Assembly: GCA_037447655.1 (NCBI GenBank)
Contig: JBBHKE010002140.1
Location: 60,001 to 124,000, forward strand
DNA: 64,000 bases
Reading direction: 5' to 3'
Origin: Zygnema cylindricum
Lineage: Eukaryota > Streptophyta > Zygnematophyceae > Zygnematales > Zygnemataceae
In this document: positions 1-64,000 of the stretch, piece after piece
Position numbering within the stretch: the first letter of the stretch is position 1
How the letters are laid out: every line of letters starts with the position of its first letter
The notes under the pieces: model-generated
Databases searched by the model: none
What the model was told of the DNA's origin: nothing
What the model saw: the letters and a program-made list of their open reading frames with translations, nothing else
Translations under genes and position numbers: made by a program

Positions 1-85
1 AGAGGCTTTTAATTCAGACTTTGAGAGAAAAGGACAGTTTATCAGCAAAGAAATCAGTATATTCCGTTCAGAAATTTTAATCAAG

Positions 86-479
86 GTGGAAATAAACAAT
101 CCAACAATGCATGCTTTTATTGTAGTGACAGAGGTCATGGATACAAATTTTGTCCTAAGCTTAAAAAAGCTAACGATACAGGTTTATACCGCCCTGGATG
201 GCAACAAAGCCAGTTTTACAAAGACTTCACGGGGACTACACTTCGTGGAAATCCACTATTTTCGGCTTTTTCGACTCTCCAAGACTAGACTTTGACGGTT
301 TCTACGGAGGACGATACGGATCTATTCGCTATGGCGGCTGCAATGGAGGGCGCGAAGGACCCCGGATGGATAATGGATACAAGAGCGTCAGCCCACATGT
401 GCTGGAAGAAGGCCATCTTCAAAAATCTGAAAGCACACCAGAGAAAAATATTTACTATGCTTGTGGAATGAGTGTCCAA
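86..479 (+). pseudogene. Element A: Gag C-terminus and protease remnant
   Basis: A CX2CX4HX4C zinc knuckle (CFYCSDRGHGYKFC) is encoded around 110-151; in family members it packages element RNA. Downstream, around 350-410, is the aspartic protease segment that in sister element D reads GWIMDTGASAHM. In A the active-site triad DTG reads DTR, so the protease should be dead. Relative to D a single base is missing near 430-440, which shifts the frame just before the PEKNIYYACG segment. Confidence 0.75.
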
Positions 480-1583
480 ACTCGTGCTGTGGGTGATGTG
501 TCCTTACTAGTTGATGTAGAAGGAAAAGCAATTGAAATAACTCTTCACAATGTCTTATTTGTGCCTGACTTTAAGAAAAAAATGTTTTCTACGTCGTTGG
601 TAGAGAGCAAAGGCTTTGAGGTTAATTTGAAAAATGGTAGGCAAGTTGTTAGCAAAAATGGCAAGGTTGCGGTTATAGGTACTAGAGATAGTAGCAAGAT
701 GTATCGCATGGATATGGCTAATACTAAGGAGAATGATGTTTTGTACTCCGGTGTTTTGCACTCAGATGAGTTGTGGCATAAAAGATTAGGCCATGTTAAT
801 TATGATAGTTTGAGGAAAATGGTCATTGCTGGAAAAATAGAGGGTGTATCAATCACAGATGGGCCGGTCAAAACTTGCGATGGTTGCGATTTAGGCAAAA
901 TCCACAGATTGCCATTTCCTAAGGAGTCTGAGCATCGGTCAACGAAACTTTTACAACAAATTCATTCGGATGTCTTTGGTCCGGCGAAGGTTCCATCTGC
1001 CGGAGGGATGAAATATATGGTCACCTTCACAGATGATTTCTCCAGGTTTACAAAAGTTTATTTCATGAAGGAGAAGAGTAAAGTGTTTGGTCACTTCAAA
1101 CACTATAAAGCATGGGCTGAAAAACTTCATAATACATCTATTTTACAGCTCAGATTGGACAATGGTGGTGAATATACATCGAAAGAATTTGAAACCTTTT
1201 TACTCGAGGAAGGCATTAGTCATCTATTGACTGTTCCATATTCACCGGAACAAAATGGGGTGTCGGAAAGGCTGAATAGAACTCTCACGGAAAGCTCTAG
1301 ATCTATGCTCGCATATAAAAATGTGGATCCGAAATTCTGGGTTGAGGCTCTAAATTGTGCAGTTTATATAAAAAATAGGATAGGATCAAGATCGGTAGAA
1401 ACAACTCTCTACGAAATCTGGACAGGTAGCAAACCAGATGTTAGCCATTTCAAGGTCTTTGGTAGTCAATGCTTTATATTGGATACGTCTAGAGATAGAT
1501 GGAAAATGGAACCGAAGGGATTACCAGGTATTCTGTTAGGATATGATGATCACTCGAAAGGTTATAGAGTCTTTGTGTTTTAA
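198..1583 (+). pseudogene. Element A: GAG-pre-integrase and integrase ORF
   Basis: A 461-codon open stretch. The first ~75 codons are out of frame with the family; authentic sequence starts at PEKNIYYACG. It contains the HHCC zinc-binding region (LWHKRLGHVNYDSL ... CDGCDLGK) and an integrase core with all three acidic residues visible: D in HSDVFGP, D in RLDNGGEY and E in NGVSERLNRTL. It ends after GYRVFVF at a TAA where the family polyprotein continues. In a working element it would insert cDNA into host chromosomes. The ATG at 198 is only the first Met of the stretch; the true Gag start would be in the absent 5' LTR. Confidence 0.85.
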
Positions 1584-2249
1584 AGACAGAAAATAGTTAT
1601 AGCTAGAAACATCATTGTTAAGGATGAACTAGACTCCATAGATTTATTTCAAAAGACAGAGCAGCAAAAGCAACAAAAAGTACACGAGTATGTCATCTTA
1701 GATTGCATGCAGGAAATTGTCCCGCAGATTCCACAAACTCCGGTAATGACTCCGGCGTCAGACTCTCTCCAACTTCCTCACCAACTTCGGGTCCAGACGG
1801 ACCAAGAGCAGTCAATACACACGGAACGCAACCAGCGCAATCACGAACACACGGATCGCAACCAGCGCAATCAGCAAGACACGGATCTTTACCAGCGGAA
1901 TCAGCACAATTAGCGCAATGCACGGTATCCGACGATCTCAGCCTCAGAATTTCCGGGGGGAGGAAGATCAAGCAGCCGCCTGCAAGCAAGCTCTCACTTT
2001 ACCTACTCGGCAGTCTCAAGGGAGCCCTTGACCATCCAAGAGGCCTTCTCATCACCAGAGCGGAATCACTGGATTGAGGCGGAAAACGACGAAATGAAGT
2101 CGATCATGGAGGCTCAAACATGGGAGCTTGTAGACCTTCCTCCAGACCGAAAAGCGATCGGCAGCAAATGGGTATTCAAGGTGAAGTTAAATCCCAATAA
2201 CACCATTGAACGTTATAAGGCCAGACTTGTGGCGAAGGGGTACAATTAA
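1584..2249 (+). pseudogene. Element A: integrase-RT linker and RT N-terminus
   Basis: The linker (1584-2027) is Gln/Thr-rich with short imperfect repeats of a CACGGATCGCAACCAGCGCA-type unit around 1820-1910. The RT entry (AFSSPERNHWIEAENDEMKS, then WELVDLPPDRKAIGSKWVFK) begins at 2028 and stays open to a TAA at 2247-2249, where D has a sense codon before KEGI. Linker frame is lost relative to D. Typical copia RT fingers region, broken. Confidence 0.75.
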
Positions 2250-3086
2250 AAGGAAGGAATTGATTTTGAAGAAACATTTTCTCCGGTTGTAAGATTTCCA
2301 ACAGTTAGGATTTTGCTGTCTCTAGCTGCTATAAAAGATATGGAAATCCATCAGATGGATGTAAAAACGGCCTTTTTTCATGGAGAACTAGAAGAGACCA
2401 TTTACATGCAGCAGCCTGAAAAGTATGTGGAACCAGGAAAAGAGCACTTAGTATGCAAGTTGCTAAAATCTTTGTAAGGCCTAAAACAGGCCCCCAGACA
2501 GTGGAATATAAAGCTTGATGAATTCTTGACTAGTCTAGGATTTCAAAGGATAAGTTCTGATCACTCTGTCTACGTTCTAAAGGGTGAAAAGTGGATAGTG
2601 TATATAGCAGTATATGTAGATGATTTGCTATTAATTAGCAAATCAATGGCTGAAATTAACAAAATCAAAACTGCTCTAAACTCACGGTGCGGGATGAAAG
2701 ACCTCGGTGAGGCAAAATGTATTTTGGGTATCCAGGTAGAGAGGGAGAGAAATAAGAAAATAATAAAATTGACTCAAAAAGAGGCTATTGGAAACATGTT
2801 AGATGAGTACGGAAGGCGGGGGGCAAAAGGATGTTTAACTCCAATGGAGTTTCGGCAGAAGTTAGAGGGAGAAGAGACAGAACCAGGTGTCATTGTTAGC
2901 GAGTATTTAGAATCAGGGGAGAATGATCCTATGACAATAATACCTTATAGACAAATAGTGGGAAGCTTAATATACTTCATGAACTTTACCCGTCCTGACA
3001 TTGCTGCAGCAGTCGGGGTACTGAGTAGGAGTCTAGAAAATCCGAGAAAATCTGATCTTGATGCAGCAAAGAGAGTCCTAAGATAA
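2250..3086 (+). pseudogene. Element A: reverse transcriptase core
   Basis: Continues from [16 protein letters not shown] through the first RT aspartate ([12 protein letters not shown]). A TAA interrupts LYGLKQAP at about 2476 (tyrosine codon lost). The 186-codon open stretch 2526-3086 carries the catalytic YVDD motif (IAVYVDDLLLISK) and the conserved GSLIYFMN.TRPDIAAAVG block. It ends at a TAA at 3084-3086, where the family has RYLAGT. Copies element RNA into cDNA in intact relatives. Confidence 0.85.
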
Positions 3087-3599
3087 TTGGCAGGAACTAA
3101 AGATCTCAAACTCACTCTAGGCGGAGGAGAAGTCAAGCTGCAAACATGGAGTGATGCAAGCTATGGCGACATGCCAAGCCGGAAATCCACCACGGGATTT
3201 GTTCTACAAATTGGGAACGGTACTTGCTGTTGGAGCAGCAAACTTCAAAAGGTTACAGCACAGTCGACAATGGAGTCAGAATATATGGCAGCAAGCTCGG
3301 CCCTCAAAGAACTCTTATGGGTAAAATCCATATTACAAGAACTAGGATACATGCAAGTTGGTCCACAGGTGATCTGGTGTGATAACCAGGCTGCCATTGC
3401 CATTGCTTCTAACCCGAGTCATCACTTCAAAAGCAAGCACATGGATGTACGATTACACTTTGTAAGAGAAAAGGTGTACTCTAGAGTGATTAAATTATGT
3501 TATTTGCCAGATGCAAAAATGATTGCTGATATGCTCACTAAAGCCCTTCCTGCTCCTAAGCTGAAGTATTGTAGGGACGCAGTGGGATTAAGTGAATAG
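3087..3599 (+). pseudogene. Element A: RNase H domain and natural polyprotein end
   Basis: A 170-codon open segment with the copia RNase H signature: D in WSDASYGD, E in MESEYMA, D in WCDNQAAIAIA, then HHFKSKHMDVRLHFVREKV and MLTKALPAPKL. These are the metal-binding acidic residues that degrade RNA in RNA-DNA hybrids. The TAG at 3597-3599 is the family's normal terminator. It is separated from the RT by one in-frame stop. Confidence 0.85.
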
Positions 3600-3759
3600 T
3601 TGAATTGCTGCACTGCTATACTGCCACACTGCGATAATTCCACCATTCTGAGGTAGTGGGACTGGGTGACTTGCTAATTGCTATATTGCTATGCTGCGAT
3701 GCTGCGCTAGTTTATCACCGCAGCTGCGCCGGGATACTGAGTCTAAAGCTTTATGGGAG
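3600..3759 (+). other. Element A: 3' untranslated spacer and polypurine tract
   Basis: 160 bp between the RNase H stop and the 3' LTR, rich in GCTGC/ATTGCTG triplets. It ends with AAAGCTTTATGGGAG directly before the LTR terminus TGTTGT, the expected place for the plus-strand primer. Elements D, H and L have the same AAAGCTTTANGGGAG-type tract. Confidence 0.7.
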
Positions 3760-3789
3760 TGTTGTCTTTTTGGAAAGCTTTCAGTCTCA

Positions 3790-3930
3790 GAGCAGCGCAG
3801 CTGCTTTACGGACAAAGCAGCGCAGCTGCTATACAAACAGAGCAGCGCAGCTGCTATACAACAGAGCAGCGCAGCTGCTATACAGCAGAGCAGCGCAACA
3901 GCAGAGCAGCGCAGCAGCGAAGCTGCAACA
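3790..3930 (+). repeat. Satellite array in LTR A, unit about 22-24 bp (AGAGCAGCGCAGCTGCTATAC)
   Basis: Five to six imperfect copies of a unit centred on GCAGCGCAGCTGC, which contains the palindrome GCAGCTGC. Homologous arrays of other lengths sit in both LTRs of D (12829-13009 and 23589-23700, minus). Confidence 0.85.
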
Positions 3931-4049
3931 CAGACAGGACAAGGCAACCACAATTATATTTGATATGGTCCGTACGGACAACGCAACGTCTGATATTCTT
4001 AATGTGATTCTGTACACGATAGAGCAACAGCGATAGATACGATTCTAGT

Positions 4050-4163
4050 CAACTTAGTGGGAACTCAGTGGTAACTTAGTGGGTAGCTCAGTTGTAGCTC
4101 AATGGTAGCTTAGTGGTAGCTCAGTGGTAGCTCAGTGGTAGCTCAGTGGTAGCTTAGTATTAG
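4050..4163 (+). repeat. 11-bp tandem array in LTR A (AGCTCAGTGGT)
   Basis: About ten units from AACTTAGTGGG to AGCTTAGTATT, the central ones being perfect AGCTCAGTGGT. The register TAGCTCAGTGG matches the Pol III A-box/tRNA D-arm consensus. D's LTRs have about eleven (12569-12692) and six (23391-23460) units. Confidence 0.85.
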
Positions 4164-4534
4164 CTTGGCAGCTTGACGTACCTCTCAGGTACACTGGTAT
4201 TGCCGATACAACACAAGAATATGACTTAGGACTCATAACATATAATGGATCCAGACTTCCAAGTAGTAAAACTGAAGACAGTTTTTTGGGAAACTTCTGA
4301 GTATTATATCTTGAGTGTTGTTGGGTCAATTGTGCTATAACTTTGAGAGTTATCAGTGTTTATTCTACTCTATATTCTGATAGAGTTTTGTGAGGTTTGG
4401 ATGCTTGTATAAGAAGTGGTGAGCACTTAAGACCAGCTGTTTGGAAGGATTCTTGATAGCTTCTGAGAGTGTATCATGTCTACTTCTACTACTACTGCTG
4501 CTCCTCCATCTGCACCGGTGGTTGTAGAACAACA

Positions 4535-5099
4535 AATGTTACGTAGTGAAACTTAGCGTTTGATTGGTTAGAAATGCTATGTAGTTAGTAAAAGATTTCG
4601 CACGTTTTTGCATTGGTCAATTTGAGTCATTGTTGATCAAGGATTGGCCCACATAAAACCTCTTCAACGGAGCGTTGACTCTGGACTGGCGAGTCGAGGG
4701 CGATGATGGATAAATAGTGAAGTCTAAGAGGAGAGTAAACATCTTTTCCTTTGTAAAATTTGTGGAAATTCTGACTGATCTTGGTGTTGAGCGATTAAAA
4801 TCAAATTGGAGCATTGGCATTTTGGCATTGAAATCTTTTACAAACTAAGTAGTGTTTTAGTAGTTAATAGATAGAATTATTAAGAGTGGAGAGTATAGGA
4901 AAACACTTTAATAAGAAGGGTTGAGCCATGAGGGCAAGAGACTAAGCTAATGTTATGTGGACAGAAGCTTCTTCTAATTTAAAGCTTATCCTTATGTGAG
5001 TGCTTTCCAATGTGGGCGTGTATTTTCCAATGTGTAAAATGTGTGGTTGAAATTGATTGAAGTAATGGGATTTTCTAAGAGGTATGAGATTCTATTACA
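4535..5099 (+). repeat. Element B: probable 5' LTR remnant
   Basis: The DNA between the end of element A and the PBS at 5102. It ends in ...CTATTACA just before the PBS. No second copy is in the window, so the assignment rests only on position left of the PBS. It contains no ORF of interest. Confidence 0.4.
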
Positions 5100-5101
5100 T
5101 A

Positions 5102-5113
5102 TGGTATCAACGC
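5102..5113 (+). promoter_or_regulatory. Element B: PBS for the 3' end of initiator tRNA-Met
   Basis: TGGTATCAACGC. The first eight bases match the widespread plant LTR-element PBS complementary to the CCA end of tRNA-iMet (TGGTATCAGAGC). This contrasts with the half-tRNA PBS of the copia elements here. Confidence 0.65.
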
Positions 5114-5853
5114 TTTGGTTAGAAAGAAGGAGAAGTTTGCTCACTCGAATATTGAATGTCGTGACCAGTATGGGTGCTCTAACTTGTGTCGGTAGAACCA
5201 CAATGTAAGTGGTAGGCGATTGGAGGGAAACTGATTGATCACACTACCAGCGGCCGCTGGTTAGATGTGGGGCGTGCTCACTAGTTAGATGTGGGGCGTG
5301 CTCAGGTCTTAAGAACTAAGGCAGGGTGGGCAGTGTAGCCACCGCTGAAACTCACTCCTATTACCTAGATGCCAAACAAACTTGCCTTCTCCTAGCAATG
5401 ATTCATGTGTAGAGGGAGGGCTTGAAGCCATGAAGGGCGAAGATGTGAGGATTAGAGAAAAAAAGATCCTGATGTAGTGGGAAATGGGAAATTTGCTAAT
5501 GGTGGAGAAGGAAAGTGGAGCACTTTACTTCTTCAAGAGCAAAAGAGTCCAAAAGTGACTTAAAACTTTTCAAACCCTAGATTGTTACCTTTGAGAGCTT
5601 TTCAATTTTGCTGTTGCAAAATTTGTGGGGAAATATTTATCTTTTTGCATTAATGTTTGGGAAATTGAAGAATTGAATTTCCACTAACTTACTTTGAATG
5701 TCTAATTTATTTCTCAGATTTTGATCTTTTTCAAAGGATTTGTTAAAGAGAAGAAGTCTTGGATTGGAGGAATCAGAGGATTTCAAACCTGCAGCAAATT
5801 TCTTTGGGAAATTATATTCTATCTTTCTTTTGCTCGATTTCATTTTTGTGTTA
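5114..5853 (+). other. Element B: untranslated leader
   Basis: 740 bp with no credible ORF. It contains a perfect 16-bp palindrome centred on GCGGCCGC (5246-5261) and a 20-bp exact direct repeat, TTAGATGTGGGGCGTGCTCA, at 5261-5280 and 5285-5304. The rest is unremarkable AT-rich leader. Confidence 0.5.
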
Positions 5854-7168
5854 ATGGCAAATTCGGCATGAAAACGTGAAATAGAAAATGCGTTGAATGT
5901 TTTGGAGAAAGGTAGTGTGAAATTGGTCAAAAGATTTAATAATCATGTTGCAGCTGTGGATGAAAGAATTTCTGAGTTGAAAAGTGAATTGAAGGATGTT
6001 AAGGAAAATGGAAATGTTTCAAATCAAAAATTGGATGAGCTAATTAATTTAATTCACACCCGAAATGATGTTAATGACCAAAAGGGTGAGAGTAGTAAAA
6101 GGAATGCCAGTTTTAGGGAGGATGATCATGATAAACCTAAAAAGATAATAGATATGAAATTGTCTATTACTGAGGCATCATCCTTTGATGGTAAGAAGAT
6201 TGATGAGTTGGATGCTTGGATTTTTCATATGGAGTATTATTTGGAATCTAAGAACTGTAATCGTGATGAATACACTTTTTTTGCTGTAAGCTGTCTGAAG
6301 GGTGATGCTCAGATTTGGTATTACACTTAGAGAAGGTCTAATTAAATTTATGCTAATGCTGATTGGGGAACTTTTAAAACTGCAATCAAATCGCGTTTCT
6401 TGTGTATCACTTATAAATCCAGAATGGAACAAAAGTGGTTGAACTGTAAGCAGACCGGATCTGTGAAAGATTATATTGTGGAATTTGATTCATCTAGCAT
6501 TCATGTCATTGGTTTAATTGATGAAATGGCTAGGTTGGATTTTTTGAACTATCTGAATCGTATACTGAAATCAAAACCGAAACATCAAAAATTTAATAAT
6601 TTGAATAAATTACAAGATAAGTTATTGGAATTAGAGGATCAGCTGGGGTATAATCGTGAAACTCTATCACTTTGGGGAAATTTCAATAAAGTATTAGAGT
6701 AGGGTGAGGAGGAATTTGAGGAAGAAGGTCTGAATGCAGGTTTGGTTAATAGGCAAAATATCTTCAGGGGAAATCAGAAGGGTGGACAGAGTGTTAATGC
6801 AGGAAATAAATTTCAGAATAGAGGGGGCTACATTAAGAGTCCTAAACCAAACTTTAATGCTCAAAAACCTAATTTTACCATTCCCACATGCACTATTTGT
6901 CAAAAAAGAGGTCATAAGGCATGTAAATGTACACAACTGAAGAAAATTAACTGTTATAACTGTGGAGAGGAGGGAAATTCAGCAGAGAGTGCACAAAACT
7001 GAAAAAAAAGTCACTTGTTTTAAATGCGGAGGTCCAGATCATTACGCTAATGACTGTACAGATAAGGGACCTCTTAAAACAGTTGATGTCAATAAAGGTT
7101 TTCAAGAAGATATTGCATTATACTTAGCTGAGCAGGAAGCACAGGAGGTGGGAAACGGAAAGGACTAA
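5854..7168 (+). pseudogene. Element B: Gag with zinc knuckles
   Basis: A likely start ATG at 5854 (MANSA) is followed by an in-frame TGA, then KREIENALNVLEKG in the same frame. The 5893-6330 stretch starts with a charged coiled-coil-like segment (VDERISELKSELKDVKE) and then the retrotransposon Gag core (FDGKKIDELDAWIFHMEYYLE ... GDAQIWY), ending at a TAG. It continues at 6400-6702, then with shifts to knuckles CTICQKRGHKACKC (about 6889-6930) and CFKCGGPDHYANDC (about 7016-7057), plus a partial CYNCGEEG between. Would form the particle shell and bind element RNA. Confidence 0.75.
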
Positions 7169-7182
7169 CTGAAAGTCCTTAG

Positions 7183-7827
7183 TTGAGTCGATCGAATCTA
7201 GAGGTTAAGGAGATAACTCTGGAGGGCAAGCTAATGAATGGAAAGGCTAGGATAGCTGAATTTATTATGATGCAAACTACACTACATAGTTTGAACAATC
7301 CTTCTGATGAAACTCTTAACAACAGACCTATGTTAGGACAGTTAAGTGACGATGACAACAGACACAGTTTGATCAGATTCGAGTCTTTAGTGGAAGGGAA
7401 ACCATTGAGAGTTATGGTAGATTCAGGTGCTATATATAATTTTGTTTCACATAAGTTTGTTGAGGAACATGAAATTCCTACAGTCATAAGGGAAAAACCT
7501 TTACAAGTTCAAGTGGCAAATGGTAATAAGTCCACATTAGGTTTACAAACTGACATAATAAATGTTGATATCCAAGGTCATAAGATGAAAGTTGTGTGTG
7601 AAATAATGAATTTGGGTAGTGAGGAGCTAATACTGGGAAAGCGTTGGTTAACTAAACCTAACTCTCAAATTAATTGGGAAACTAACACCTTGAGAGTGAA
7701 GTCTGAAAACGGTTGGAAGGTTTTGCAAACATTACCTTCGAAAAAGTTGCATAAGAATCATATAAATAACATAACCAAGTTGGGAATGGAAGGTTTGATT
7801 TCCGCTAAACAATTTAAAAAGCATTAA
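7183..7827 (+). pseudogene. Element B: retropepsin-like protease
   Basis: A 214-codon open stretch. It has the aspartic protease motif VMVDSGAIYNFVS (DSG, from about codon 82), then QVANG and the ILGKRWL segment typical of gypsy proteases. Catalytic Asp and Gly are present. The frame is closed by TAA at 7825-7827, so the link to RT is broken. Confidence 0.75.
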
Positions 7828-7851
7828 AAAGATACAACAAATCATGATTTC

Positions 7852-8770
7852 TTGTTATTAATAATTGAGGCAGGTATTGATGAAGGGAGGGGAGAAAACA
7901 CTAACATTGATGTCATTCTTAAATCAGACACCACTAAAACTCTTGAAAAACAAAAATCTAATTTTGTAACTAACATTAATACATCGGATGTTGCTATTAA
8001 AGATTTGATTTTTGAATTTAGAGATGTTTTCCCAAGTGACTTACCCTCAGGGTGGCCACCTTCCCGAGATGTGGAACATGTTATTAATCTTGAACTTAGA
8101 TGTAATCCTCTTGTCACAAGAATTTATAAGCATAGCTTCTTTGAGCAGGAGGAGTTAAAGAAACAGATCAAGGAGCTTTTGGAGAAGGGACATATTAGGC
8201 CCAGCAAATCACCGTATGGAGCACCAGTTCTCTTCGTAAATAATAGGACGGAACGTTGAGAATGTGTGTCGACTATCGTAGTCTGAACAACATTACGGTG
8301 AAAGATAAGTATCCGTTACCTTTAATTTCTGATTTGATAGATTGTTTGAAAGGTGCTAAATTATTTTCTTTGATTGATCTGCGTAGTGGCTTTAATCAGG
8401 TGCCAATTAGAAGTGAAGATGTTGATAAAACTGCTTTTAGAACTAGAGTCATCATTTTGAATGGATTGTGATGCCATTTGGTATAACGAATGCACCAACT
8501 ACTTAACAAAGATTAATGAACCAAACATTTTCAGATTATATAGATGAGTTTGTTCAGGTGTTTATAGATGATATTTTAATTTACAACGTATATAAAAAAC
8601 AACATGTAATTCATCTAAGGAAAGTGTTGGAAAGGTTAAGGGAAAGAAAGTTATATGGAAAATTATCAAAATCCGGCTTTCTTAAAAGTGAACAATTATT
8701 TTTGGGACATATAGTTAGTGGGGAAGGTGTTAAAATAGATCCATTTAAAATTACTGCAATAGAAAATTAG
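7852..8770 (+). pseudogene. Element B: reverse transcriptase, three frames
   Basis: 7852-8259 ends in the gypsy RT entry (ELLEKGHIRPSKSPYGAPVLFV). After a frame change, 8256-8471 carries [21 protein letters not shown] and the first aspartate ([12 protein letters not shown]). After further breaks, 8516-8770 carries the catalytic FIDD (VQVFIDDILIYN) and FLGHIVSGEGV. The motifs identify a Ty3/gypsy RT rather than copia (YVDD). Non-functional. Confidence 0.85.
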
Positions 8771-9482
8771 AAGCAACCCAGTAATGTCACAGAAGTTAGA
8801 TCATTTTTGGGATTGGCCACTTATTACAGGAAATTTATCAGGAACTGCAGTATGATCGCCAAACCATTGACGAATTTACTTCGGGAGAAGGAGACGTTTG
8901 TGTGGGGAGCCGATTAAGAGAGAGCTTTCGAGGAACTAAAAGGGAAGTTGACCTCTGCCCTTGCACTGGTGTTCCTTATCCTACTAGGAATTTGAAATTC
9001 TGATCACTGCTAATGCATCTGATAAAGGTCTAGGTGCAGTCATAAGTCAAAAAGTCGGCAAACATTTTCATCCTATTGCTTTTGAGTCCATGAAATTTAA
9101 TGATGTTGAAAAGAACTATCCAGCACAGGAAAAAGAATTACTTGTAATTGTTCATGCATTGGTGAAATGGCGTTGTTATTTGCATAATAAAAAATTTACA
9201 ATTCACTGTGATAATAAAGTACTCTCCTATCTACAAAGATTAAGTGATGCACAGATTATGACTGGCAGTCAAGTTAGGCGGATGCAGAAATTAGCATATT
9301 TCAAATTTAATGTCAAACATATTCCTCGAAAGAGAAATGTAGTCGCATATCCTTTAAGTAGATGTTTTGAAAAAAATGTGATGATTCGGGATGAATTGTT
9401 TTTAGATGTTGTTAGAAATGGTTATGATAAAGATACTTATTTTGTTGTGATTTGCAAGAATATTTTTGAGAGGGAATTCTGA
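8771..9482 (+). pseudogene. Element B: RT connection and RNase H
   Basis: Starts after a TAG with the conserved [15 protein letters not shown] segment around 8800. The RNase H acidic sites can be followed: ITANASDKGLGAVISQ (about 9000-9050), QEKELLVIVHAL (about 9126) and HCDNKVLSYLQR (about 9205), then the HIPRKRNVVAYPLSR tail. The first site reads N-A-S-D where D-A-S-D is usual, so one catalytic Asp may be lost. The longest open piece is 9090-9482. Confidence 0.75.
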
Positions 9483-10440
9483 CCCATTGAATGAGAGGCA
9501 TGTTAAAAAATTTAGAATAGAAGATGGTTTAGTGTATTTGCGAACACGGGATAGGTTATGCATTCTTGAAATGGGAGACTTAAAAAAATAACTTTTATAG
9601 GAAGCCTGTGAGCATTTAGGACATCTAGGTCGAGATAAAACTCTTAGTCGGTTGTAGAGTAGATTGTTTTAGCCAAGGATGGCAAAGGAGGTGTCGAAAC
9701 ACGTGGAAAGTTCTGTCCATTGCCAACAGAGTAAACATAGTAACTAGAAACCTAGAGGTCTCTTAAAACCTTTAGATATCCTCGAAAGACCATGGGAATA
9801 TGTTAGTTAAGATTTTATTGTCAGGTTACCAGCTACATCTAGAAGAAATGACAATATCATGGTCGTAGTCGATAGGTTCAATCAAATGGCAATCTTTATT
9901 CATTGCAAAACTACTCATTCAGTTGTAGATATTGCAAAGTTATATTTTGACAACGTGGTAAGACATCATGGAGTTCCCCTGTCTATAGTCAGTGTTAAGG
10001 GTTCTAAATTTACGTTTGTATTTTGGAAAGAATTGCAGCAAAATTTAGGCACTGAATTAAAAATGAGTACCTCTTATCATCCTCACACAGATGGACAAAC
10101 AGAAAGGATGAACCGTACACTGGAAAAAATGCTTAAGATTGTTTGCAGTGGAGTTCAGAACACATGGGAATCTAAACTGCCATTAATGGAATTTGCATAC
10201 AATTCATGTAAAAATGCTAGTACTTGATTCTCACTGTTTGAAGTTGGATACGGATACCGACCGAGAGAAGCATTAGACTTAATAACAGGTGTCACTCAAC
10301 ATAATAGGGGTTTTGGAACGGATTTTTGGGAATACATTCAAACGGTTTGGAAAACAGTCCGGGATGCATTAGTGGAGGCACGAAGAAGGCAAGAACTAAA
10401 CGTTAACCGAAAACGGGGTGATTTGATGGTAAGCATCTGA
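9483..10440 (+). pseudogene. Element B: integrase
   Basis: The HHCC region (CEHLGHLGRDKTLSRL ... VHCQQSK) near 9606-9735 contains several stops. The core is best preserved in 9859-10227: MVVVDRFNQMAIFIHCKTTHS, then YHPHTDGQTERMNRTLEKML with the catalytic Glu. The second catalytic Asp, normally in SDRGSKF, reads SVKGSKF, so the enzyme is inactive. After a stop the C-terminal tail (FSLFEVGYGYRPREAL ... VNRKRGDLM) continues to about 10435 and stops abruptly; no chromodomain or 3' LTR follows. Confidence 0.8.
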
Positions 10441-11349
10441 GTTTTAATATATGTATACGTACAAAATATTAGAAATTGTACGCCGTCGCGAATTTAAAAT
10501 ATTCGTACACGCCACACTAATTTACGTGTCAGACTAATCCCGTTTTTGCAGCCCACGTTTCTATGCGTACGCGTCTGATTTAATTCATTTTTTGTAAATT
10601 TTCACTTGAAAAGGTACATTTACGTACGGTCTGACATCGAACATACGCCACACTATCTAGATTTTATTGTTCTTTCGAGATTTACGTTATTTTGTGCGGT
10701 ATCCTAATTAACGTCAAGGAAAAATTAAAATCATGTATCCTATTTGAAAAAAAAAAAACAATTTTTTAAGAACCCAAATTATAATTATTGACACAAATAA
10801 GGATTTGCGGTGTAGTGGACCACCGTCAAAGGTGAGAAATTTTTGTCGGACCCCGACATAATGGCACATATTGAAAGGAATAATATACCAAACGGGACGT
10901 ACATGATACCAACGTACAAAAATAATATCGTACAAGAACCTTACCGTATAGAAAATTTATCGTACAAAAACGTGACAAAACACAACGTGACTATACGAAA
11001 CGCTGTAGTACTTTACAGAAACTAAACGTAATAAAACGTGACCATTTTGAAACATGACGGTGTTAAAACGTGACCATATGGCAAAGTGACGGTACTGTAA
11101 CTTGACAGTACATCAATATGACAGTAAATTTACGTTACCGTACAGAACCTGTTGGTCCACAAAGACGACCGTACGATGACGTATATTTTTTGAGGTACAA
11201 ACCACTTGAGAGACAAACCGATCAATCAGAACACAATTGCGGAAATGCGGTACTGTAATGTAATACGGTGATATTCTACCTGAATAAATAGTCTATACAC
11301 ACTAAAATATAATGCACGAAAAAACAATCTAACTATTTACGAAGTAGTC
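10441..11349. other. Unassigned AT-rich DNA with dense GTAC and ACGTGAC/TGACGGT words
   Basis: No ORF above 75 codons and no similarity to other parts of the window that I can see. It contains many CGTAC/GTACG words and, around 10970-11130, a cluster of short variants ACGTGAC, TGACGGT and TGACAGTA. It could be host intergenic DNA or the end of another element. Confidence 0.4.
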
Positions 11350-11677
11350 TAAGCTTCGACCATGGCTTCCTGCTAAGGTTTTTCTCTCTTCCTTTAGTGT
11401 GTCCGGCGCCAAATTTGGCGTGCGAGGGCTCGACATACAATATTTTCAACGACCTTTCTATCAGTGGGAAAATCAACGCCATTTTTTTTCTCATTTTCTC
11501 TTAATCGTGTCTATCAGTTTCGGCCGATTTTCTTTTTTCCTTTTAAGGCCATACCCTATCCTCTTTGCCGCCTAATTTGGCATGCCAATAGTCAGCCATC
11601 AAGATTTCTGCTCTTCTTGTCTTCTTTCAACAATTTCAGCATACGTTGCTCAGAATTGCTTTTTACTCGACGGTCTT
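11350..11677. repeat. Tandem repeat unit 1 (left of element E)
   Basis: About 328 bp that aligns end to end with 36053-36377, at very roughly 70% by eye. Shared blocks include CCGGYGCCAAATTTG, TTGCCGCCYAATTTGGC followed by TCAGCCATC, and AATTGCTTTTT near the end. Element E inserted exactly at the unit boundary. Confidence 0.65.
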
Positions 11678-12188
11678 TGCAATTCTGTGTCCTCCATTCG
11701 ACTACAGAATTCAAGAAGCCTCTAGATAGTGTTTAACTGACCCACTATAAGCCACAACCAATACTGCCCAAGAAGGCAAACTGACAATCTGATTGCACCC
11801 CTGTGTAGCCTCGACTCCCCTGAGTTGGTAGAAAAAAGAATTACTGAAAACGGTCAACTAGCAAATAAGTTATGAGGTGCGCAAAAATGCCAATTTATAC
11901 AAACTCTCAAAGAGAGAGGTGACTGTCTATCCAAAAATGCTAAGACCTAACCCCTCTCAGAATCCCTATCTACTGTAGTACGAACCAATCAAATAACTGT
12001 AAAGTACAAAAAGGTATTACGGCCGATGTCGTTTTCTGTACGGCTTGTGCACGACAAAGCCAGTGAGTGGACGCGTGTCACCCTTCCCCTCGTTCGTATG
12101 TTCCACGAAATTCCTGCGACCAAATGGTATCCCTCCACATGGCGCAAGGTCATGCCACGTCCATAAACGCCAAAGTGACCCTTCTACG
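11678..12188 (-). repeat. Element E: 3' LTR, first piece (LTR 3' half)
   Basis: On the minus strand this is the end of a clade-1 LTR, homologous to the last half of C's LTR: GACTTAG-like motif, CTCTC/GAGAG and GACTC/GAGTC hairpins, and the terminal short Gag leader. It breaks at CTACG (12184-12188), where D inserted; the other half resumes after 23734. Together the halves give about 1007 bp. Confidence 0.88.
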
Positions 12189-12568
12189 TGTTGTTCTACA
12201 ACCACCGGTGCAGGTGGAGGAGCAGCAGTAGTAGTAGAAGTAGACATGATACACTCTCAGAAAGCTATCAAGAATCCTACCAAACAACTGTTCTTAAGTG
12301 CTCACCAATTCTTATACAAGCATCCAAACCTCACAAAACTCTATCACAATATAGAGTAGTATAAACAGTGATAACTCCCAAAGTTATAGCACAATTGACC
12401 TGACAACACTCAAGATATAATACTCAAAAGTTTCCCAAAAACTGTCTGCAGTTTTACTACTTGGAAGTCTGGATACATCATGTGTTCTGAGTCCTAAGTC
12501 TTATACTAGTGTTGTACCGGCAATACCAGTGTACCTGAGAGGTACGTCAAGCTGCCAAGGTAATATTA

Positions 12569-12692
12569 AGCTACCACTGAGCTACCACTGAGCTACCACT
12601 GAGCTACCACTGAGCTACCACTGAGCTACCACTAAGCTACCATTGAGCTACTACTGAGCTACCCACTAAGTTATCACTGAGTTCCCACTAAG
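12569..12692 (-). repeat. 11-bp tandem array in D 3' LTR
   Basis: About eleven units, AGCTCAGTGGT on the minus strand. The 5' LTR of the same element has only about six (23391-23460). Confidence 0.85.
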
Positions 12693-13004
12693 TTGACTAG
12701 AATTGTATCTATCGCAATTGCTCTATCTTGTACAGAATCACATTAAGAATATCAGACGTTGCGTTGTCCGTACGGACCATATCAAATATAATCATGGTTG
12801 CCTTGTCCTGTCTGTGTTGCAGCTTCGCTGCTGCGCTGCTCTGCTGCTGCGCTGCTCTGTTGTATAGCAGCTGCTCTGCTGTATAGCAGCTCCTCTGCTG
12901 TATAGCAGCTGCTCTGCTGTATAGCAGCTGCGTTGCTCTGTTATATAGCAGCTGCGTTGCTCTGTCTGTATAGTAGCTGCGCTGCTTTGTATGTAAAGCA
13001 GCTG

Positions 13005-13009
13005 CGCTG
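13005..13009. repeat. Target-site duplication of element C (left copy)
   Basis: CGCTG; the identical right copy is at 19421-19425. The target is the GCAGCGCAGC satellite inside D's LTR. Confidence 0.93.
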
Positions 13010-13211
13010 TGTTGAAATCTATAGATTTCTATAGTATTTTCTAGGTTTAAATATGTTTTAATAAAAGGAAAAAAAGACGGACAGCCTGCCTCCACCTCGC
13101 TCTCTAGCTCCCATACTTGTTGTAGTCACTGAAGGTAAGAGAGAGAGGTTGATCCATGGCTGCCTTTAGTTCAACAGACAGCTATTTTTAGTAGGTTACT
13201 AAAAATATACT

Positions 13212-13294
13212 TGACGGACCAGAGATTTGATCCCGGTACCTACGGTTCGTCAAGTTGACCGGTAGCGGTCAGCTTTATCCTAATAGACTAGGAC
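13212..13294 (-). other. tRNA-like module in the C LTR (antisense)
   Basis: On the minus strand a D-arm/A-box-like segment (TAGTCTATTAGG) is followed ~45 nt later by a T-arm/B-box-like GGGATCAAATCT. Acceptor pairing is poor, so it is not a functional tRNA. The same module recurs at the same LTR position in E, F, G and I. Confidence 0.55.
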
Positions 13295-13893
13295 CAATGC
13301 TAAGTGCTATGGTATGTGATAGATATATATTTAGTTAGGAAGAATTAAATCCATTAAACTAGAACTGTGTACGACGCACATAGATTCAGTTTTATATAGT
13401 ACGTCGTACGACGCTAATTCAAAACGGATACCGCGCATTTTATTTCGACATCGGAACAAATATCGCGCAAGTATTTATTACGGCTAAGATTGCGTTTCGC
13501 ATAAAATCCAACGGCGCACATCATCGCCGAAATCCCGGAGTGGTCACTTTGGCGTTTTGTGACGTGGCATAACCTGGAGCCACGTGGAGAGATGACATTC
13601 GGTCATAGGAATTCCGAGAAACGTACGGACGAGTGAAAAGCGGACACGCGTCCACTTAATAGCCTTGTCGTACATAGGCCGTACAAAAGGTACATCGGCA
13701 GTAGTACTTTTGTGTACGATACAGTAATCTGATTGGTCCGTACTTCAGTAGATAGGAGTTATTAGAGAGAATCAGGACTTAGAAAATTTTGGTAGGTGGT
13801 CACCTCTCCCTTTGAGAGTTTGTACAAATTGGCATTTTTACTGCCTCATAACTTATCGCCTGGTTGGCCTTTTTCAGTGATTCTTTTTTCTAC

Positions 13894-13909
13894 GGACTCA
13901 GGGGAGTCC
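13894..13909 (+). other. Leader hairpin GGACTC-AGGG-GAGTCC
   Basis: A perfect 6-bp stem with a 4-nt loop, in what should be transcribed leader. The stem recurs in F (GACTC-AGGG-GAGTC) and, with another loop, in G near 37029. Confidence 0.6.
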
Positions 13910-14023
13910 AGGCTACACAGGGGTGCAGTCAAATTGTCAGTTTGCCTTCTTGGGCAGTAGTGGTTGTGGCTTGAAGTGGGTTAGTTAAATACTATCTAGA
14001 GGCTTCCTGTATTCTGTAGTCCA

Positions 14024-17000
14024 ATGGAGGACACAGAATTGCAGGTTATGGGCCCACCCTCTAGGGTGCCCACCTTCAATGGATCTGGGTTCATCTATTG
14101 GGAAGCCATGATGATGGGAGCTTTGTGTGAAAAACGATACTGGGGTATCGTCAGTGGACAAGTGAAACGTCCACCTTCGGGAACTCCACCAGGATTTGGG
14201 GGAGTAAGGTTTCCTGCAACAACGGCTGCCTCGGCGGAAGAGGCAGATGATGGGGACAGCAGTGTGTCCGAAAAGGGGAAAGGGAAGGAGACACCCCTCA
14301 CTCCTATTGCCACAGTATCGGGAGCGGCAATCGTGAAGACCGTGGAGAACGATACTCAAATGTGGGAGGATGTAAACATGGCTGCCAAGAACTTCATTCT
14401 GAGGCACCTCACTCAAGGTTTGGCCACCCCTCATCTTCACATTTACAAGGCCGAGGAGTTGTGGGTGAGTTTGGTGGAAATTTATAGAGCTGGAACTATT
14501 CAGGAGCTCCAGTTGGCTGAGCAAAAGCTACTGAGTTACACTTACAAAGGAGGAAAGATGCTAGATTACTGTAATGATCTTTCTTGTTTGTATACGGAAA
14601 TGGAAAGTGCCGGGTGGATAGGTACAGTGAAAATGAAAGTTAACACCCTTATCATGAAATTACCAAATGAGTTCGAAAACTTAGTGTACCGAGTACAGGG
14701 AATGCCTGATAGTTCATGGAAATGGAACACAGTAGTCAGGATGATACTTGTGCAGGAGAACACAATGGAGATTAGGAGAGGAGGAAAGAGCATTCAAGCT
14801 CTAGCAGCAGGAGGGGACCGATGGGGGAAGGACCCGAAGAAACCTTATAGAGGGGAAAGAGATCATTCAGGGGGACAGAGGCCCCCAAAGGGTCTTTGTC
14901 ATTATTGCAAAAAGCCGGGACACTTTATTGCAGATTGTGTCAAGCTATCAGAGCTGAGGCTCCAAGAGAACCGTGGAGGGGGTTCTTCCGGAGGGAAGAA
15001 AAAGGCACTTGTGGTTACAAAAGTGTCAGGAGAAACCGAGGATGAGTCCTCTGAGGAGGATGGGGAGCTTCTTCTTGACGAGAGTTTGGAGGAGAAGGAG
15101 ATTCCTCGGAGGCAGAAGTGTGCCCTTGGAGCCATCCGGGAGGCTCCACAGGAAGGATGGATCATCGACTCAGGTGCATCCATGCATATGTGTCGTGATA
15201 AAGAACTCTTCACTAAGCTAAGAAAGATTCCTACTGTAGAGATAGAGTATGGGGATGGGAGAGTGGTTACTACAGATCTAGTGGGATCAGTAGATCTGAA
15301 AGTCTTAGTGGAGGGTAAGACTTCTATACTTACATTCTCAGATGTACTTTACATTCCTCAGCTGAGTAAAAATCTTGTCTCTACGTCTGTGTTAGATGAC
15401 AAAGAGTTTGATACCTTCACCAGAAAGGGAGTCTTTACAGCTAAGTATGGGGATGAAGTTTACTTCACAGCAGATAAGGGTAGCCAAGGAATGTTTAGGC
15501 TTAACTTGAGTAATGAAAAGAAGAATGCTTACTATGTTGGTGTCCCTAAGATGATGATTTGGCATAAGCGGTTGGGGCATGTACATTTTGATAGGTTAAG
15601 GGAAATGAAAAAGCTTGGGGTAGTAGATGGCATTCAGTTTGGGGATAATGAAATGATGGATGATTGTAGTGGTTGTGCTCAAGGTAAGGCTCACAGACTT
15701 CCCTTTCCCAAAGCCGCCACATATAGAGGTGAGAAAGTGTTAGATTTGGTCCACACAGATATTTGGGGACCTGCAAAAGTACCTTCGGTTGGAGGAAAAA
15801 GATTTATGATGACAATAACTGATGATTGGTCTAGATACTCTAGAGTCTACTTTCTGAAAAATAAGTCTGAAGCATCAACTTACTTCAAAGAATATAAAGC
15901 TTGGAGTGAGAAGTTGCATGAAACCCCCATTAAGAGGATAAGGAGTGATAATGGGGGGGAATATACCTCTAACGAGTTTGAGGAATATTTGAGAGATGAG
16001 GGAGTGCAGCACCAGAAAACTGTACCATATAACCCGGAACAAAATGGGGTAGCTGAGAGGTTGAATCGAACACTAGGAGATAGTGCATGCAGTATGTTGG
16101 CAGACAAGAAAATAGGAAAGAGATTTTGGGCAGAAGCAATGAACTGTGCAAACTATATTAAAAATAGAGTCCTTACCTCAGCTGTAAAGGGAGTGACACC
16201 TTATAAGAGATGGGTTGGAAGGAAACCAGATATCTCACACCTTAAAGTATTTGGTAGCCAAGTTTACAGTCTTGATACGGATAGGAAAAACTGGAAACTA
16301 GATGCTAAGGGAAAACCTGGATACTTTGTGGGATATGATGAGGATGTTAAGGGATATAGAGTCTATGACTTAGCAAAGAAAGATATCATTCTGGTCAAAC
16401 ACTTAGTTGTCATGGATGAAGGGAAGTCATTTGACCCCTTCAAATATACAAAAAGGATAAGGATCAGATTTGAGTCCGAAAATGAGGAGAACTCAGTCGT
16501 TCCCGAAAAAGACATGAGTGAAACTGTGATTACAGACTCAGGGGAGATCGAAGATATAGGAGACTCACCGGAAACCTCACATACTCCTATCGACTTCGAG
16601 GAGATGGAAGAAGCGGGACAAGATACGGTTTTTATGGACAGGGGAGCCGATGAGACAGTGAGAAGAAATCCAAGACTTCCATCCATTCCAGCTTCGGAGT
16701 TTGAGGGAGGAAGGAGGAGCAGCAAAAGGATACAGGAAAAACAAGCTGCCCATAAGGTAACTAAGCTATCTCACCCAGATGAGCCTCAGTCTTACTTAGA
16801 GGCAGTGAATAGTCCAGAGAAAGAAAGATGGATTAGGGCCATAAATGATGAGATGGCTTCTATCATGGAAGCAAATACTTGGGAACTAGCGGATTGCCCT
16901 CCAGACAGAAAACCTATTGGATGTAAATGGGTATTTAAACTAAAACTGAACCCAGATAATACAATTGAGAGGTATAAGGCTCGATTGGTAGCGAAGGGGT

Positions 17001-18373
17001 TCACCCAAAAAGAGGGGATTGACTATGAGGAGACCTTTGCTCCAGTTGTTCGGTTCCCATCAGTAAGGATTCTCCTCAGTCTGGCCGCAGCGGAAGACAT
17101 GGAAATTCACCAGATGGATATTAAGACTGCTTTTCTTAATGGTGAGTTAGAGGAAGAAATTTTTATGAGGCAACCCGAGGGGTTTGTGGAAGAAGGAGAA
17201 GAGAGCAAAGTGTGCAGGCTCATAAAGTCCTTATATGGACTGAAACAGGCTCCCCGACAGTGGAATAAGAAACTAGATGAGTTTCTCACCGATCTGGGAT
17301 ACATCCGGATCAGCTCTGATCATTCTATCTATATGTTTGAAGATGAGAATGGTGTCATTTTTATTGCAATTTATGTGGATGATCTGCTTGTGTTAAGTAA
17401 GTCTTTAGAGAATATCAATAGGCTAAAGAAAGATCTTAGGGGCAGATTTGATATGAAGGATTTAGGGGAGGCAAAATATATTTTGGGGATCGAAATGGAA
17501 AGAGATAGGGGGAAGAAGATTATCAGACTTACTCAGAAAGAAGCAATAGGTAATATGCTTGAGAAATTCCAGATGGAAAATGCTAACAGTTGTACCACTC
17601 CCATGGACTTGAAAAAAGGAAGTGATGGGAGTGTAGAAGGAGGAGTGATGATCTTAGACGATCAGATGAGTCCAGAGGAAAGAGAATTCATGAAGTCTAT
17701 CCCTTATAGACAGGTCGTAGGAAGCTTAATCTATTTTATGAACTGTACCAGGCCGGACATAGCGGCGGCAGTTGGTGTACTCAGTAGGAGTCTTAATGAT
17801 CCTAGGAAGAGGGATTGGGAGGCAGCCAAGAGAGTCATGAGATATCTGGTGGGAACTAGAGAGTTATGGTTGCATTTGGGAGGTGAGCACACTGACATCA
17901 CTACTTGGAGTGATGCCAGTTATGGGGACGCACCTATGAGACGATGCACTTCTGGGTATGTGTTGTATGTTGGGGAAGGTGCTTGCTGTTGGAGCAGTAA
18001 GCAACAAAAGGTGGTTGCTCAGTCTACTATGGAGGCTGAGTATATGGCGTCTTGTTCTGCTGTGAAAGAACTAATGTGGGTGAAGTCATTATTGCAAGAA
18101 CTGGGATATATGAAGGAGGGAGTGCATGAAATCTTTTGCGATAATCAAGCTGCAATCGCAATCGCAGCCAATCCAAAACATCATTTCAAAGCAAAACATA
18201 TGGACATAAGATTAAGCTTCGTAAGAGAAAAAGTTGAAAACAAAATTTTAAATCTTGTGTATAGACCTGATGAAGAAATGGTGGCTGACATGATGACCAA
18301 ACCTGTGCCCTCTCCTAAACTAAGATATTGTCGGGAAAAATGCGGGTTGAAAGAAAAACTAAAATTAGACTAG
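14024..18373 (+). CDS. Intact copia Gag-Pol polyprotein (1449 aa)
   Basis: Self-processing polyprotein that builds the particle, copies element RNA and integrates the cDNA. Gag occupies about residues 1-330, with a zinc knuckle CHYCKKPGHFIADC (about 292-305). Protease has DSGAS with Asp382. The HHCC region spans about 513-550 (WHKRLGHVH ... CSGC). The integrase core has Asp579 (HTDIWGP), Asp642 (RSDNGGEY) and Glu678 (NGVAERLNRTL), spaced D-62-D-35-E. RT runs from about 930 to 1240, with YVDD at 1117-1120. RNase H has Asp1297 (WSDASYGD), the MEAEYMA glutamate and Asp1373 (CDNQAA). The ATG at 14024 is chosen because it is the first in frame, lies in the LTR and is matched in the sister families. 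The first six codons plus two nt are LTR; the next five are PBS. Confidence 0.97.
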   Translation: MEDTELQVMGPPSRVPTFNGSGFIYWEAMMMGALCEKRYWGIVSGQVKRPPSGTPPGFGGVRFPATTAASAEEADDGDSSVSEKGKGKETPLTPIATVSGAAIVKTVENDTQMWEDVNMAAKNFILRHLTQGLATPHLHIYKAEELWVSLVEIYRAGTIQELQLAEQKLLSYTYKGGKMLDYCNDLSCLYTEMESAGWIGTVKMKVNTLIMKLPNEFENLVYRVQGMPDSSWKWNTVVRMILVQENTMEIRRGGKSIQALAAGGDRWGKDPKKPYRGERDHSGGQRPPKGLCHYCKKPGHFIADCVKLSELRLQENRGGGSSGGKKKALVVTKVSGETEDESSEEDGELLLDESLEEKEIPRRQKCALGAIREAPQEGWIIDSGASMHMCRDKELFTKLRKIPTVEIEYGDGRVVTTDLVGSVDLKVLVEGKTSILTFSDVLYIPQLSKNLVSTSVLDDKEFDTFTRKGVFTAKYGDEVYFTADKGSQGMFRLNLSNEKKNAYYVGVPKMMIWHKRLGHVHFDRLREMKKLGVVDGIQFGDNEMMDDCSGCAQGKAHRLPFPKAATYRGEKVLDLVHTDIWGPAKVPSVGGKRFMMTITDDWSRYSRVYFLKNKSEASTYFKEYKAWSEKLHETPIKRIRSDNGGEYTSNEFEEYLRDEGVQHQKTVPYNPEQNGVAERLNRTLGDSACSMLADKKIGKRFWAEAMNCANYIKNRVLTSAVKGVTPYKRWVGRKPDISHLKVFGSQVYSLDTDRKNWKLDAKGKPGYFVGYDEDVKGYRVYDLAKKDIILVKHLVVMDEGKSFDPFKYTKRIRIRFESENEENSVVPEKDMSETVITDSGEIEDIGDSPETSHTPIDFEEMEEAGQDTVFMDRGADETVRRNPRLPSIPASEFEGGRRSSKRIQEKQAAHKVTKLSHPDEPQSYLEAVNSPEKERWIRAINDEMASIMEANTWELADCPPDRKPIGCKWVFKLKLNPDNTIERYKARLVAKGFTQKEGIDYEETFAPVVRFPSVRILLSLAAAEDMEIHQMDIKTAFLNGELEEEIFMRQPEGFVEEGEESKVCRLIKSLYGLKQAPRQWNKKLDEFLTDLGYIRISSDHSIYMFEDENGVIFIAIYVDDLLVLSKSLENINRLKKDLRGRFDMKDLGEAKYILGIEMERDRGKKIIRLTQKEAIGNMLEKFQMENANSCTTPMDLKKGSDGSVEGGVMILDDQMSPEEREFMKSIPYRQVVGSLIYFMNCTRPDIAAAVGVLSRSLNDPRKRDWEAAKRVMRYLVGTRELWLHLGGEHTDITTWSDASYGDAPMRRCTSGYVLYVGEGACCWSSKQQKVVAQSTMEAEYMASCSAVKELMWVKSLLQELGYMKEGVHEIFCDNQAAIAIAANPKHHFKAKHMDIRLSFVREKVENKILNLVYRPDEEMVADMMTKPVPSPKLRYCREKCGLKEKLKLD
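14044..14058 (+). promoter_or_regulatory. Element C: half-tRNA-type primer-binding site
   Basis: GGTTATGGGCCCACC, immediately after the LTR. Its complement, GGUGGGCCCAUAACC, is the anticodon stem-loop of plant initiator tRNA-Met (from memory), not the CCA end. This priming mode is known for Drosophila copia and yeast Ty5. The same bases encode V-M-G-P-P of Gag. Confidence 0.85.
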
Positions 18374-18386
18374 AAAATAAGGGGAG
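18374..18386 (+). promoter_or_regulatory. Element C: polypurine tract
   Basis: AAAATAAGGGGAG directly before the 3' LTR; it primes plus-strand DNA synthesis. Near-identical tracts precede the 3' LTRs of E, G and I. Confidence 0.85.
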
Positions 18387-19420
18387 TGTTGAAATCTATA
18401 GATTTCTATAGTATTTTCTAGGTTTAAATATGTTTTAATAAAAGGAAAAAAAGACGGACAGCCTGCCTCCACCTCGCTCTCTAGCTCCCATACTTGTTGT
18501 AGTCACTGAAGGTAAGAGAGAGAGGTTGATCCATGGCTGCCTTTAGTTCAACAGACAGCTATTTTTAGTAGGTTACTAAAAATATACTTGACGGACCAGA
18601 GATTTGATCCCGGTACCTACGGTTCGTCAAGTTGACCGGTAGCGGTCAGCTTTATCCTAATAGACTAGGACCAATGCTAAGTGCTATGGTATGTGATAGA
18701 TATATATTTAGTTAGGAAGAATTAAATCCATTAAACTAGAACTGTGTACGACGCACATAGATTCAGTTTTATATAGTACGTCGTACGACGCTAATTCAAA
18801 ACGGATACCGCGCATTTTATTTCGACATCGGAACAAATATCGCGCAAGTATTTATTACGGCTAAGATTGCGTTTCGCATAAAATCCAACGGCGCACATCA
18901 TCGCCGAAATCCCGGAGTGGTCACTTTGGCGTTTTGTGACGTGGCATAACCTGGAGCCACGTGGAGAGATGACATTCGGTCATAGGAATTCCGAGAAACG
19001 TACGGACGAGTGAAAAGCGGACACGCGTCCACTTAATAGCCTTGTCGTACATAGGCCGTACAAAAGGTACATCGGCAGTAGTACTTTTGTGTACGATACA
19101 GTAATCTGATTGGTCCGTACTTCAGTAGATAGGAGTTATTAGAGAGAATCAGGACTTAGAAAATTTTGGTAGGTGGTCACCTCTCCCTTTGAGAGTTTGT
19201 ACAAATTGGCATTTTTACTGCCTCATAACTTATCGCCTGGTTGGCCTTTTTCAGTGATTCTTTTTTCTACGGACTCAGGGGAGTCCAGGCTACACAGGGG
19301 TGCAGTCAAATTGTCAGTTTGCCTTCTTGGGCAGTAGTGGTTGTGGCTTGAAGTGGGTTAGTTAAATACTATCTAGAGGCTTCCTCTATTCTGTAGTCCA
19401 ATGGAGGACACAGAATTGCA
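18387..19420 (+). repeat. Element C: 3' LTR
   Basis: Same length as the 5' LTR (1034 bp) and the same sequence except for one mismatch that I can see. It repeats all the LTR motifs, including the tRNA-like module (18589-18671) and the Gag leader ATG, which here is followed only by flanking DNA. Confidence 0.96.
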
Positions 19421-19425
19421 CGCTG

Positions 19426-19458
19426 CTCTGAGACTCAAAGCTTTCCAAAAAGACAACA
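19426..19458 (-). repeat. Element D: 3' LTR, terminal piece beyond element C
   Basis: The outermost 33 bp of the LTR (minus-sense start TGTTGTCTTTTTGG, then AAAGCTTT). It is separated from the rest by element C and the second copy of the CGCTG duplication. Confidence 0.85.
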
Positions 19459-19856
19459 CTCCCGTAAAGCTTTAGACTCAGTATCCTGGCTGCTGCAGCA
19501 ATGTCAGGACGGGTACAGTTCATGAAATATATTAAGCTTCCCACTATATGTTTATAAGGTATTATTGTCATAGGATCATTCTCCCCTGACTCTAAATACT
19601 CGCTAACAATGACACCTGGTTCAATCTCTTCTCCCTCTAACTTCTGCCGAAACTCCATTGGAGTTAAACATCCTTTTGCCCCCCGCCTTCCGTACTCATC
19701 TAACATGTTTCCAATAGCCTCTTTTCGAGTCAATTTTATTATTTTCTTATTTATGTCCCTCTTTACCTGGATACCCAAAATATATTTTGCCTCACCAAGG
19801 TCTTTCATCTCGAACCGTGAGTTTAGAGCAGTTTTGATTTTGTTAATTTCAGCCAT
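19459..19856 (-). pseudogene. Element D: RT C-terminal part, RNase H deleted
   Basis: Reads MAEINKIKTALNSRFEMKDLGEAKYILGIQ through YFMNCTRPDIAAA, then jumps to the sequence normally just before the polypurine tract. The whole RNase H domain present in element A is missing. The junction lies in a GCTGCAGC-type microhomology at about 19490-19500. Without RNase H the element cannot complete cDNA synthesis. Confidence 0.85.
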
Positions 19857-20777
19857 TTATTTGCTAATTAATAGCAAATCATCTACATATACTGTTATAT
19901 ACACTATCCAATTTTCACCTTTTAAAACGTAGACAGAGTGATCAGAACTTATCCTTTGAAATCCTAGACTAGTCAAGAATTCATCAAGCTTTATATTCCA
20001 CTGTCTGGGGGCCTGTTTTAGGCCGTACAAAGATTTTAGCAACTTGCATACTAAGTGCTCTTTTCCTGGTTCCACATACTTTTCAGGCTGCTGCATGTAA
20101 ATGGTCTCTTCTAGTTCTCCATGCAAAAAGGCCGTTTTTACATTCATCTGATGAATTTCCATACCTTCTATAGCAGCTAGGGATAGCAAGATCCTAACTG
20201 TTGGAAATCTTTCAACCGGAGAAAATGTTTTTTCAAAATTGATTCCTTCCTTTTCATTGTACCCTTTCGCCACAAGTCTGGCCTTATATCGTTCAATGGT
20301 GTTATTGGGATTTAACTTCACCTTGAATACCCATTTGCTGTTGATCGCTTTTCGGTCTGGAGGAAGGTCCACAAGCTCCCATGTTTGAGCCTCCAAGATC
20401 GACTTCATTTCGTCGTTTGCCGCCTCAATCCAGTGATTCCGCTCTGGTGATGAGAAGGCCTCTTGGATGGTCAAGGGCTCCCTTGAGACTGCCGAGTAGG
20501 CAAAGTGAGAGCTTGCTTGCAGGCAGCTGCTTGATCTTCTTCCCCCCGGAAATTCTGAGGCTGAGATCGTCGGATGCCGCGCATTGCGCTGATTGCGCTG
20601 ATTCCGCTTGTTGTGATCCGTGTCTTGGTGATTGCGCTGTTGGTCTGTTTGGACCCGAAGTTGGTGAGGAACTTGGAGAGAGTTTGACTCCGGAGTCATT
20701 GCCGGAGTTCGTGGAATCTGCGGGACAATTTCCTGCATGCAATCTAAGATGACATACTCAAGTACTTTTTGTTGCAT
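19857..20777 (-). pseudogene. Element D: linker and reverse transcriptase
   Basis: A 306-codon open stretch: Gln/Asn/Arg-rich linker, then AFSSPERNHWIEAANDEMKS, YKARLVAKGYNEKEGINFEKTFSPV, the first aspartate in [12 protein letters not shown] (usual HQMDVKTAF, so this conserved Asp reads Asn), [12 protein letters not shown] and the catalytic YVDDLLLISK. It stops at TAA right after the YVDD segment, in frame with the 19459-19856 piece. Confidence 0.85.
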
Positions 20778-20905
20778 TTAATGCTCTGTTATTTGAAATT
20801 AATCTATGGAGTCTAGTTCATCTTTAACAATGATGTTTCTAGCAACAATTATTTTGTGCCTTTCAAACACAAAGACTCTATAACCTTTTGAGTGATCGTC
20901 ATATC

Positions 20906-22153
20906 CTAACAAAATACCCGTAATCCCTTTGGTTCCATTTTCCATCTATCTGTAGACGTATCCAATATAAAGCATTGACTACCAAAGACCTTGAAATGGC
21001 TAACATCTGGTTTGCTACCTGTCCAGATTTCGTAGGGAGTTGTTTCTACCGATCTTGATCCTATCCTATTTTTCATATAAACTGCACAATTTAGAGCCTC
21101 AGCCCAAAATTTCGGATCCACATTTTTGTCTGCGAGCAATGACCTAGAGCTTTTCGTGAGAGTTCTATTCAGTCTTTCCGACACCCCATTTTGTTCTGAT
21201 GAATATGGAACAGTCAATAGATGACTAATGCCTTCCTCGAGTAAAAAGGTTTCAAATTCTTTCGATGTATATTCACCACCATTGTCCAATCTGAGCTGCA
21301 AAATAGATGAATTATGAAGTTTTTCAGCCCATGCTTTATAGTGTTTGAAGTGACCAAACACTTCACTTTTCTCCTTCATGAAGTAAACTTTTGTAAACCT
21401 GGAGAAATCATCTGTGAAGGTGACCATATATTTCATCCCTCTGGCAGATGGAACCTTCGCCAGACCAAAGACATCTGAATGAATTTGTTGTAAAAGTTTC
21501 GTGGACCGATGCTCAGACTCCTTAGGAAATGGCAATCTGTGAATTTTGCCTAACGCGCAACCTTCCCAAGTTTTGACCGGTCCATCTGTGATTGATACAC
21601 CCTCTATTTTTCCAGCAATGACCATTTTCCTCAAACTATCATAATTTACATGGCCTAATCTTTTATGCCACAACTCATCCGAGTGCAAAACACCGGAGTA
21701 CAAAACATCATTCTCCTTTGTATTAGCCATATCCATGCGATACATCTTGCTACTATCTCTAGTACGTGTAACCGCAACCTTGCCATTTTTGCTAACAACC
21801 TGCCGACCATTTTTCAAATTAACCTCAAAGCCTTTGCTCTCTACCAACGACGTAGAAAACAGATTTTTCTTAAAGTTAGGCACAAATAAGACATTGTAAA
21901 GAGTCCTTTCAATTGCTTTTCCTTCTACATCAACCAGTAAGGACACATCACCCACAACACGAGTTTGGACACTCATTCCACAAGCATAATAAATATTTTT
22001 CTCCGGAGTTGCTTTCAGATTTTTGAAGATGGTCTTGTTCCACCACATGTGGGCTGACGCTCCTGTATCCATTATCCATCCGGGGTCTTTGGCGCCCTCC
22101 ATTGCAGCCGCTATAGCGAATAGATCCGTATCGTCCTCCGTAGAAATCGTCAA
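20906..22153 (-). pseudogene. Element D: protease, pre-integrase and integrase
   Basis: A 415-codon open stretch. Protease motif GWIMDTGASAHM with intact DTG. The HHCC region has HKRLGH, but its first Cys reads Trp (TWEGCALGK instead of TCDGC). The integrase core has all three acidic residues: HSDVFG, RLDNGGEY and NGVSERLNRTL. It ends at a stop after GLRVFC, where A reads GLPGILLGYDD; an indel is responsible. One of the better-preserved parts of D. Confidence 0.87.
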
Positions 22154-23071
22154 AGTCTCGTCTTGGAGAGACGAAGAAGTTGAAAATAGTGCATTTCCAC
22201 GAGGCGTAGTCCCCGTGAAGCCTTTGTAAAACTGGCTTTGTTGCCATCCCGGCCGGTATAAACCTGTATCGTTAGATTTTTTAAGCTTAGGACAAAATTT
22301 GTATCCATGACCTCTCTCACTACAATAAAAGCATGCATTGTTGGATTGTCTATTTCCACTTTGATTAAAATGTCTAAACTGATTAAACTGATTCCTTTGC
22401 TGATTAAACTATCCTTTTCTCTCAAAGTCTGAATTAAAAGCCTCTACTTGCTCAACATTGAGAATATTAGATGTAGCTTCCTCCTCTAGTAAAATATTGA
22501 TGGCTAACTGTAAAGTCCAGCTAGCTTTATCTTTCTGTTAGAGCATGTCAGATGCTCCTTTCATACTACGAGGAAGACCCCTCATGAGCAATGCCGCCTG
22601 TTGAAAAGGCGGAAACACCCCACCTGCACAAGCATGTGCATCTACAAAGATACGAAATTTGTTAGAATATTCAGCCATTGTACCGCCAGTGTACTTATAG
22701 TCCCAAATTTTTCCAGCCAATAAAAGCTCTTCTTGGACATTGGCCTTTTCATAATCACTTTTAAGAGATTTCTAGATATCAATTGTTTTTTTCATTTTTA
22801 TCCGAGACATAGCTAAGTCCTCAGATATACAAAATTTTAATATAGAACGAGCTTGCGTATTTTTCTTAGACCATGACGAATCAGATTCATCCAGCGAACC
22901 ATCCAATATATCCAAAAGATTGACATTTTCAAAATGTGTTTCCACCATATCCGCCCAGTAAACATACTTATCCCCGAAAAAGATAGGAATTCTTGATGAC
23001 AAGCCCATAATTTGTTGTTCTACAACCACCGGTGCAGGTGGAGGGGCAGCAGTAGTAGTAGAAGTAGACAT
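22150..23071 (-). pseudogene. Element D: Gag
   Basis: ATG at 23069-23071, inside the 5' LTR. The first 19 codons (MSTSTTTAAPPPAPVVVEQ) are LTR; the frame then crosses the PBS as QIMGLSSRIPIFFGDKYVYW, the conserved copia Gag N-terminus. It is broken by TAG after KKTIDI (22772), another stop at 22538 and later frame loss. The zinc knuckle CFYCSERGHGYKFC survives at about 22292-22333. Confidence 0.85.
22998..23012 (-). promoter_or_regulatory. Element D: degenerate half-tRNA PBS
   Basis: AATTATGGGCTTGTC on the minus strand, next to the LTR. It matches 10 of 15 positions of GGTTATGGGCCCACC. Confidence 0.65.
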
Positions 23072-23729
23072 GATACACTCTCAGAAGCTATCAAAAATCC
23101 TACCAAATAGATGATCTTAAGTGCTCACCAATTCTTATACAAGCATCCAAACCTCACAAAACTGTATCAGAATATAGAGTAGCATAAACAATGATAACTC
23201 CCAAAGTTATAATACAATTGACCTGACAACACTCAAGATATAATACTTAAAAGTTTCCAAAAAACTGTTTGCAGTTTTACTACTTGGAAGTCTGGATACA
23301 TCATGTGTTCTGAGTCCTAAGTCTTATACTAGTGTTGTACCGGCAATACCAGTGTACCTGAGAGGTACGTCAAGCTGCCAAGCTAATACTAAGCTACCAC
23401 TGAGCTACCACTTAGCTACCACTGAGCTACCCACTAAGTTACCACTGAGTTCCCACTAAGTTGACTAGAATCGTATCTATCGCAGTTGCTCTATCCTGTA
23501 CAGAATCACATTAAGAATATCAGACGTTGCGTTGTCCGTACGGACCATATCAAATATAATCGTGGTTGCCTTGTCCTATCTGTGTTGCAGCTTCGCTGCT
23601 GCGTTGCTCTGCTTCTGCGCTGCTCTGCTGTATAGCAGCTGCGTTGCTCTGTCTGTATAGCAGCAGCGCTGCTTTGTCTGTAAAGCAGCTGCGTTGCTCT
23701 GAGACTGAAAGCTTTCCAAAATGACAACA
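23013..23729 (-). repeat. Element D: 5' LTR (717 bp)
   Basis: Termini TGTTGT...ACAACA. Same layout as the 3' LTR but with fewer satellite units (AGCTCAGTGGT array 23391-23460; GCAGCTGC satellite about 23589-23700). Confidence 0.9.
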
Positions 23730-23734
23730 CAACG

Positions 23735-24230
23735 ATCTCGATAGTGATATATGTCGTCGGATTAAATCCGACATTGAATGTCGGCCATCGAAACAAACGT
23801 CTGAATCATTTGTATTGTGCGAAATGACGTCCGTACCGAAACTTTAACTAGTTCTATGTTCCTTTGTTCACATTTTAGTTAATCGGTTTCAAGACCATGT
23901 ACAAGTTCAAATATGTATCAAACGTTATGTATGTTAGCGGACTTCTACGACAGACTTGTTAGAGCTAACGGCTACGCCGTACTCTACCAGTCGAAGGGTC
24001 GAGTCCTGCTGGACTCAACATTTTGTTGAGAGTGACATAAGCCATTCTTTAGTCCTGCTTCTTGAACTAAGGCAGCCATGGCTCAACCAACCTCTCTATC
24101 CTTCAATGACTACAACAATTATCGTGGCGAGAGAGAGGAGGTGGAGGCAAGCTGTCCGCCCTTTTCTTTTTCTTTTTATACTGCTATATTTAAACGTATA
24201 AAATACTCTCTAAATATAGTAATTTCAACA
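23735..24230 (-). repeat. Element E: 3' LTR, second piece (LTR 5' half)
   Basis: Resumes the LTR interrupted at 12188. Ends at 24230 (minus-sense TGTTGAAATT) next to a polypurine tract reading CTAGAAAATAAGGAGAG. It contains the tRNA-like module on the plus strand (about 23955-24020; A-box-like AGAGCTAACGGCTA, B-box-like GGTCGAGTCC). Confidence 0.88.
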
Positions 24231-24243
24231 CTCTCCTTATTTT

Positions 24244-25134
24244 CTAGTCTAACTTTAACTTCAGTTTTAGTCCACATTTTTCTCTGCAATATTGTAATTT
24301 GGGAGAAGGCACTTGTTTTGTCATCATATCAGCTACCATTTCCTCATCAGATCTATATTTAAGATTCACAATCTTATTCTCAACTTTTTCTCTCACAAAA
24401 CTCAATCTTATATATATATGCTTAGCCTTGAAATGATGTTTTGGATTAGCTGCAATTGCAATGGCAGCTTGATTATCACAAAACACTTCATGCACTCCCT
24501 CTTTCATATACCCCAGTTCTTGCAACAAGGATTAGACCCACATCAACTCTTTCACAGCAGAACAATAGGCCATGTACTCAACCTCCATAGAAGACTGAGC
24601 AACCACCTTTTGTTGTTTGCTGCTCCAAAAACAAGCACTTTCCCCCACATAAAACACATACCCAGAAGTGCATTTTCTCATAGGAGCATCCCCCTAACCG
24701 GCATCACTCCAAGTAGTGATATCAGTGTGCTCCCCTCCCAAATGCAACCCTAATTCTTTAATTCCTACCAGATATCTCATGACTCTCTTGGCTGCCTCCC
24801 AATCTTTCTTCCTAGGATCATTAAGACTCCTACTAAGGACTCCTATTGCTGCCGCTATGTTTGACCCTGTACAGTTTATAAAGTAGATCAAACTTCCTAG
24901 GACGTGTCTATAAGGAATAGACTTCATAAACTATCTCTCCTCTTGACTCATCTGATCATCTAAGATTACCACTCCTCCTTCTACACTCACATCACTTATT
25001 TTCTTCAAATCCATGGGAGTGGTACAACTGTTTGCCTTTTCCATCTGGAATTTTTCAAGCATATTACCGATTGCTTCTTTCTGAGTAAGTATGATAATCC
25101 TTTTCCCCTTATCTCTCTCCATTTGGATCCCCAA
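24244..25134 (-). pseudogene. Element E: RT C-terminus and RNase H
   Basis: Three open pieces. 24931-25134 (KEAIGNMLEKFQMEKANSCTT) and 24694-24927 (YRHVLGSLIYFINC through WSDAG) carry the RT end and the first RNase H aspartate. 24244-24528 carries CDNQAAIAIAANPKHHFKAKH and the C-terminus. Stops and frame changes separate them. Confidence 0.82.
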
Positions 25135-25191
25135 AATATATCTTGCCTCACCTAAATCCTTGATATCAAATTTGCTTTTAAGATCTTTCTT

Positions 25192-26028
25192 TTACTCATT
25201 GATTTTTTCCAAAGATTTACTTAACAAAAGCATATCATCCACATAAATTGCAATAAAAATGACACCATTCTTATCTTCAAACATATAGATAAAACGGTCA
25301 GAGCTGATTTGGATATATCGTAGACTGGTGAGAAACTCATTTTGTTTCTTATTCCACTGTCGGGGAGCCTGCTTCAGTCCGTATAAGGACTTTATCAGGC
25401 TGCAGACTTTGCTCTCTTCTCCTTCCTCCACAAATCCCTCTGGTTGCCTCATGAAAATTTCTTCCTCTAACTCTCCATTAAAAAAGGCAGTCTTAATATC
25501 CATGTGGTGTATTTCTATGTCTTCCGCTGTTTCCAGACAGAGGAGAATGCTTACTGAGGGGAACCGAACAACTTGAGCAAAAGTCTCCTCAAAGTCATTC
25601 CCCTCCTATTGGGTGAACCCTTTTGCTACCAATCGAGCCTTATATCTTTCAATGATATTATCTGAGTTCAATTTTATTTTAAACACCTATTTATAGCCAA
25701 TCGGATTTCTGTCTGTAGGACGGTCCGCTATTTCCCAAGTATTTGCTTCCATGATGGAGGCCATCTCATCATTTATGGCTCTAATCCATCTGTATTTCTC
25801 CGGACTGTTTACTGCCTCCGAGTATGACCGAGGTTCATCTGGGTGAGATAGCTTAGTTACCTTCTGAGCGGCCTGTTTGTCCTTAATCCTTTTGCTGCTC
25901 CTTCTCCCCCCCTCAAACATTAAAGCTCGTATAGAGGGAAGTCTTGGATTTCTCCTTACTATCTCATCCACTCCCATATTCATGCAAGCCGGATCCGATT
26001 CCTCCTCTTCTGTCTCCTCGAAGTCCAT
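25192..26028 (-). pseudogene. Element E: integrase-RT linker and RT core
   Basis: 25687-26028 holds the acidic linker, the RRNPRLPSI..FEGGRRSSKR segment and the RT entry. 25192-25503 holds [36 protein letters not shown] and an intact YVDD (IAIYVDDMLLLSK). At least two lesions break the frame between them. Confidence 0.82.
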
Positions 26029-26258
26029 AGGAATATGTGAGGTTTTTGGTGGATCTCTGTGTCTTAGATCTCCCCTGAATCTGCAATCCGTGTTTCAGTC
26101 ATGTCACTTTCGGAAAGGATTGAGCCCTCCTCACCTTCAAACTCAAATCTGACTCTTATCTTCTTGGTTTATTTAAAGGGTTCAAATGACTTCCCTTCAT
26201 CCATGAAAACTAGGTTTTTGACCAGAATGATATATCTCTTTGCTAAGTCATAGAATCT

Positions 26259-27228
26259 TTATTCCTTGACATCCTTATCATATCCTACAAAGTATCCAAG
26301 TTTTCCCTTAGCATCTAGTTTCCAGTTTTTCCAATCCTTGTCAAGACTGTAAACTTGGCTACCGAATACTTTAAGGTGAGAGATATATGGTTTCCTTCCA
26401 ACCCATCTTTCACAAGGTGTTACTTCCTTTAGAGTTGAGGTAAGGACTCTATTCTTAATGTAGTTGGCAGAGTTCATGACTTCTTCCCAAAATTTCTTTC
26501 CTATTTTCTTGTCGGCCAACATACTACATGCACTATTTCCTAGTGTTCGGTTCAACCTCTCAACTACCCCATTTTGTTCCGGGTTGTATGGTACGGTTTT
26601 TTAGTGCTGAACTCCCTCATCTCTGAAGTATTCCTCAAACTAGTTAGAGGTATATTCCCCCCCCATTATCACTTCTTATTCTTTTAATGGGGATTCCATG
26701 CAACTTCTCACTCCAGGCTTTATATTTTTTGAAGTAAGTTGATGTTTCAAACTTTATTTTTAGGAAGTAGAATCTAGAGTATTTAGACCAATCATAAGTT
26801 ATTTTCAACATAAACTTCTTTTCTCCAATCGAAGGTAATTTTGTACGTCCCTAGATATCTGTGTGGACCAGATCTAGTAGTTTTGCACCTCTATATGTGG
26901 CGGCTTTGGGAAAGGGAAGTCTGTGAGCCTTACCTTGAGCAGAGCCACTACAATCATCCATCATTTCATTATCCCCAAACTGAAAGCCTTCTTGTACCCC
27001 AAGCTTTTTCATTTCCCTCAACCTATCAGAATTTACATGTCCTAATTGCTTATGCCAAATCATCAACTTTGGAACACCAACATTGTAAGTATTCTTCTTT
27101 TCATTACTCAGGTTAAGCTTAAACATTCCTTGGCTACCTTTATCTGCCGTGAAGTAAACTTCATCCCCATACTTAGCTGTAAAGACTCCCTTTCTAATGA
27201 AGGTATCAAACTCTTTGTCATCTAACAC
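26259..27228 (-). pseudogene. Element E: pre-integrase and integrase
   Basis: 26851-27228 covers MLDDKEFDTF through HKQLGHVNSDRL (usual HKRLGH) and the first integrase Asp (LVHTDI). The zinc-region Cys pair reads CSGS. 26259-26555 covers the end of the core (MNRTLGNSACSML) to FGSQVYSLDKD. The middle, about 26556-26850, has several stops; the GVxERLNRTL region reads GVVERLNRTL there. Confidence 0.8.
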
Positions 27229-27251
27229 AGACGCAGAGACAAGATTTTTAC

Positions 27252-28332
27252 TTAGCTGAGGAATGTACGAATGTAGAGTACATCTGAGATGGTAAGTATA
27301 GAAGTCTTTCCCTCCACTAAGACTTTCAGATCTACCAATCCCAGTAGATCTGTTGTAACCACTGTCTTATCCGCGTACTCTATCTCTACAGTCGGGATTT
27401 TCCTTAGCTTAGTAAAGAGGTGCTTATCACGACACATATGCATGGATGCACCTGAGTCGATAATCCATCCTTTTTGTGGAGCTTCCAGAATTGCTCCGAG
27501 AGCACAGTTGTGTTTCCGAGGGATCTCCTTCTCCTCCAAACTCTCGTCAAGAAGAAGCTCCCCATCCTCCTTCTCAAATGACTCGTCCTCGGTTTCTCCT
27601 TTCACTTTTGTGACCAAAAGTGCATTATTTTTTCCTCCAGAAGAACCCCCTCCACGGTTCTTCTCGAGCTTCAGCTCCGACAGCTTGACACAATCTGCTA
27701 TGAAGTGTCCAAGTTTTTTGCAAAAATGATAAAGACCCTTTCGAGGCCTCGGTCCTCTAGACTCATCTCTTTCCCCTTTGTACGGTTTCTCCGGGACCTT
27801 CCCCCATCGGTCCCCTCCTGCACCTAGAGCTTGAATGCTCTTTCCTCCTCTCCTAATCTTCATTGTGTTTTCCTGCAGAAGTATCATCTGGACCACTATA
27901 TTCCACTTCCATGAACTATCAATCATTTTCTGAACTCGGCACACTATGTTTTCGTACTCGTCTGGTAACTTCATGATGAGTGTATTAACTTTCATCTTCA
28001 TTGTACCTGTCCACCGACACTTTCCTTCTCCATATACAAACAAGAGAGATCATTACAATAATCTAACATCTTTCGTCCTTTGTAAGTGTAACTCATTAGC
28101 TTTTGCTTAGCCAACTGGAGCTCCTTAATAATACCAGAGTATAGATCTTCACCAAACTCACCCACAACTCCTCGGCTTTGTAAATGTGAAGGTGAGGGGT
28201 GGCCAAAGCTTGAGTGAGATGCCTTAGAATGAAGTTATTGGCAGCCATGTTTATGTCTTCCCACATTTGAGTATTGTTGTCCGCGGTCTTCACGGCCGCC
28301 GCTCCCGGTGCCGTGGCAATAGGAGTGAGGGG
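27252..28332 (-). pseudogene. Element E: Gag C-terminal half and protease
   Basis: 28096-28293 and 27252-28043 cover Gag helices, the knuckle region and protease. The first knuckle Cys reads Tyr (YHFCKKLGHFIADC). The protease keeps DSGAS. The gag frame is cut at TGTCT (28333-28337), where F inserted, and continues on the far side of F at 34805. Confidence 0.82.
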
Positions 28333-28337
28333 TGTCT

Positions 28338-29394
28338 TGTAGAAATTAATGGTCTTTTAAAGTATTTTTTAGGTCTGAATAGAAATAAGAAAGAAGCCGA
28401 GGCAGTCTACCTCTAACTTCTCTCTCTAACTTCTCAAACTTGTCGCAGTTACTGAGAAATTGGAGAGGGAGCTAGAGCCATAGCTACCTAGGCTATCCAG
28501 AGGTTTACGGGAAAATATAATTTTAGTTAGGGGTTTAATTTACTAAAAGATATGTGCCAGCGACAGGATTTGATCCTGGTACCTATCGGTCGGCAGACAG
28601 CCGGTAGCCGGTAGCCTTAGCCGTTAAGTCTAGAGGTAGTGTTACGTATTATGAGGTTTGATAATTATTTAAACATTTATACGTAGAAAAGTTCATTTAA
28701 CTATAACTGATTACGGGAGACATATATCCAGTAAATGTAAAAGTACGGATTCCGGTACGGATACAAAACTAATACCGCGCATTTAATTCTTTAGTGAAAC
28801 GAATACCATGCATGTATTTAATACGGCTACGATTAAATGTGAATTTAATCGGATGGCCAGAATGAACGCCGAAATCGCGGAAGAGGGTTTCCGCGGTTTG
28901 TGGTCATCGCCACATCGGATGACATGTGGCGGAATGACATTGGATCGCGGCATCTCCGAGGATTAAGGGAGCGAATCCGGACATACCACGTGTCGACATT
29001 TAGGCCATGTTGTACAATGGCCGTACATAAAGTACACCGGCAGCTGTACTTTTGTGTACGAAACTGAAATCTGATTGGCTCCGTACATCAGTAGATAGAG
29101 TCTGTGAGAGAGATAGGACTTAGAAAAATTAGAAGATAGGACCCTCTCTCCCAGAGAGCTTCTGTACAAAAGGTCAACTTTGACCCTCCATAACTTACTG
29201 CTCAGAGGAGAAAATTCAGAGATTCTTTTTGCTATCGACTCAGGGGAGTCTTCTCTGACAAGGGTGAAGTTGGTCAGAGTTTTTGTTTGCCAGGGTGGCA
29301 GTTATTTTTGCTGAAACACAAAGGGGTTAAGGTTATCCTTGAGGCTTCTTCGAAGCTGTCCACCCTGAGGTTTTATGGAGGTTTCAGAGTTTTA
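28338..29394 (+). repeat. Element F: 5' LTR
   Basis: Carries the antisense tRNA-like module (28556-28638), a GTAC cluster (about 29005-29090), AGGACTTAG (29115-29123), a GACTC-AGGG-GAGTC hairpin near 29238, and the Gag ATG at 29375. Its last bases are TTTTA where the 3' LTR has TTTCA; this changes the Gln codon CAG spanning the LTR/PBS border into TAG. Confidence 0.93.
28556..28638 (-). other. tRNA-like module in the F LTR (antisense)
   Basis: Minus strand: A-box-like TAGACTTAACGGCTAAGGC, then B-box-like AGGATCAAATCCT, which forms a T-arm-like stem. The 3' LTR copy is at 33961-34044. Confidence 0.6.
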
Positions 29395-31108
29395 GGTTAT
29401 GGGCCCACCCTCTAGGGTACCAATCTTTAATGGAACTGGCTTCATATACTGGGAAAGTATGATGATAGGAGCTCTATGCGAAAAAAGGATTTGGGGGATA
29501 GTGAGTGAACGGTTGGGGCGTCCATCGAGTCTTGGAATTCCTCAAGGGTTTGGAGGAAGCACATTCACCAGAAAAGAGGATCCACCTTCAACGGAGGAAA
29601 CAAAAGAAGGAGAGGTGGTGGACAAAGAAAAGGAGAAGGAGGCGACCACACCAATAACAACTGGTTCGGCATTCATGTCATCTATTCCGAGGAACGAGGA
29701 GAATGATACTGAAACCTGGGACTTCAACAATATGGCGGCAAAGCACTTCATCCTACGCCATCTCACTCAAGGACTTGCATGTCCTCATTTGCACGTAGAA
29801 AGGGCATCCGATCTTTGGATGGCTCTCATAGAGATGTACCGAAGTGGTACGATTCAGCAAAAACAGTTGGCTGATCAAAAAGTTAAGGAGTATGTATACA
29901 AAGGGGGGAAGATGTTGGATTTTAGTAATGAGCTTGCTACACTCTCCATGGAGCTAGAGAGTGCGGGAAAAGATTTTAGTGAAAAAAAAAAGGTTAACTG
30001 TTTACTGATGAAGTTACCCGATGAGTTCGAGAACATAGTCAACCGTGTGCAGGACTTGCCGGACCTAAGGTGGATATGGAACTCAGTGGTAGGGATGATT
30101 CTCGTTCGGCAGAATACGATTGAGATCCCAAGAGGAGGAAAGAGTGGCCAAGCCTTGGCAACTGCGACCGATTGGAGGAACAAGGATTCCCAGAAACCGG
30201 TCGGAAACTATGGGGGGAGGGAGCAGAAAAATCAGACCGACGAGTTCGGACCAAGGGCTCCCAAAGGTTTATGTCATTTTTGTAAGAAACCTGGGCACTA
30301 TATGGCAGAGTGCAATAAGCTAACCGAGCTTCGGTTAAAAGAGGGGCAGACCGGTGGTACCGCGAGAGGAAAGAAAAAGGTCCTTGTGACACTGGTACAT
30401 GAGGCGGAATCCGAGGATGAGGACGATGAGCTCCTTTTGGATGAGGAGATGGAGGCGAAAAACGAGGTCGAAATACCACGAAGGCAGAAATGTGCTTACG
30501 GTGGATTGAAAGGTGAAGCAGGCTGGATTGTAGATTCAAGTGCCTCCATGCACATGTGTAAGGATAGGCACCTGTTCACTAAGATAAGAAATATTCCCAC
30601 CGTAGAGATAGAGTACGGGGATGGAAGTATAGTCACCACTACTCTTGTAGGATCGGTAGATTTGAAAGTGTTAGTAGAAGGAAAGACATCGATAGTAACA
30701 TTCTCCGATGTATTGGTTATTCCGGAGCTGAACAACAACCTCATCTCTACATCCGTATTAGATGATAAAGGTTTTTTTACTAGCACTAGGGAAGGAGTCT
30801 TTACTGCTAGTTTTGAGGAGGATGTCTATTTCATTGCTAAAAAAGGTAGCCATGGGATGTTTAGGCTGGTTTTAAGTTATGAAAAGAAGAAACTTTATTA
30901 TGCTGGTGTTCATAATATTATGATGTGGCATAAGAGGATTGGGCATGTGAATCTATACAAGTTAAGGGTGATGAAAAAGATGGGAGTGGTGGAAAGGATT
31001 AAGTTTAGTGAAAATGATAATATAAGTGATTGTGTGGATGTGCTCAAGGTAAAACACACAGATTACCCTTTCCTAAAACAGTCATCTATAAGGGAGAAAA
31101 ATTTCTAG
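29375..31108 (+). pseudogene. Element F: Gag, protease and pre-integrase
   Basis: LTR-borne ATG at 29375 (MEVSEF), then TAG at the LTR border; the open frame resumes at 29399 (MGPPSRVPIFNGTGFIYW) for 569 codons. Zinc knuckle CHFCKKPGHYMAEC is at about 30274-30315. The protease reads DSSAS instead of DSGAS (about 30532), losing the catalytic Gly. HKRIGHVNLYKL is present. The frame leaves the family sequence at about 31030 (one base missing in the CSGCAQGK region), so the last ~25 codons are spurious. Confidence 0.88.
29395..29409 (+). promoter_or_regulatory. Element F: half-tRNA PBS
   Basis: GGTTATGGGCCCACC, identical to C and I, directly after the LTR and in frame with Gag. Confidence 0.85.
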
Positions 31109-32859
31109 ATCTAGTACACACAAATATTTGGGGACCGACTAAAATGCCCTCACCGGGGGGGAAGAGATTTATGATGACTATCACTGATGATTGGTCTCGG
31201 TATTCCAAGGTGTATTTTTTGAAAAATAAGTCAGATGCTCAAGATTGTTTTAGACAATATAAAACATGGAGCAAAAAACTCCATGAAACTCCAATCAAGA
31301 GAATAAAAAGTGACAATGGTGGAGAGTATACTTCTAACCAGTTTGAGGATTTTTTGAAGGAAGATGGGGTCCAACACCAAAAGACAGTTCTAGAAAACGC
31401 GGAACAGAATGGGGTAGCTGAAAGGTTAAATACAACACTAAGTGATAGTGCTAGAAGTATGTTATCAGATAAGAAGATAGGAAAAAGGTTTTGGGCAGAA
31501 GCAATGAACTGTGCGAATTACCTCAAAAATAGAGTTCTTACTTCAGCTATAAAAGATCAAACACCTTATGAGAGATGGACAGGCCGGAAACCAGACATAT
31601 CTCACTTAAAGGTTTTCGGCAGTCAAGTATTTAGTCTAGATACAGATCGGTCTAATTGGAAGCTAGATCCTAAAGGAAAACCGCGATACTTATTAGGATA
31701 TGACGAGGATGTTAAAGGATTTAGAGTTTATGATCTAAAAATGGAAGATATAATCTTAGTAAAGCATCTAGTAGTTATGGATGAAGGAAAGTCTGTGGAT
31801 CCTTTCAAATATACAAAGTTTGTAAAAATCAGATTTGAGTCAGAAAATTCTAATGACTTTGAGCTTCCTAACTATCCTGATTTTAGAATAGATGACATTC
31901 TTGCAGATACAAATCAGACCGAAAAGAACTCGGCTGTGGAAACTCCAGTGACAACTCTACCCGAAGCGGAAGACGTGGTGGAAATTGATTTGGAATCAAG
32001 GGATAGGGGAGAAGCCAAGTTTGTTCGAAAGAATCCACGAGAACCATCTATTCCGGCCTCAGATTTTGAGGGGGGAAAGAAAAGTAGCAAAAGACTACAA
32101 GAAAAACAGGTTTATAACAAGGTAACTAAACTATCTCATCAAGATGAACCTCAAACTTATGGAGAGGCGATGACTTGTCCAGAAAGAAACCGGTGGAAGA
32201 CAGCCATCAATGAGGAGATGGCCTCAATTATGGCAGCCGATACTTGGGAGCTGGTGGATTGTCCACCTAACCGAAAACCAATCGGTTGTAAGTGGGTTTT
32301 CAAATTGAAACTGAACCTAGATAACACAATCGAGCGCTACAAGGCCACATGTGTGGCAAAGGGATCTACACAAAAAGAGGGAATTGACTACGAGGAAACC
32401 TTTGCCCCGGTGGTTAGATTTCCCTCCGTCCGCATACTTCTCAGCTTGGCAGCAGCGGAAGACATGGAAGTGCACCAGATGGACATCAAGACAGCCTTTT
32501 TGTATGGAGAATTGGAAGAGGAGATCTTAATGCGACAACCCGAATGGTTTGTGGAGGAAGGAGAGGAGAGTAAGGTATGCCGGCTGATTAAATCTCTTTA
32601 TGGTTTGAAACAGGCGCCTCGACAGTGGAATAAGAAGCTTGATTTGTTTCATACCGGTGTGGGATATATCCGGATCAACTCAGATCACTCAATCTATGTT
32701 TTCGAAGATGAGGAAGGTTTTATATTTATTGCAATTTATGTTGATGATTTGCTTGCTTTAAGTAAATCAATGGAAAAAATTAATAAACTGAGAATCGATC
32801 TTAAGGGGAGATTTGAAATGAACGATATAGGGGAAGCAAAATATATTTTGGGAATTTAA
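31030..32859 (+). pseudogene. Element F: integrase and reverse transcriptase
   Basis: A 609-codon open stretch in the shifted frame. The first integrase aspartate is replaced (HTNIWGP instead of HTDIWGP), so strand transfer should fail; the other two sites (KSDNGGEY, NGVAERLN) remain. Linker with FVRKNPREPSIPASDFEGGKK, then RT with [29 protein letters not shown] and YVDDLLALSK. It ends at TAA after KYILGI (32857), where C reads EMERDR. Confidence 0.9.
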
Positions 32860-32892
32860 GTAGAGAGAGACCGGAAAAGAAAAATTATAAGA

Positions 32893-33730
32893 TTGACTCA
32901 AAAGGAAGCAATAGGGAACATGCTTGAAAAATTTCAAATGGATAAAGCTAATAGTTGTACAACTCCAATGGAGTTGAAGAAGAAAAGTGAGGGGAGTGAG
33001 GAAGAAGGAGTCATAGTCTTAGACGAGGAATTATCTCCTTTAGAACAGAAGTTCATGCAGACTATTCCTTACAGGCAAGTAGTGGGAAGTCTAATCTATT
33101 TTATGAATTGTACCCGGCCGGATTTAGCTGCAGCTGTAGGAGTGCTGAGTAGAAGTCTAAATGCTCCCACTAAGAGGGATAGGAGGCAGCTAAGAGATTC
33201 CTTAGATATTTGATAGGAACTAGGGATCTATGGTTGCATTTGGGTGGGGAGAATACTTACATCACTACTTGGCGTGATGCTAGTTATGGTGATGCTCCGA
33301 TGAGGAGATGCACTTCTGGATATAAATTATATGTGGGTGATGGGGCTTGTTGTTGGAGTAGCAAACAACAAAAATTTATTGCTCAGTCCACCATGGAGGC
33401 TGAGTATATGCCTCTTGCTCTGCTGTAAAAGAATTGATGTGGGTCAAGTCTTTGCTTGGTGAGCTTGGTCACCTTAAGAGTGGTGTGCAGAAATTTTTTT
33501 GTGATAATCAGGCAGCAATAGCTATTTCTGCCAATCCTAAACATCATTTTAAAGCTAAACTCATGGACATTAGACTCAGCTTTGTTAGAGAGGAAGTAGA
33601 AAACAAAATAAACAGCTTAGAGTACCGACCAGATAGTGAGATGGTAGCAGATATGATGACCAAACCTGTGCCTTCCCCTAAGCTAATTTTCATCAGGGAA
33701 AAGTGTGGTCTGAAATTAAAGATTGACTAG
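32893..33730 (+). pseudogene. Element F: RT C-terminus and RNase H
   Basis: Three overlapping open pieces: 32893-33213, 33210-33428 and 33434-33730. The breaks are a missing base in the KRDWEAAKR region (about 33180) and another after MEAEYM (about 33413). RNase H sites read WRDASYGD (usual WSDASYGD), MEAEYM and CDNQAA. Confidence 0.85.
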
Positions 33731-33743
33731 AAAATAAAAAGAG

Positions 33744-34799
33744 TGTAGAAATTAATGGTCTTTTTATGTATTTTCTAGGCCTGAATAGAAATAAGAAAGA
33801 AGTCGAGGCAGTCTACCTCTAACTTCTCTCTCCAACTTCTCAAACTTGTCGCAGTTACTGAGAAATTGGAGAGGGAGCTAGAGCCATGGCTACCTAGGCT
33901 ATCCAGAGGTTTATGGGAAAATATATTTTAGTTAGGGGTTTAATTTACTAAAAGATATGTGCCAGCGACAGGATTTGATCCTGATACCTATCGGCCGGCA
34001 AACAGCCGGTAGCCGGTAGCCTTAGCCGTTAAGTCTAGAAGTAGTGTTACGTATTATGAGGTTTGATAATTATTTAAACATTTATACGTAGAAAAGTTCA
34101 TTCAACTATAACTGATTACGGGAGACATATTTCCAGTAAATGTAAAAGTACGGATTCCAGTACGGATACAAACCAATACCGCGCATTTAATTCTTTAGTG
34201 AAACGAATACCGCGCATGTATTTATTACGGTTACGATTAAATGTGAATTTAATCGAACGACCGGAATTAACGCTAAGATCGCGGAAAAGGGTTTCGGCGG
34301 TTTGTGGTCATCGCCACATCGGATAACACGTGGCGGAATGACATTGGATCGCGACATCTGCGAGGATTAAGGGAGCGAATGCGGACATACCACGTGTCGA
34401 CATTTAGGCCATGTCGTACAATGGCCGTACATAAAGTACACCGGCAGCTGTACTTTTGTGTACGAAACTGAAATCTGATTGGCTCCGTACATCAGTAGAT
34501 AGAGTCTGTGAGAGAGATAGGACTTAGAAAAATTAGAAGATAGGACCCTCTCTCCCAAAGAGCTTCTATACAAAAAGACAACTTTGACCCTCCATAACTT
34601 ACTGCTCAGGGGAGCAAATTCAGAGATTCTTTTTGCTATCGACTCAGGGGAGTCTTGTCTTCACAGGGGTGAAGTTGGTCAGAGTTTTTGTCTGCCAGGG
34701 TGGCAGTTATTTTTGCTAAAACACAAAGGGGTCAGGGTTATCCTAGAGGCTTTTTGGAAGCTGTCCACTCTGAGGACTTATAGAGGTCTCAGAGTTTCA
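33744..34799 (+). repeat. Element F: 3' LTR
   Basis: Ends in the canonical GAGTTTCA. It differs from the 5' LTR at scattered positions (a few per cent by eye). In this copy the leader ATG reads ATA. The tRNA-like module is at 33961-34044. Confidence 0.93.
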
Positions 34800-34804
34800 T
34801 GTCT

Positions 34805-35054
34805 CGTTCCCTTTCCCATTTTATGACACACTGCAGTACCCATCATCTGCCAACTTTGCTGAAGTAGTTGTTGCTGCAAGAAACCTTACTCCTCCAAATC
34901 GTAGTGGAGTTCTTGAAGGTGGACGTTTCACTTGTCCATTGACGATACCCCGAAATTGTTTTTCGCACAAAGTCCCCATCATCATGGCTTCCCAATAGAT
35001 GAACCCAGATCCATTGAAGGTGGACACCTTAGAGGGTGGGCCTATAACTTGCAA
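34805..35054 (-). pseudogene. Element E: Gag N-terminus
   Basis: Continues E's gag upstream of F: QVIGPPSKVSTFNGSGFIYWEAMMMGTLCEK, closely matching C's QVMGPPSRVPTFNG. In the adjoining LTR the start ATG has become ATA and the fifth codon is TAA, so translation from the LTR is lost. Confidence 0.85.
35035..35049 (-). promoter_or_regulatory. Element E: half-tRNA PBS
   Basis: AGTTATAGGCCCACC on the minus strand; two mismatches to the C/F/I version. Confidence 0.75.
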
Positions 35055-36052
35055 TTATGTGTCCTTTATTGGACTACAGAATTCAAGAAGCCTTCAAATT
35101 GTTTTTAACTAACCCACTTCAAGCCACAACTGCTACTGCCCAAGTAGGCAAACTGACAGTTTGACTGCACCCTTGTGCAAACTGGACTCCCTTGAGTGCG
35201 TAGCAAAAAGAATTATTAAAAACGACCAATCAACGGATAAGTTATGAGGTGGCAAAAATGGCAAATTATACAAACACTCAAAGAGAGAGGTGAGTGTCTA
35301 TCCAAAAATGCTAAGTCCTAACCCCTCTCACAATCCCTATCTACTGCATTATGAACTAATCAAATAACTGTAAAGTAGAGAAAGGTATTACGGCCAATGT
35401 TATTTCTGTACGGCTTGTGTACGACAAAGCCTTTGAGTGGACGCGTGTCACCCTTCCACTTGTCCGTATATTCCACGGAATTCCTGCGACCAAATGTTAT
35501 CCCTCCAAGTGGCGCCAGGTCATGCCACGTCCATAAACGCCAAAGTGACCACTCGCGATCTCGGCAGTGATATATGCCGTTCGATTAAATCCGACATTGA
35601 ATGTCGTCCGTCAAAACAAATATCTGAATCATTTGTTTCGTGCGAAATGACGTCCGTACTGAAACTTTAACTAGTTTTATGTTCCTTTGTTCACATTTTA
35701 GTTAATCGCTTTCAAGACCATGTACAAGTTTAAATATGTATCAAATCCTATGTATCTTAACAGACTTCTAGGACAGAATTGTTAAAGCTAACGGCTACGC
35801 CGTACTCTACCGGTTGGAGGATTGAGTCCTGTCGAACTCAACCTTTTGTTGAGAGTGACATAAGTCACTATTTAGTCCTGCCTTTTGAACTAAGGCAGTC
35901 ATGGCTCAACCACCCTCTCTATCTTTGAGTGACTACAACAAGTATCGTGGCTAGAGAGAGGAGGTGGAGGCAAGTTGTCTGCCCTTTTTTTTTCTTTTTT
36001 TACTGATTTATATAGACCTAGAAAATACTTTATAAATCGAGTAATTTCAACA
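35050..36052 (-). repeat. Element E: 5' LTR (1003 bp)
   Basis: Minus-sense TGTTGAAATT...TAATTGCA. Undisrupted partner of the split 3' LTR. The tRNA-like module lies on the plus strand at about 35778-35843 (B-box-like GGATTGAGTCC). Confidence 0.92.
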
Positions 36053-36450
36053 ACCTTCCTTCGGCCATCGCTTTCTGTTACTGTTTTTTGCCCTTCTCTT
36101 CCTGTATCCGGTGCCAAATTTGTGGTGTGGGTACTCTAAAGAAAGATTTTTACAAGACCTTTTTATTGGTGGTGAAAATCAACCCCATCTATTTTCTTGT
36201 TTTTACTAGTTGGATCTGCGTATTTTTGTCATTTTCCTTTCTTCCTTTTGTGGCCATCTTTGACCACGTTTGCCGCCCAATTTGGCTTGCTATCAATCAG
36301 CCATCCAAATTTTTGCAATTGTTGTTTTCATTCGCCAACATCAACTCGTTTTGTGGAGAATTGCTTTTTCGTCTACAACCTTCCTCCAACCTCGACTATA
36401 GCTCCTTGCTAAGCCTACTTGATTCAACCATGGCTCCTTGCTAAGCCAAA
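36053..36450. repeat. Tandem repeat unit 2 and start of unit 3 (right of element E)
   Basis: Unit 2 runs 36053-36377 (325 bp) from ACCTTCCTTCGGCC to GTCTACA; a third unit starts ACCTTCCTCCAACC at 36378 and fades by about 36450 (CCATGGCTCCTTGCTAAG). Aligns with 11350-11677. Confidence 0.65.
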
Positions 36451-36884
36451 TTGGTTTGAGTTTTTCATCCTCTATTACCCCAAATCTTGTCCTCTATGAC
36501 CCTTCAAAAACAGCATGCGTCTCGATCACCGTCTCCCTCTATTTCTGATCCCTCATGACTACGACTCGGGGACTCACTAGAGCCCCCTCCCTCTCGTATG
36601 CTGAACTCCTAGGCTGAGCCTCTCCCTCATTTGTTTTCCCTTCCATTGAGTCATTTGCCAACATAGCACGTGCACTAAAACCCTCCCAAAACTGCATCCG
36701 CTGCCACCAACTCAACTACTCATGGCACGTCAAACCACCACCGGCAACCACTCTTAATTCTATTCCATCCGTTTCTATATAACATACACTTTCACTTCCC
36801 CACACTTCCTTTTATCGCCCTCGTCAGCTTTGGGCACAATTCCACCTTCCACTTTCTACCCCTCTTTTAACGTTGCCATCATCA
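36451..36884. other. Unassigned CT-rich DNA, target of element G
   Basis: Pyrimidine-rich on the plus strand, with no ORF worth calling and no match elsewhere in the window. It ends at CATCA, the left TSD of G; the sequence resumes at 56060. It may be host non-coding DNA. Confidence 0.4.
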
Positions 36885-37842
36885 TACAATTCCGAGACCT
36901 CCATAGGTCCTCAGAATGGGCATCTCACACGAAGCTTGTAGTATAGCCCTGACCCCTTTGTCTTTCAGCATGAATAACTCCCACCGTGGTAAACAAAAAC
37001 CCTGACCACTTTCACCACTGTGAAGATAAGACTCATTTGAGTCAATAGCAAAAAAGTGTCTCTGAATTTGCTTCCGTGAGCAATAAGTTATGAAAGGTCA
37101 AAGTTGACCTTTTGCACAAAAGCACTCTGGGAGAGAGGCGGCTACCTACCAAATTTTCTAAGCCCTATATTCCTCTCTAAACCCTCTACTACTACAGTAT
37201 TGCACCAATTAGAACACTGTGTCGTAGAGAAAGGTACAGGTGTCGAAGTACTTTCTATACAACCATCGTACGGCATGGATGAAATGTTGACGCTTGCCAT
37301 ATCTGGATTAGTTCCCATATTATCCGGAGATGTTGCAAGCCAATGATGTCGTGCCACGTGGCGCTTGACGTGGCGGTGACCAAAAACCGCCAAAGCGCCT
37401 ATCGCGGCACCTATCATGGCCGTTTGATCAAAACCGACTTTTGATTCTAACTGTATCTATGTTACATGTTTGTTTGCGTCGTTAAATGAATTAATATAGC
37501 GGTACATCCTTAAATACTTGTCAAACCCTATATAGCTTAGCACTGATCCTAGACTATAGGATAAAGCTACCATCTACTACTGACTTGTCGGACAGTAGGT
37601 ACAAATCAAATCCTAGGCCCATCAATTATATTTTCGTAAACCTTCCATTATCTATTGCTTGTCTCTCTCTCTCTATACTACATACGCAGCCATGGTTCTA
37701 GCTCCCTCTGTAACCTTCAATTTCTACGACAAGCGTGGGAGCTGAAGAGAGGAGTTAGAGGTAGATTGCCATGGTTTGTTTTTTGCATTTTATTTTATAT
37801 GTTTAGACCTTGAAAATGCTGAAAGAACCATTAATTTCTACA
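36885..37842 (-). repeat. Element G: 3' LTR (958 bp)
   Basis: Starts (minus-sense end) TACAATTCC, a mutated TGCAATT, and finishes at TTTCTACA next to a polypurine tract reading AATAAGGGGAG. About 85 bp present in the 5' LTR (between GATTCTA and CTGTATCTATG, near 37447) are missing here. The tRNA-like module is at about 37545-37625 on the plus strand. Confidence 0.9.
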
Positions 37843-38658
37843 CTCCCCTTATTTTCTAGTCACTCTTCAATTTAACACCACACTTTTCCTTCCCAAAAAA
37901 AAAACTTAAGGGAAGACAGAGGTTTGGTCATCATATTTGCTACCTTTTCACTATCTGGTTTATACTATAAACTGATTATTTTGTCTTCTACCTTCTCCCT
38001 AACGAAGCTAAGTCTAATGTCTATAGGTTTGGCTTTAAAGTGGTGTTTAGGATTGGTAGAAATGGCAATGGTTGCGTGATTATCACAAAACCCTTTTTGA
38101 ACACCACACTTAAGATAACTAAGCTCACCAAGCAAAGACTTGACCCACATTAATTCTTTTAAAGCAGAGCAAGAGGCCATGAACTCAGTCTCCATGGTGG
38201 ACTGAGCAATGACCTTTTGGTGCTTACTGCTCCAACAGCAAGCCCCATCACCCAAATAAAATACATACCCAAAATTGAATCTCCACATAAGAGCATCCCC
38301 ATAGCTGGCATCACTCCAACTTGTGATGTCAGTATTGTTCCCACCCAAATGTAACCATAGATCTCTAGTCCCTCTATGAGATATATAAAGACTCTCTTAG
38401 CTGCCTCCGAATATTTTTTAGTGGGAGCATTGAGATTCCTACAGCTGCAGCTATGTCCAGCCGGGTACAATTTAAAAAATATATTAGGCTTTCCACTACT
38501 TGTTTATAAGGAACTGTCTGCAAAAATCTTTTCTCTTCACGGCCAAACTCATCATCTAAGATTATAACTCCCTCTTCCACACTCCCCTCACTTCCCTTTT
38601 TTAGTTCTATTGCAATGGTAAAACCATTAGCCTTGTCTATTTGGAATCTCTCTAACAT
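37843..38658 (-). pseudogene. Element G: RT C-terminus and RNase H
   Basis: 38374-38658 reads MLERFQIDKANGFT through SLIYFLNCTRLDIAAAVG (usual TRPDI). 37965-38348 holds the RNase H sites WSDASYGDA, METEFMA and CDNHATIAI (usual CDNQAA). The two are in different frames, and the C-terminal tail is lost at a stop near 37965. Confidence 0.82.
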
Positions 38659-39467
38659 GTTTCTGTGGCCTCTTTTTGAGTTAATCTGATTATCTTTTTA
38701 TCTTTGTCTCTCTCTATCTGAATTCCTAGAATGTACCTTCCTTCACCCATATCGTTCATCTCAAATCTACCTTTTAGGTCCGTTTTCAACTTATTTATTT
38801 TATCCATAGATTTACTTAAGAGAAGCTAATCATCAATATAAATTGCAATAAATATAATTCTTTCCTTATCTTCAAACAAATAAATGGAATTATCTGAGCT
38901 GATATGAATGTGTCCCAAACTTGTAAGAAAATCATCGAGCTTCTTATTCCATTGCCGAGGCACCTGTTTGAGCCCCTACAAAGATTTGATCAACTGATAA
39001 ACCTTGCTATTCTCCCTTTTCTCCACAAATTCTTCGGGGTGTCGCATAAAGATCTCCTCTTCCATCTCTCGATGTACGACGGCCGTCTTGATGTATATCT
39101 GATGTACTTCCATGTCTTCTGCTGCTGCTAGACTGAGAAGTATCCAGTACGAGGGAAACCTGACAACGGGGGCAAATGTCTCCTTGTAGTCAATTCCCTC
39201 TTTCTGGGTAAATCCCTTTCGCTACTAACCGAGCCTTGTAGCGCTCAATGGTGTTTTTTGTGCTGAGTTTCTATTTATATACCCACTTACACCTGATTGG
39301 TTTTTTGTCAAAAGGACAATCCACCCATTCCCATGTATCGGCTCCCATAATCGAAGCCATCTCCTCATTTATTGTTGTCTCACACCGGTTCCTCTCAAGA
39401 GAGCTCATCACCTCACCATAAGTCTGGGTTCATTTGGGTGAGACAGTTTGGTTACCTTGTTGTTAAC
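38659..39467 (-). pseudogene. Element G: RT core, heavily decayed
   Basis: No long ORF, but minus-strand translation in mixed frames gives LYGLKQ-like, PRQWNKKLDDFLT, the first-aspartate segment (HQ..IKTAV) and a YVDD-region remnant reading YIDD near 38840. It is cut at 39467 by H, which leaves TSD TTAAC. Confidence 0.7.
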
Positions 39468-40205
39468 TGTTGTTCTGAGACAAGTGTTGGTACTGAAGAT
39501 GAAGAAGATGCAGCAGTAGTCATCGTAGAACAAATCAAGAGAGGAAGCTTCCACAAATACCGATGCCTGAACAGCAACTTTGACAGACTATAACTTTCAG
39601 AAAAATACTCTAAACGTCCTGAAAATTTGCCACAATGTAGATAACATATACAGGAACACACACACAAAATATCAATCAATTCCGCTTACAAATCTGTGAG
39701 ATATGTAGAAATGAAATTACATAAAACTGAGTGTACAGTTTTCATATCATTTGTTCCTAATGATCAAATTCACTAAGTCCTACTTTTATACACCGAAACT
39801 ACACTAAGCTGTACGGAGGCATTCCAGCCGTACATCTAACATTCTATCACAAATATTTACACCGAAGTTCAGACAACGTAAAGTGATAATGATCTAGTCA
39901 CGCCTCGTCACTATTTGTTGGCGGCGGCTGTCAGCGGTCCGATTAGAGGATTTGGCACCGTAGAATTGACTTCACGAAGTCCAGTGGTCCTGCCGAATTT
40001 CCGTACGTCCACGGAGGACATACTCACGCATTCTCCCAAGTGACGACACGTGTCCCAAGTGTGAATGAACCGTGAACTCCCAACTTCACTGTCACACTAA
40101 TTTCGGTAAGTACTGAACCGAACTCAACCAAAAATAGCTTAAGTCCTAAACAGCTCTCTCTCACAGCTGAGGCATAAAGAGGACTAAAGCTTTCTAAAAA
40201 CAACA
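39468..40205 (-). repeat. Element H: 3' LTR (738 bp)
   Basis: TGTTGTTTTTAGAAAGC...AGAACAACA on the minus strand. TATAAAA followed by GTAGGACTTAG lies near 39773-39790. Contains the Gag leader MTTAASSSSSVPTLVSEQ. Confidence 0.93.
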
Positions 40206-40228
40206 CTCCCCTAAAGCTTTAGACTCTG

Positions 40229-40657
40229 CTAGTCACTCAGTCCACATGCCTCTCTACAGAACTTCAATTTGGGAGCAGGTAAGGGTTTCGTCATCATATC
40301 AGCCACCATTTGCTCATCCGGTAAATAACTCAACTTCAAGACTTTTCCCATCACCTTTTCTCTTACAAAGTGTAGCTTGATATCAATGTGCTTACTCTTA
40401 AAGTGATGACTGGGATTAGATGCAATAGCGATTGCTGCCTGATTATCACACCACACTATCTGTGGTCCAGATTGCATAAAGAGAAGCTCTTGGAGAAGAG
40501 ACTTTACCCAAAGTAACTCTTTAACTGCCGAGCTGGCAGCCATGTACTCAGCCTCCATGGTAGACTGAGCCGTTACCTTCTGAAGTTTGCTGCTCCAGCA
40601 GCAAGTTCCACTTCCGATCTTCAAAATGTATTCGGTGGTGGAGCATCGGCTCGGCAT
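40229..40657 (-). pseudogene. Element H: RNase H domain
   Basis: A 142-codon open piece: the MPSRCSTTEYI segment (the WSDASYGD site is just upstream in frame), MEAEYMA, WCDNQAAIAIA, HHFKSKHIDIKLHFVREKV and the natural C-terminus CREACGLSD. Confidence 0.85.
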
Positions 40658-40768
40658 ATCTCCGTAGCTTGCATCGCTCCATGTATGAATTTTGACTTCC
40701 TCTCCACCGAGAGAGAGTCTAAGATTTCGAGTTCCTGCAAGATAACGAAGAACTCTCTTTGCTGCCTC

Positions 40769-41620
40769 TTAGTCTGATTTCCTTGGATTCTGAAGGCTTC
40801 GGCTTAAGGCTCCAACCGCTGCTGCGATGTCGGGACGAGTACAATTCATGAAATAAATGAGGCTTCCGACAATCTGCCTGTAAGGAATGGAGGACATAGA
40901 ATCTGCCTCCCCTGAATCTAAGAAACCATCAACCAAAACACCACCATCCATTTCCGTGCCTTCCAATTTCTGCCTGAATTCCATAGGAGTGGCACTCCCC
41001 TTTGCGTCCGACATGCCAAACTTTTCTAACATGTTCTTGATTGCTTCCTTTTGAGTTAAATAAATAATTTTCTGTTTCCTGTCTCTTTCTACTTGAATTC
41101 CTAGAATATACTTAGCCTCACCCAAGTCTTTCATTTCAAACCGGGAATTCAAAGCTGATTTTATTTTATTAATCTCATTGATGGATTTGCTAATTAGTAG
41201 CAAATCATCTACATAAACTGCCACATAAATCACTCCATCATCACCTTGCATTACATAGACTGAGTGATCTGAACTGATCCTGGTAAAGCCTAGATTGGTT
41301 AAAAACTCATCTAATTTCAGGTTCTATTGCCTCGGAGCCTGTTTCAGACCATAAAGGGACTTCAACAGTTTACAGACCAGATTTTCTTTCCCTTTTTCTG
41401 CATACATCTCTGGCTGCTTCATATAAATTACTTCCTCCAAATCACCATGCAAGAAAGCTGTCTTAACATCCATCTGATGCAATTCCATATCTTCTATTGC
41501 AGCAAGAGATAGCAAAACTCTAACAGTAGGAAAGCGAACCACAGGAGAGAAGGTCTCTTCATAGTCAATTCCCTCCTTTTGGCTAAATCCCTTAGCAACC
41601 AGTCTAGCTATATCTTTCAA
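40769..41620 (-). pseudogene. Element H: reverse transcriptase
   Basis: 41324-41620 reads [43 protein letters not shown] and [10 protein letters not shown], then TAG in place of the Trp codon of QWN. 40769-41251 then gives VYVDDLLLISKS (catalytic YVDD intact) to RSLQNPRKSD and a second TAG, again in place of a Trp codon (DWEAAKR in C). It is separated from the linker by a frameshift at ERYKARL (about 41610). Confidence 0.87.
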
Positions 41621-43397
41621 TTGTATTATCAGGATTCAATTTTAATTTGAAGACCCACTTACAACCGATAGCTTTCCTGTTCGGTGGGAGCTCCACAAGT
41701 TCCCAAGTTTGGGCTTCCATAATTGACTTTATCTCTTCATTTGCAGCCGAGATCCAATGATCCTTTTCAGGAACGGAAAAAGCTTCATGAATAGTAAGCG
41801 GCTCCCCTGTGCTTGCAGAAAAAGCACTCTCAACTCGGTCGCCTCGAAGGCGGCTTCTTTGCCTTCTTCCCCCCGGAAAATCTGACGCGGGAACGGTTGG
41901 TTCCTTAGATTGCCGCACAAGGCGTGTATTCGGAGGAGCATCGACAAAAGGAGCGGTTCCAGAAGGGGTATTAGACGGCCCAGAGGCATTTGGGAGAGAG
42001 GTAGAAGAAGTAGAAGAGGATGGAGTAAAAGGTACCTGCTCAAGAATGATATACTCTTGTATTTTCTCTTTCCTTTCAGCTGCATCCATGCTAAAAACGT
42101 CAACAGATTGACTTTCTTCTTTAATCTGAATATTCCTGGCTGTTTGAAGACATCCTCTCTGAGGATTATACACTCTATAACCTGCAGATTGATCATCATA
42201 GCCTAAAAAGACGCCAGGTACAGATTTTGGACTAAGCTTCCAATTAGGAAGATTATCCAAGATAAAACATTTGCTACCAAAAACTCTAAAATGACTAACA
42301 TTTGGCTTTTTGCCTGTCCAAACTTCATAAGGTGTCTTACCCCTAACAGCCCGGGTTTCCACTCTATTTCTGATATAAGAAGCACAATGAAAAGCTTCCC
42401 CCCAAAACTTTGGATCCACACCTTTATCGGCCATCATAGATCGAGCACATTCAGTCAAAGTCCGATTAAGTCTCTCGGCAACACCATTTTGTTCCGGTGT
42501 GTACGGAGCAGTAAATTCACGAGAGATTCCATTTTCTTTCAAAAAATCAGCAAAGGCATGAGATACATACTCTCCACCATTATCCGTTCGCAAAGCAAGA
42601 ATAGATTTGCCGTGAAGTTTCTCCGCCCAGATTTTGTAGTGCTTAAAGTGAGTGAAGACTTCTCCCTTCTCCTTCATGAAGTATAGGCGACTATATCGGG
42701 AGTAATCGTCTCTAAAGGTGACAAAGAAGCGGCTGCCACCAAGAGAGGGAACTTTGGAAGGGCCGAAGACATCAGAGTGAATAATACCAAGGAGATCTGT
42801 GGCTCGATGATCAGAAACTTGTGGTAGAGGAAGCTTGTGAAGCTTTCCGAGAGCACAACCATCACAAACATGGGACTCTTTTTGACCAAGCTTGACTCCC
42901 TCTATCATATTATGGTTTATCATCTTAGTAAGTCTCTCATGGTGCACATGACCAAGCCTTTTATGCCACAAAACATTATCACATAGGACACTGGAGTACG
43001 CAAAATCAATTTTATTAGCCAGGTCCATGCGGTACAAAAAGTTTGGGCCTCTAGTTCCTACTAGAGCTACTCTTCCATTCTTGCTCACTATTTTCTTGCC
43101 ATTTTTCTGGAGAACCTCAAAGCCTTTGCTTTCAGCTACAGACGTAGAAAACATATTTTTCTTGAACTTTGGAACATACAAGACATCATACAAAGTTCTC
43201 TTAACAACCTTTCCATCTATCACACAATCGAGATCTATGTTTCCTTTGGCATTTGATTCAACAGCATAGCCACAAGCATAAAAGATATGACGTAAAGGAA
43301 TAGAAGACATCTCCTTAAACCAAGACTTGTTCCAACACATGTGTGAAGAGCTGCCGGAATCCATTATCCATCCGAGGTCTTTTTCTCCTTCCATCAT
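41604..43397 (-). pseudogene. Element H: protease, integrase and linker ORF
   Basis: A 597-codon open stretch. Protease GWIMDSGSSSHMC (DSG intact). HHCC with WHKRLGHVHHERL and CDGCALGK. Integrase core with HSDVFGP, RTDNGGEY and NGVAERLNRTL all present. Linker rich in Ser/Pro (SSSTSSTSLPNASGP), then PASDFPGGRR and the RT entry. It begins after a TAA that separates it from gag and ends when a frameshift in ERYKARL brings a stop. The integrase itself looks undamaged. Confidence 0.9.
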
Positions 43398-43403
43398 GTC
43401 GAG

Positions 43404-44350
43404 TTAGGCGAGAGCAAAGAACTCTTTGTCATCAGTTTTTGGAAAACTGATCACATCAGGTGTCGTTTCCTCGGTCTTTTTCTTCTCCAATTCCGTATCC
43501 TCCGCTGAAAATGCAACAATTTTATTCGGAGGTTTTTGGGAAATGGGAGGTCCGCGGTGTCTCCATCCTTTCCGAAAGGTACCTGTTTCAAGAGCTTTTA
43601 TATACAAAGGACAAGCTCTGAAGGAGTGACCATCAGTATAGCAATAAACACATTTCTCAAACTGAGGATTAAACTGATTCCCTTGATATCTATTTTCCCT
43701 CTGAAACTGAGCCGTAAATGCTACAGCTGGTTTTCCAAATCCTAAAACTGTCTGAGTAGCCTCTTCTGCCAAGATAAACTCTATAGCTGTTTGCAAATTC
43801 TAAAGAGGTTTAGACAATTTTTTCATTTCATCTGAGGCTCCTTTAATTCATTAGGAAGCCCCTTTAGGAGAATCATGGCCTGATGATAAGGGGAGAAAGT
43901 CCCCCCAGAACATGCATTTTCTGACAGTAACATTCGAAACCGATTAGTGTATTCCACCATGCTACCACCTGTGTACTTATACTCATAGATTTGACCAGCA
44001 GTTATAATCTCATGCTGGTCACTAGCTTTAACATAAGAAGATTTCAATGCATCCCACAAATCTGATGCCTTTGCAACATTAATATATGTCATATGCAATT
44101 CTTTTGATATCATAAGCTTTACTAAATGCAAAGCCTGGTCATTTTTCTGATCAAAACTGGCATCAGATTCTGCCAATGATCCATTTAACACATCAATAAG
44201 TTTCACTTGCTTGAAGTAAGACTTAACCAAATCTGCCCAATACAGATATTCACGTCCATCAAAGACCGGAATTCGTGAAGGCGGGCCCGTGACCTGTTGT
44301 TCTGAGACAAGTGTTGGTACTGAAGATGAAGAAGATGCAGCAGTAGTCAT
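43404..44350 (-). pseudogene. Element H: Gag
   Basis: ATG at 44348-44350 inside the 5' LTR; 18 codons plus two nt are LTR (MTTAASSSSSVPTLVSEQ), then QVTGPPSRIPVFDGREYLYW across the PBS. It is open to a frameshift in the KEASDEMKK region (about 43845), then re-opens as 43404-43796 with the zinc knuckle CVYCYTDGHSFRAC. A TAA at about 43401 separates it from the protease. Confidence 0.88.
44280..44294 (-). promoter_or_regulatory. Element H: variant half-tRNA PBS
   Basis: GGTCACGGGCCCGCC on the minus strand next to the LTR. It matches GGTTATGGGCCCACC at 12 of 15 positions and is shared in form with L. Confidence 0.7.
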
Positions 44351-45032
44351 CGTAGAACAAATCAAGAGAGGAAGCTTCCACAAATACCGATGCCTGAACA
44401 GCAACTTTGACAGACTATAACTTTCAGAAAAATGCTCTAAACGTCCTGAAAATTTGCCACAATGTAGATAACATACACAGGAACACACACAAAAAATATC
44501 AATCAATTCCGCTTACAAATCTGTGAGATATGTAGAAATGAAATTACATAAAACTGAGTGTACAGTTTTCATATCATTTGTTCCTAATGATCAAATTCAC
44601 TAAGTCCTACTTTTATACACCGAAACTACACTAAGCTGTACGGAGGCATTCCAGCCGTACATCTAACATTCTATCACAAATATTTACACGGAAGTTCAGA
44701 CAACGTAAAGTGATAATGATCTAGTCACGCCTCGTCACTATTTGTTGGCGACGGCTGTCAGCGGTCCGATTAGAGGATTTGGCACCGTAGAATTGACTTC
44801 ACGAAGTCCAGTGGTCCTGCCGAATTTCCGTACGTCCACGGATGACATACTCACGCATTCTCCCAAGTGACGACACGTGTCCCAAGTGTGAATGAACCGT
44901 GAACTCCCAACTTCACTGTCACACTAATTTCGGTAAGTACTGAACCGAACTCAACCAAAAATAGCTTAAGTCCTGAACAGCTCTCTCTCACAGCTGAGGC
45001 ATAAAGAGGACTAAAGCTTTCTAAAAACAACA
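44295..45032 (-). repeat. Element H: 5' LTR (738 bp)
   Basis: Same length and about 99% identical to 39468-40205; visible differences include A/G in AAAAATRCTC, C/G in ACACSGAAG and G/A in TTGGCRACGG. Confidence 0.93.
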
Positions 45033-46200
45033 TTAACTTGTTTCTCTTGCAGTCTTTTGTTGCTTCTCGTTCCAACCTCAAACTCTGATGCCGGAATATA
45101 TGGCTCTCGTGGATTCTTTCGAGCAGTTTGACTTCTCCCTTATCCCTTGATTCCGGGTCTATTTCCACCACGTCTTCCGTTTTGGTTGGAGTTGGCACTA
45201 GGGGTTCCATAGCAAAATCCTCCTCGGTCTAACTTGTACTTGCAAGATCATCATCTTCTCAAAAACTTGGATAGTTAGAAAGCTCAAAGTCATCATAATT
45301 TTTTGACTCAAATCTGATTTTGACTGTCTTTGTATGCTTAAAGGGATTTATTGATTTCCCTTCATCCATAACCATTAGATGCTTCACTAGGATTAAATCT
45401 TCTCTTTTAAGATCATAGACTCTATATCCTTTTACATCTTCATTATATCCTACTGAATAACCTGGTTTTTCTTTCGGATGTAACTTCCAATTTGACCGAT
45501 ATGTGTCTAGACGGAAAACTTGACTACCGAAAACCTTTAAAGTGTGTTACATCTAGTTTTGGCCGGTCCATCTCACATAAGGAGTTTGGCCTAATATTGC
45601 CGAAGTAAGAACTCTATTCTTGGGATAATTAACAAAGTTAATTTCTTTTGCCTAAAATCTCTTTCCTATCTTCTTATCCGACAACCTACTCCTAGCACTA
45701 TCACTTAGTGTCATTTTTAATCTCTCGGTCACACCATTGTGCTCAAGATTTTTAGGGAATGTCTTTTGATGTTGCATTGTATCTTCACTTAGAAAATCCT
45801 CAAACTGATTGGTGGTATATTCTCCCCTATTATCACTCCTTACTCTTTTAATAGTGGTTTCATCAAGTTTCTCATTCCACGCTTTATATTATTTAAAAAC
45901 CTGTGGAGCCTCTGATTTATTTTTAAGAAAGTACACTCTAGAATACCGAGACCGATCGTCAATGATTGTCATCATAAACCTCCTACCCCCGTGTGAAGGT
46001 ATTTTTGATGGTCCCCAAATATCTGTATGGACCAAGTCTAAAACTTTTTCTTCTTTATAAGTGGCTTTATTTAGGAATGGTAACCTGTGTGCCTTACCTT
46101 CAGCTGATCCACTATAGTAACTTAGGTTTTCACTTTCTCCAAACTGAATTCCTTCCACTATTGCTATTTTTTTCTTTTCTTTCAACTTATCTAAATGCAC
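45033..46200 (-). pseudogene. Element G: integrase and linker
   Basis: 45889-46200 carries KIAIVEGIQFGE, the HRLPF segment and the first integrase Asp (LVHTDIWGPSKIPS). The core continues in broken frames with the RSDNRGEY-like and NGVTERL-like sites. 45038-45210 is the acidic linker and the KNPRE..-like segment, after which H interrupts. At least five stops or shifts. Confidence 0.8.
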
Positions 46201-46203
46201 ATG

Positions 46204-47581
46204 TCAAAGCCTCTTATGCCACAATATAATATCATGAACAACAACATAATAAAGTTTATTCTTTTCATTGCTTAAAATCATCCTAAACATCCCTTGGTTA
46301 CCTTTTTCAACAGTAAAATAAACTTCCTCCTCAAAGCTAGCAGAAAAGTTTCCCTTTCTAGTGCTAGTCTCAAAACCCTTATCATCTAACACAGACATTG
46401 AGATGAGGTTTTTGTTTAACTCTGGAATAAACAACAACTTTGGAATAAACAACACATCAGAGAATGTCACTATGGATGTCTTTCCCTCCACTAAGAATTT
46501 TAGATCTACCGATCCTACCATAGTAGTAGTATCTACTCTCCCATCCCCATACTCTATCGCTATACTGGGAATCTTTCTCTTCTTGGTGAATTGGTGTTTG
46601 TCCTTACACATGTGCATAGAGGCACCCGAATCCACAATCCAACCTCCTTCACCTTTTAATCCTCTGAATGCACATTACTGCTTTTGTGGATTTTCCACCT
46701 CGGTCTTCGTCTCCAACTCCTCATCCAACAAGAATTCATCGTCCTCGTCCTCTGATTCCTCCTCATGTACCTGCGTCACAAGAGCCTTTTTCATTCCTCT
46801 TGAAGATCCATCGATCTACCCCTCCTTTTATCAAAGTTCGGTTAGCTTAGAGCACTCAGCCATATGGTGCCCTGGTTTCTTACAAAAATGACATAACCCC
46901 TTGGGAGTCCTCAGTCTCGACTCATCGGACTGATTTTTTTGCCACCCCCCTCCGTAGGTTCCAACCAGTTTTCTGGAATCCTTGTTCCTCCTATCGTTCC
47001 CACCTGCGAAGGCTTGCCCATTCTTTCCTCCCTTTTGGATCTATATCATATTCTCTCGAACGAGAATCATCCCTGCAACAAAATTCTATATCCACCTTCA
47101 GTCAAGCAAGTCCTACACTCAGTTAACTATATTCTACAACTCATCCGGTAACTTCATGAGCAAGCAAGTAACCTTTTCCTTTTCAGTTTCTACTTTTCCA
47201 CCACTCTCTAGCTCCATGAAAAATGTTGCGAGCTCATTACAAAAATCCAACATCTTCCCCCCCTAATATCCATATGCATATTTTTTATGATCAGCCAACT
47301 TCTCTTGCTGAATTGTACTACTTCGGTACATCACTATGAGAACCACCCATAGATCGGATGCCCTTTCTACTTGCAAATGAGGAGATGTAAGTCTTTGAGT
47401 AAGATGGCAAACTATGAAGTGTTTTGCTGCCATGTTATTGTAATCCCATGTATGAATATCACTCTCCTCAGTCCTCGGAATAGGTGACATGAACGCGGAT
47501 TCTAACGTGATCAGAACATGTTGATATTGGTGTTACGATCGGTGTGATTGTCTCATTTTCTTTCCCATTGTCAATCACAAT
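46204..47581 (-). pseudogene. Element G: Gag C-terminal part and protease
   Basis: 46204-46635 begins MDSGASMHMCKDKHQF (protease DSG intact) and runs to HKRL of the pre-integrase region; it contains a small in-frame duplication (LFIPKLLFIPEL). The zinc knuckle CHFCKKPGHHMAEC is legible at about 46855-46896. 47263-47490 is a Gag helical part (NNMAAKHFIVCHLTQRL). It is cut at 47581 by I; the N-terminus is at 54790-55036. Confidence 0.82.
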
Positions 47582-48466
47582 TGTTGAAAAGAGATAATTA
47601 ATAGTTCACATTTCTATTTTAGTTATACTTGAAAAAGAGAGAGTGAGGATCAAAGGCACGCCATGGCTACCACCATATTACGAAAGTGGCAGATTTTGAA
47701 GTAGGGGATATTTTCCCAAAATATTGCCTACGTCCGGATTTGAATCTGGGTTGTGGTTTACTAGGTAGACGTTAGCCTTATCCACTAAGGCGATACCAAA
47801 ACGATACACGTGACGGATTTCAAGGTATATAAACATTAACGCGACTGCAAATTAACACTAAATTAACGAAGAGGAACAATACATGCACGTACGCGAATCC
47901 GAACTGTGTAAAATATTTTTTGACCGGACGACTAGCATTGTAGCCGCCACACGAAGTGAGATTTTGGCGGCATTCAAAGATTGTGTCACGCGGTGCCACG
48001 TGGCGCCGCATTATTTGATACCAGAGAAGATGGGAGGAGGAACCATGGCTCCCGATTTGAGAGGTGTCACCTTGTAGACCATGCCGTACAATGGACGTAC
48101 AATAGGTACATCGCCCATTATACCTTCTTGTACTATATAGTGTTCCTATTGGACTAGGGTATAGTAGTAGGTAGTCGTGAGTAGGCAGACCAAGACTTAG
48201 TGATATTTAGGTACCTCTCTCTAATAGAGCTTTTAACTATAAAGGTCATCTTTGACGAGCCATAGCTTACAGCTCAAGGGAGCAAATTCAGTGATTCTTT
48301 TGCGTTTGACTCAAGGGTGTCTTGTCCTCAGAGGGGTGAGGGTGGTTAGAATATTTTTGTGCCAAGGGGGCACTTATTCAGTGGGAAAGTGGAAGTCGCA
48401 AACATTATCCTAGAAGCTTTACATAGGCAACTCATCCTGTGGGTCAATGGAGACCACATAATTTCA
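47582..48466 (+). repeat. Element I: 5' LTR
   Basis: TGTTGAAAAG...ATAATTTCA. Contents: antisense tRNA-like module (47727-47798), GCCACGTGGC G-box near 47995, GTAC cluster (about 48085-48135), AAGACTTAG (48192-48200), Gag ATG 48447. The leader has TAA at codon 5; the 3' LTR keeps AAA there. Confidence 0.92.
47727..47798 (-). other. tRNA-like module in the I LTR (best-preserved copy)
   Basis: Minus strand: D-arm-like GCCTTAGTGGATAAGGC (5-bp stem) and, 32 nt later, a T-arm-like segment with B-box GATTCAAATCC. The acceptor ends pair poorly. The 3' LTR copy is at 54047-54119. Confidence 0.65.
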
Positions 48467-49088
48467 GGTTATGGGCCCACCCTCTAGGGTGCCCATATTT
48501 GATGGATCAGACTTTTTATATTGGGAAATGATGATGGAGGGAGAACTATTTGAGAAGCATCTATGGGGCATAGTGTTTGGACAAATTCGATGCCCACCTC
48601 CACCTGGGTTTGGAGGGACACGTTATTCTGGCACCTTTGCCACTACAATAGCCAAAACAGCTGCCACCCTCACCGAGGATGAAGATGAGGAAGAAGAGGA
48701 GATTTTCATGGAAGGAGAAAATGTAGGAGTTTCAACTCAAGTGACACCATTGCCAAAGGCGATATCGGCAGGAGCACCATCAGAAACGGTGACAAGGGTT
48801 CAGACCGACAGATCAGAGTATGAAAAGTGGAACTACAAAGACAAGGTTGATAAGCTCTTAATTCTTAAAAGTTTAGCAAAGGGCATTGCCATTCCTCTTA
48901 TGCATGTCAAATTTTCATCTCAGATTTGGATATCACTAGTTAACAAATATAAGAGTGGATCGTTGCCGCAACAACATTTGGCAGAAAATAAGATTGCAGC
49001 TTATACTTATAAGGGAGGAAGCATGAATAATTATTTCAATGATTTAAAAGCATTGTTTGGAGAGCTAGAGAGTGCTGGTAACTCATAG
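48447..49088 (+). pseudogene. Element I: Gag N-terminal part
   Basis: LTR ATG at 48447 (METT, then TAA); open from 48471 (MGPPSRVPIFDGSDFLYWEMMMEGELFEK) for 205 codons. It has an acidic stretch (TEDEDEEEEEIFME) and the Gag helical core to ELESAGNS, then a TAG. Later gag continues with several stops to about 49440. Confidence 0.85.
48467..48481 (+). promoter_or_regulatory. Element I: half-tRNA PBS
   Basis: GGTTATGGGCCCACC, identical to C and F, immediately after the 5' LTR. Confidence 0.85.
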
Positions 49089-49660
49089 TTTGAGATACAA
49101 AGAGTGAACACATTAATGATGAAACTACCTGAAGAGTATGAGAATATCATTTAGCGATTGTAGGATATAGGAGATAGCAATTGGAATTGGGAAAACACAG
49201 TGGGAATGATTTTAGTGAAAGAAAGCACCAAAGAGCTTAGGAGAGGGAGTCTAAGTGTTCAAGCATTGTCAGCATGAGCTGATTGGCGCAAGCATGATGA
49301 GGAGAGAGGAAAAGATCCCTATTGAAACTTTGGTGGAAGAGGACAATGAGGTGGCAGATTTGATAGACAGAGGAGAGGAACTTCTTGAGGAGGATTATGT
49401 CACTTCTACAAGAAATCGGGACACTATATGGCAGAGTGTGTCAAACTTCTAGATCTTTGACTAAAAGATGGACAAGGAACCCCAAACGATGGATGAAAGA
49501 AAAAGGCTTTCCTGACTCAAGTTCATGATGAGGAAGAGGACGAAGAAACCGAAACGAAGAGGAGCTTGAAGAGCTTCTTCTTAATCCAAAAAACACTGAA
49601 AAGCATGTCGATATTCCACGGAGACAAAAGTGTGCTTTCGGAGATAAGAGGGATACACCC
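49089..49660 (+). pseudogene. Element I: Gag C-terminal part, heavily decayed
   Basis: Mixed frames give VNTLMMKLPEEYENII, ILVKESTKELRRGS and a knuckle whose second Cys reads Tyr (CHFYKKSGHYMAEC, about 49399-49440). Frequent stops; no usable ORF. Confidence 0.7.
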
Positions 49661-50773
49661 GAGGATGGGTGGATCATAGACTCAGGGGCCTCAATGCATA
49701 TGTGCAAATATAAGAGGTGGTTCACTAAACTGAGAAAGATCTCAATAGTTGAGATAGAGTACGGAGATGGTAGAGTTGAAACCACAAGTCTAGTTGGAAT
49801 AGTTGACTTGAAGTTTCTAGTTGATAGAAAATCCTCAATTGTAACACTCTTAGACGTTTTTTACAATCCTGAACTTAACAAGAACCTACTCTCAACAACT
49901 GCCCTAGATGAAAAGGAGTTTGAAACAGGAACTAGAAAAGGAATCTTCACAGCAAGCTTTGATATTGAGGTTTATTTAATAGCTGAGAAGGGCAATCAAG
50001 GAATGTTCAGAATTATTCTTTGCAATGAAAAGAGTGTTCTCTACTCGTGTGTAAGTGAGATGATGCTTTGGCACAAAAGGTTGGGGCATGTGCATCTAGA
50101 TAGATTAAAGAAAATGAAGAAAAAAGAAATAGTGGAGGGTATTACTTTTGAGGATGATGAGACCTTCGATGATTGTAGTGGATGTTCCCAAAGAAAGATT
50201 CATAGACTTCCATTTCCAAAAGCAACCACATTTAAGAGAGAGAAAGTATTAGATCTAATTCACACTGATGTTTGGGGACCTGCTAGGTATGCTTCACATG
50301 GGGGGAAGAGATGGATGTTACCCATCACAGATAATTGGTCTAGATACACGAAGGTATACTTTATCAAACATTAGTCAGAGATATTATGATAATTCAAAGA
50401 GTATAAAGTATGGAGTGAAAAGCTACATGAATCCTCAATAAAAGAGATAAAAAGTGATAATGGGAAAGAATACACCTCATGGAAATTTGAAGAATATCTT
50501 AAAGAAAAATGATTTCATCATGAGAAAACTGTTCCCTATAATCCGGAACAAAATGGAGTAGCACAAAAAGTGAATAGAAATTTAGGAGATATGTCCAGAA
50601 GTATGTTAACTGATAAGAGGATAGGGTTACAGTTTTGCGCCGAGTCTATGAACTATGCTAATTTCATCAAAAATAGAGTCTTTATTTCAGCAAATAAGGA
50701 GGAAACTCCGTATGAGAGGTAGACAGGAAGAAAGCCTGAGTTGTCTAGTTTGAGGGTGTTCGGAAGTCAAGTC
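49661..50773 (+). pseudogene. Element I: protease and integrase, first part
   Basis: DGWIIDSGASMHMC (protease DSG intact) at about 49666. The 49694-50374 stretch includes HKRLGHVHLDRL, CSGCSQRK and IHTDVWGPA (first integrase Asp). Stops follow. The second Asp survives (KSDNGKEY), but the catalytic Glu reads Gln (NGVAQKVNRNL). Interrupted at 50773 by J inside the FGSQVYSLD segment. Confidence 0.83.
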
Positions 50774-51787
50774 TGTTGATTTGAGGTAGTTGGTGCCACT
50801 GAAGAAGATGAAGAAGCACCGGCAGCTGCCATGATAATCAATTGTGCAAAGAGGAAACTCTCACGAAATTCCCACAAACAACCAACTTCACAATGAAGCC
50901 CCAAGCAAACCAGAAACACCCTAGGTCTGCAAATATACCACAATATAAAATATACACCAAAAAAACCACATGCAGAATTTCACAAAGTTCTGCCAAAAGA
51001 TCACAATGATCTTATAATTCAAACACACCCAAAAACTGCTTCGCAGTTTTTCCTACACTACAATCCTACTTTTCCTAAAGTAATCTAAGTCTTATATATA
51101 CAAGTGAGCCTACGGTTGATCACACCGTACTAGAAATAGCGTGGTCAATTGGTACACTACTCTTCATTAACAAAATCCCACCGTCGAATGCACATAATTA
51201 TTTCCACCAATGAGATAGCAGCTAGAAATGAAATAGTACGAGGTTAAAGTTCGTCCGCTGAAATGACGGTACAGTCAATACTTCTCTTCCAAAAATGACG
51301 GCGGACTCCGTCCGCTTTCCACTTATTCTTTCATCACCGAAGATGAACCTCCACGTGTAACTTTGGTCCTCAAATGTAACTGTACCTTTTCTTCTAGAAC
51401 AACCAAATTTGACTTTCTCACGGACCGACACGTGTGCCTAGAGTGCACCAAATCTGTGTACTCCCTTTCGAGTTTACATACTCACTAAATCATGTCCTCG
51501 TCATTTTATCTTCACACAAACTGACTCATATTCAAAACACCTTTCTTGCGCAGACTGCTATAACTGCTATGACTCTGCTACGACTGCTACGACTGCTATG
51601 ACTGCTATGACTGCTATGATCTGTCAGCGCAGCTGTGATGTTAGAGCAGCCCAGTTGCGATGTCAGATCAGAGCAGCATAGCAGCACAGCAACCAGTGTA
51701 GAGTGCTCAAGGTTTCTAGCTGCGATGTCAGACTTAGCGCAGCATGACAGCAAGATATAGAGAGAACTCAAGGTTTCCAAAACAACA
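50774..51787 (-). mobile_element. Element J: solo LTR of a clade-2 copia family
   Basis: 1014 bp with ends TGTTGTTTTG...AATCAACA on the minus strand, and a perfect TSD AAGTC (50769-50773 and 51788-51792). No internal domain, so it probably arose by LTR-LTR recombination. It carries its own Gag leader (ATG at 50830-50832, MAAAGASSSSSVAPTTSN), TATATATAAGACTTAG near 51084-51100, and a GACTGCTATGACTGCTA-type satellite at about 51546-51640. Confidence 0.9.
51546..51700 (-). repeat. Satellite in solo LTR J (GACTGCTATGACTGCTA-type)
   Basis: About eight copies of a 9-bp ACTGCTAYG unit, followed by GCAGCGCAGC-like words. It occupies the same LTR position as the GCAGCTGC satellite of A and D. Confidence 0.75.
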
Positions 51788-52790
51788 AAGTCTACAGTTT
51801 GGATTCTGATAAGACTAAATGGAAGTTAGAGGGGAGAGGGAAACCAGGATATCTAGTAGGATATGGTGAGAGTACAAAAGGATACCGAGTGTATGACTTG
51901 AAAAAGAGAGATATCATTTTGGTAAAACACATAGTGGTGATGAATGAAGAGAAGTCCGTTGATCCATTTAAATATAATAAAAAAGTCAAAATCAGATTTG
52001 AAATGGATCAGTTTTCTGACTTTGACTTTGAAAATGAAGAGAATGAAGATGGAGAAAAAGAAAAATCTGAAGATCTACCAATAGAGGAGGAAAGGACAAC
52101 ATCTGAGGTAACGCCACATTACGAAGTGGAAACCAATGAGGAACTTGATGAGACACCTGAACTGGAAGACAGGGGAGCTGAAAATCTTCCTAAATAAAAT
52201 CGTTATATACCGGCGTCCGATTTCGTAGGGGGAAGAAGAAGTAGTAAACGACTTCAAGAAAGACAAGAAATAACCAACTCACAAAGATGTCTCACCCAGA
52301 TGAACCTCATACTTACTTAGAGACCATAAACACCCAAGAAAGCAGTCGTTGGATCAGTGTTATAAATGAACAAATGGCCTCCATCATGGAAGCCAATACA
52401 TGGGAGTTGGTAGATTGCCCACCGAACCGAAAACCGATCGGATGTAAGTGGGTGTTTAAACTTAAATTAAACCCCGACAATACCATTGAGAGCTACAAAG
52501 CTAGGTTGGTTGCAAAAGGTTATACTCAAAATGAGGGGATAGACTATGAAGAAACCTTTGCACCAGTAGTCAGATTTCCTTCTGTTAGAATTCTCTTAAG
52601 TTTAGCCGCAGCAGAGGATATGGAAATACACCAGATGGATATTAAAACAACCTTTTTGAACGGAGAGTTGGAAGAAGAAATTTACATGAGGCAACCAGAA
52701 GGATTCGTGGAAAGTGGGGAAGAAAGCAAGGTATGCAAACTGATGAAATCACTTTATGGGCTTAAACATGCCCGCGACAAAGGAATATAA
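51788..52790 (+). pseudogene. Element I: integrase end, linker and RT first part
   Basis: 51799-52197 continues YSLDSDKTKWKLEGRGKPGYLVGY into an acidic linker (ENEENEDGEKEKSED) and stops. 52287-52790 starts MSHPDEPHTYLETI and carries WELVDCPPNRKPIGCKWVFK, HQMDIKTTFLNGELEEE and LYGLKHARDKGI, where a frameshift breaks [14 protein letters not shown]. Confidence 0.85.
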
Positions 52791-52873
52791 AGCTAGACGA
52801 ATTTCTGACCTGTTAGGGGTATATTAGAATTAGTTCAAGTCACTCCATATATTTATTTGAGGATGAAAATGGA

Positions 52874-53869
52874 GTGATATTTATTGCTATTTATTTGGAT
52901 GATTTGTGGGTCTTAAGCAAGTCGTTAGATAAGATTAACAAACAAAAACGAGATATTAGAAACCGCTTTGATATAAAAGATCTCGCCAAAGCAAAGTACA
53001 TTTTGGGAATTCATATCGAGAGAGATAGAGGGAATAGGGTTATAAGACTAACTCAGAAAGAAGCAATCGGTAATATGCTAGAAAAATTTCAGATGGAAAA
53101 AGCAAACGGATGTACTACACCCATGGATCTGAAGAAAGTGTTTGAGGGGAGTGAAGAGAGAGAAATATTGATCATTAATGATGACATGGATGAGATAGAA
53201 ATAAAATTTATAAAAAACATCCCTTATCGGCAAATTGTAGGAAGTTTAATCTATTTTATGAACTGTACCCGTCCGGATATAGCTCCAGCAATAGGGGTCT
53301 TTAGTAGAAGTCTAAATGAACCAAGAAAGAGAGATTCGGAAGATGCCAAAAGGGTGATGAGGTATCTAGTAGGGATAAGGGAATTGTGGTTGCATTTGGG
53401 AGGGGAGCATACTGACATCACCATCTGGAGTGATGCCAGTTATGGAGATGTGCCTTTAATACAGTGTACGACTAGATATATGTTGCAAATTGGATCTGGT
53501 GCATGTTGTAGGAGTAGCAAGCAACAAAAAGTAGTTGCTCAGTCCACTATGGAGGCTGAATACATGGCTTCCTATGCTCCCACCAATGAATTAATCTCGG
53601 TTAAATCTCTTGTCGAAGAACTTGGGTTCATGAAGCTTGGAACTCAAAATGTTTTTTGTGATACTCAAGTTGCTATCTCTATTGCAGCAAATCCAAAACA
53701 TCACTTCAAAGCTAAGCATATGGATGTTAGACTAAGCTTTATCAAAAAGAAGGTTGAAAATAAAATCATTAAACTAGTTCATAAAACTGATAGAGAAATG
53801 ATTGCAGACATGATGACAAAACCAGTCCATTCCCCTAAGTTGATTTATTGCAAAAAAAACTTTGGATGA
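52874..53869 (+). pseudogene. Element I: RT catalytic part and RNase H
   Basis: A 331-codon open stretch. The RT site reads YLDD (IAIYLDDLWVLSKS), where the family has YVDD. Then GSLIYFMNCTRPDIAPAIG and RNase H sites WSDASYGD, MEAEYMA and CDTQVAISI (usual CDNQAAIAI). It runs close to the family C-terminus. The longest intact piece of I. Confidence 0.87.
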
Positions 53870-53901
53870 AAATTGAAAAGTGACTAAAGAATTAAGGGGA
53901 G

Positions 53902-54789
53902 TGTCGAAAAGAGGTAACTTAATAGTTAACTTTTCTATTTTAGTTATACTTGAAAGAGAGAGAGTGAGGATCAAAGGCACGCCATGGCTGCCACCATATT
54001 TAAAAAGTGGCAGATTTTGAAGTAGGGGATATTTTCCCAAAATAGTGCCCACGTCCAGATTTGAGCCTGGGTTTGTGGTTAACTAGATAGACCGTAGCCT
54101 TATCCACTAAGGCGTTACCGAAACGTTACACGTGACAGACTCCAAAGGTATATAAACATTAGCGCGACGGCAAATTAACACCAAACTAACGAAGAGGAAC
54201 AATTCATGCACGTACGCGAATCTGAACCGTGTAAAATATGTTTTGATCGGACGACCAACATTGTAACCGCCACCCGAAGTGAGCTTTTGGCGGCATTCGG
54301 AGATTGCGTCACGCGGTACCACGTGGCGCCGCATTGTTTGATACCGGTGAAGATTGGAGGGAGAACCATGGCTCCCGATTTGGGAGATGTCACCTTGTAG
54401 ACCATATCGTACAATAGACGTACAATAGGTACATCGCCCATTGTACCTTCTTGCACTATATAGTGTTCCTATTCGACTAGGGTATAATAGTAGGTAGTCG
54501 TGAGTAGGTAGACCAAGACTTAATGATATCAAGGTACCTCTTTCTAAGAGAGCTTCTAACTATAAAAGTCATCTTTGACAAGCCATAACTTACTACTCAA
54601 GCGAGCAAATTCAGTGATTTTTTTTGCGTTTGACTGAAAGGAGTCTTGTCCTCACGAAGTGAGGGTGGTTAGAATATTTGTGTGATTGGGCGGCAGTTAT
54701 TCAGTGGGAAAGTGGAAGGGGAAAATATTATCCTAGAGGCTTTACAAAGGCTGCTCATTCTGTGGGTTAATGGATACCACAAAATTTCA
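53902..54789 (+). repeat. Element I: 3' LTR
   Basis: 888 bp, starting TGTCGAAAAG after the polypurine tract AATTAAGGGGAG. Its leader reads ATG GAT ACC ACA AAA TTT CA without the stop seen in the 5' LTR. The tRNA-like module is at 54047-54119. Confidence 0.92.
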
Positions 54790-55036
54790 ACAATGCTCTC
54801 CCCATCCTCACTCTCCTTCGGTGGGGCTGGATCTGCCCTTTTGGTAAACCTGGTCCCTGCAAACCCTGGAAGAATACCCACATTCGATGGAGTCCTCACT
54901 CGTCCACTCACATCCCTCAAAACCTTTTCTCACATAGAGCTCTTATTATCATACTCTCTCACTATATGAAGCCAGTTCCATTAATGATGGGCACACTAGA
55001 GGGTTGGCCCATAACTTGCAATTGTGAGACCTCCAT
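54790..55036 (-). pseudogene. Element G: Gag N-terminus with LTR-borne start
   Basis: ATG at 55034-55036 lies 20 nt inside the 5' LTR: MEVSQL, then Q across the border and VMG from the PBS. The frame is broken soon after (TAG in the FIYW region). 54795-54920 shows RVRTPSNVGILPGFAGTRFTKRADPAPPKE, matching F's GFGGSTFTRKEDPPS. Confidence 0.82.
55002..55016 (-). promoter_or_regulatory. Element G: half-tRNA PBS
   Basis: AGTTATGGGCCAACC on the minus strand; two mismatches from the C/F/I version. Confidence 0.75.
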
Positions 55037-56059
55037 AGGTCCTCAAAATGGGCAGCTCACACAAAGCCCCTAGGATAGCCCTACCACTTTGTGATTCATT
55101 AAGAATAACCACCACTTTGGCACACGAAAACTCTGACCACCTTCACCGAATAACAAAAATAATCCTTGAATTCGCTCCTTTGAGCAGTAAGTTATGAACG
55201 GTCAAAGTTGATCTTTTGTATAGAAGCACTCTCGGAGAGAGGCGGCTACCTACCAAATTTTCGAAGTCTTATATCCCTCTGTTAACCCTCTACAACTGGA
55301 CTACAGCACCAATCGGAAGTCTGTGTCGTACAGAAAGATACAAGAGCCGAAGTACTTTTTGTACAGCCATCATACGGCATGGCTAAAATGTTGACGCTTG
55401 CCATATCCGGATTAGTTCCCATATTCTTTGGAGATGCCGCAAGCCAATGATGTCATGCCACGTGGCGCTTGTTGTGGCAGTGACCGAAAACCACAAAAGC
55501 GCATATTCCGCGATCTTGGCACTTATCGTGGCCGTTCGATAAAAACCAACTTTTGATTCTAGGCGTAAAAAATCAATGCGCGGTATTTATTTCGCCGTCG
55601 AAACAAATGCGTGGTATTTGTTTCGTGAAGTACCGTAAGCCGTACCTATATTCTTACTATATCTATGTTACAAGTTTGTTAACCCCGTTAAATGAATTTA
55701 TATGGACGCACATCCGTAAATACTTGTCAAACCTTATATAGCTTAACACTGATCTTAGACTATAAAATAAAGCTACCGTCTACTGCTGACTTGCTGGAGG
55801 GTAGGTATCAAGATCAAATCTTGGGTTTGTCAAGTATATTTTGGGAAACCTACCAAAATCTACTGCCTATCTCTCTCTCTCTCTCTCTTTGTGGACAGCA
55901 TAGGCAGCCAGGGCTCTAGCTCCCTCTCTAACCTTTATTGATTGCGACAAATGTGGGAGCTGAAAAGAGGAGTTAGAGGCAAACTGCCTTTGCTTTTTTT
56001 TTCATTTCATTTAACATGTTTAGACCTAAAAATTACTAAACGAACCATTAATTTCTATA
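55017..56059 (-). repeat. Element G: 5' LTR (1043 bp)
   Basis: Minus-sense end CAATTGCA; minus-sense start TATAGAAATTAATGG, the TG mutated to TA. The tRNA-like module is at about 55750-55830 on the plus strand. It retains the ~85-bp segment lost from the 3' LTR. Confidence 0.9.
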
Positions 56060-56204
56060 CTTCACAACCCCCCATCCTCTTAGTGGTCCGTTGGTCCCAA
56101 ACGTGGTTCCATCAAGCCAAACGTCACCTCCTCCACCTTCGGCCCCTTTATCTCATACCCCTTTTATTGTGAGACGACATTAACTCCTGTCCCCAGAACG
56201 GGGC
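56060..56204. other. Unassigned DNA, right side of element G's target
   Basis: 145 bp continuing the CT-rich sequence that ends at 36884. It starts with CTTCA (right TSD of G) and ends where LTR K begins. No recognisable feature. Confidence 0.4.
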
Positions 56205-56695
56205 TGTAACTCTGAGACCTCCATAGGTCCTCAGAGTAGGCAGCCCACACGAAGCCTCTAAAATAACCCTAACCGCTTTATGTTTCAGCTAGAATAACTG
56301 CCACCCCGGCAAACAAATTTTTTGACCACCTTCACCTTTGTGAAGGCAACACTCTCCTAAGTTGATAGCAAAAAGAATCTTTAAATTTGCTCTCTTGAGC
56401 AGTAAGTTAAGGTGGGTCAAAGTTGACGTTTTGTATAGAAGCTCTCTCGGAGAGAGAGTCCTATCTACCAAATTTTTTTAAGTCCTATCTCTCTCTAAAA
56501 CTCTATCTATTAACGTACAGCACTAATCACAATACAATGTCGTATAGAAAGGTACAAGTGCCGGTGTACTTTCTATTCGGACATTGTACGATATTCCCAA
56601 AAAGTCGACACATATCATATCTGGACTCGTTCCTGTTATTCCATGAGATGTCACAATCCACTGTGGTTGTTCCACGTGGCAATCGATGTGGCGGT
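56205..56695 (-). repeat. Element K: truncated clade-1 LTR (F/G-like)
   Basis: 491 bp from TGTAACTCTGAGACC to GATGTGGCGGT, matching the 3' half of F/G-type LTRs on the minus strand (hairpins, TAGGACTTA motif near 56480, GTAC cluster, CCACGTGG near 56672). It stops abruptly at L's LTR. The missing half does not appear on the other side of L. Confidence 0.82.
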
Positions 56696-57576
56696 TGTTG
56701 TTTTGTGGATACTACACCCACTGAAGATAATGATGAGGCATGAGTACTCATCACAGAATTAAAGAAAGCAAGAAGCTCTCACAGATGATCAAAAAAACAT
56801 ACACCTTTGGAACACACCCAAACACAATTTAGGCAACCAATTCGCCTAAAAATATGCCACAATGCAAATAATACAAAAACGAACACAAGTGCAAATTTAC
56901 ACAAAAATCTGCAAAAAAAACTGAGAAATATTCTCAGTCAAAGATATCAAAATGCTAAAGCATAATTTGATACAACAAGTTCCTAACTTCTGAAATGGTT
57001 AAGTCCTGCTTTTATATCTAAAAGATCTAACCTTCTGAAAGCTAATAGCCACTCACTAACCTAACCAAGGTAAGAAGGCATATCAGCCATGCATCCATAA
57101 TATCTACGTGAGCTAAGGAGGATACCTCAATATGTCAAGGTATGTCATACAAAATGAATCTTAATTGAGTGCTTAATCAAACAAAACACGCCTATGTACA
57201 AAACAGGGATATGTTACCTCACACCGTAATCTACAAAACACGTCGGATAATCATAGACGTGGTCCAGGTTAATCAGCGTCCGTTAGTAGCAAATCTCCGC
57301 CGTCCATCTTTTAGAAGTTTCATCCAAGATGAAACTTTGTGTGACACCTCGGTCTTCCAGTGAATCTGAGTCGTAGAACCAAGTCTTTCGGAGTGTCTCA
57401 TCTCAGTTTGCTGACGCATTTCCCGCTAATGTGATACACAGTGTTCTCTTTCGCTTTTCATTGTCACACTAATTTTGGTACATATTGAACCAGGCTTCCA
57501 CAAAATAAACCAAGTACCTAGAAGACACTCCCCTCACATAGGAATCTTAGTGAGGACAAAAGCTTTCAAAACAACA
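56696..57576 (-). repeat. Element L: 3' LTR (881 bp)
   Basis: TGTTGTTTTGAAAGC...AAAACAACA on the minus strand, next to polypurine tract CTTTAGGGGAG. TATAAAAGCAGGACTTA lies near 57000-57017. The Gag leader here has lost the family reading at several positions. Confidence 0.9.
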
Positions 57577-57589
57577 CTCCCCTAAAGCT

Positions 57590-58066
57590 GTAGACTCTAC
57601 TAGCCACTAAGACCACATGCCTCTCTACAGTATTTTAATTTTGGTACAGGCAAGGGTTTTGTCATCATATCTGCCAGCATTTCCTCATCGGGTAAATAGT
57701 TAAGCTTCAAAATTCTAGCCATCACCTTTTCTCTCACAAAGTGTAATTTAATATCAATATGCTTACTTTTAAAGTGATGACTTGGATTACTAGCAATAGA
57801 AATAGCAGCTTGATTGTCACACCATAGGACTTGAGGACGTGACTACATAAATTTTAGTTCTTGTAAAAGAGATTTTACCCAAAGAAGTTCTTTAACAGCT
57901 GAGCTGGCTGCATATACTCAGCTTCCATGGTTGATTGAGTAGGCACCTTTTGAAGCTTGCTAGTCCAGCAGCAAGTACCATCACCGATCTTCAAAATGAA
58001 TCCAGTGGTAGAGCGTTGGCTTGGCATGTCACCATAACTCGCATCACTCCAGGTGCTAATTTTCAC
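57590..58066 (-). pseudogene. Element L: RNase H domain
   Basis: 57875-58066 shows WSDASYGDMPSQRSTTGFIL and MEAEYM, then a frameshift. The rest (WCDNQAAISIASNPSHHF-like, MLTKPLP-like) is legible in another frame down to about 57600. Confidence 0.8.
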
Positions 58067-58138
58067 TTCATCTCCTCCGAGAGAAAGTGGGATATCCTGT
58101 GTTCCTGCAAGGTATGTGAGAACTCGTTTTGCTGCCTC

Positions 58139-59136
58139 CTAATCTGATCTTTTCGGGTTTTGAAGGCTTCGGCTCAGAGCTCCAATTGCCGCTGCAATGT
58201 CAAGACGCGTGCAGTTCATCAAATAGATAAGACTCCCAACAACTTGTCTGTAAGGAATTGTGGACATGAACTCGGACTCCCCTACTTCAATGTCATCCTC
58301 GAGTAGCATTCCTCCATCTGTCTCCTTTCCTTCCACTTTTTGCCTAAACTCTTTAGGGGTGGGACTCCCCTTTGCCTCTGCCATGCCAAATCTTTGAAGT
58401 ACATTTCCAATGGCCTCTATCTGAGTGAGATAAATTACCTTCTGATTCCTATCTCTCTCTACCTTAATGCATAGGATATATTTCGCCTCGCCTAAATCCT
58501 TCATTTCAAACCTGGCATTCAGAGATGCTTTTATCTTATTTATCTTATTTATCTCATTTATAGACTTACTAATAAGCAGCAGGTCATCTACATTACTGCT
58601 ACATAGATCACACCATCCTCTCCTTCCGTGACGTAAACGAAGTGATCTGAGCTGATCCTTGTGAAATCTAGACTGGTAAGAAACTCATCTAATTTCAAAT
58701 TCCACTGACGTGGAGCCTGTTTTAATCCATACAGTGATTTCAACAGTTTACAGACTAGATTTTCCTTTCCTTTTTCTGCATACCCTTCAGGTTGTTTCAT
58801 ATAAATTACTTCCTCTATATCTACACGCAAGAAAGCAGTTTTAACATCCATTTGATGCAGCTTCATATTTTATATTGCAGCTAGAGAAAACAAGACTCTG
58901 ACAGTGGGAAACGTGACAACAGGAGAAAAGGTTTCCTCATAGTCTATTTCTCCTTTTTGACCAAAGCCCTTTGCAACCAGACAAGCTTTATACCTTTCAA
59001 TAGTGTTGTCTGGGTTGAGCTTCACTTTGAAGACCCACTTGCAGCCAATGGCTTTTCGATCAGGTGGAAGCTCCACAAGCTCCCACGTCTGAGCTTCCAT
59101 AATCAATCTCATCTCATCATTTGCAGCTGCTAACAA
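58139..59136 (-). pseudogene. Element L: reverse transcriptase
   Basis: 58870-59136 is the RT entry ([34 protein letters not shown]). 58588-58866 covers [16 protein letters not shown] and [12 protein letters not shown], ending in VIYVAV, where a lost base shifts the frame inside the YVDD motif. 58139-58504 covers MKDLGEAKYIL to RSLQNPKRSD. Catalytically dead by the YVDD frameshift. Confidence 0.85.
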
Positions 59137-59642
59137 GTGATCCTTTTCAAGAATAGAAAATGCTTCCTGAATGGTAAGAGGCTCCCCGGTTCTTGCAAAA
59201 AAAGCATATTAAACTTGTTCTCCCCTCAAGCGAGAACTTTGTCTTCTTCCCCCCGAAAAATCTGAGGTTGGAACTGTTGGATCCCGACTTCAATTTTGGG
59301 GTCGAGGAAGATCAATGTCAACTATTCTGTGTTGTTCAGTTGCTGAAGGTATTCCAGTATTTTGCACTCCAAGAGAAGAATAATTTGAAGTTGTAGATGA
59401 CTAAAACGGGACCTGATCCAAAATGACATATTTCTGCAGTTTTCTTTCTTCTCATTTTCATCCATACTAAATACATACATAGATTCAATCTCCTCTTTCC
59501 CTAAAATATTTGTGGCAATCTGAATGGTATGTTTCTAAGGGCAATATACTCTGTATCGTACAGATTTATCAAAATATCCCATGAAGATTCTAGATTTGGA
59601 CTTTGGGCTTAGTTTCCAGTTTGGTAAATTATCTAGTACAAA

Positions 59643-60437
59643 TCATTTACTATCGAACACTCTGAAGTGACTAACATCTATTTTTCTACGTGTCCACACT
59701 TCATAAGATGTTTTCCCTTGAACAGATCTAGTTTCTAATCTGTTCCTAATATATGCTGCAGTTTGATAAGCTTCAGCCCAAAACTTAACATCTAATCCTT
59801 TATCAGCCATCATAGATTTAACACTCTCAATTAGAGTTCTATTCAACCTTTCTGAAACTCCATTCTGCTCAAGAGTATATGGAACAGTAAACTGATGAGA
59901 TATACCATTTTCTTTTAAGTAAGCAGCAAATTCATTCGAGGTATATTCACCTCCATTATCAGATCTTAGAGAAAGAATTGATATGCCGTGAAGCTTTTCT
60001 GTCCAGATTCGAAAATGTTGAAAGTGGGTGAAGACCTCCTTTTTCTCTTTCATAAAGTATATCCGGCTGAATCTGGAAAAGTCATCTGTGAATGTAACAA
60101 AGTATTTGCTCCCAGCCAGAGATGGTATTTTGGAGGGTCCCCACACATCTGAATGGATAAGCTCCAAAAGATTAGTTGCTCTAAAATCCGCGGTTTGAGG
60201 TAAAGGAAGTTTATGAAGCTTTCCCAGAGCACAGCCATCACAAATATTTGATTGTTGCTGACCAAGTTTAACTCCTTCTACCATATCATTATTTACCATC
60301 TTTTTGAGCTTGTCGTTATCAACATGACCCAATCTTTTATGCCACAAAACATTATCAGTTAAGACAGTGGAGTAAGCAAAAGAATTTGTATTCACCAGGT
60401 CCATGCGATACAAGTTGTTAGGTCCTCTAGTTCCCAT
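59643..60437 (-). pseudogene. Element L: pre-integrase and integrase
   Basis: A 264-codon open stretch: MGTRGPNNLYRMDL, WHKRLGHVDNDKL, CDGCALGK, HSDVWGP, RSDNGGEY and NGVSERLNRTL. All three acidic residues and the HHCC region are present. It ends where the FGSKC..LD segment meets a stop. The linker region 59140-59640 is out of frame. Confidence 0.87.
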
Positions 60438-60633
60438 TACAACTACCCTTCCCTCTTTGCTGACTATTTTATTTCCTTGCTTCTGAAGTATTTCAAAGCC
60501 TTTACTTTCTGCAACTGATGTAGAAAAAAAATTCTTTTTAAACTAAGGGACATACAGCACATCATAGAGAGTTCACGCAACTCCCTTGCCATCTATCTCA
60601 CACATAAGGATGACTGTCCCTTGGGCTTTTGCT

Positions 60634-61749
60634 TCAATCTGCTTTTGCTTCAATGGCACCACAAGCATAATAGATCAATCTAGTGGGGATAGGTTGCAGA
60701 TTTGTGACAGAGGCCTTGTTCCAGCACATGTGAGAAGAGCTTTCGCAGTCCATGATCCATCCGTGGTCTTTGTCTCCCTCCATCAGTTTCGCAAGAGCGA
60801 AGAACAGTTTGCCGTCAGTTTTTGGAAAACTGACAACATCCGGCATATTTTCCTTGTAGACCGACTCCGGATGCGGTGTGTCAGCAAAAAATGCCTCAAT
60901 TTTGGAAGGGGGTGATGGTGGTGTAAAAGGTGGCCTTTGTGATGTGTATATCCCTTTTGGCCTCCATCCATTTCTGAACACAGCTGTCTCACAAGCTTTG
61001 AGAAACTTAGGACATTGTTTGTACAGATGTCCTTGACTGTAACAATAGACACACTTGTTGTAATATTGAAAACCTTCTTAACCTTGAGATCTGTTTCCTT
61101 GATACTGAACATTAAAAGCTACAGAAGACTTTTCTAGATTAAGAGCTAAAACTGTTGACTCTTCCTCTACCACTAGTTCTATAGTTGTTGCTAGATTCCA
61201 GACTGACTTATCCAATTTTTTTAAACTTGCCGAGGCTTCTTTATATTCTTCAGGAAGTCCTCGCATAAGAATCATAGCCTGATGGTAAGGGGAGAAGTTC
61301 CCCCCTGAACATACATTCTCTGTTAGTAAAAGTCGAAGTCCATTACAATATTCTGCCATACTACCACTTGTATACCTATAGTCCCAAATGTTTCCAGCTG
61401 TAATAATCTCATGCTGAGCATTAGCTTTTAGGTAGATGGTTTTGAGTGAAGTCCAAATTTCTGACGCCTTTTTCATCTTAATATGTGACATAAGCAAATC
61501 CTCTGAAATCATTAACTTTAAGAGATGCAAAGCCTGCTGATTTTTCTCACCATAGGATGCATCAGTTTCAGCAAGACTGCCATCAACTACATCAAACAGT
61601 TTAACTTGAGTAAAATAAGACTCAACCAAATCAGACCAATAAAGGTATTTCCTTCCATCAAAAACTGGTATCCGTGAGGGCGGGCCCGTAACCTGTTGTT
61701 CTGTGGATACTACACCCACTGAAGATGAAGATGAGGCAAGAGTAGTCAT
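60634..61749 (-). pseudogene. Element L: Gag and protease
   Basis: ATG at 61747-61749, 56 nt inside the 5' LTR (MTTLASSSSSVGVVSTEQ), then QVTGPPSRIPVFDGRKYLYW over the PBS; open to a stop at 61078. Zinc knuckle CVYCYSQGHLYKQC is at about 61012-61053. In 60634-60981 the protease site reads DCESS instead of DSGSS, so the active-site Gly is lost. A frameshift separates it from the integrase. Confidence 0.86.
61679..61693 (-). promoter_or_regulatory. Element L: variant half-tRNA PBS
   Basis: GGTTACGGGCCCGCC on the minus strand. Against plant initiator tRNA-Met this gives one C-A mismatch and one G-U pair. Confidence 0.75.
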
Positions 61750-62574
61750 CACAGAATTAAAATAAGCAAGAAGCTCTCACATATGATCAAAAAAACATAC
61801 AACTTTGGAACACAACCAAAGACAATTTAGGCAACCAAATAGCCTACAAATCTGCCACAATACAAAAAATACAAAGAGGAACACAAGTGTGAATTTACAC
61901 AGAAATCTGCAAACAGATCTGAGAAATACTCTCAGTCAAAGATATCAAAATGCTAAAGCATAATTTGATACAACAAGTTCCTAACTTCTGAAATGGTTAA
62001 GTCATACTCTTATACCTAAAAGATCTAACCTTCTTAAAGCTAATAGCCACTCACTAACCTAACTAAGATAAGAAGGCATATCAGCCATGCATCCATAATA
62101 TCTACCTAAGCTAAGGAGGATACCAGAATATGTCAAGGTATGTCATACAGAATGAATCTAAACTAAGTGCTTAATCAAACAAAACACGCCTATGTACAAA
62201 ATAGGGATATGTTACGTCACAGCGTAATCTACAAAACACGTCGGATAATCATAGACGTGGTCCGAGTTAATCAGCGTCCGTCAATAGCAAATTTATGCAA
62301 TTCATCATTTAGAAGTTTCATCCAAGATGAAACTTTGTGTGACACCTCGGTCTTCCGGTGAATCTGAGTCGTAGAACCGAGTCTATCGGAGTGTCTCATC
62401 TCAGTTTGCTGACGCGTGTCCCACTAATGTGATACACAATGTACTCTTTCGTTGTTCACTGTCACACTAAATCTAGTACATATTGAACCAGGCTTCCACA
62501 AAATAAACCAAGTACCTAGAAGACACACCACTCACATAGGAGGCTTAGTGAGAACTAAAGCTTTCAAAACAACA
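61694..62574 (-). repeat. Element L: 5' LTR (881 bp)
   Basis: Same length as 56696-57576; intact leader ATG. Ends AAAACAACA, directly joined to copia integrase sequence of element M. Confidence 0.9.
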
Positions 62575-62654
62575 AATTTAGCATCAGAAAACTGTACCGA
62601 ATAATCCAGAACAAAATGGGGTAGTTGAGAGGTTGAACCAGACTTTGGGAGAAA

Positions 62655-62894
62655 GTGTGTTTAGTATGTTGGCTGATAAAAAAAATAGGAAGAAGATTTT
62701 GGGTAGAAGCCATGAACTGTGGTAACTATATAAATAATAGAGTCCTCACTATAGCCGTCAAAGGAATGACATCTTATGAGAGATGGGTTGGAAGGAAACC
62801 GGATATTTCTCACTTCAAAGTATTCGGTAGCCAAGTTTACAATCTTGACATCGATAAGGAAAACTGGAAACTAGATGCTAAAGGAAAACCATGA
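62655..62894 (+). pseudogene. Element M: integrase C-terminal part
   Basis: FWVEAMNCGNYINNRVLT to WKLDAKGKP, then TGA where C reads GYFVGYDED. The catalytic Glu (NGVVERLN) lies just upstream, before a frameshift. Confidence 0.85.
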
Positions 62895-62900
62895 TATTTT

Positions 62901-64000
62901 GTGGAATACGATGAGGATGTCAAGGGATATAGATTCTATGACTTAGCTATACAATATATCATTCTTGTAAAGCACCTAGTTGTCATGGATGAAGGGAAGC
63001 CATTTGATCCATTTAAATACACCAATAAAATCAGAATCAGTTATGAGACCGAGAGTGAGGATGTCTTAGATCTTCCCAGAAAGGACACAAGTGAAAACGT
63101 GATTGCAGATTCATGGGAGATCCAAAATGGGGGAGATATATCGGAATCTCCTCATATTTCTACACACTCTGAGGAGAGAGAGGAAGAGGAGCCAAAACCC
63201 GTTTTCATGGATAGGGGAGCCAATGAGACAGTGCAGAGGAATCCAAGGCTTCCCTCCATTCCATCTTCGGACTTCGAGGGAGGACGGAGGAGCAGCAAAA
63301 GACTACAAGATAAACAGGCAGCTCACAAGGTAACAAAGCTATCTCACCCAGATGAGCCTCAGTCATACTCGGAGGCAATTGACTGTCTGGAGAAAGACCG
63401 ATGGGTCAGAGCCATATATGATGAGATGGCTTCCATCATGGAAACGAATACTTGGGAGTTAGTGGACAGCCCTCTAGACAGAAAACCTATCGGGGGAAAA
63501 TGGGTATTTAAACTAAAGCTGAACCTAGATAATACCATTGAGAGATATAAGGCTCGGTTGGTACCAAATAGGTTCACCCAAAAAGAAGGGATAGATTATG
63601 AGGAGACTTTTGCTCTGGTGGTTCGGTTCCCATCTTTAAGGATTCTCCTTAGTCTAGCAGCAGCGGAAGACATGGAAATTCACCAGATGGATATCAAGAC
63701 GGCCTTCCTCAACAGTGAACTAGAGGAATAAATCTTCATGCGGCAGCCAGAGGGTTTTGTAGAGGAAGGAGAGGAGAGCAAAGTCTGCAGGCTCATAAAG
63801 TCTTTATATGGACAAAAGCAGGCTCCCAGACAATGGAACAAAAAACTAGATGAGTTTCTCACCGGTCAAGGATATATTCGGATCAGTTCTTACCATTGTA
63901 TTTATATGTTTGAGGATGAGAATGGTGTGATTTTTATTGCAATTTATGTGGATGATTTGCTAGTGTTAAGTAAGTCTTTGGAAAAGATCAATAAGCTAAA
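62901..64000 (+). pseudogene. Element M: linker and reverse transcriptase (runs off window)
   Basis: 62901-63731 is a 276-codon open stretch: YDEDVKGYRFYDL, acidic linker, NPRLPSIPSSDFEGGRRSSKR, WELVDSPLDRKPIGGKWVFK and HQMDIKTAFLNSELEE, then TAA (Glu codon lost). RT continues in the same frame with LYGQKQAPRQWN and YVDDLLVLSKSLE (63948-63959 for YVDD) to the last base. Confidence 0.87.

Follow-up and report, generated by a model that had tools for sequence, protein, structure and literature searches.

Among the described systems, the closest to the elements analyzed here is Ty1 of Saccharomyces cerevisiae. Its PBS is described as lying within the GAG open reading frame (PMC4974528), and the figures given in PMC5454406 are a 334-bp LTR, an RNA that starts at LTR position 241, a 53-nt 5′ untranslated region, and a PBS at RNA positions 95-104. 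The Ty1 AUG, as calculated from the figures in PMC5454406, lies 41 nt before the LTR end, a distance of the form 3n+2. Silent mutations in the PBS that preserve the Gag sequence were also made (PMC5454406, PMC4974528). In the hemiviruses copia, Ty5, Osser, and 1731, the PBS is described as placed right after the LTR and complementary to the anticodon arm of initiator tRNA-Met (PMC1181622). For green plants, the account of copia lineages in PMC6317226 gives a 1/2 tRNA-Met PBS for Osser, Bryco, and part of Gymco-II, and a complete tRNA-Met PBS for most other plant copia lineages. The original prediction for this DNA stated that no description of such a geometry as a general rule was known. Ty1 answers this point, with its Gag AUG placed in the LTR and its PBS in the GAG reading frame (PMC4974528, PMC5454406); because of this precedent, the general idea is already in print. 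Within the open-licence literature, in which few subscription papers are included, no title or abstract described half-tRNA copia elements with a Gag start in the LTR, or Gag residues that match tRNA alleles.

The window, by which we mean the whole stretch of 64,000 nucleotides of Zygnema cylindricum DNA that was analyzed, contains several LTR elements, and their features are collected in Table 1. The two LTRs of element C are 99.9% identical across 1035 aligned nt, and domains in its polyprotein were located at 105-248 (Retrotran_gag_2), 490-555 (gag_pre-integrs), 573-671 (rve), and 951-1194 (RVT_2). With integrase upstream of a copia-type RT in a single polyprotein, C is a Ty1/copia LTR retrotransposon (Pseudoviridae). 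When the C polyprotein and C Gag were used as queries, protein searches returned distant copia proteins only, with no close relatives elsewhere. The coordinates predicted for C were confirmed: the ATG at 14024 precedes the LTR end (14043) by 20 nt, and the PBS is read as V-M-G-P-P. A further ATG within the PBS is the complement of the anticodon CAU, and it is in the Gag frame. In young copies of the C family, the LTR ATG is kept and the LTR-coded part is free of stops in 28/28, with a change of E to G in one of them.

Table 1. Positions of LTR, PBS, and coding features of the elements in the window.
Feature	Position	Strand	Details
C 5′ LTR, TG...CA ends	13010..14043	+	TSD CGCTG at 13005-13009
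C ATG-free stretch before the putative LTR start codon	13593..14023	+	closest upstream ATG at 13592, 432 nt away
C LTR-coded Gag N-terminus	14024..14043	+	20 nt, M-E-D-T-E-L-Q, Q completed by PBS base 1
C PBS GGTTATGGGCCCACC	14044..14058	+	complement of tRNA-iMet anticodon arm; in Gag frame, end of Gln, then V-M-G-P-P
C gag-pol, one frame, 1449 codons, copia domain order	14024..18370	+	begins at LTR ATG
C 3′ LTR	18387..19420	+	TSD CGCTG at 19421-19425
J solo LTR, LTR ATG	12189..12247	-	ATG 59 nt before LTR end 12189; without PBS after it
D LTR ATG, PBS-like AATTATGGGCTTGTC	22998..23071	-	ATG 59 nt before LTR end 23013
F LTR ATG to PBS	29375..29409	+	ATG to LTR end 20 nt; 5′ LTR ends TA, border codon TAG, frame closed
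E, ATA replaces ATG, PBS AGTTATAGGCCCACC	35035..35069	-	20 nt; TAA at codon 5
H LTR ATG, PBS GGTCACGGGCCCGCC	44280..44350	-	ATG 56 nt before LTR end 44295; ACG replaces ATG in PBS
I LTR ATG to PBS	48447..48481	+	20 nt; codon 5 is TAA, frame closed
G LTR ATG, PBS AGTTATGGGCCAACC	55002..55036	-	20 nt
L LTR ATG, PBS GGTTACGGGCCCGCC	61679..61749	-	ATG 56 nt before LTR end 61694

The same geometry had been claimed for F, I, G, and E (20 nt), H and L (56 nt), and D and J (59 nt), and all of these positions were found as given. Paired LTRs with 5-bp TSDs are present in C, F, H, and I (CGCTG, TGTCT, TTAAC, and ACAAT); for L, no clear TSD was found at the coordinates tried. A Gln codon across the border between LTR and PBS had also been proposed, and it occurs in C but not in F, where the LTR end TA gives TAG. 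The expectation that the ATG of a 3′ LTR runs into flanking DNA was borne out, with resulting ORFs of 23-24 codons in C, 23 in H, 25 in I, and 74 in L. The first two bases of the PBS of D (AATTATGGGCTTG, 22998-23012, minus strand) are changed, and the reading is still ...Q-I-M-G.

A search of the genome (352.8 Mb in 2689 contigs) gave 5974 matches (3019 + 2955) to the exact 15-base PBS of the C type, compared with 3 + 3 for a reversed control, and 781 matches at ≤1 mismatch to the ACG form of the PBS plus part of the LTR end. From these, 120 copies of lineage 1, the lineage of the window, were sampled in listing order, 70 of the 5974 exact ATG-type matches and 50 of the 781 ACG-type matches (≤1 mismatch). 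The upstream walk was done in the 3n+2 frame and the Gag frame was called independently from the downstream block. An open LTR ATG was present in 104/120 copies, always at a 3n+2 distance from the LTR end: 20 nt in 56 copies, 53 nt in 4, 56 nt in 38, 59 nt in 5, and 65 nt in 1. One further copy was open solely at 125/128 nt and 15 were closed, 14 of them ATG-type. The downstream Gag block was recognized in 114/120 copies, with its frame at 3n+2 in 110 and another frame in 4, and in 13 additional copies the frame was open at 20 nt in 12. Collecting family members had been suggested as a check on phase, and within the lineage of the window it proved to be constant (3n+2), not random.

Closed LTR frames were found in 14/70 ATG-type and 1/50 ACG-type copies (Fisher p 0.004), in samples that were differently drawn and are not alike, because the ACG search pattern demanded part of the LTR end. 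The 14 ATG-type copies have a stop or lack the ATG, and 7 of them share TAA at codon 5. For 13 closed ATG-type copies, the nearest neighbour is 76 to 99.6% identical; among 56 open copies, the median is 93.6%. Most closed copies look old, although L047 shares 99.6% identity with a copy that is open. A GAA-to-TAA change in the fifth LTR codon is seen in L047, L048, L050, L066, L073, L100, L135, and the window elements I and E, and it recurs across C-like and I-like families. A subfamily that multiplies with TAA at codon 5 and a closed frame was considered and rejected: the 7 copies are mostly diverged, L047 is a recent single change, and 28/28 young C copies are without a stop there. One copy, L056, has a half-tRNA PBS and a 3n+2 Gag block (Q-V-M-G-P-P-P-W-L-P) with no in-frame LTR ATG and no near neighbour; its first in-frame ATG is the one in the PBS.

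The stretch upstream of the LTR ATG is poor in other ATGs. Among 48 representatives that are <90% identical (29 C-type, 19 ACG-type), whose effective number is smaller because they share ancestry and are not independent, the 100 nt upstream of the LTR ATG contain 13 ATGs against 88.7 expected from composition, while CAT occurs 61 times against 62.3 expected. The mean distance to the closest upstream ATG is 178 nt, compared with 62 in dinucleotide shuffles, and 0/200 shuffle sets reached the observed value. In the C-type (n=29), the depletion extends over positions -200..-1 (22 ATGs, 111.7 expected) and -300..-200 (10 against 60.6, with CAT low too, at 17 against 36.6), and it is gone at -400..-300 (57 against 49.6). 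In the ACG-type (n=19), it is limited to the first 100 nt (8 against 32.3; beyond that, 40 against 37.3). A depletion of this kind is the trace expected of a scanned leader, and its end hints at the position where the leader would start, predicted at ~300 nt or more upstream of the LTR ATG in C-type families and at roughly 100-150 nt in H-type ones. The longer LTR-coded extensions also evolve as codons do: across the 12 representatives of the 56-nt type (17 codons), pN/pS is 0.35 for the Gag frame, compared with 1.07 and 1.67 for the two other frames. For the 20-nt type (29 representatives, 5 variable LTR codons), pN/pS is 0.98, so protein constraint is not evident there.

The tRNA-iMet genes of the host carry GGTGGGCCCATAACC in the anticodon arm, which is the exact complement of the C PBS, and this PBS pairs in 15/15 bases with the tRNA-iMet genes L009-L012 and L014. 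By this complementarity, C has a PBS of the hemivirus (half-tRNA) type and is presumably primed by this tRNA. At PBS base 4, a synonymous Val position, 95 matches have a base other than T compared with 5974 that have T, which argues that this base is held by the tRNA side. Compared with the tRNA complement, the ACG-type PBSs show between 1 and 5 mismatches, with 2 or 3 of 15 in 43/50. These mismatches fall mainly on the third position of Val (base 4), on base 6, where Met becomes Thr, and on the third position of Pro (base 13); as only bases 4, 10, and 13-15 were unconstrained in the search pattern, the spread of mismatches is partial. Because the PBS serves as coding sequence as well as primer complement, the tRNA keeps its 5′ core fixed, and some of the remainder drifts at the codon level.

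Opposite A35, the ACG-type PBSs of H and L (44280-44294 and 61679-61693, both on the minus strand) mismatch the initiator tRNA, and in H the same is true opposite A37. Mismatching ACG-type copies number at least several hundred (781 at ≤1 mismatch). A separate tRNA for the ACG-type PBS was looked for at 7 places that match the complement of this PBS away from the usual LTR end; ARAGORN calls a tRNA at none of them, 6 read as element borders, and one (L162) is ambiguous. PBS bases 4 and 6 face A37 and A35; as a speculation, a modified A37 could halt copying of the primer past PBS base 3, with the remainder inherited from the RNA.

Other lineages were approached through a search with the Gag profile PF14223, in which 150 of 15356 candidates were scored and the upstream regions of 20 listed loci with long open frames were examined. 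Of these, 17 form a second lineage, which shares the PBS core of the first, and 3 form a third, with a full-tRNA PBS; there may be elements of other layout among the remaining candidates. In lineage 2, 13/17 loci are open from an LTR ATG 18 nt before the LTR end, a phase of 3n, and the PBS core GGT TAT GGG CC is read as G-Y-G-P with the PBS ATG out of frame; the other 4 (L180, L183, L184, L193) are not open from the LTR ATG. In the family of L179, copies of the ATG segment are spaced by 4.63-4.66 kb on contigs C1680, C266, and C2291, and the LTR border is defined by three 3′ LTRs of one family (L197, L199, L200) that diverge directly after ...CAATA. At PBS base 12, a Pro third position, 10 of 16 loci have T, 4 have C, and 2 have G, and the depletion of ATG is weaker than in lineage 1 (23 against ~51 expected in 300 nt, 13 loci). 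At L198, the LTR runs into another PBS, as a tandem copy. A GA/CT-rich simple repeat follows the LTR of L197, L199, and L200 (3/3 non-tandem 3′ ends), as if lineage 2 inserted into microsatellites.

In lineage 3, the ATG precedes the LTR end by 26 nt (3n+2); the frame is open in L177 and L178 and broken further on in L196, and the PBS is of the full-tRNA type, TGGTATC(GG/AA/AG)AGC. The ATG segment of this lineage recurs ~4.73-4.78 kb apart on twelve contigs, and the LTR border is defined by L201-L203, which diverge directly after ...CAACA. Two contigs (G000:C568 and G000:C805) each have three ATG segments ~4.77 kb apart, in tandem LTR-internal-LTR arrays. A Gag start in the LTR is thus common to all three sampled lineages, and its phase is not universal.

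The PBS of lineage 3 varies within the coding frame. After ...H-G-I, the PBS of L177 encodes Lys (AAA), and that of L178 encodes Gly (GGA). Two of the 16/651 differences between these copies lie inside the PBS, as do two of the 8/533 differences between L177 and L196, in a PBS of 12 bases. With three bases of the PBS pattern left open, 25 copies were found, 20 with GGA, 3 with AAA, and 2 with AGA (Gly, Lys, and Arg). The host tRNA-iMet genes end in GGCTCCGAT (L009, L012), GGCTTTGAT (L013), and GGCTCTGAT (L010, L011), and the complements of these ends are exactly GGA, AAA, and AGA, a match in 25/25 of the lineage-3 copies listed, where the changes are A/G at two sites only, 3/4 combinations are present, and the copies are possibly of shared ancestry. 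The contrast of 8/50 with 4/575 in lineage 3 is inflated, because the search limited mismatches elsewhere. The original prediction that the Gag peptide is dictated in part by the tRNA is partly supported, by PBS base 4, kept as T, and by these PBS variants that equal host tRNA alleles; the ACG-type families depart from the tRNA, many of them at synonymous sites.

We consider it highly probable that, in these Ty1/copia elements, Gag begins at the LTR AUG and is read through the LTR end and the PBS, with 3n+2 as an inherited frame. A scanning ribosome would initiate Gag at the AUG close to the LTR 3′ end (U5), and translation would continue unbroken through the LTR end and the PBS, with the PBS not separated from Gag by any untranslated leader. 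In the lineage of the window, the primer would be half of an initiator tRNA-Met (its anticodon arm). The site of the transcription start, the codon actually used for initiation, and the use of this primer are what we infer from the observed geometry, frames, LTR borders, tRNA complementarity, ATG depletion, and codon-like 56-nt extensions. The original prediction of a Gag start inside the LTR is backed, at the level of sequence, by the open frame, the depletion of upstream ATGs, and the codon-like longer N-termini. The phase would be constant within the lineage because an indel in the LTR-coded part keeps the Gag frame only if its length is divisible by three.

A different start codon is conceivable for the 20-nt families, in which the ATG of the PBS is in the Gag frame and has G at -3 and +4: it could be the true Gag start, with the LTR ATG as an optional upstream one. 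The absence of protein constraint on the five LTR codons of the 20-nt type is what such a start would predict, as is the greater frequency of closed LTR frames in ATG-type (14/70) than in ACG-type copies (1/50), in samples that are not alike; the closed copies, however, are mostly diverged. We regard a start in the PBS as unlikely, given that ACG-type families have no ATG in the PBS and still keep the LTR ATG (49/50 open), that the PBS ATG of lineage 2 is out of the Gag frame, and that the LTR ATG is the first ATG in an ATG-poor stretch, so that scanning ribosomes would reach it first. LTR termini and PBSs are constrained by integration and priming, and the near-invariant T at the synonymous base 4 fits a conservation that serves these processes solely, across which the open frame would be incidental. 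It is very improbable that this is the whole explanation, since the lengths of families differ by multiples of three (53, 56, 59, 65), the codon pattern of the 56-nt type appears in frame and not off frame, the depletion of ATG is specific to the sense strand, and an open frame is found again in two more lineages, in other phases or with another PBS.

Finally, 3n+2 could be a mechanistic rule, for example if the PBS had to be read as Q-V-M/T-G-P-P. All ten cases in the window and 105/120 sampled copies of lineage 1 have this phase, and so do lineage 3 and, by the figures in PMC5454406, yeast Ty1 (41 nt), but we think that such a rule can hardly be right. It is contradicted by lineage 2, with its 18 nt and G-Y-G-P in 13/17 loci and with three 3′ LTRs checked. 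As this second lineage reads the same half-tRNA PBS core in 3n, and another lineage reads a full-tRNA PBS, 3n+2 is not a rule of the mechanism, and the original prediction fails where it generalized the phase. The 3n+2 of the window is most readily taken as a single inherited frame.

An extension of this reading concerns the tRNA genes of the host, which might co-write Gag. Since the primer is the template for part of the PBS in each new copy, it is proposed that the Gag codons there follow the tRNA-iMet paralogue that primes, with those codons being rewritten by it and with Gly, Lys, or Arg in lineage 3 according to the allele. We rate this proposal as slightly more probable than not, and templating by tRNA paralogues as such somewhere between that and likely. 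In the C-type copies of lineage 1 and in lineages 2 and 3, the start codon is 18-26 nt upstream of the annealed primer, and an initiating ribosome would abut the primer. By further extension, annealing of the primer could act as a switch that takes the RNA out of translation and into reverse transcription.

Two new points stand out as strongest: the same PBS is read in two frames by two lineages, and a Gag residue matches host tRNA alleles. Here, a single stretch of DNA ends the LTR, complements the tRNA primer, and encodes protein, and thousands of copies of it, read in two frames, are present within one genome. With so many copies of this triple-duty stretch, it becomes possible to measure, for each base, how strong the three constraints are relative to one another. 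The architecture of Ty1 is extended to elements with half-tRNA primers, and variation in tRNA genes may show in the protein of a mobile element. There is also a caution for annotation pipelines that seek Gag only between the PBS and the PPT.

Judged from sequence, the Ty1-like layout with Gag beginning in the LTR is found in C and in 104/120 copies of lineage 1, and also in lineages 2 and 3. As the consulted accounts of Ty1 (Saccharomyces cerevisiae, Pseudoviridae) describe it, the Zygnema elements share with it a Gag AUG in the LTR and a PBS inside the Gag ORF. The PBS of Ty1 pairs with the 3′ end of tRNA-iMet, whereas Zygnema lineages 1 and 2 have a half-tRNA PBS directed at the anticodon arm; unlike in Ty1, two Zygnema lineages differ in the frame in which the PBS is read, and gag and pol of C form one frame. 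The hemiviruses copia, Ty5, Osser, and 1731, as characterized by their PBS in PMC1181622, resemble lineages 1 and 2 in the half-tRNA PBS, a likeness by PBS type alone. The Osser, Bryco, and Gymco-II lineages are a plausible home for Zygnema lineages 1 and 2, an agreement that is likewise by PBS type only in the account of PMC6317226. Lineage 3 resembles the plant copia elements to which the same account assigns a complete tRNA-Met PBS; what sets it apart is that it starts Gag in the LTR and reads through the PBS.
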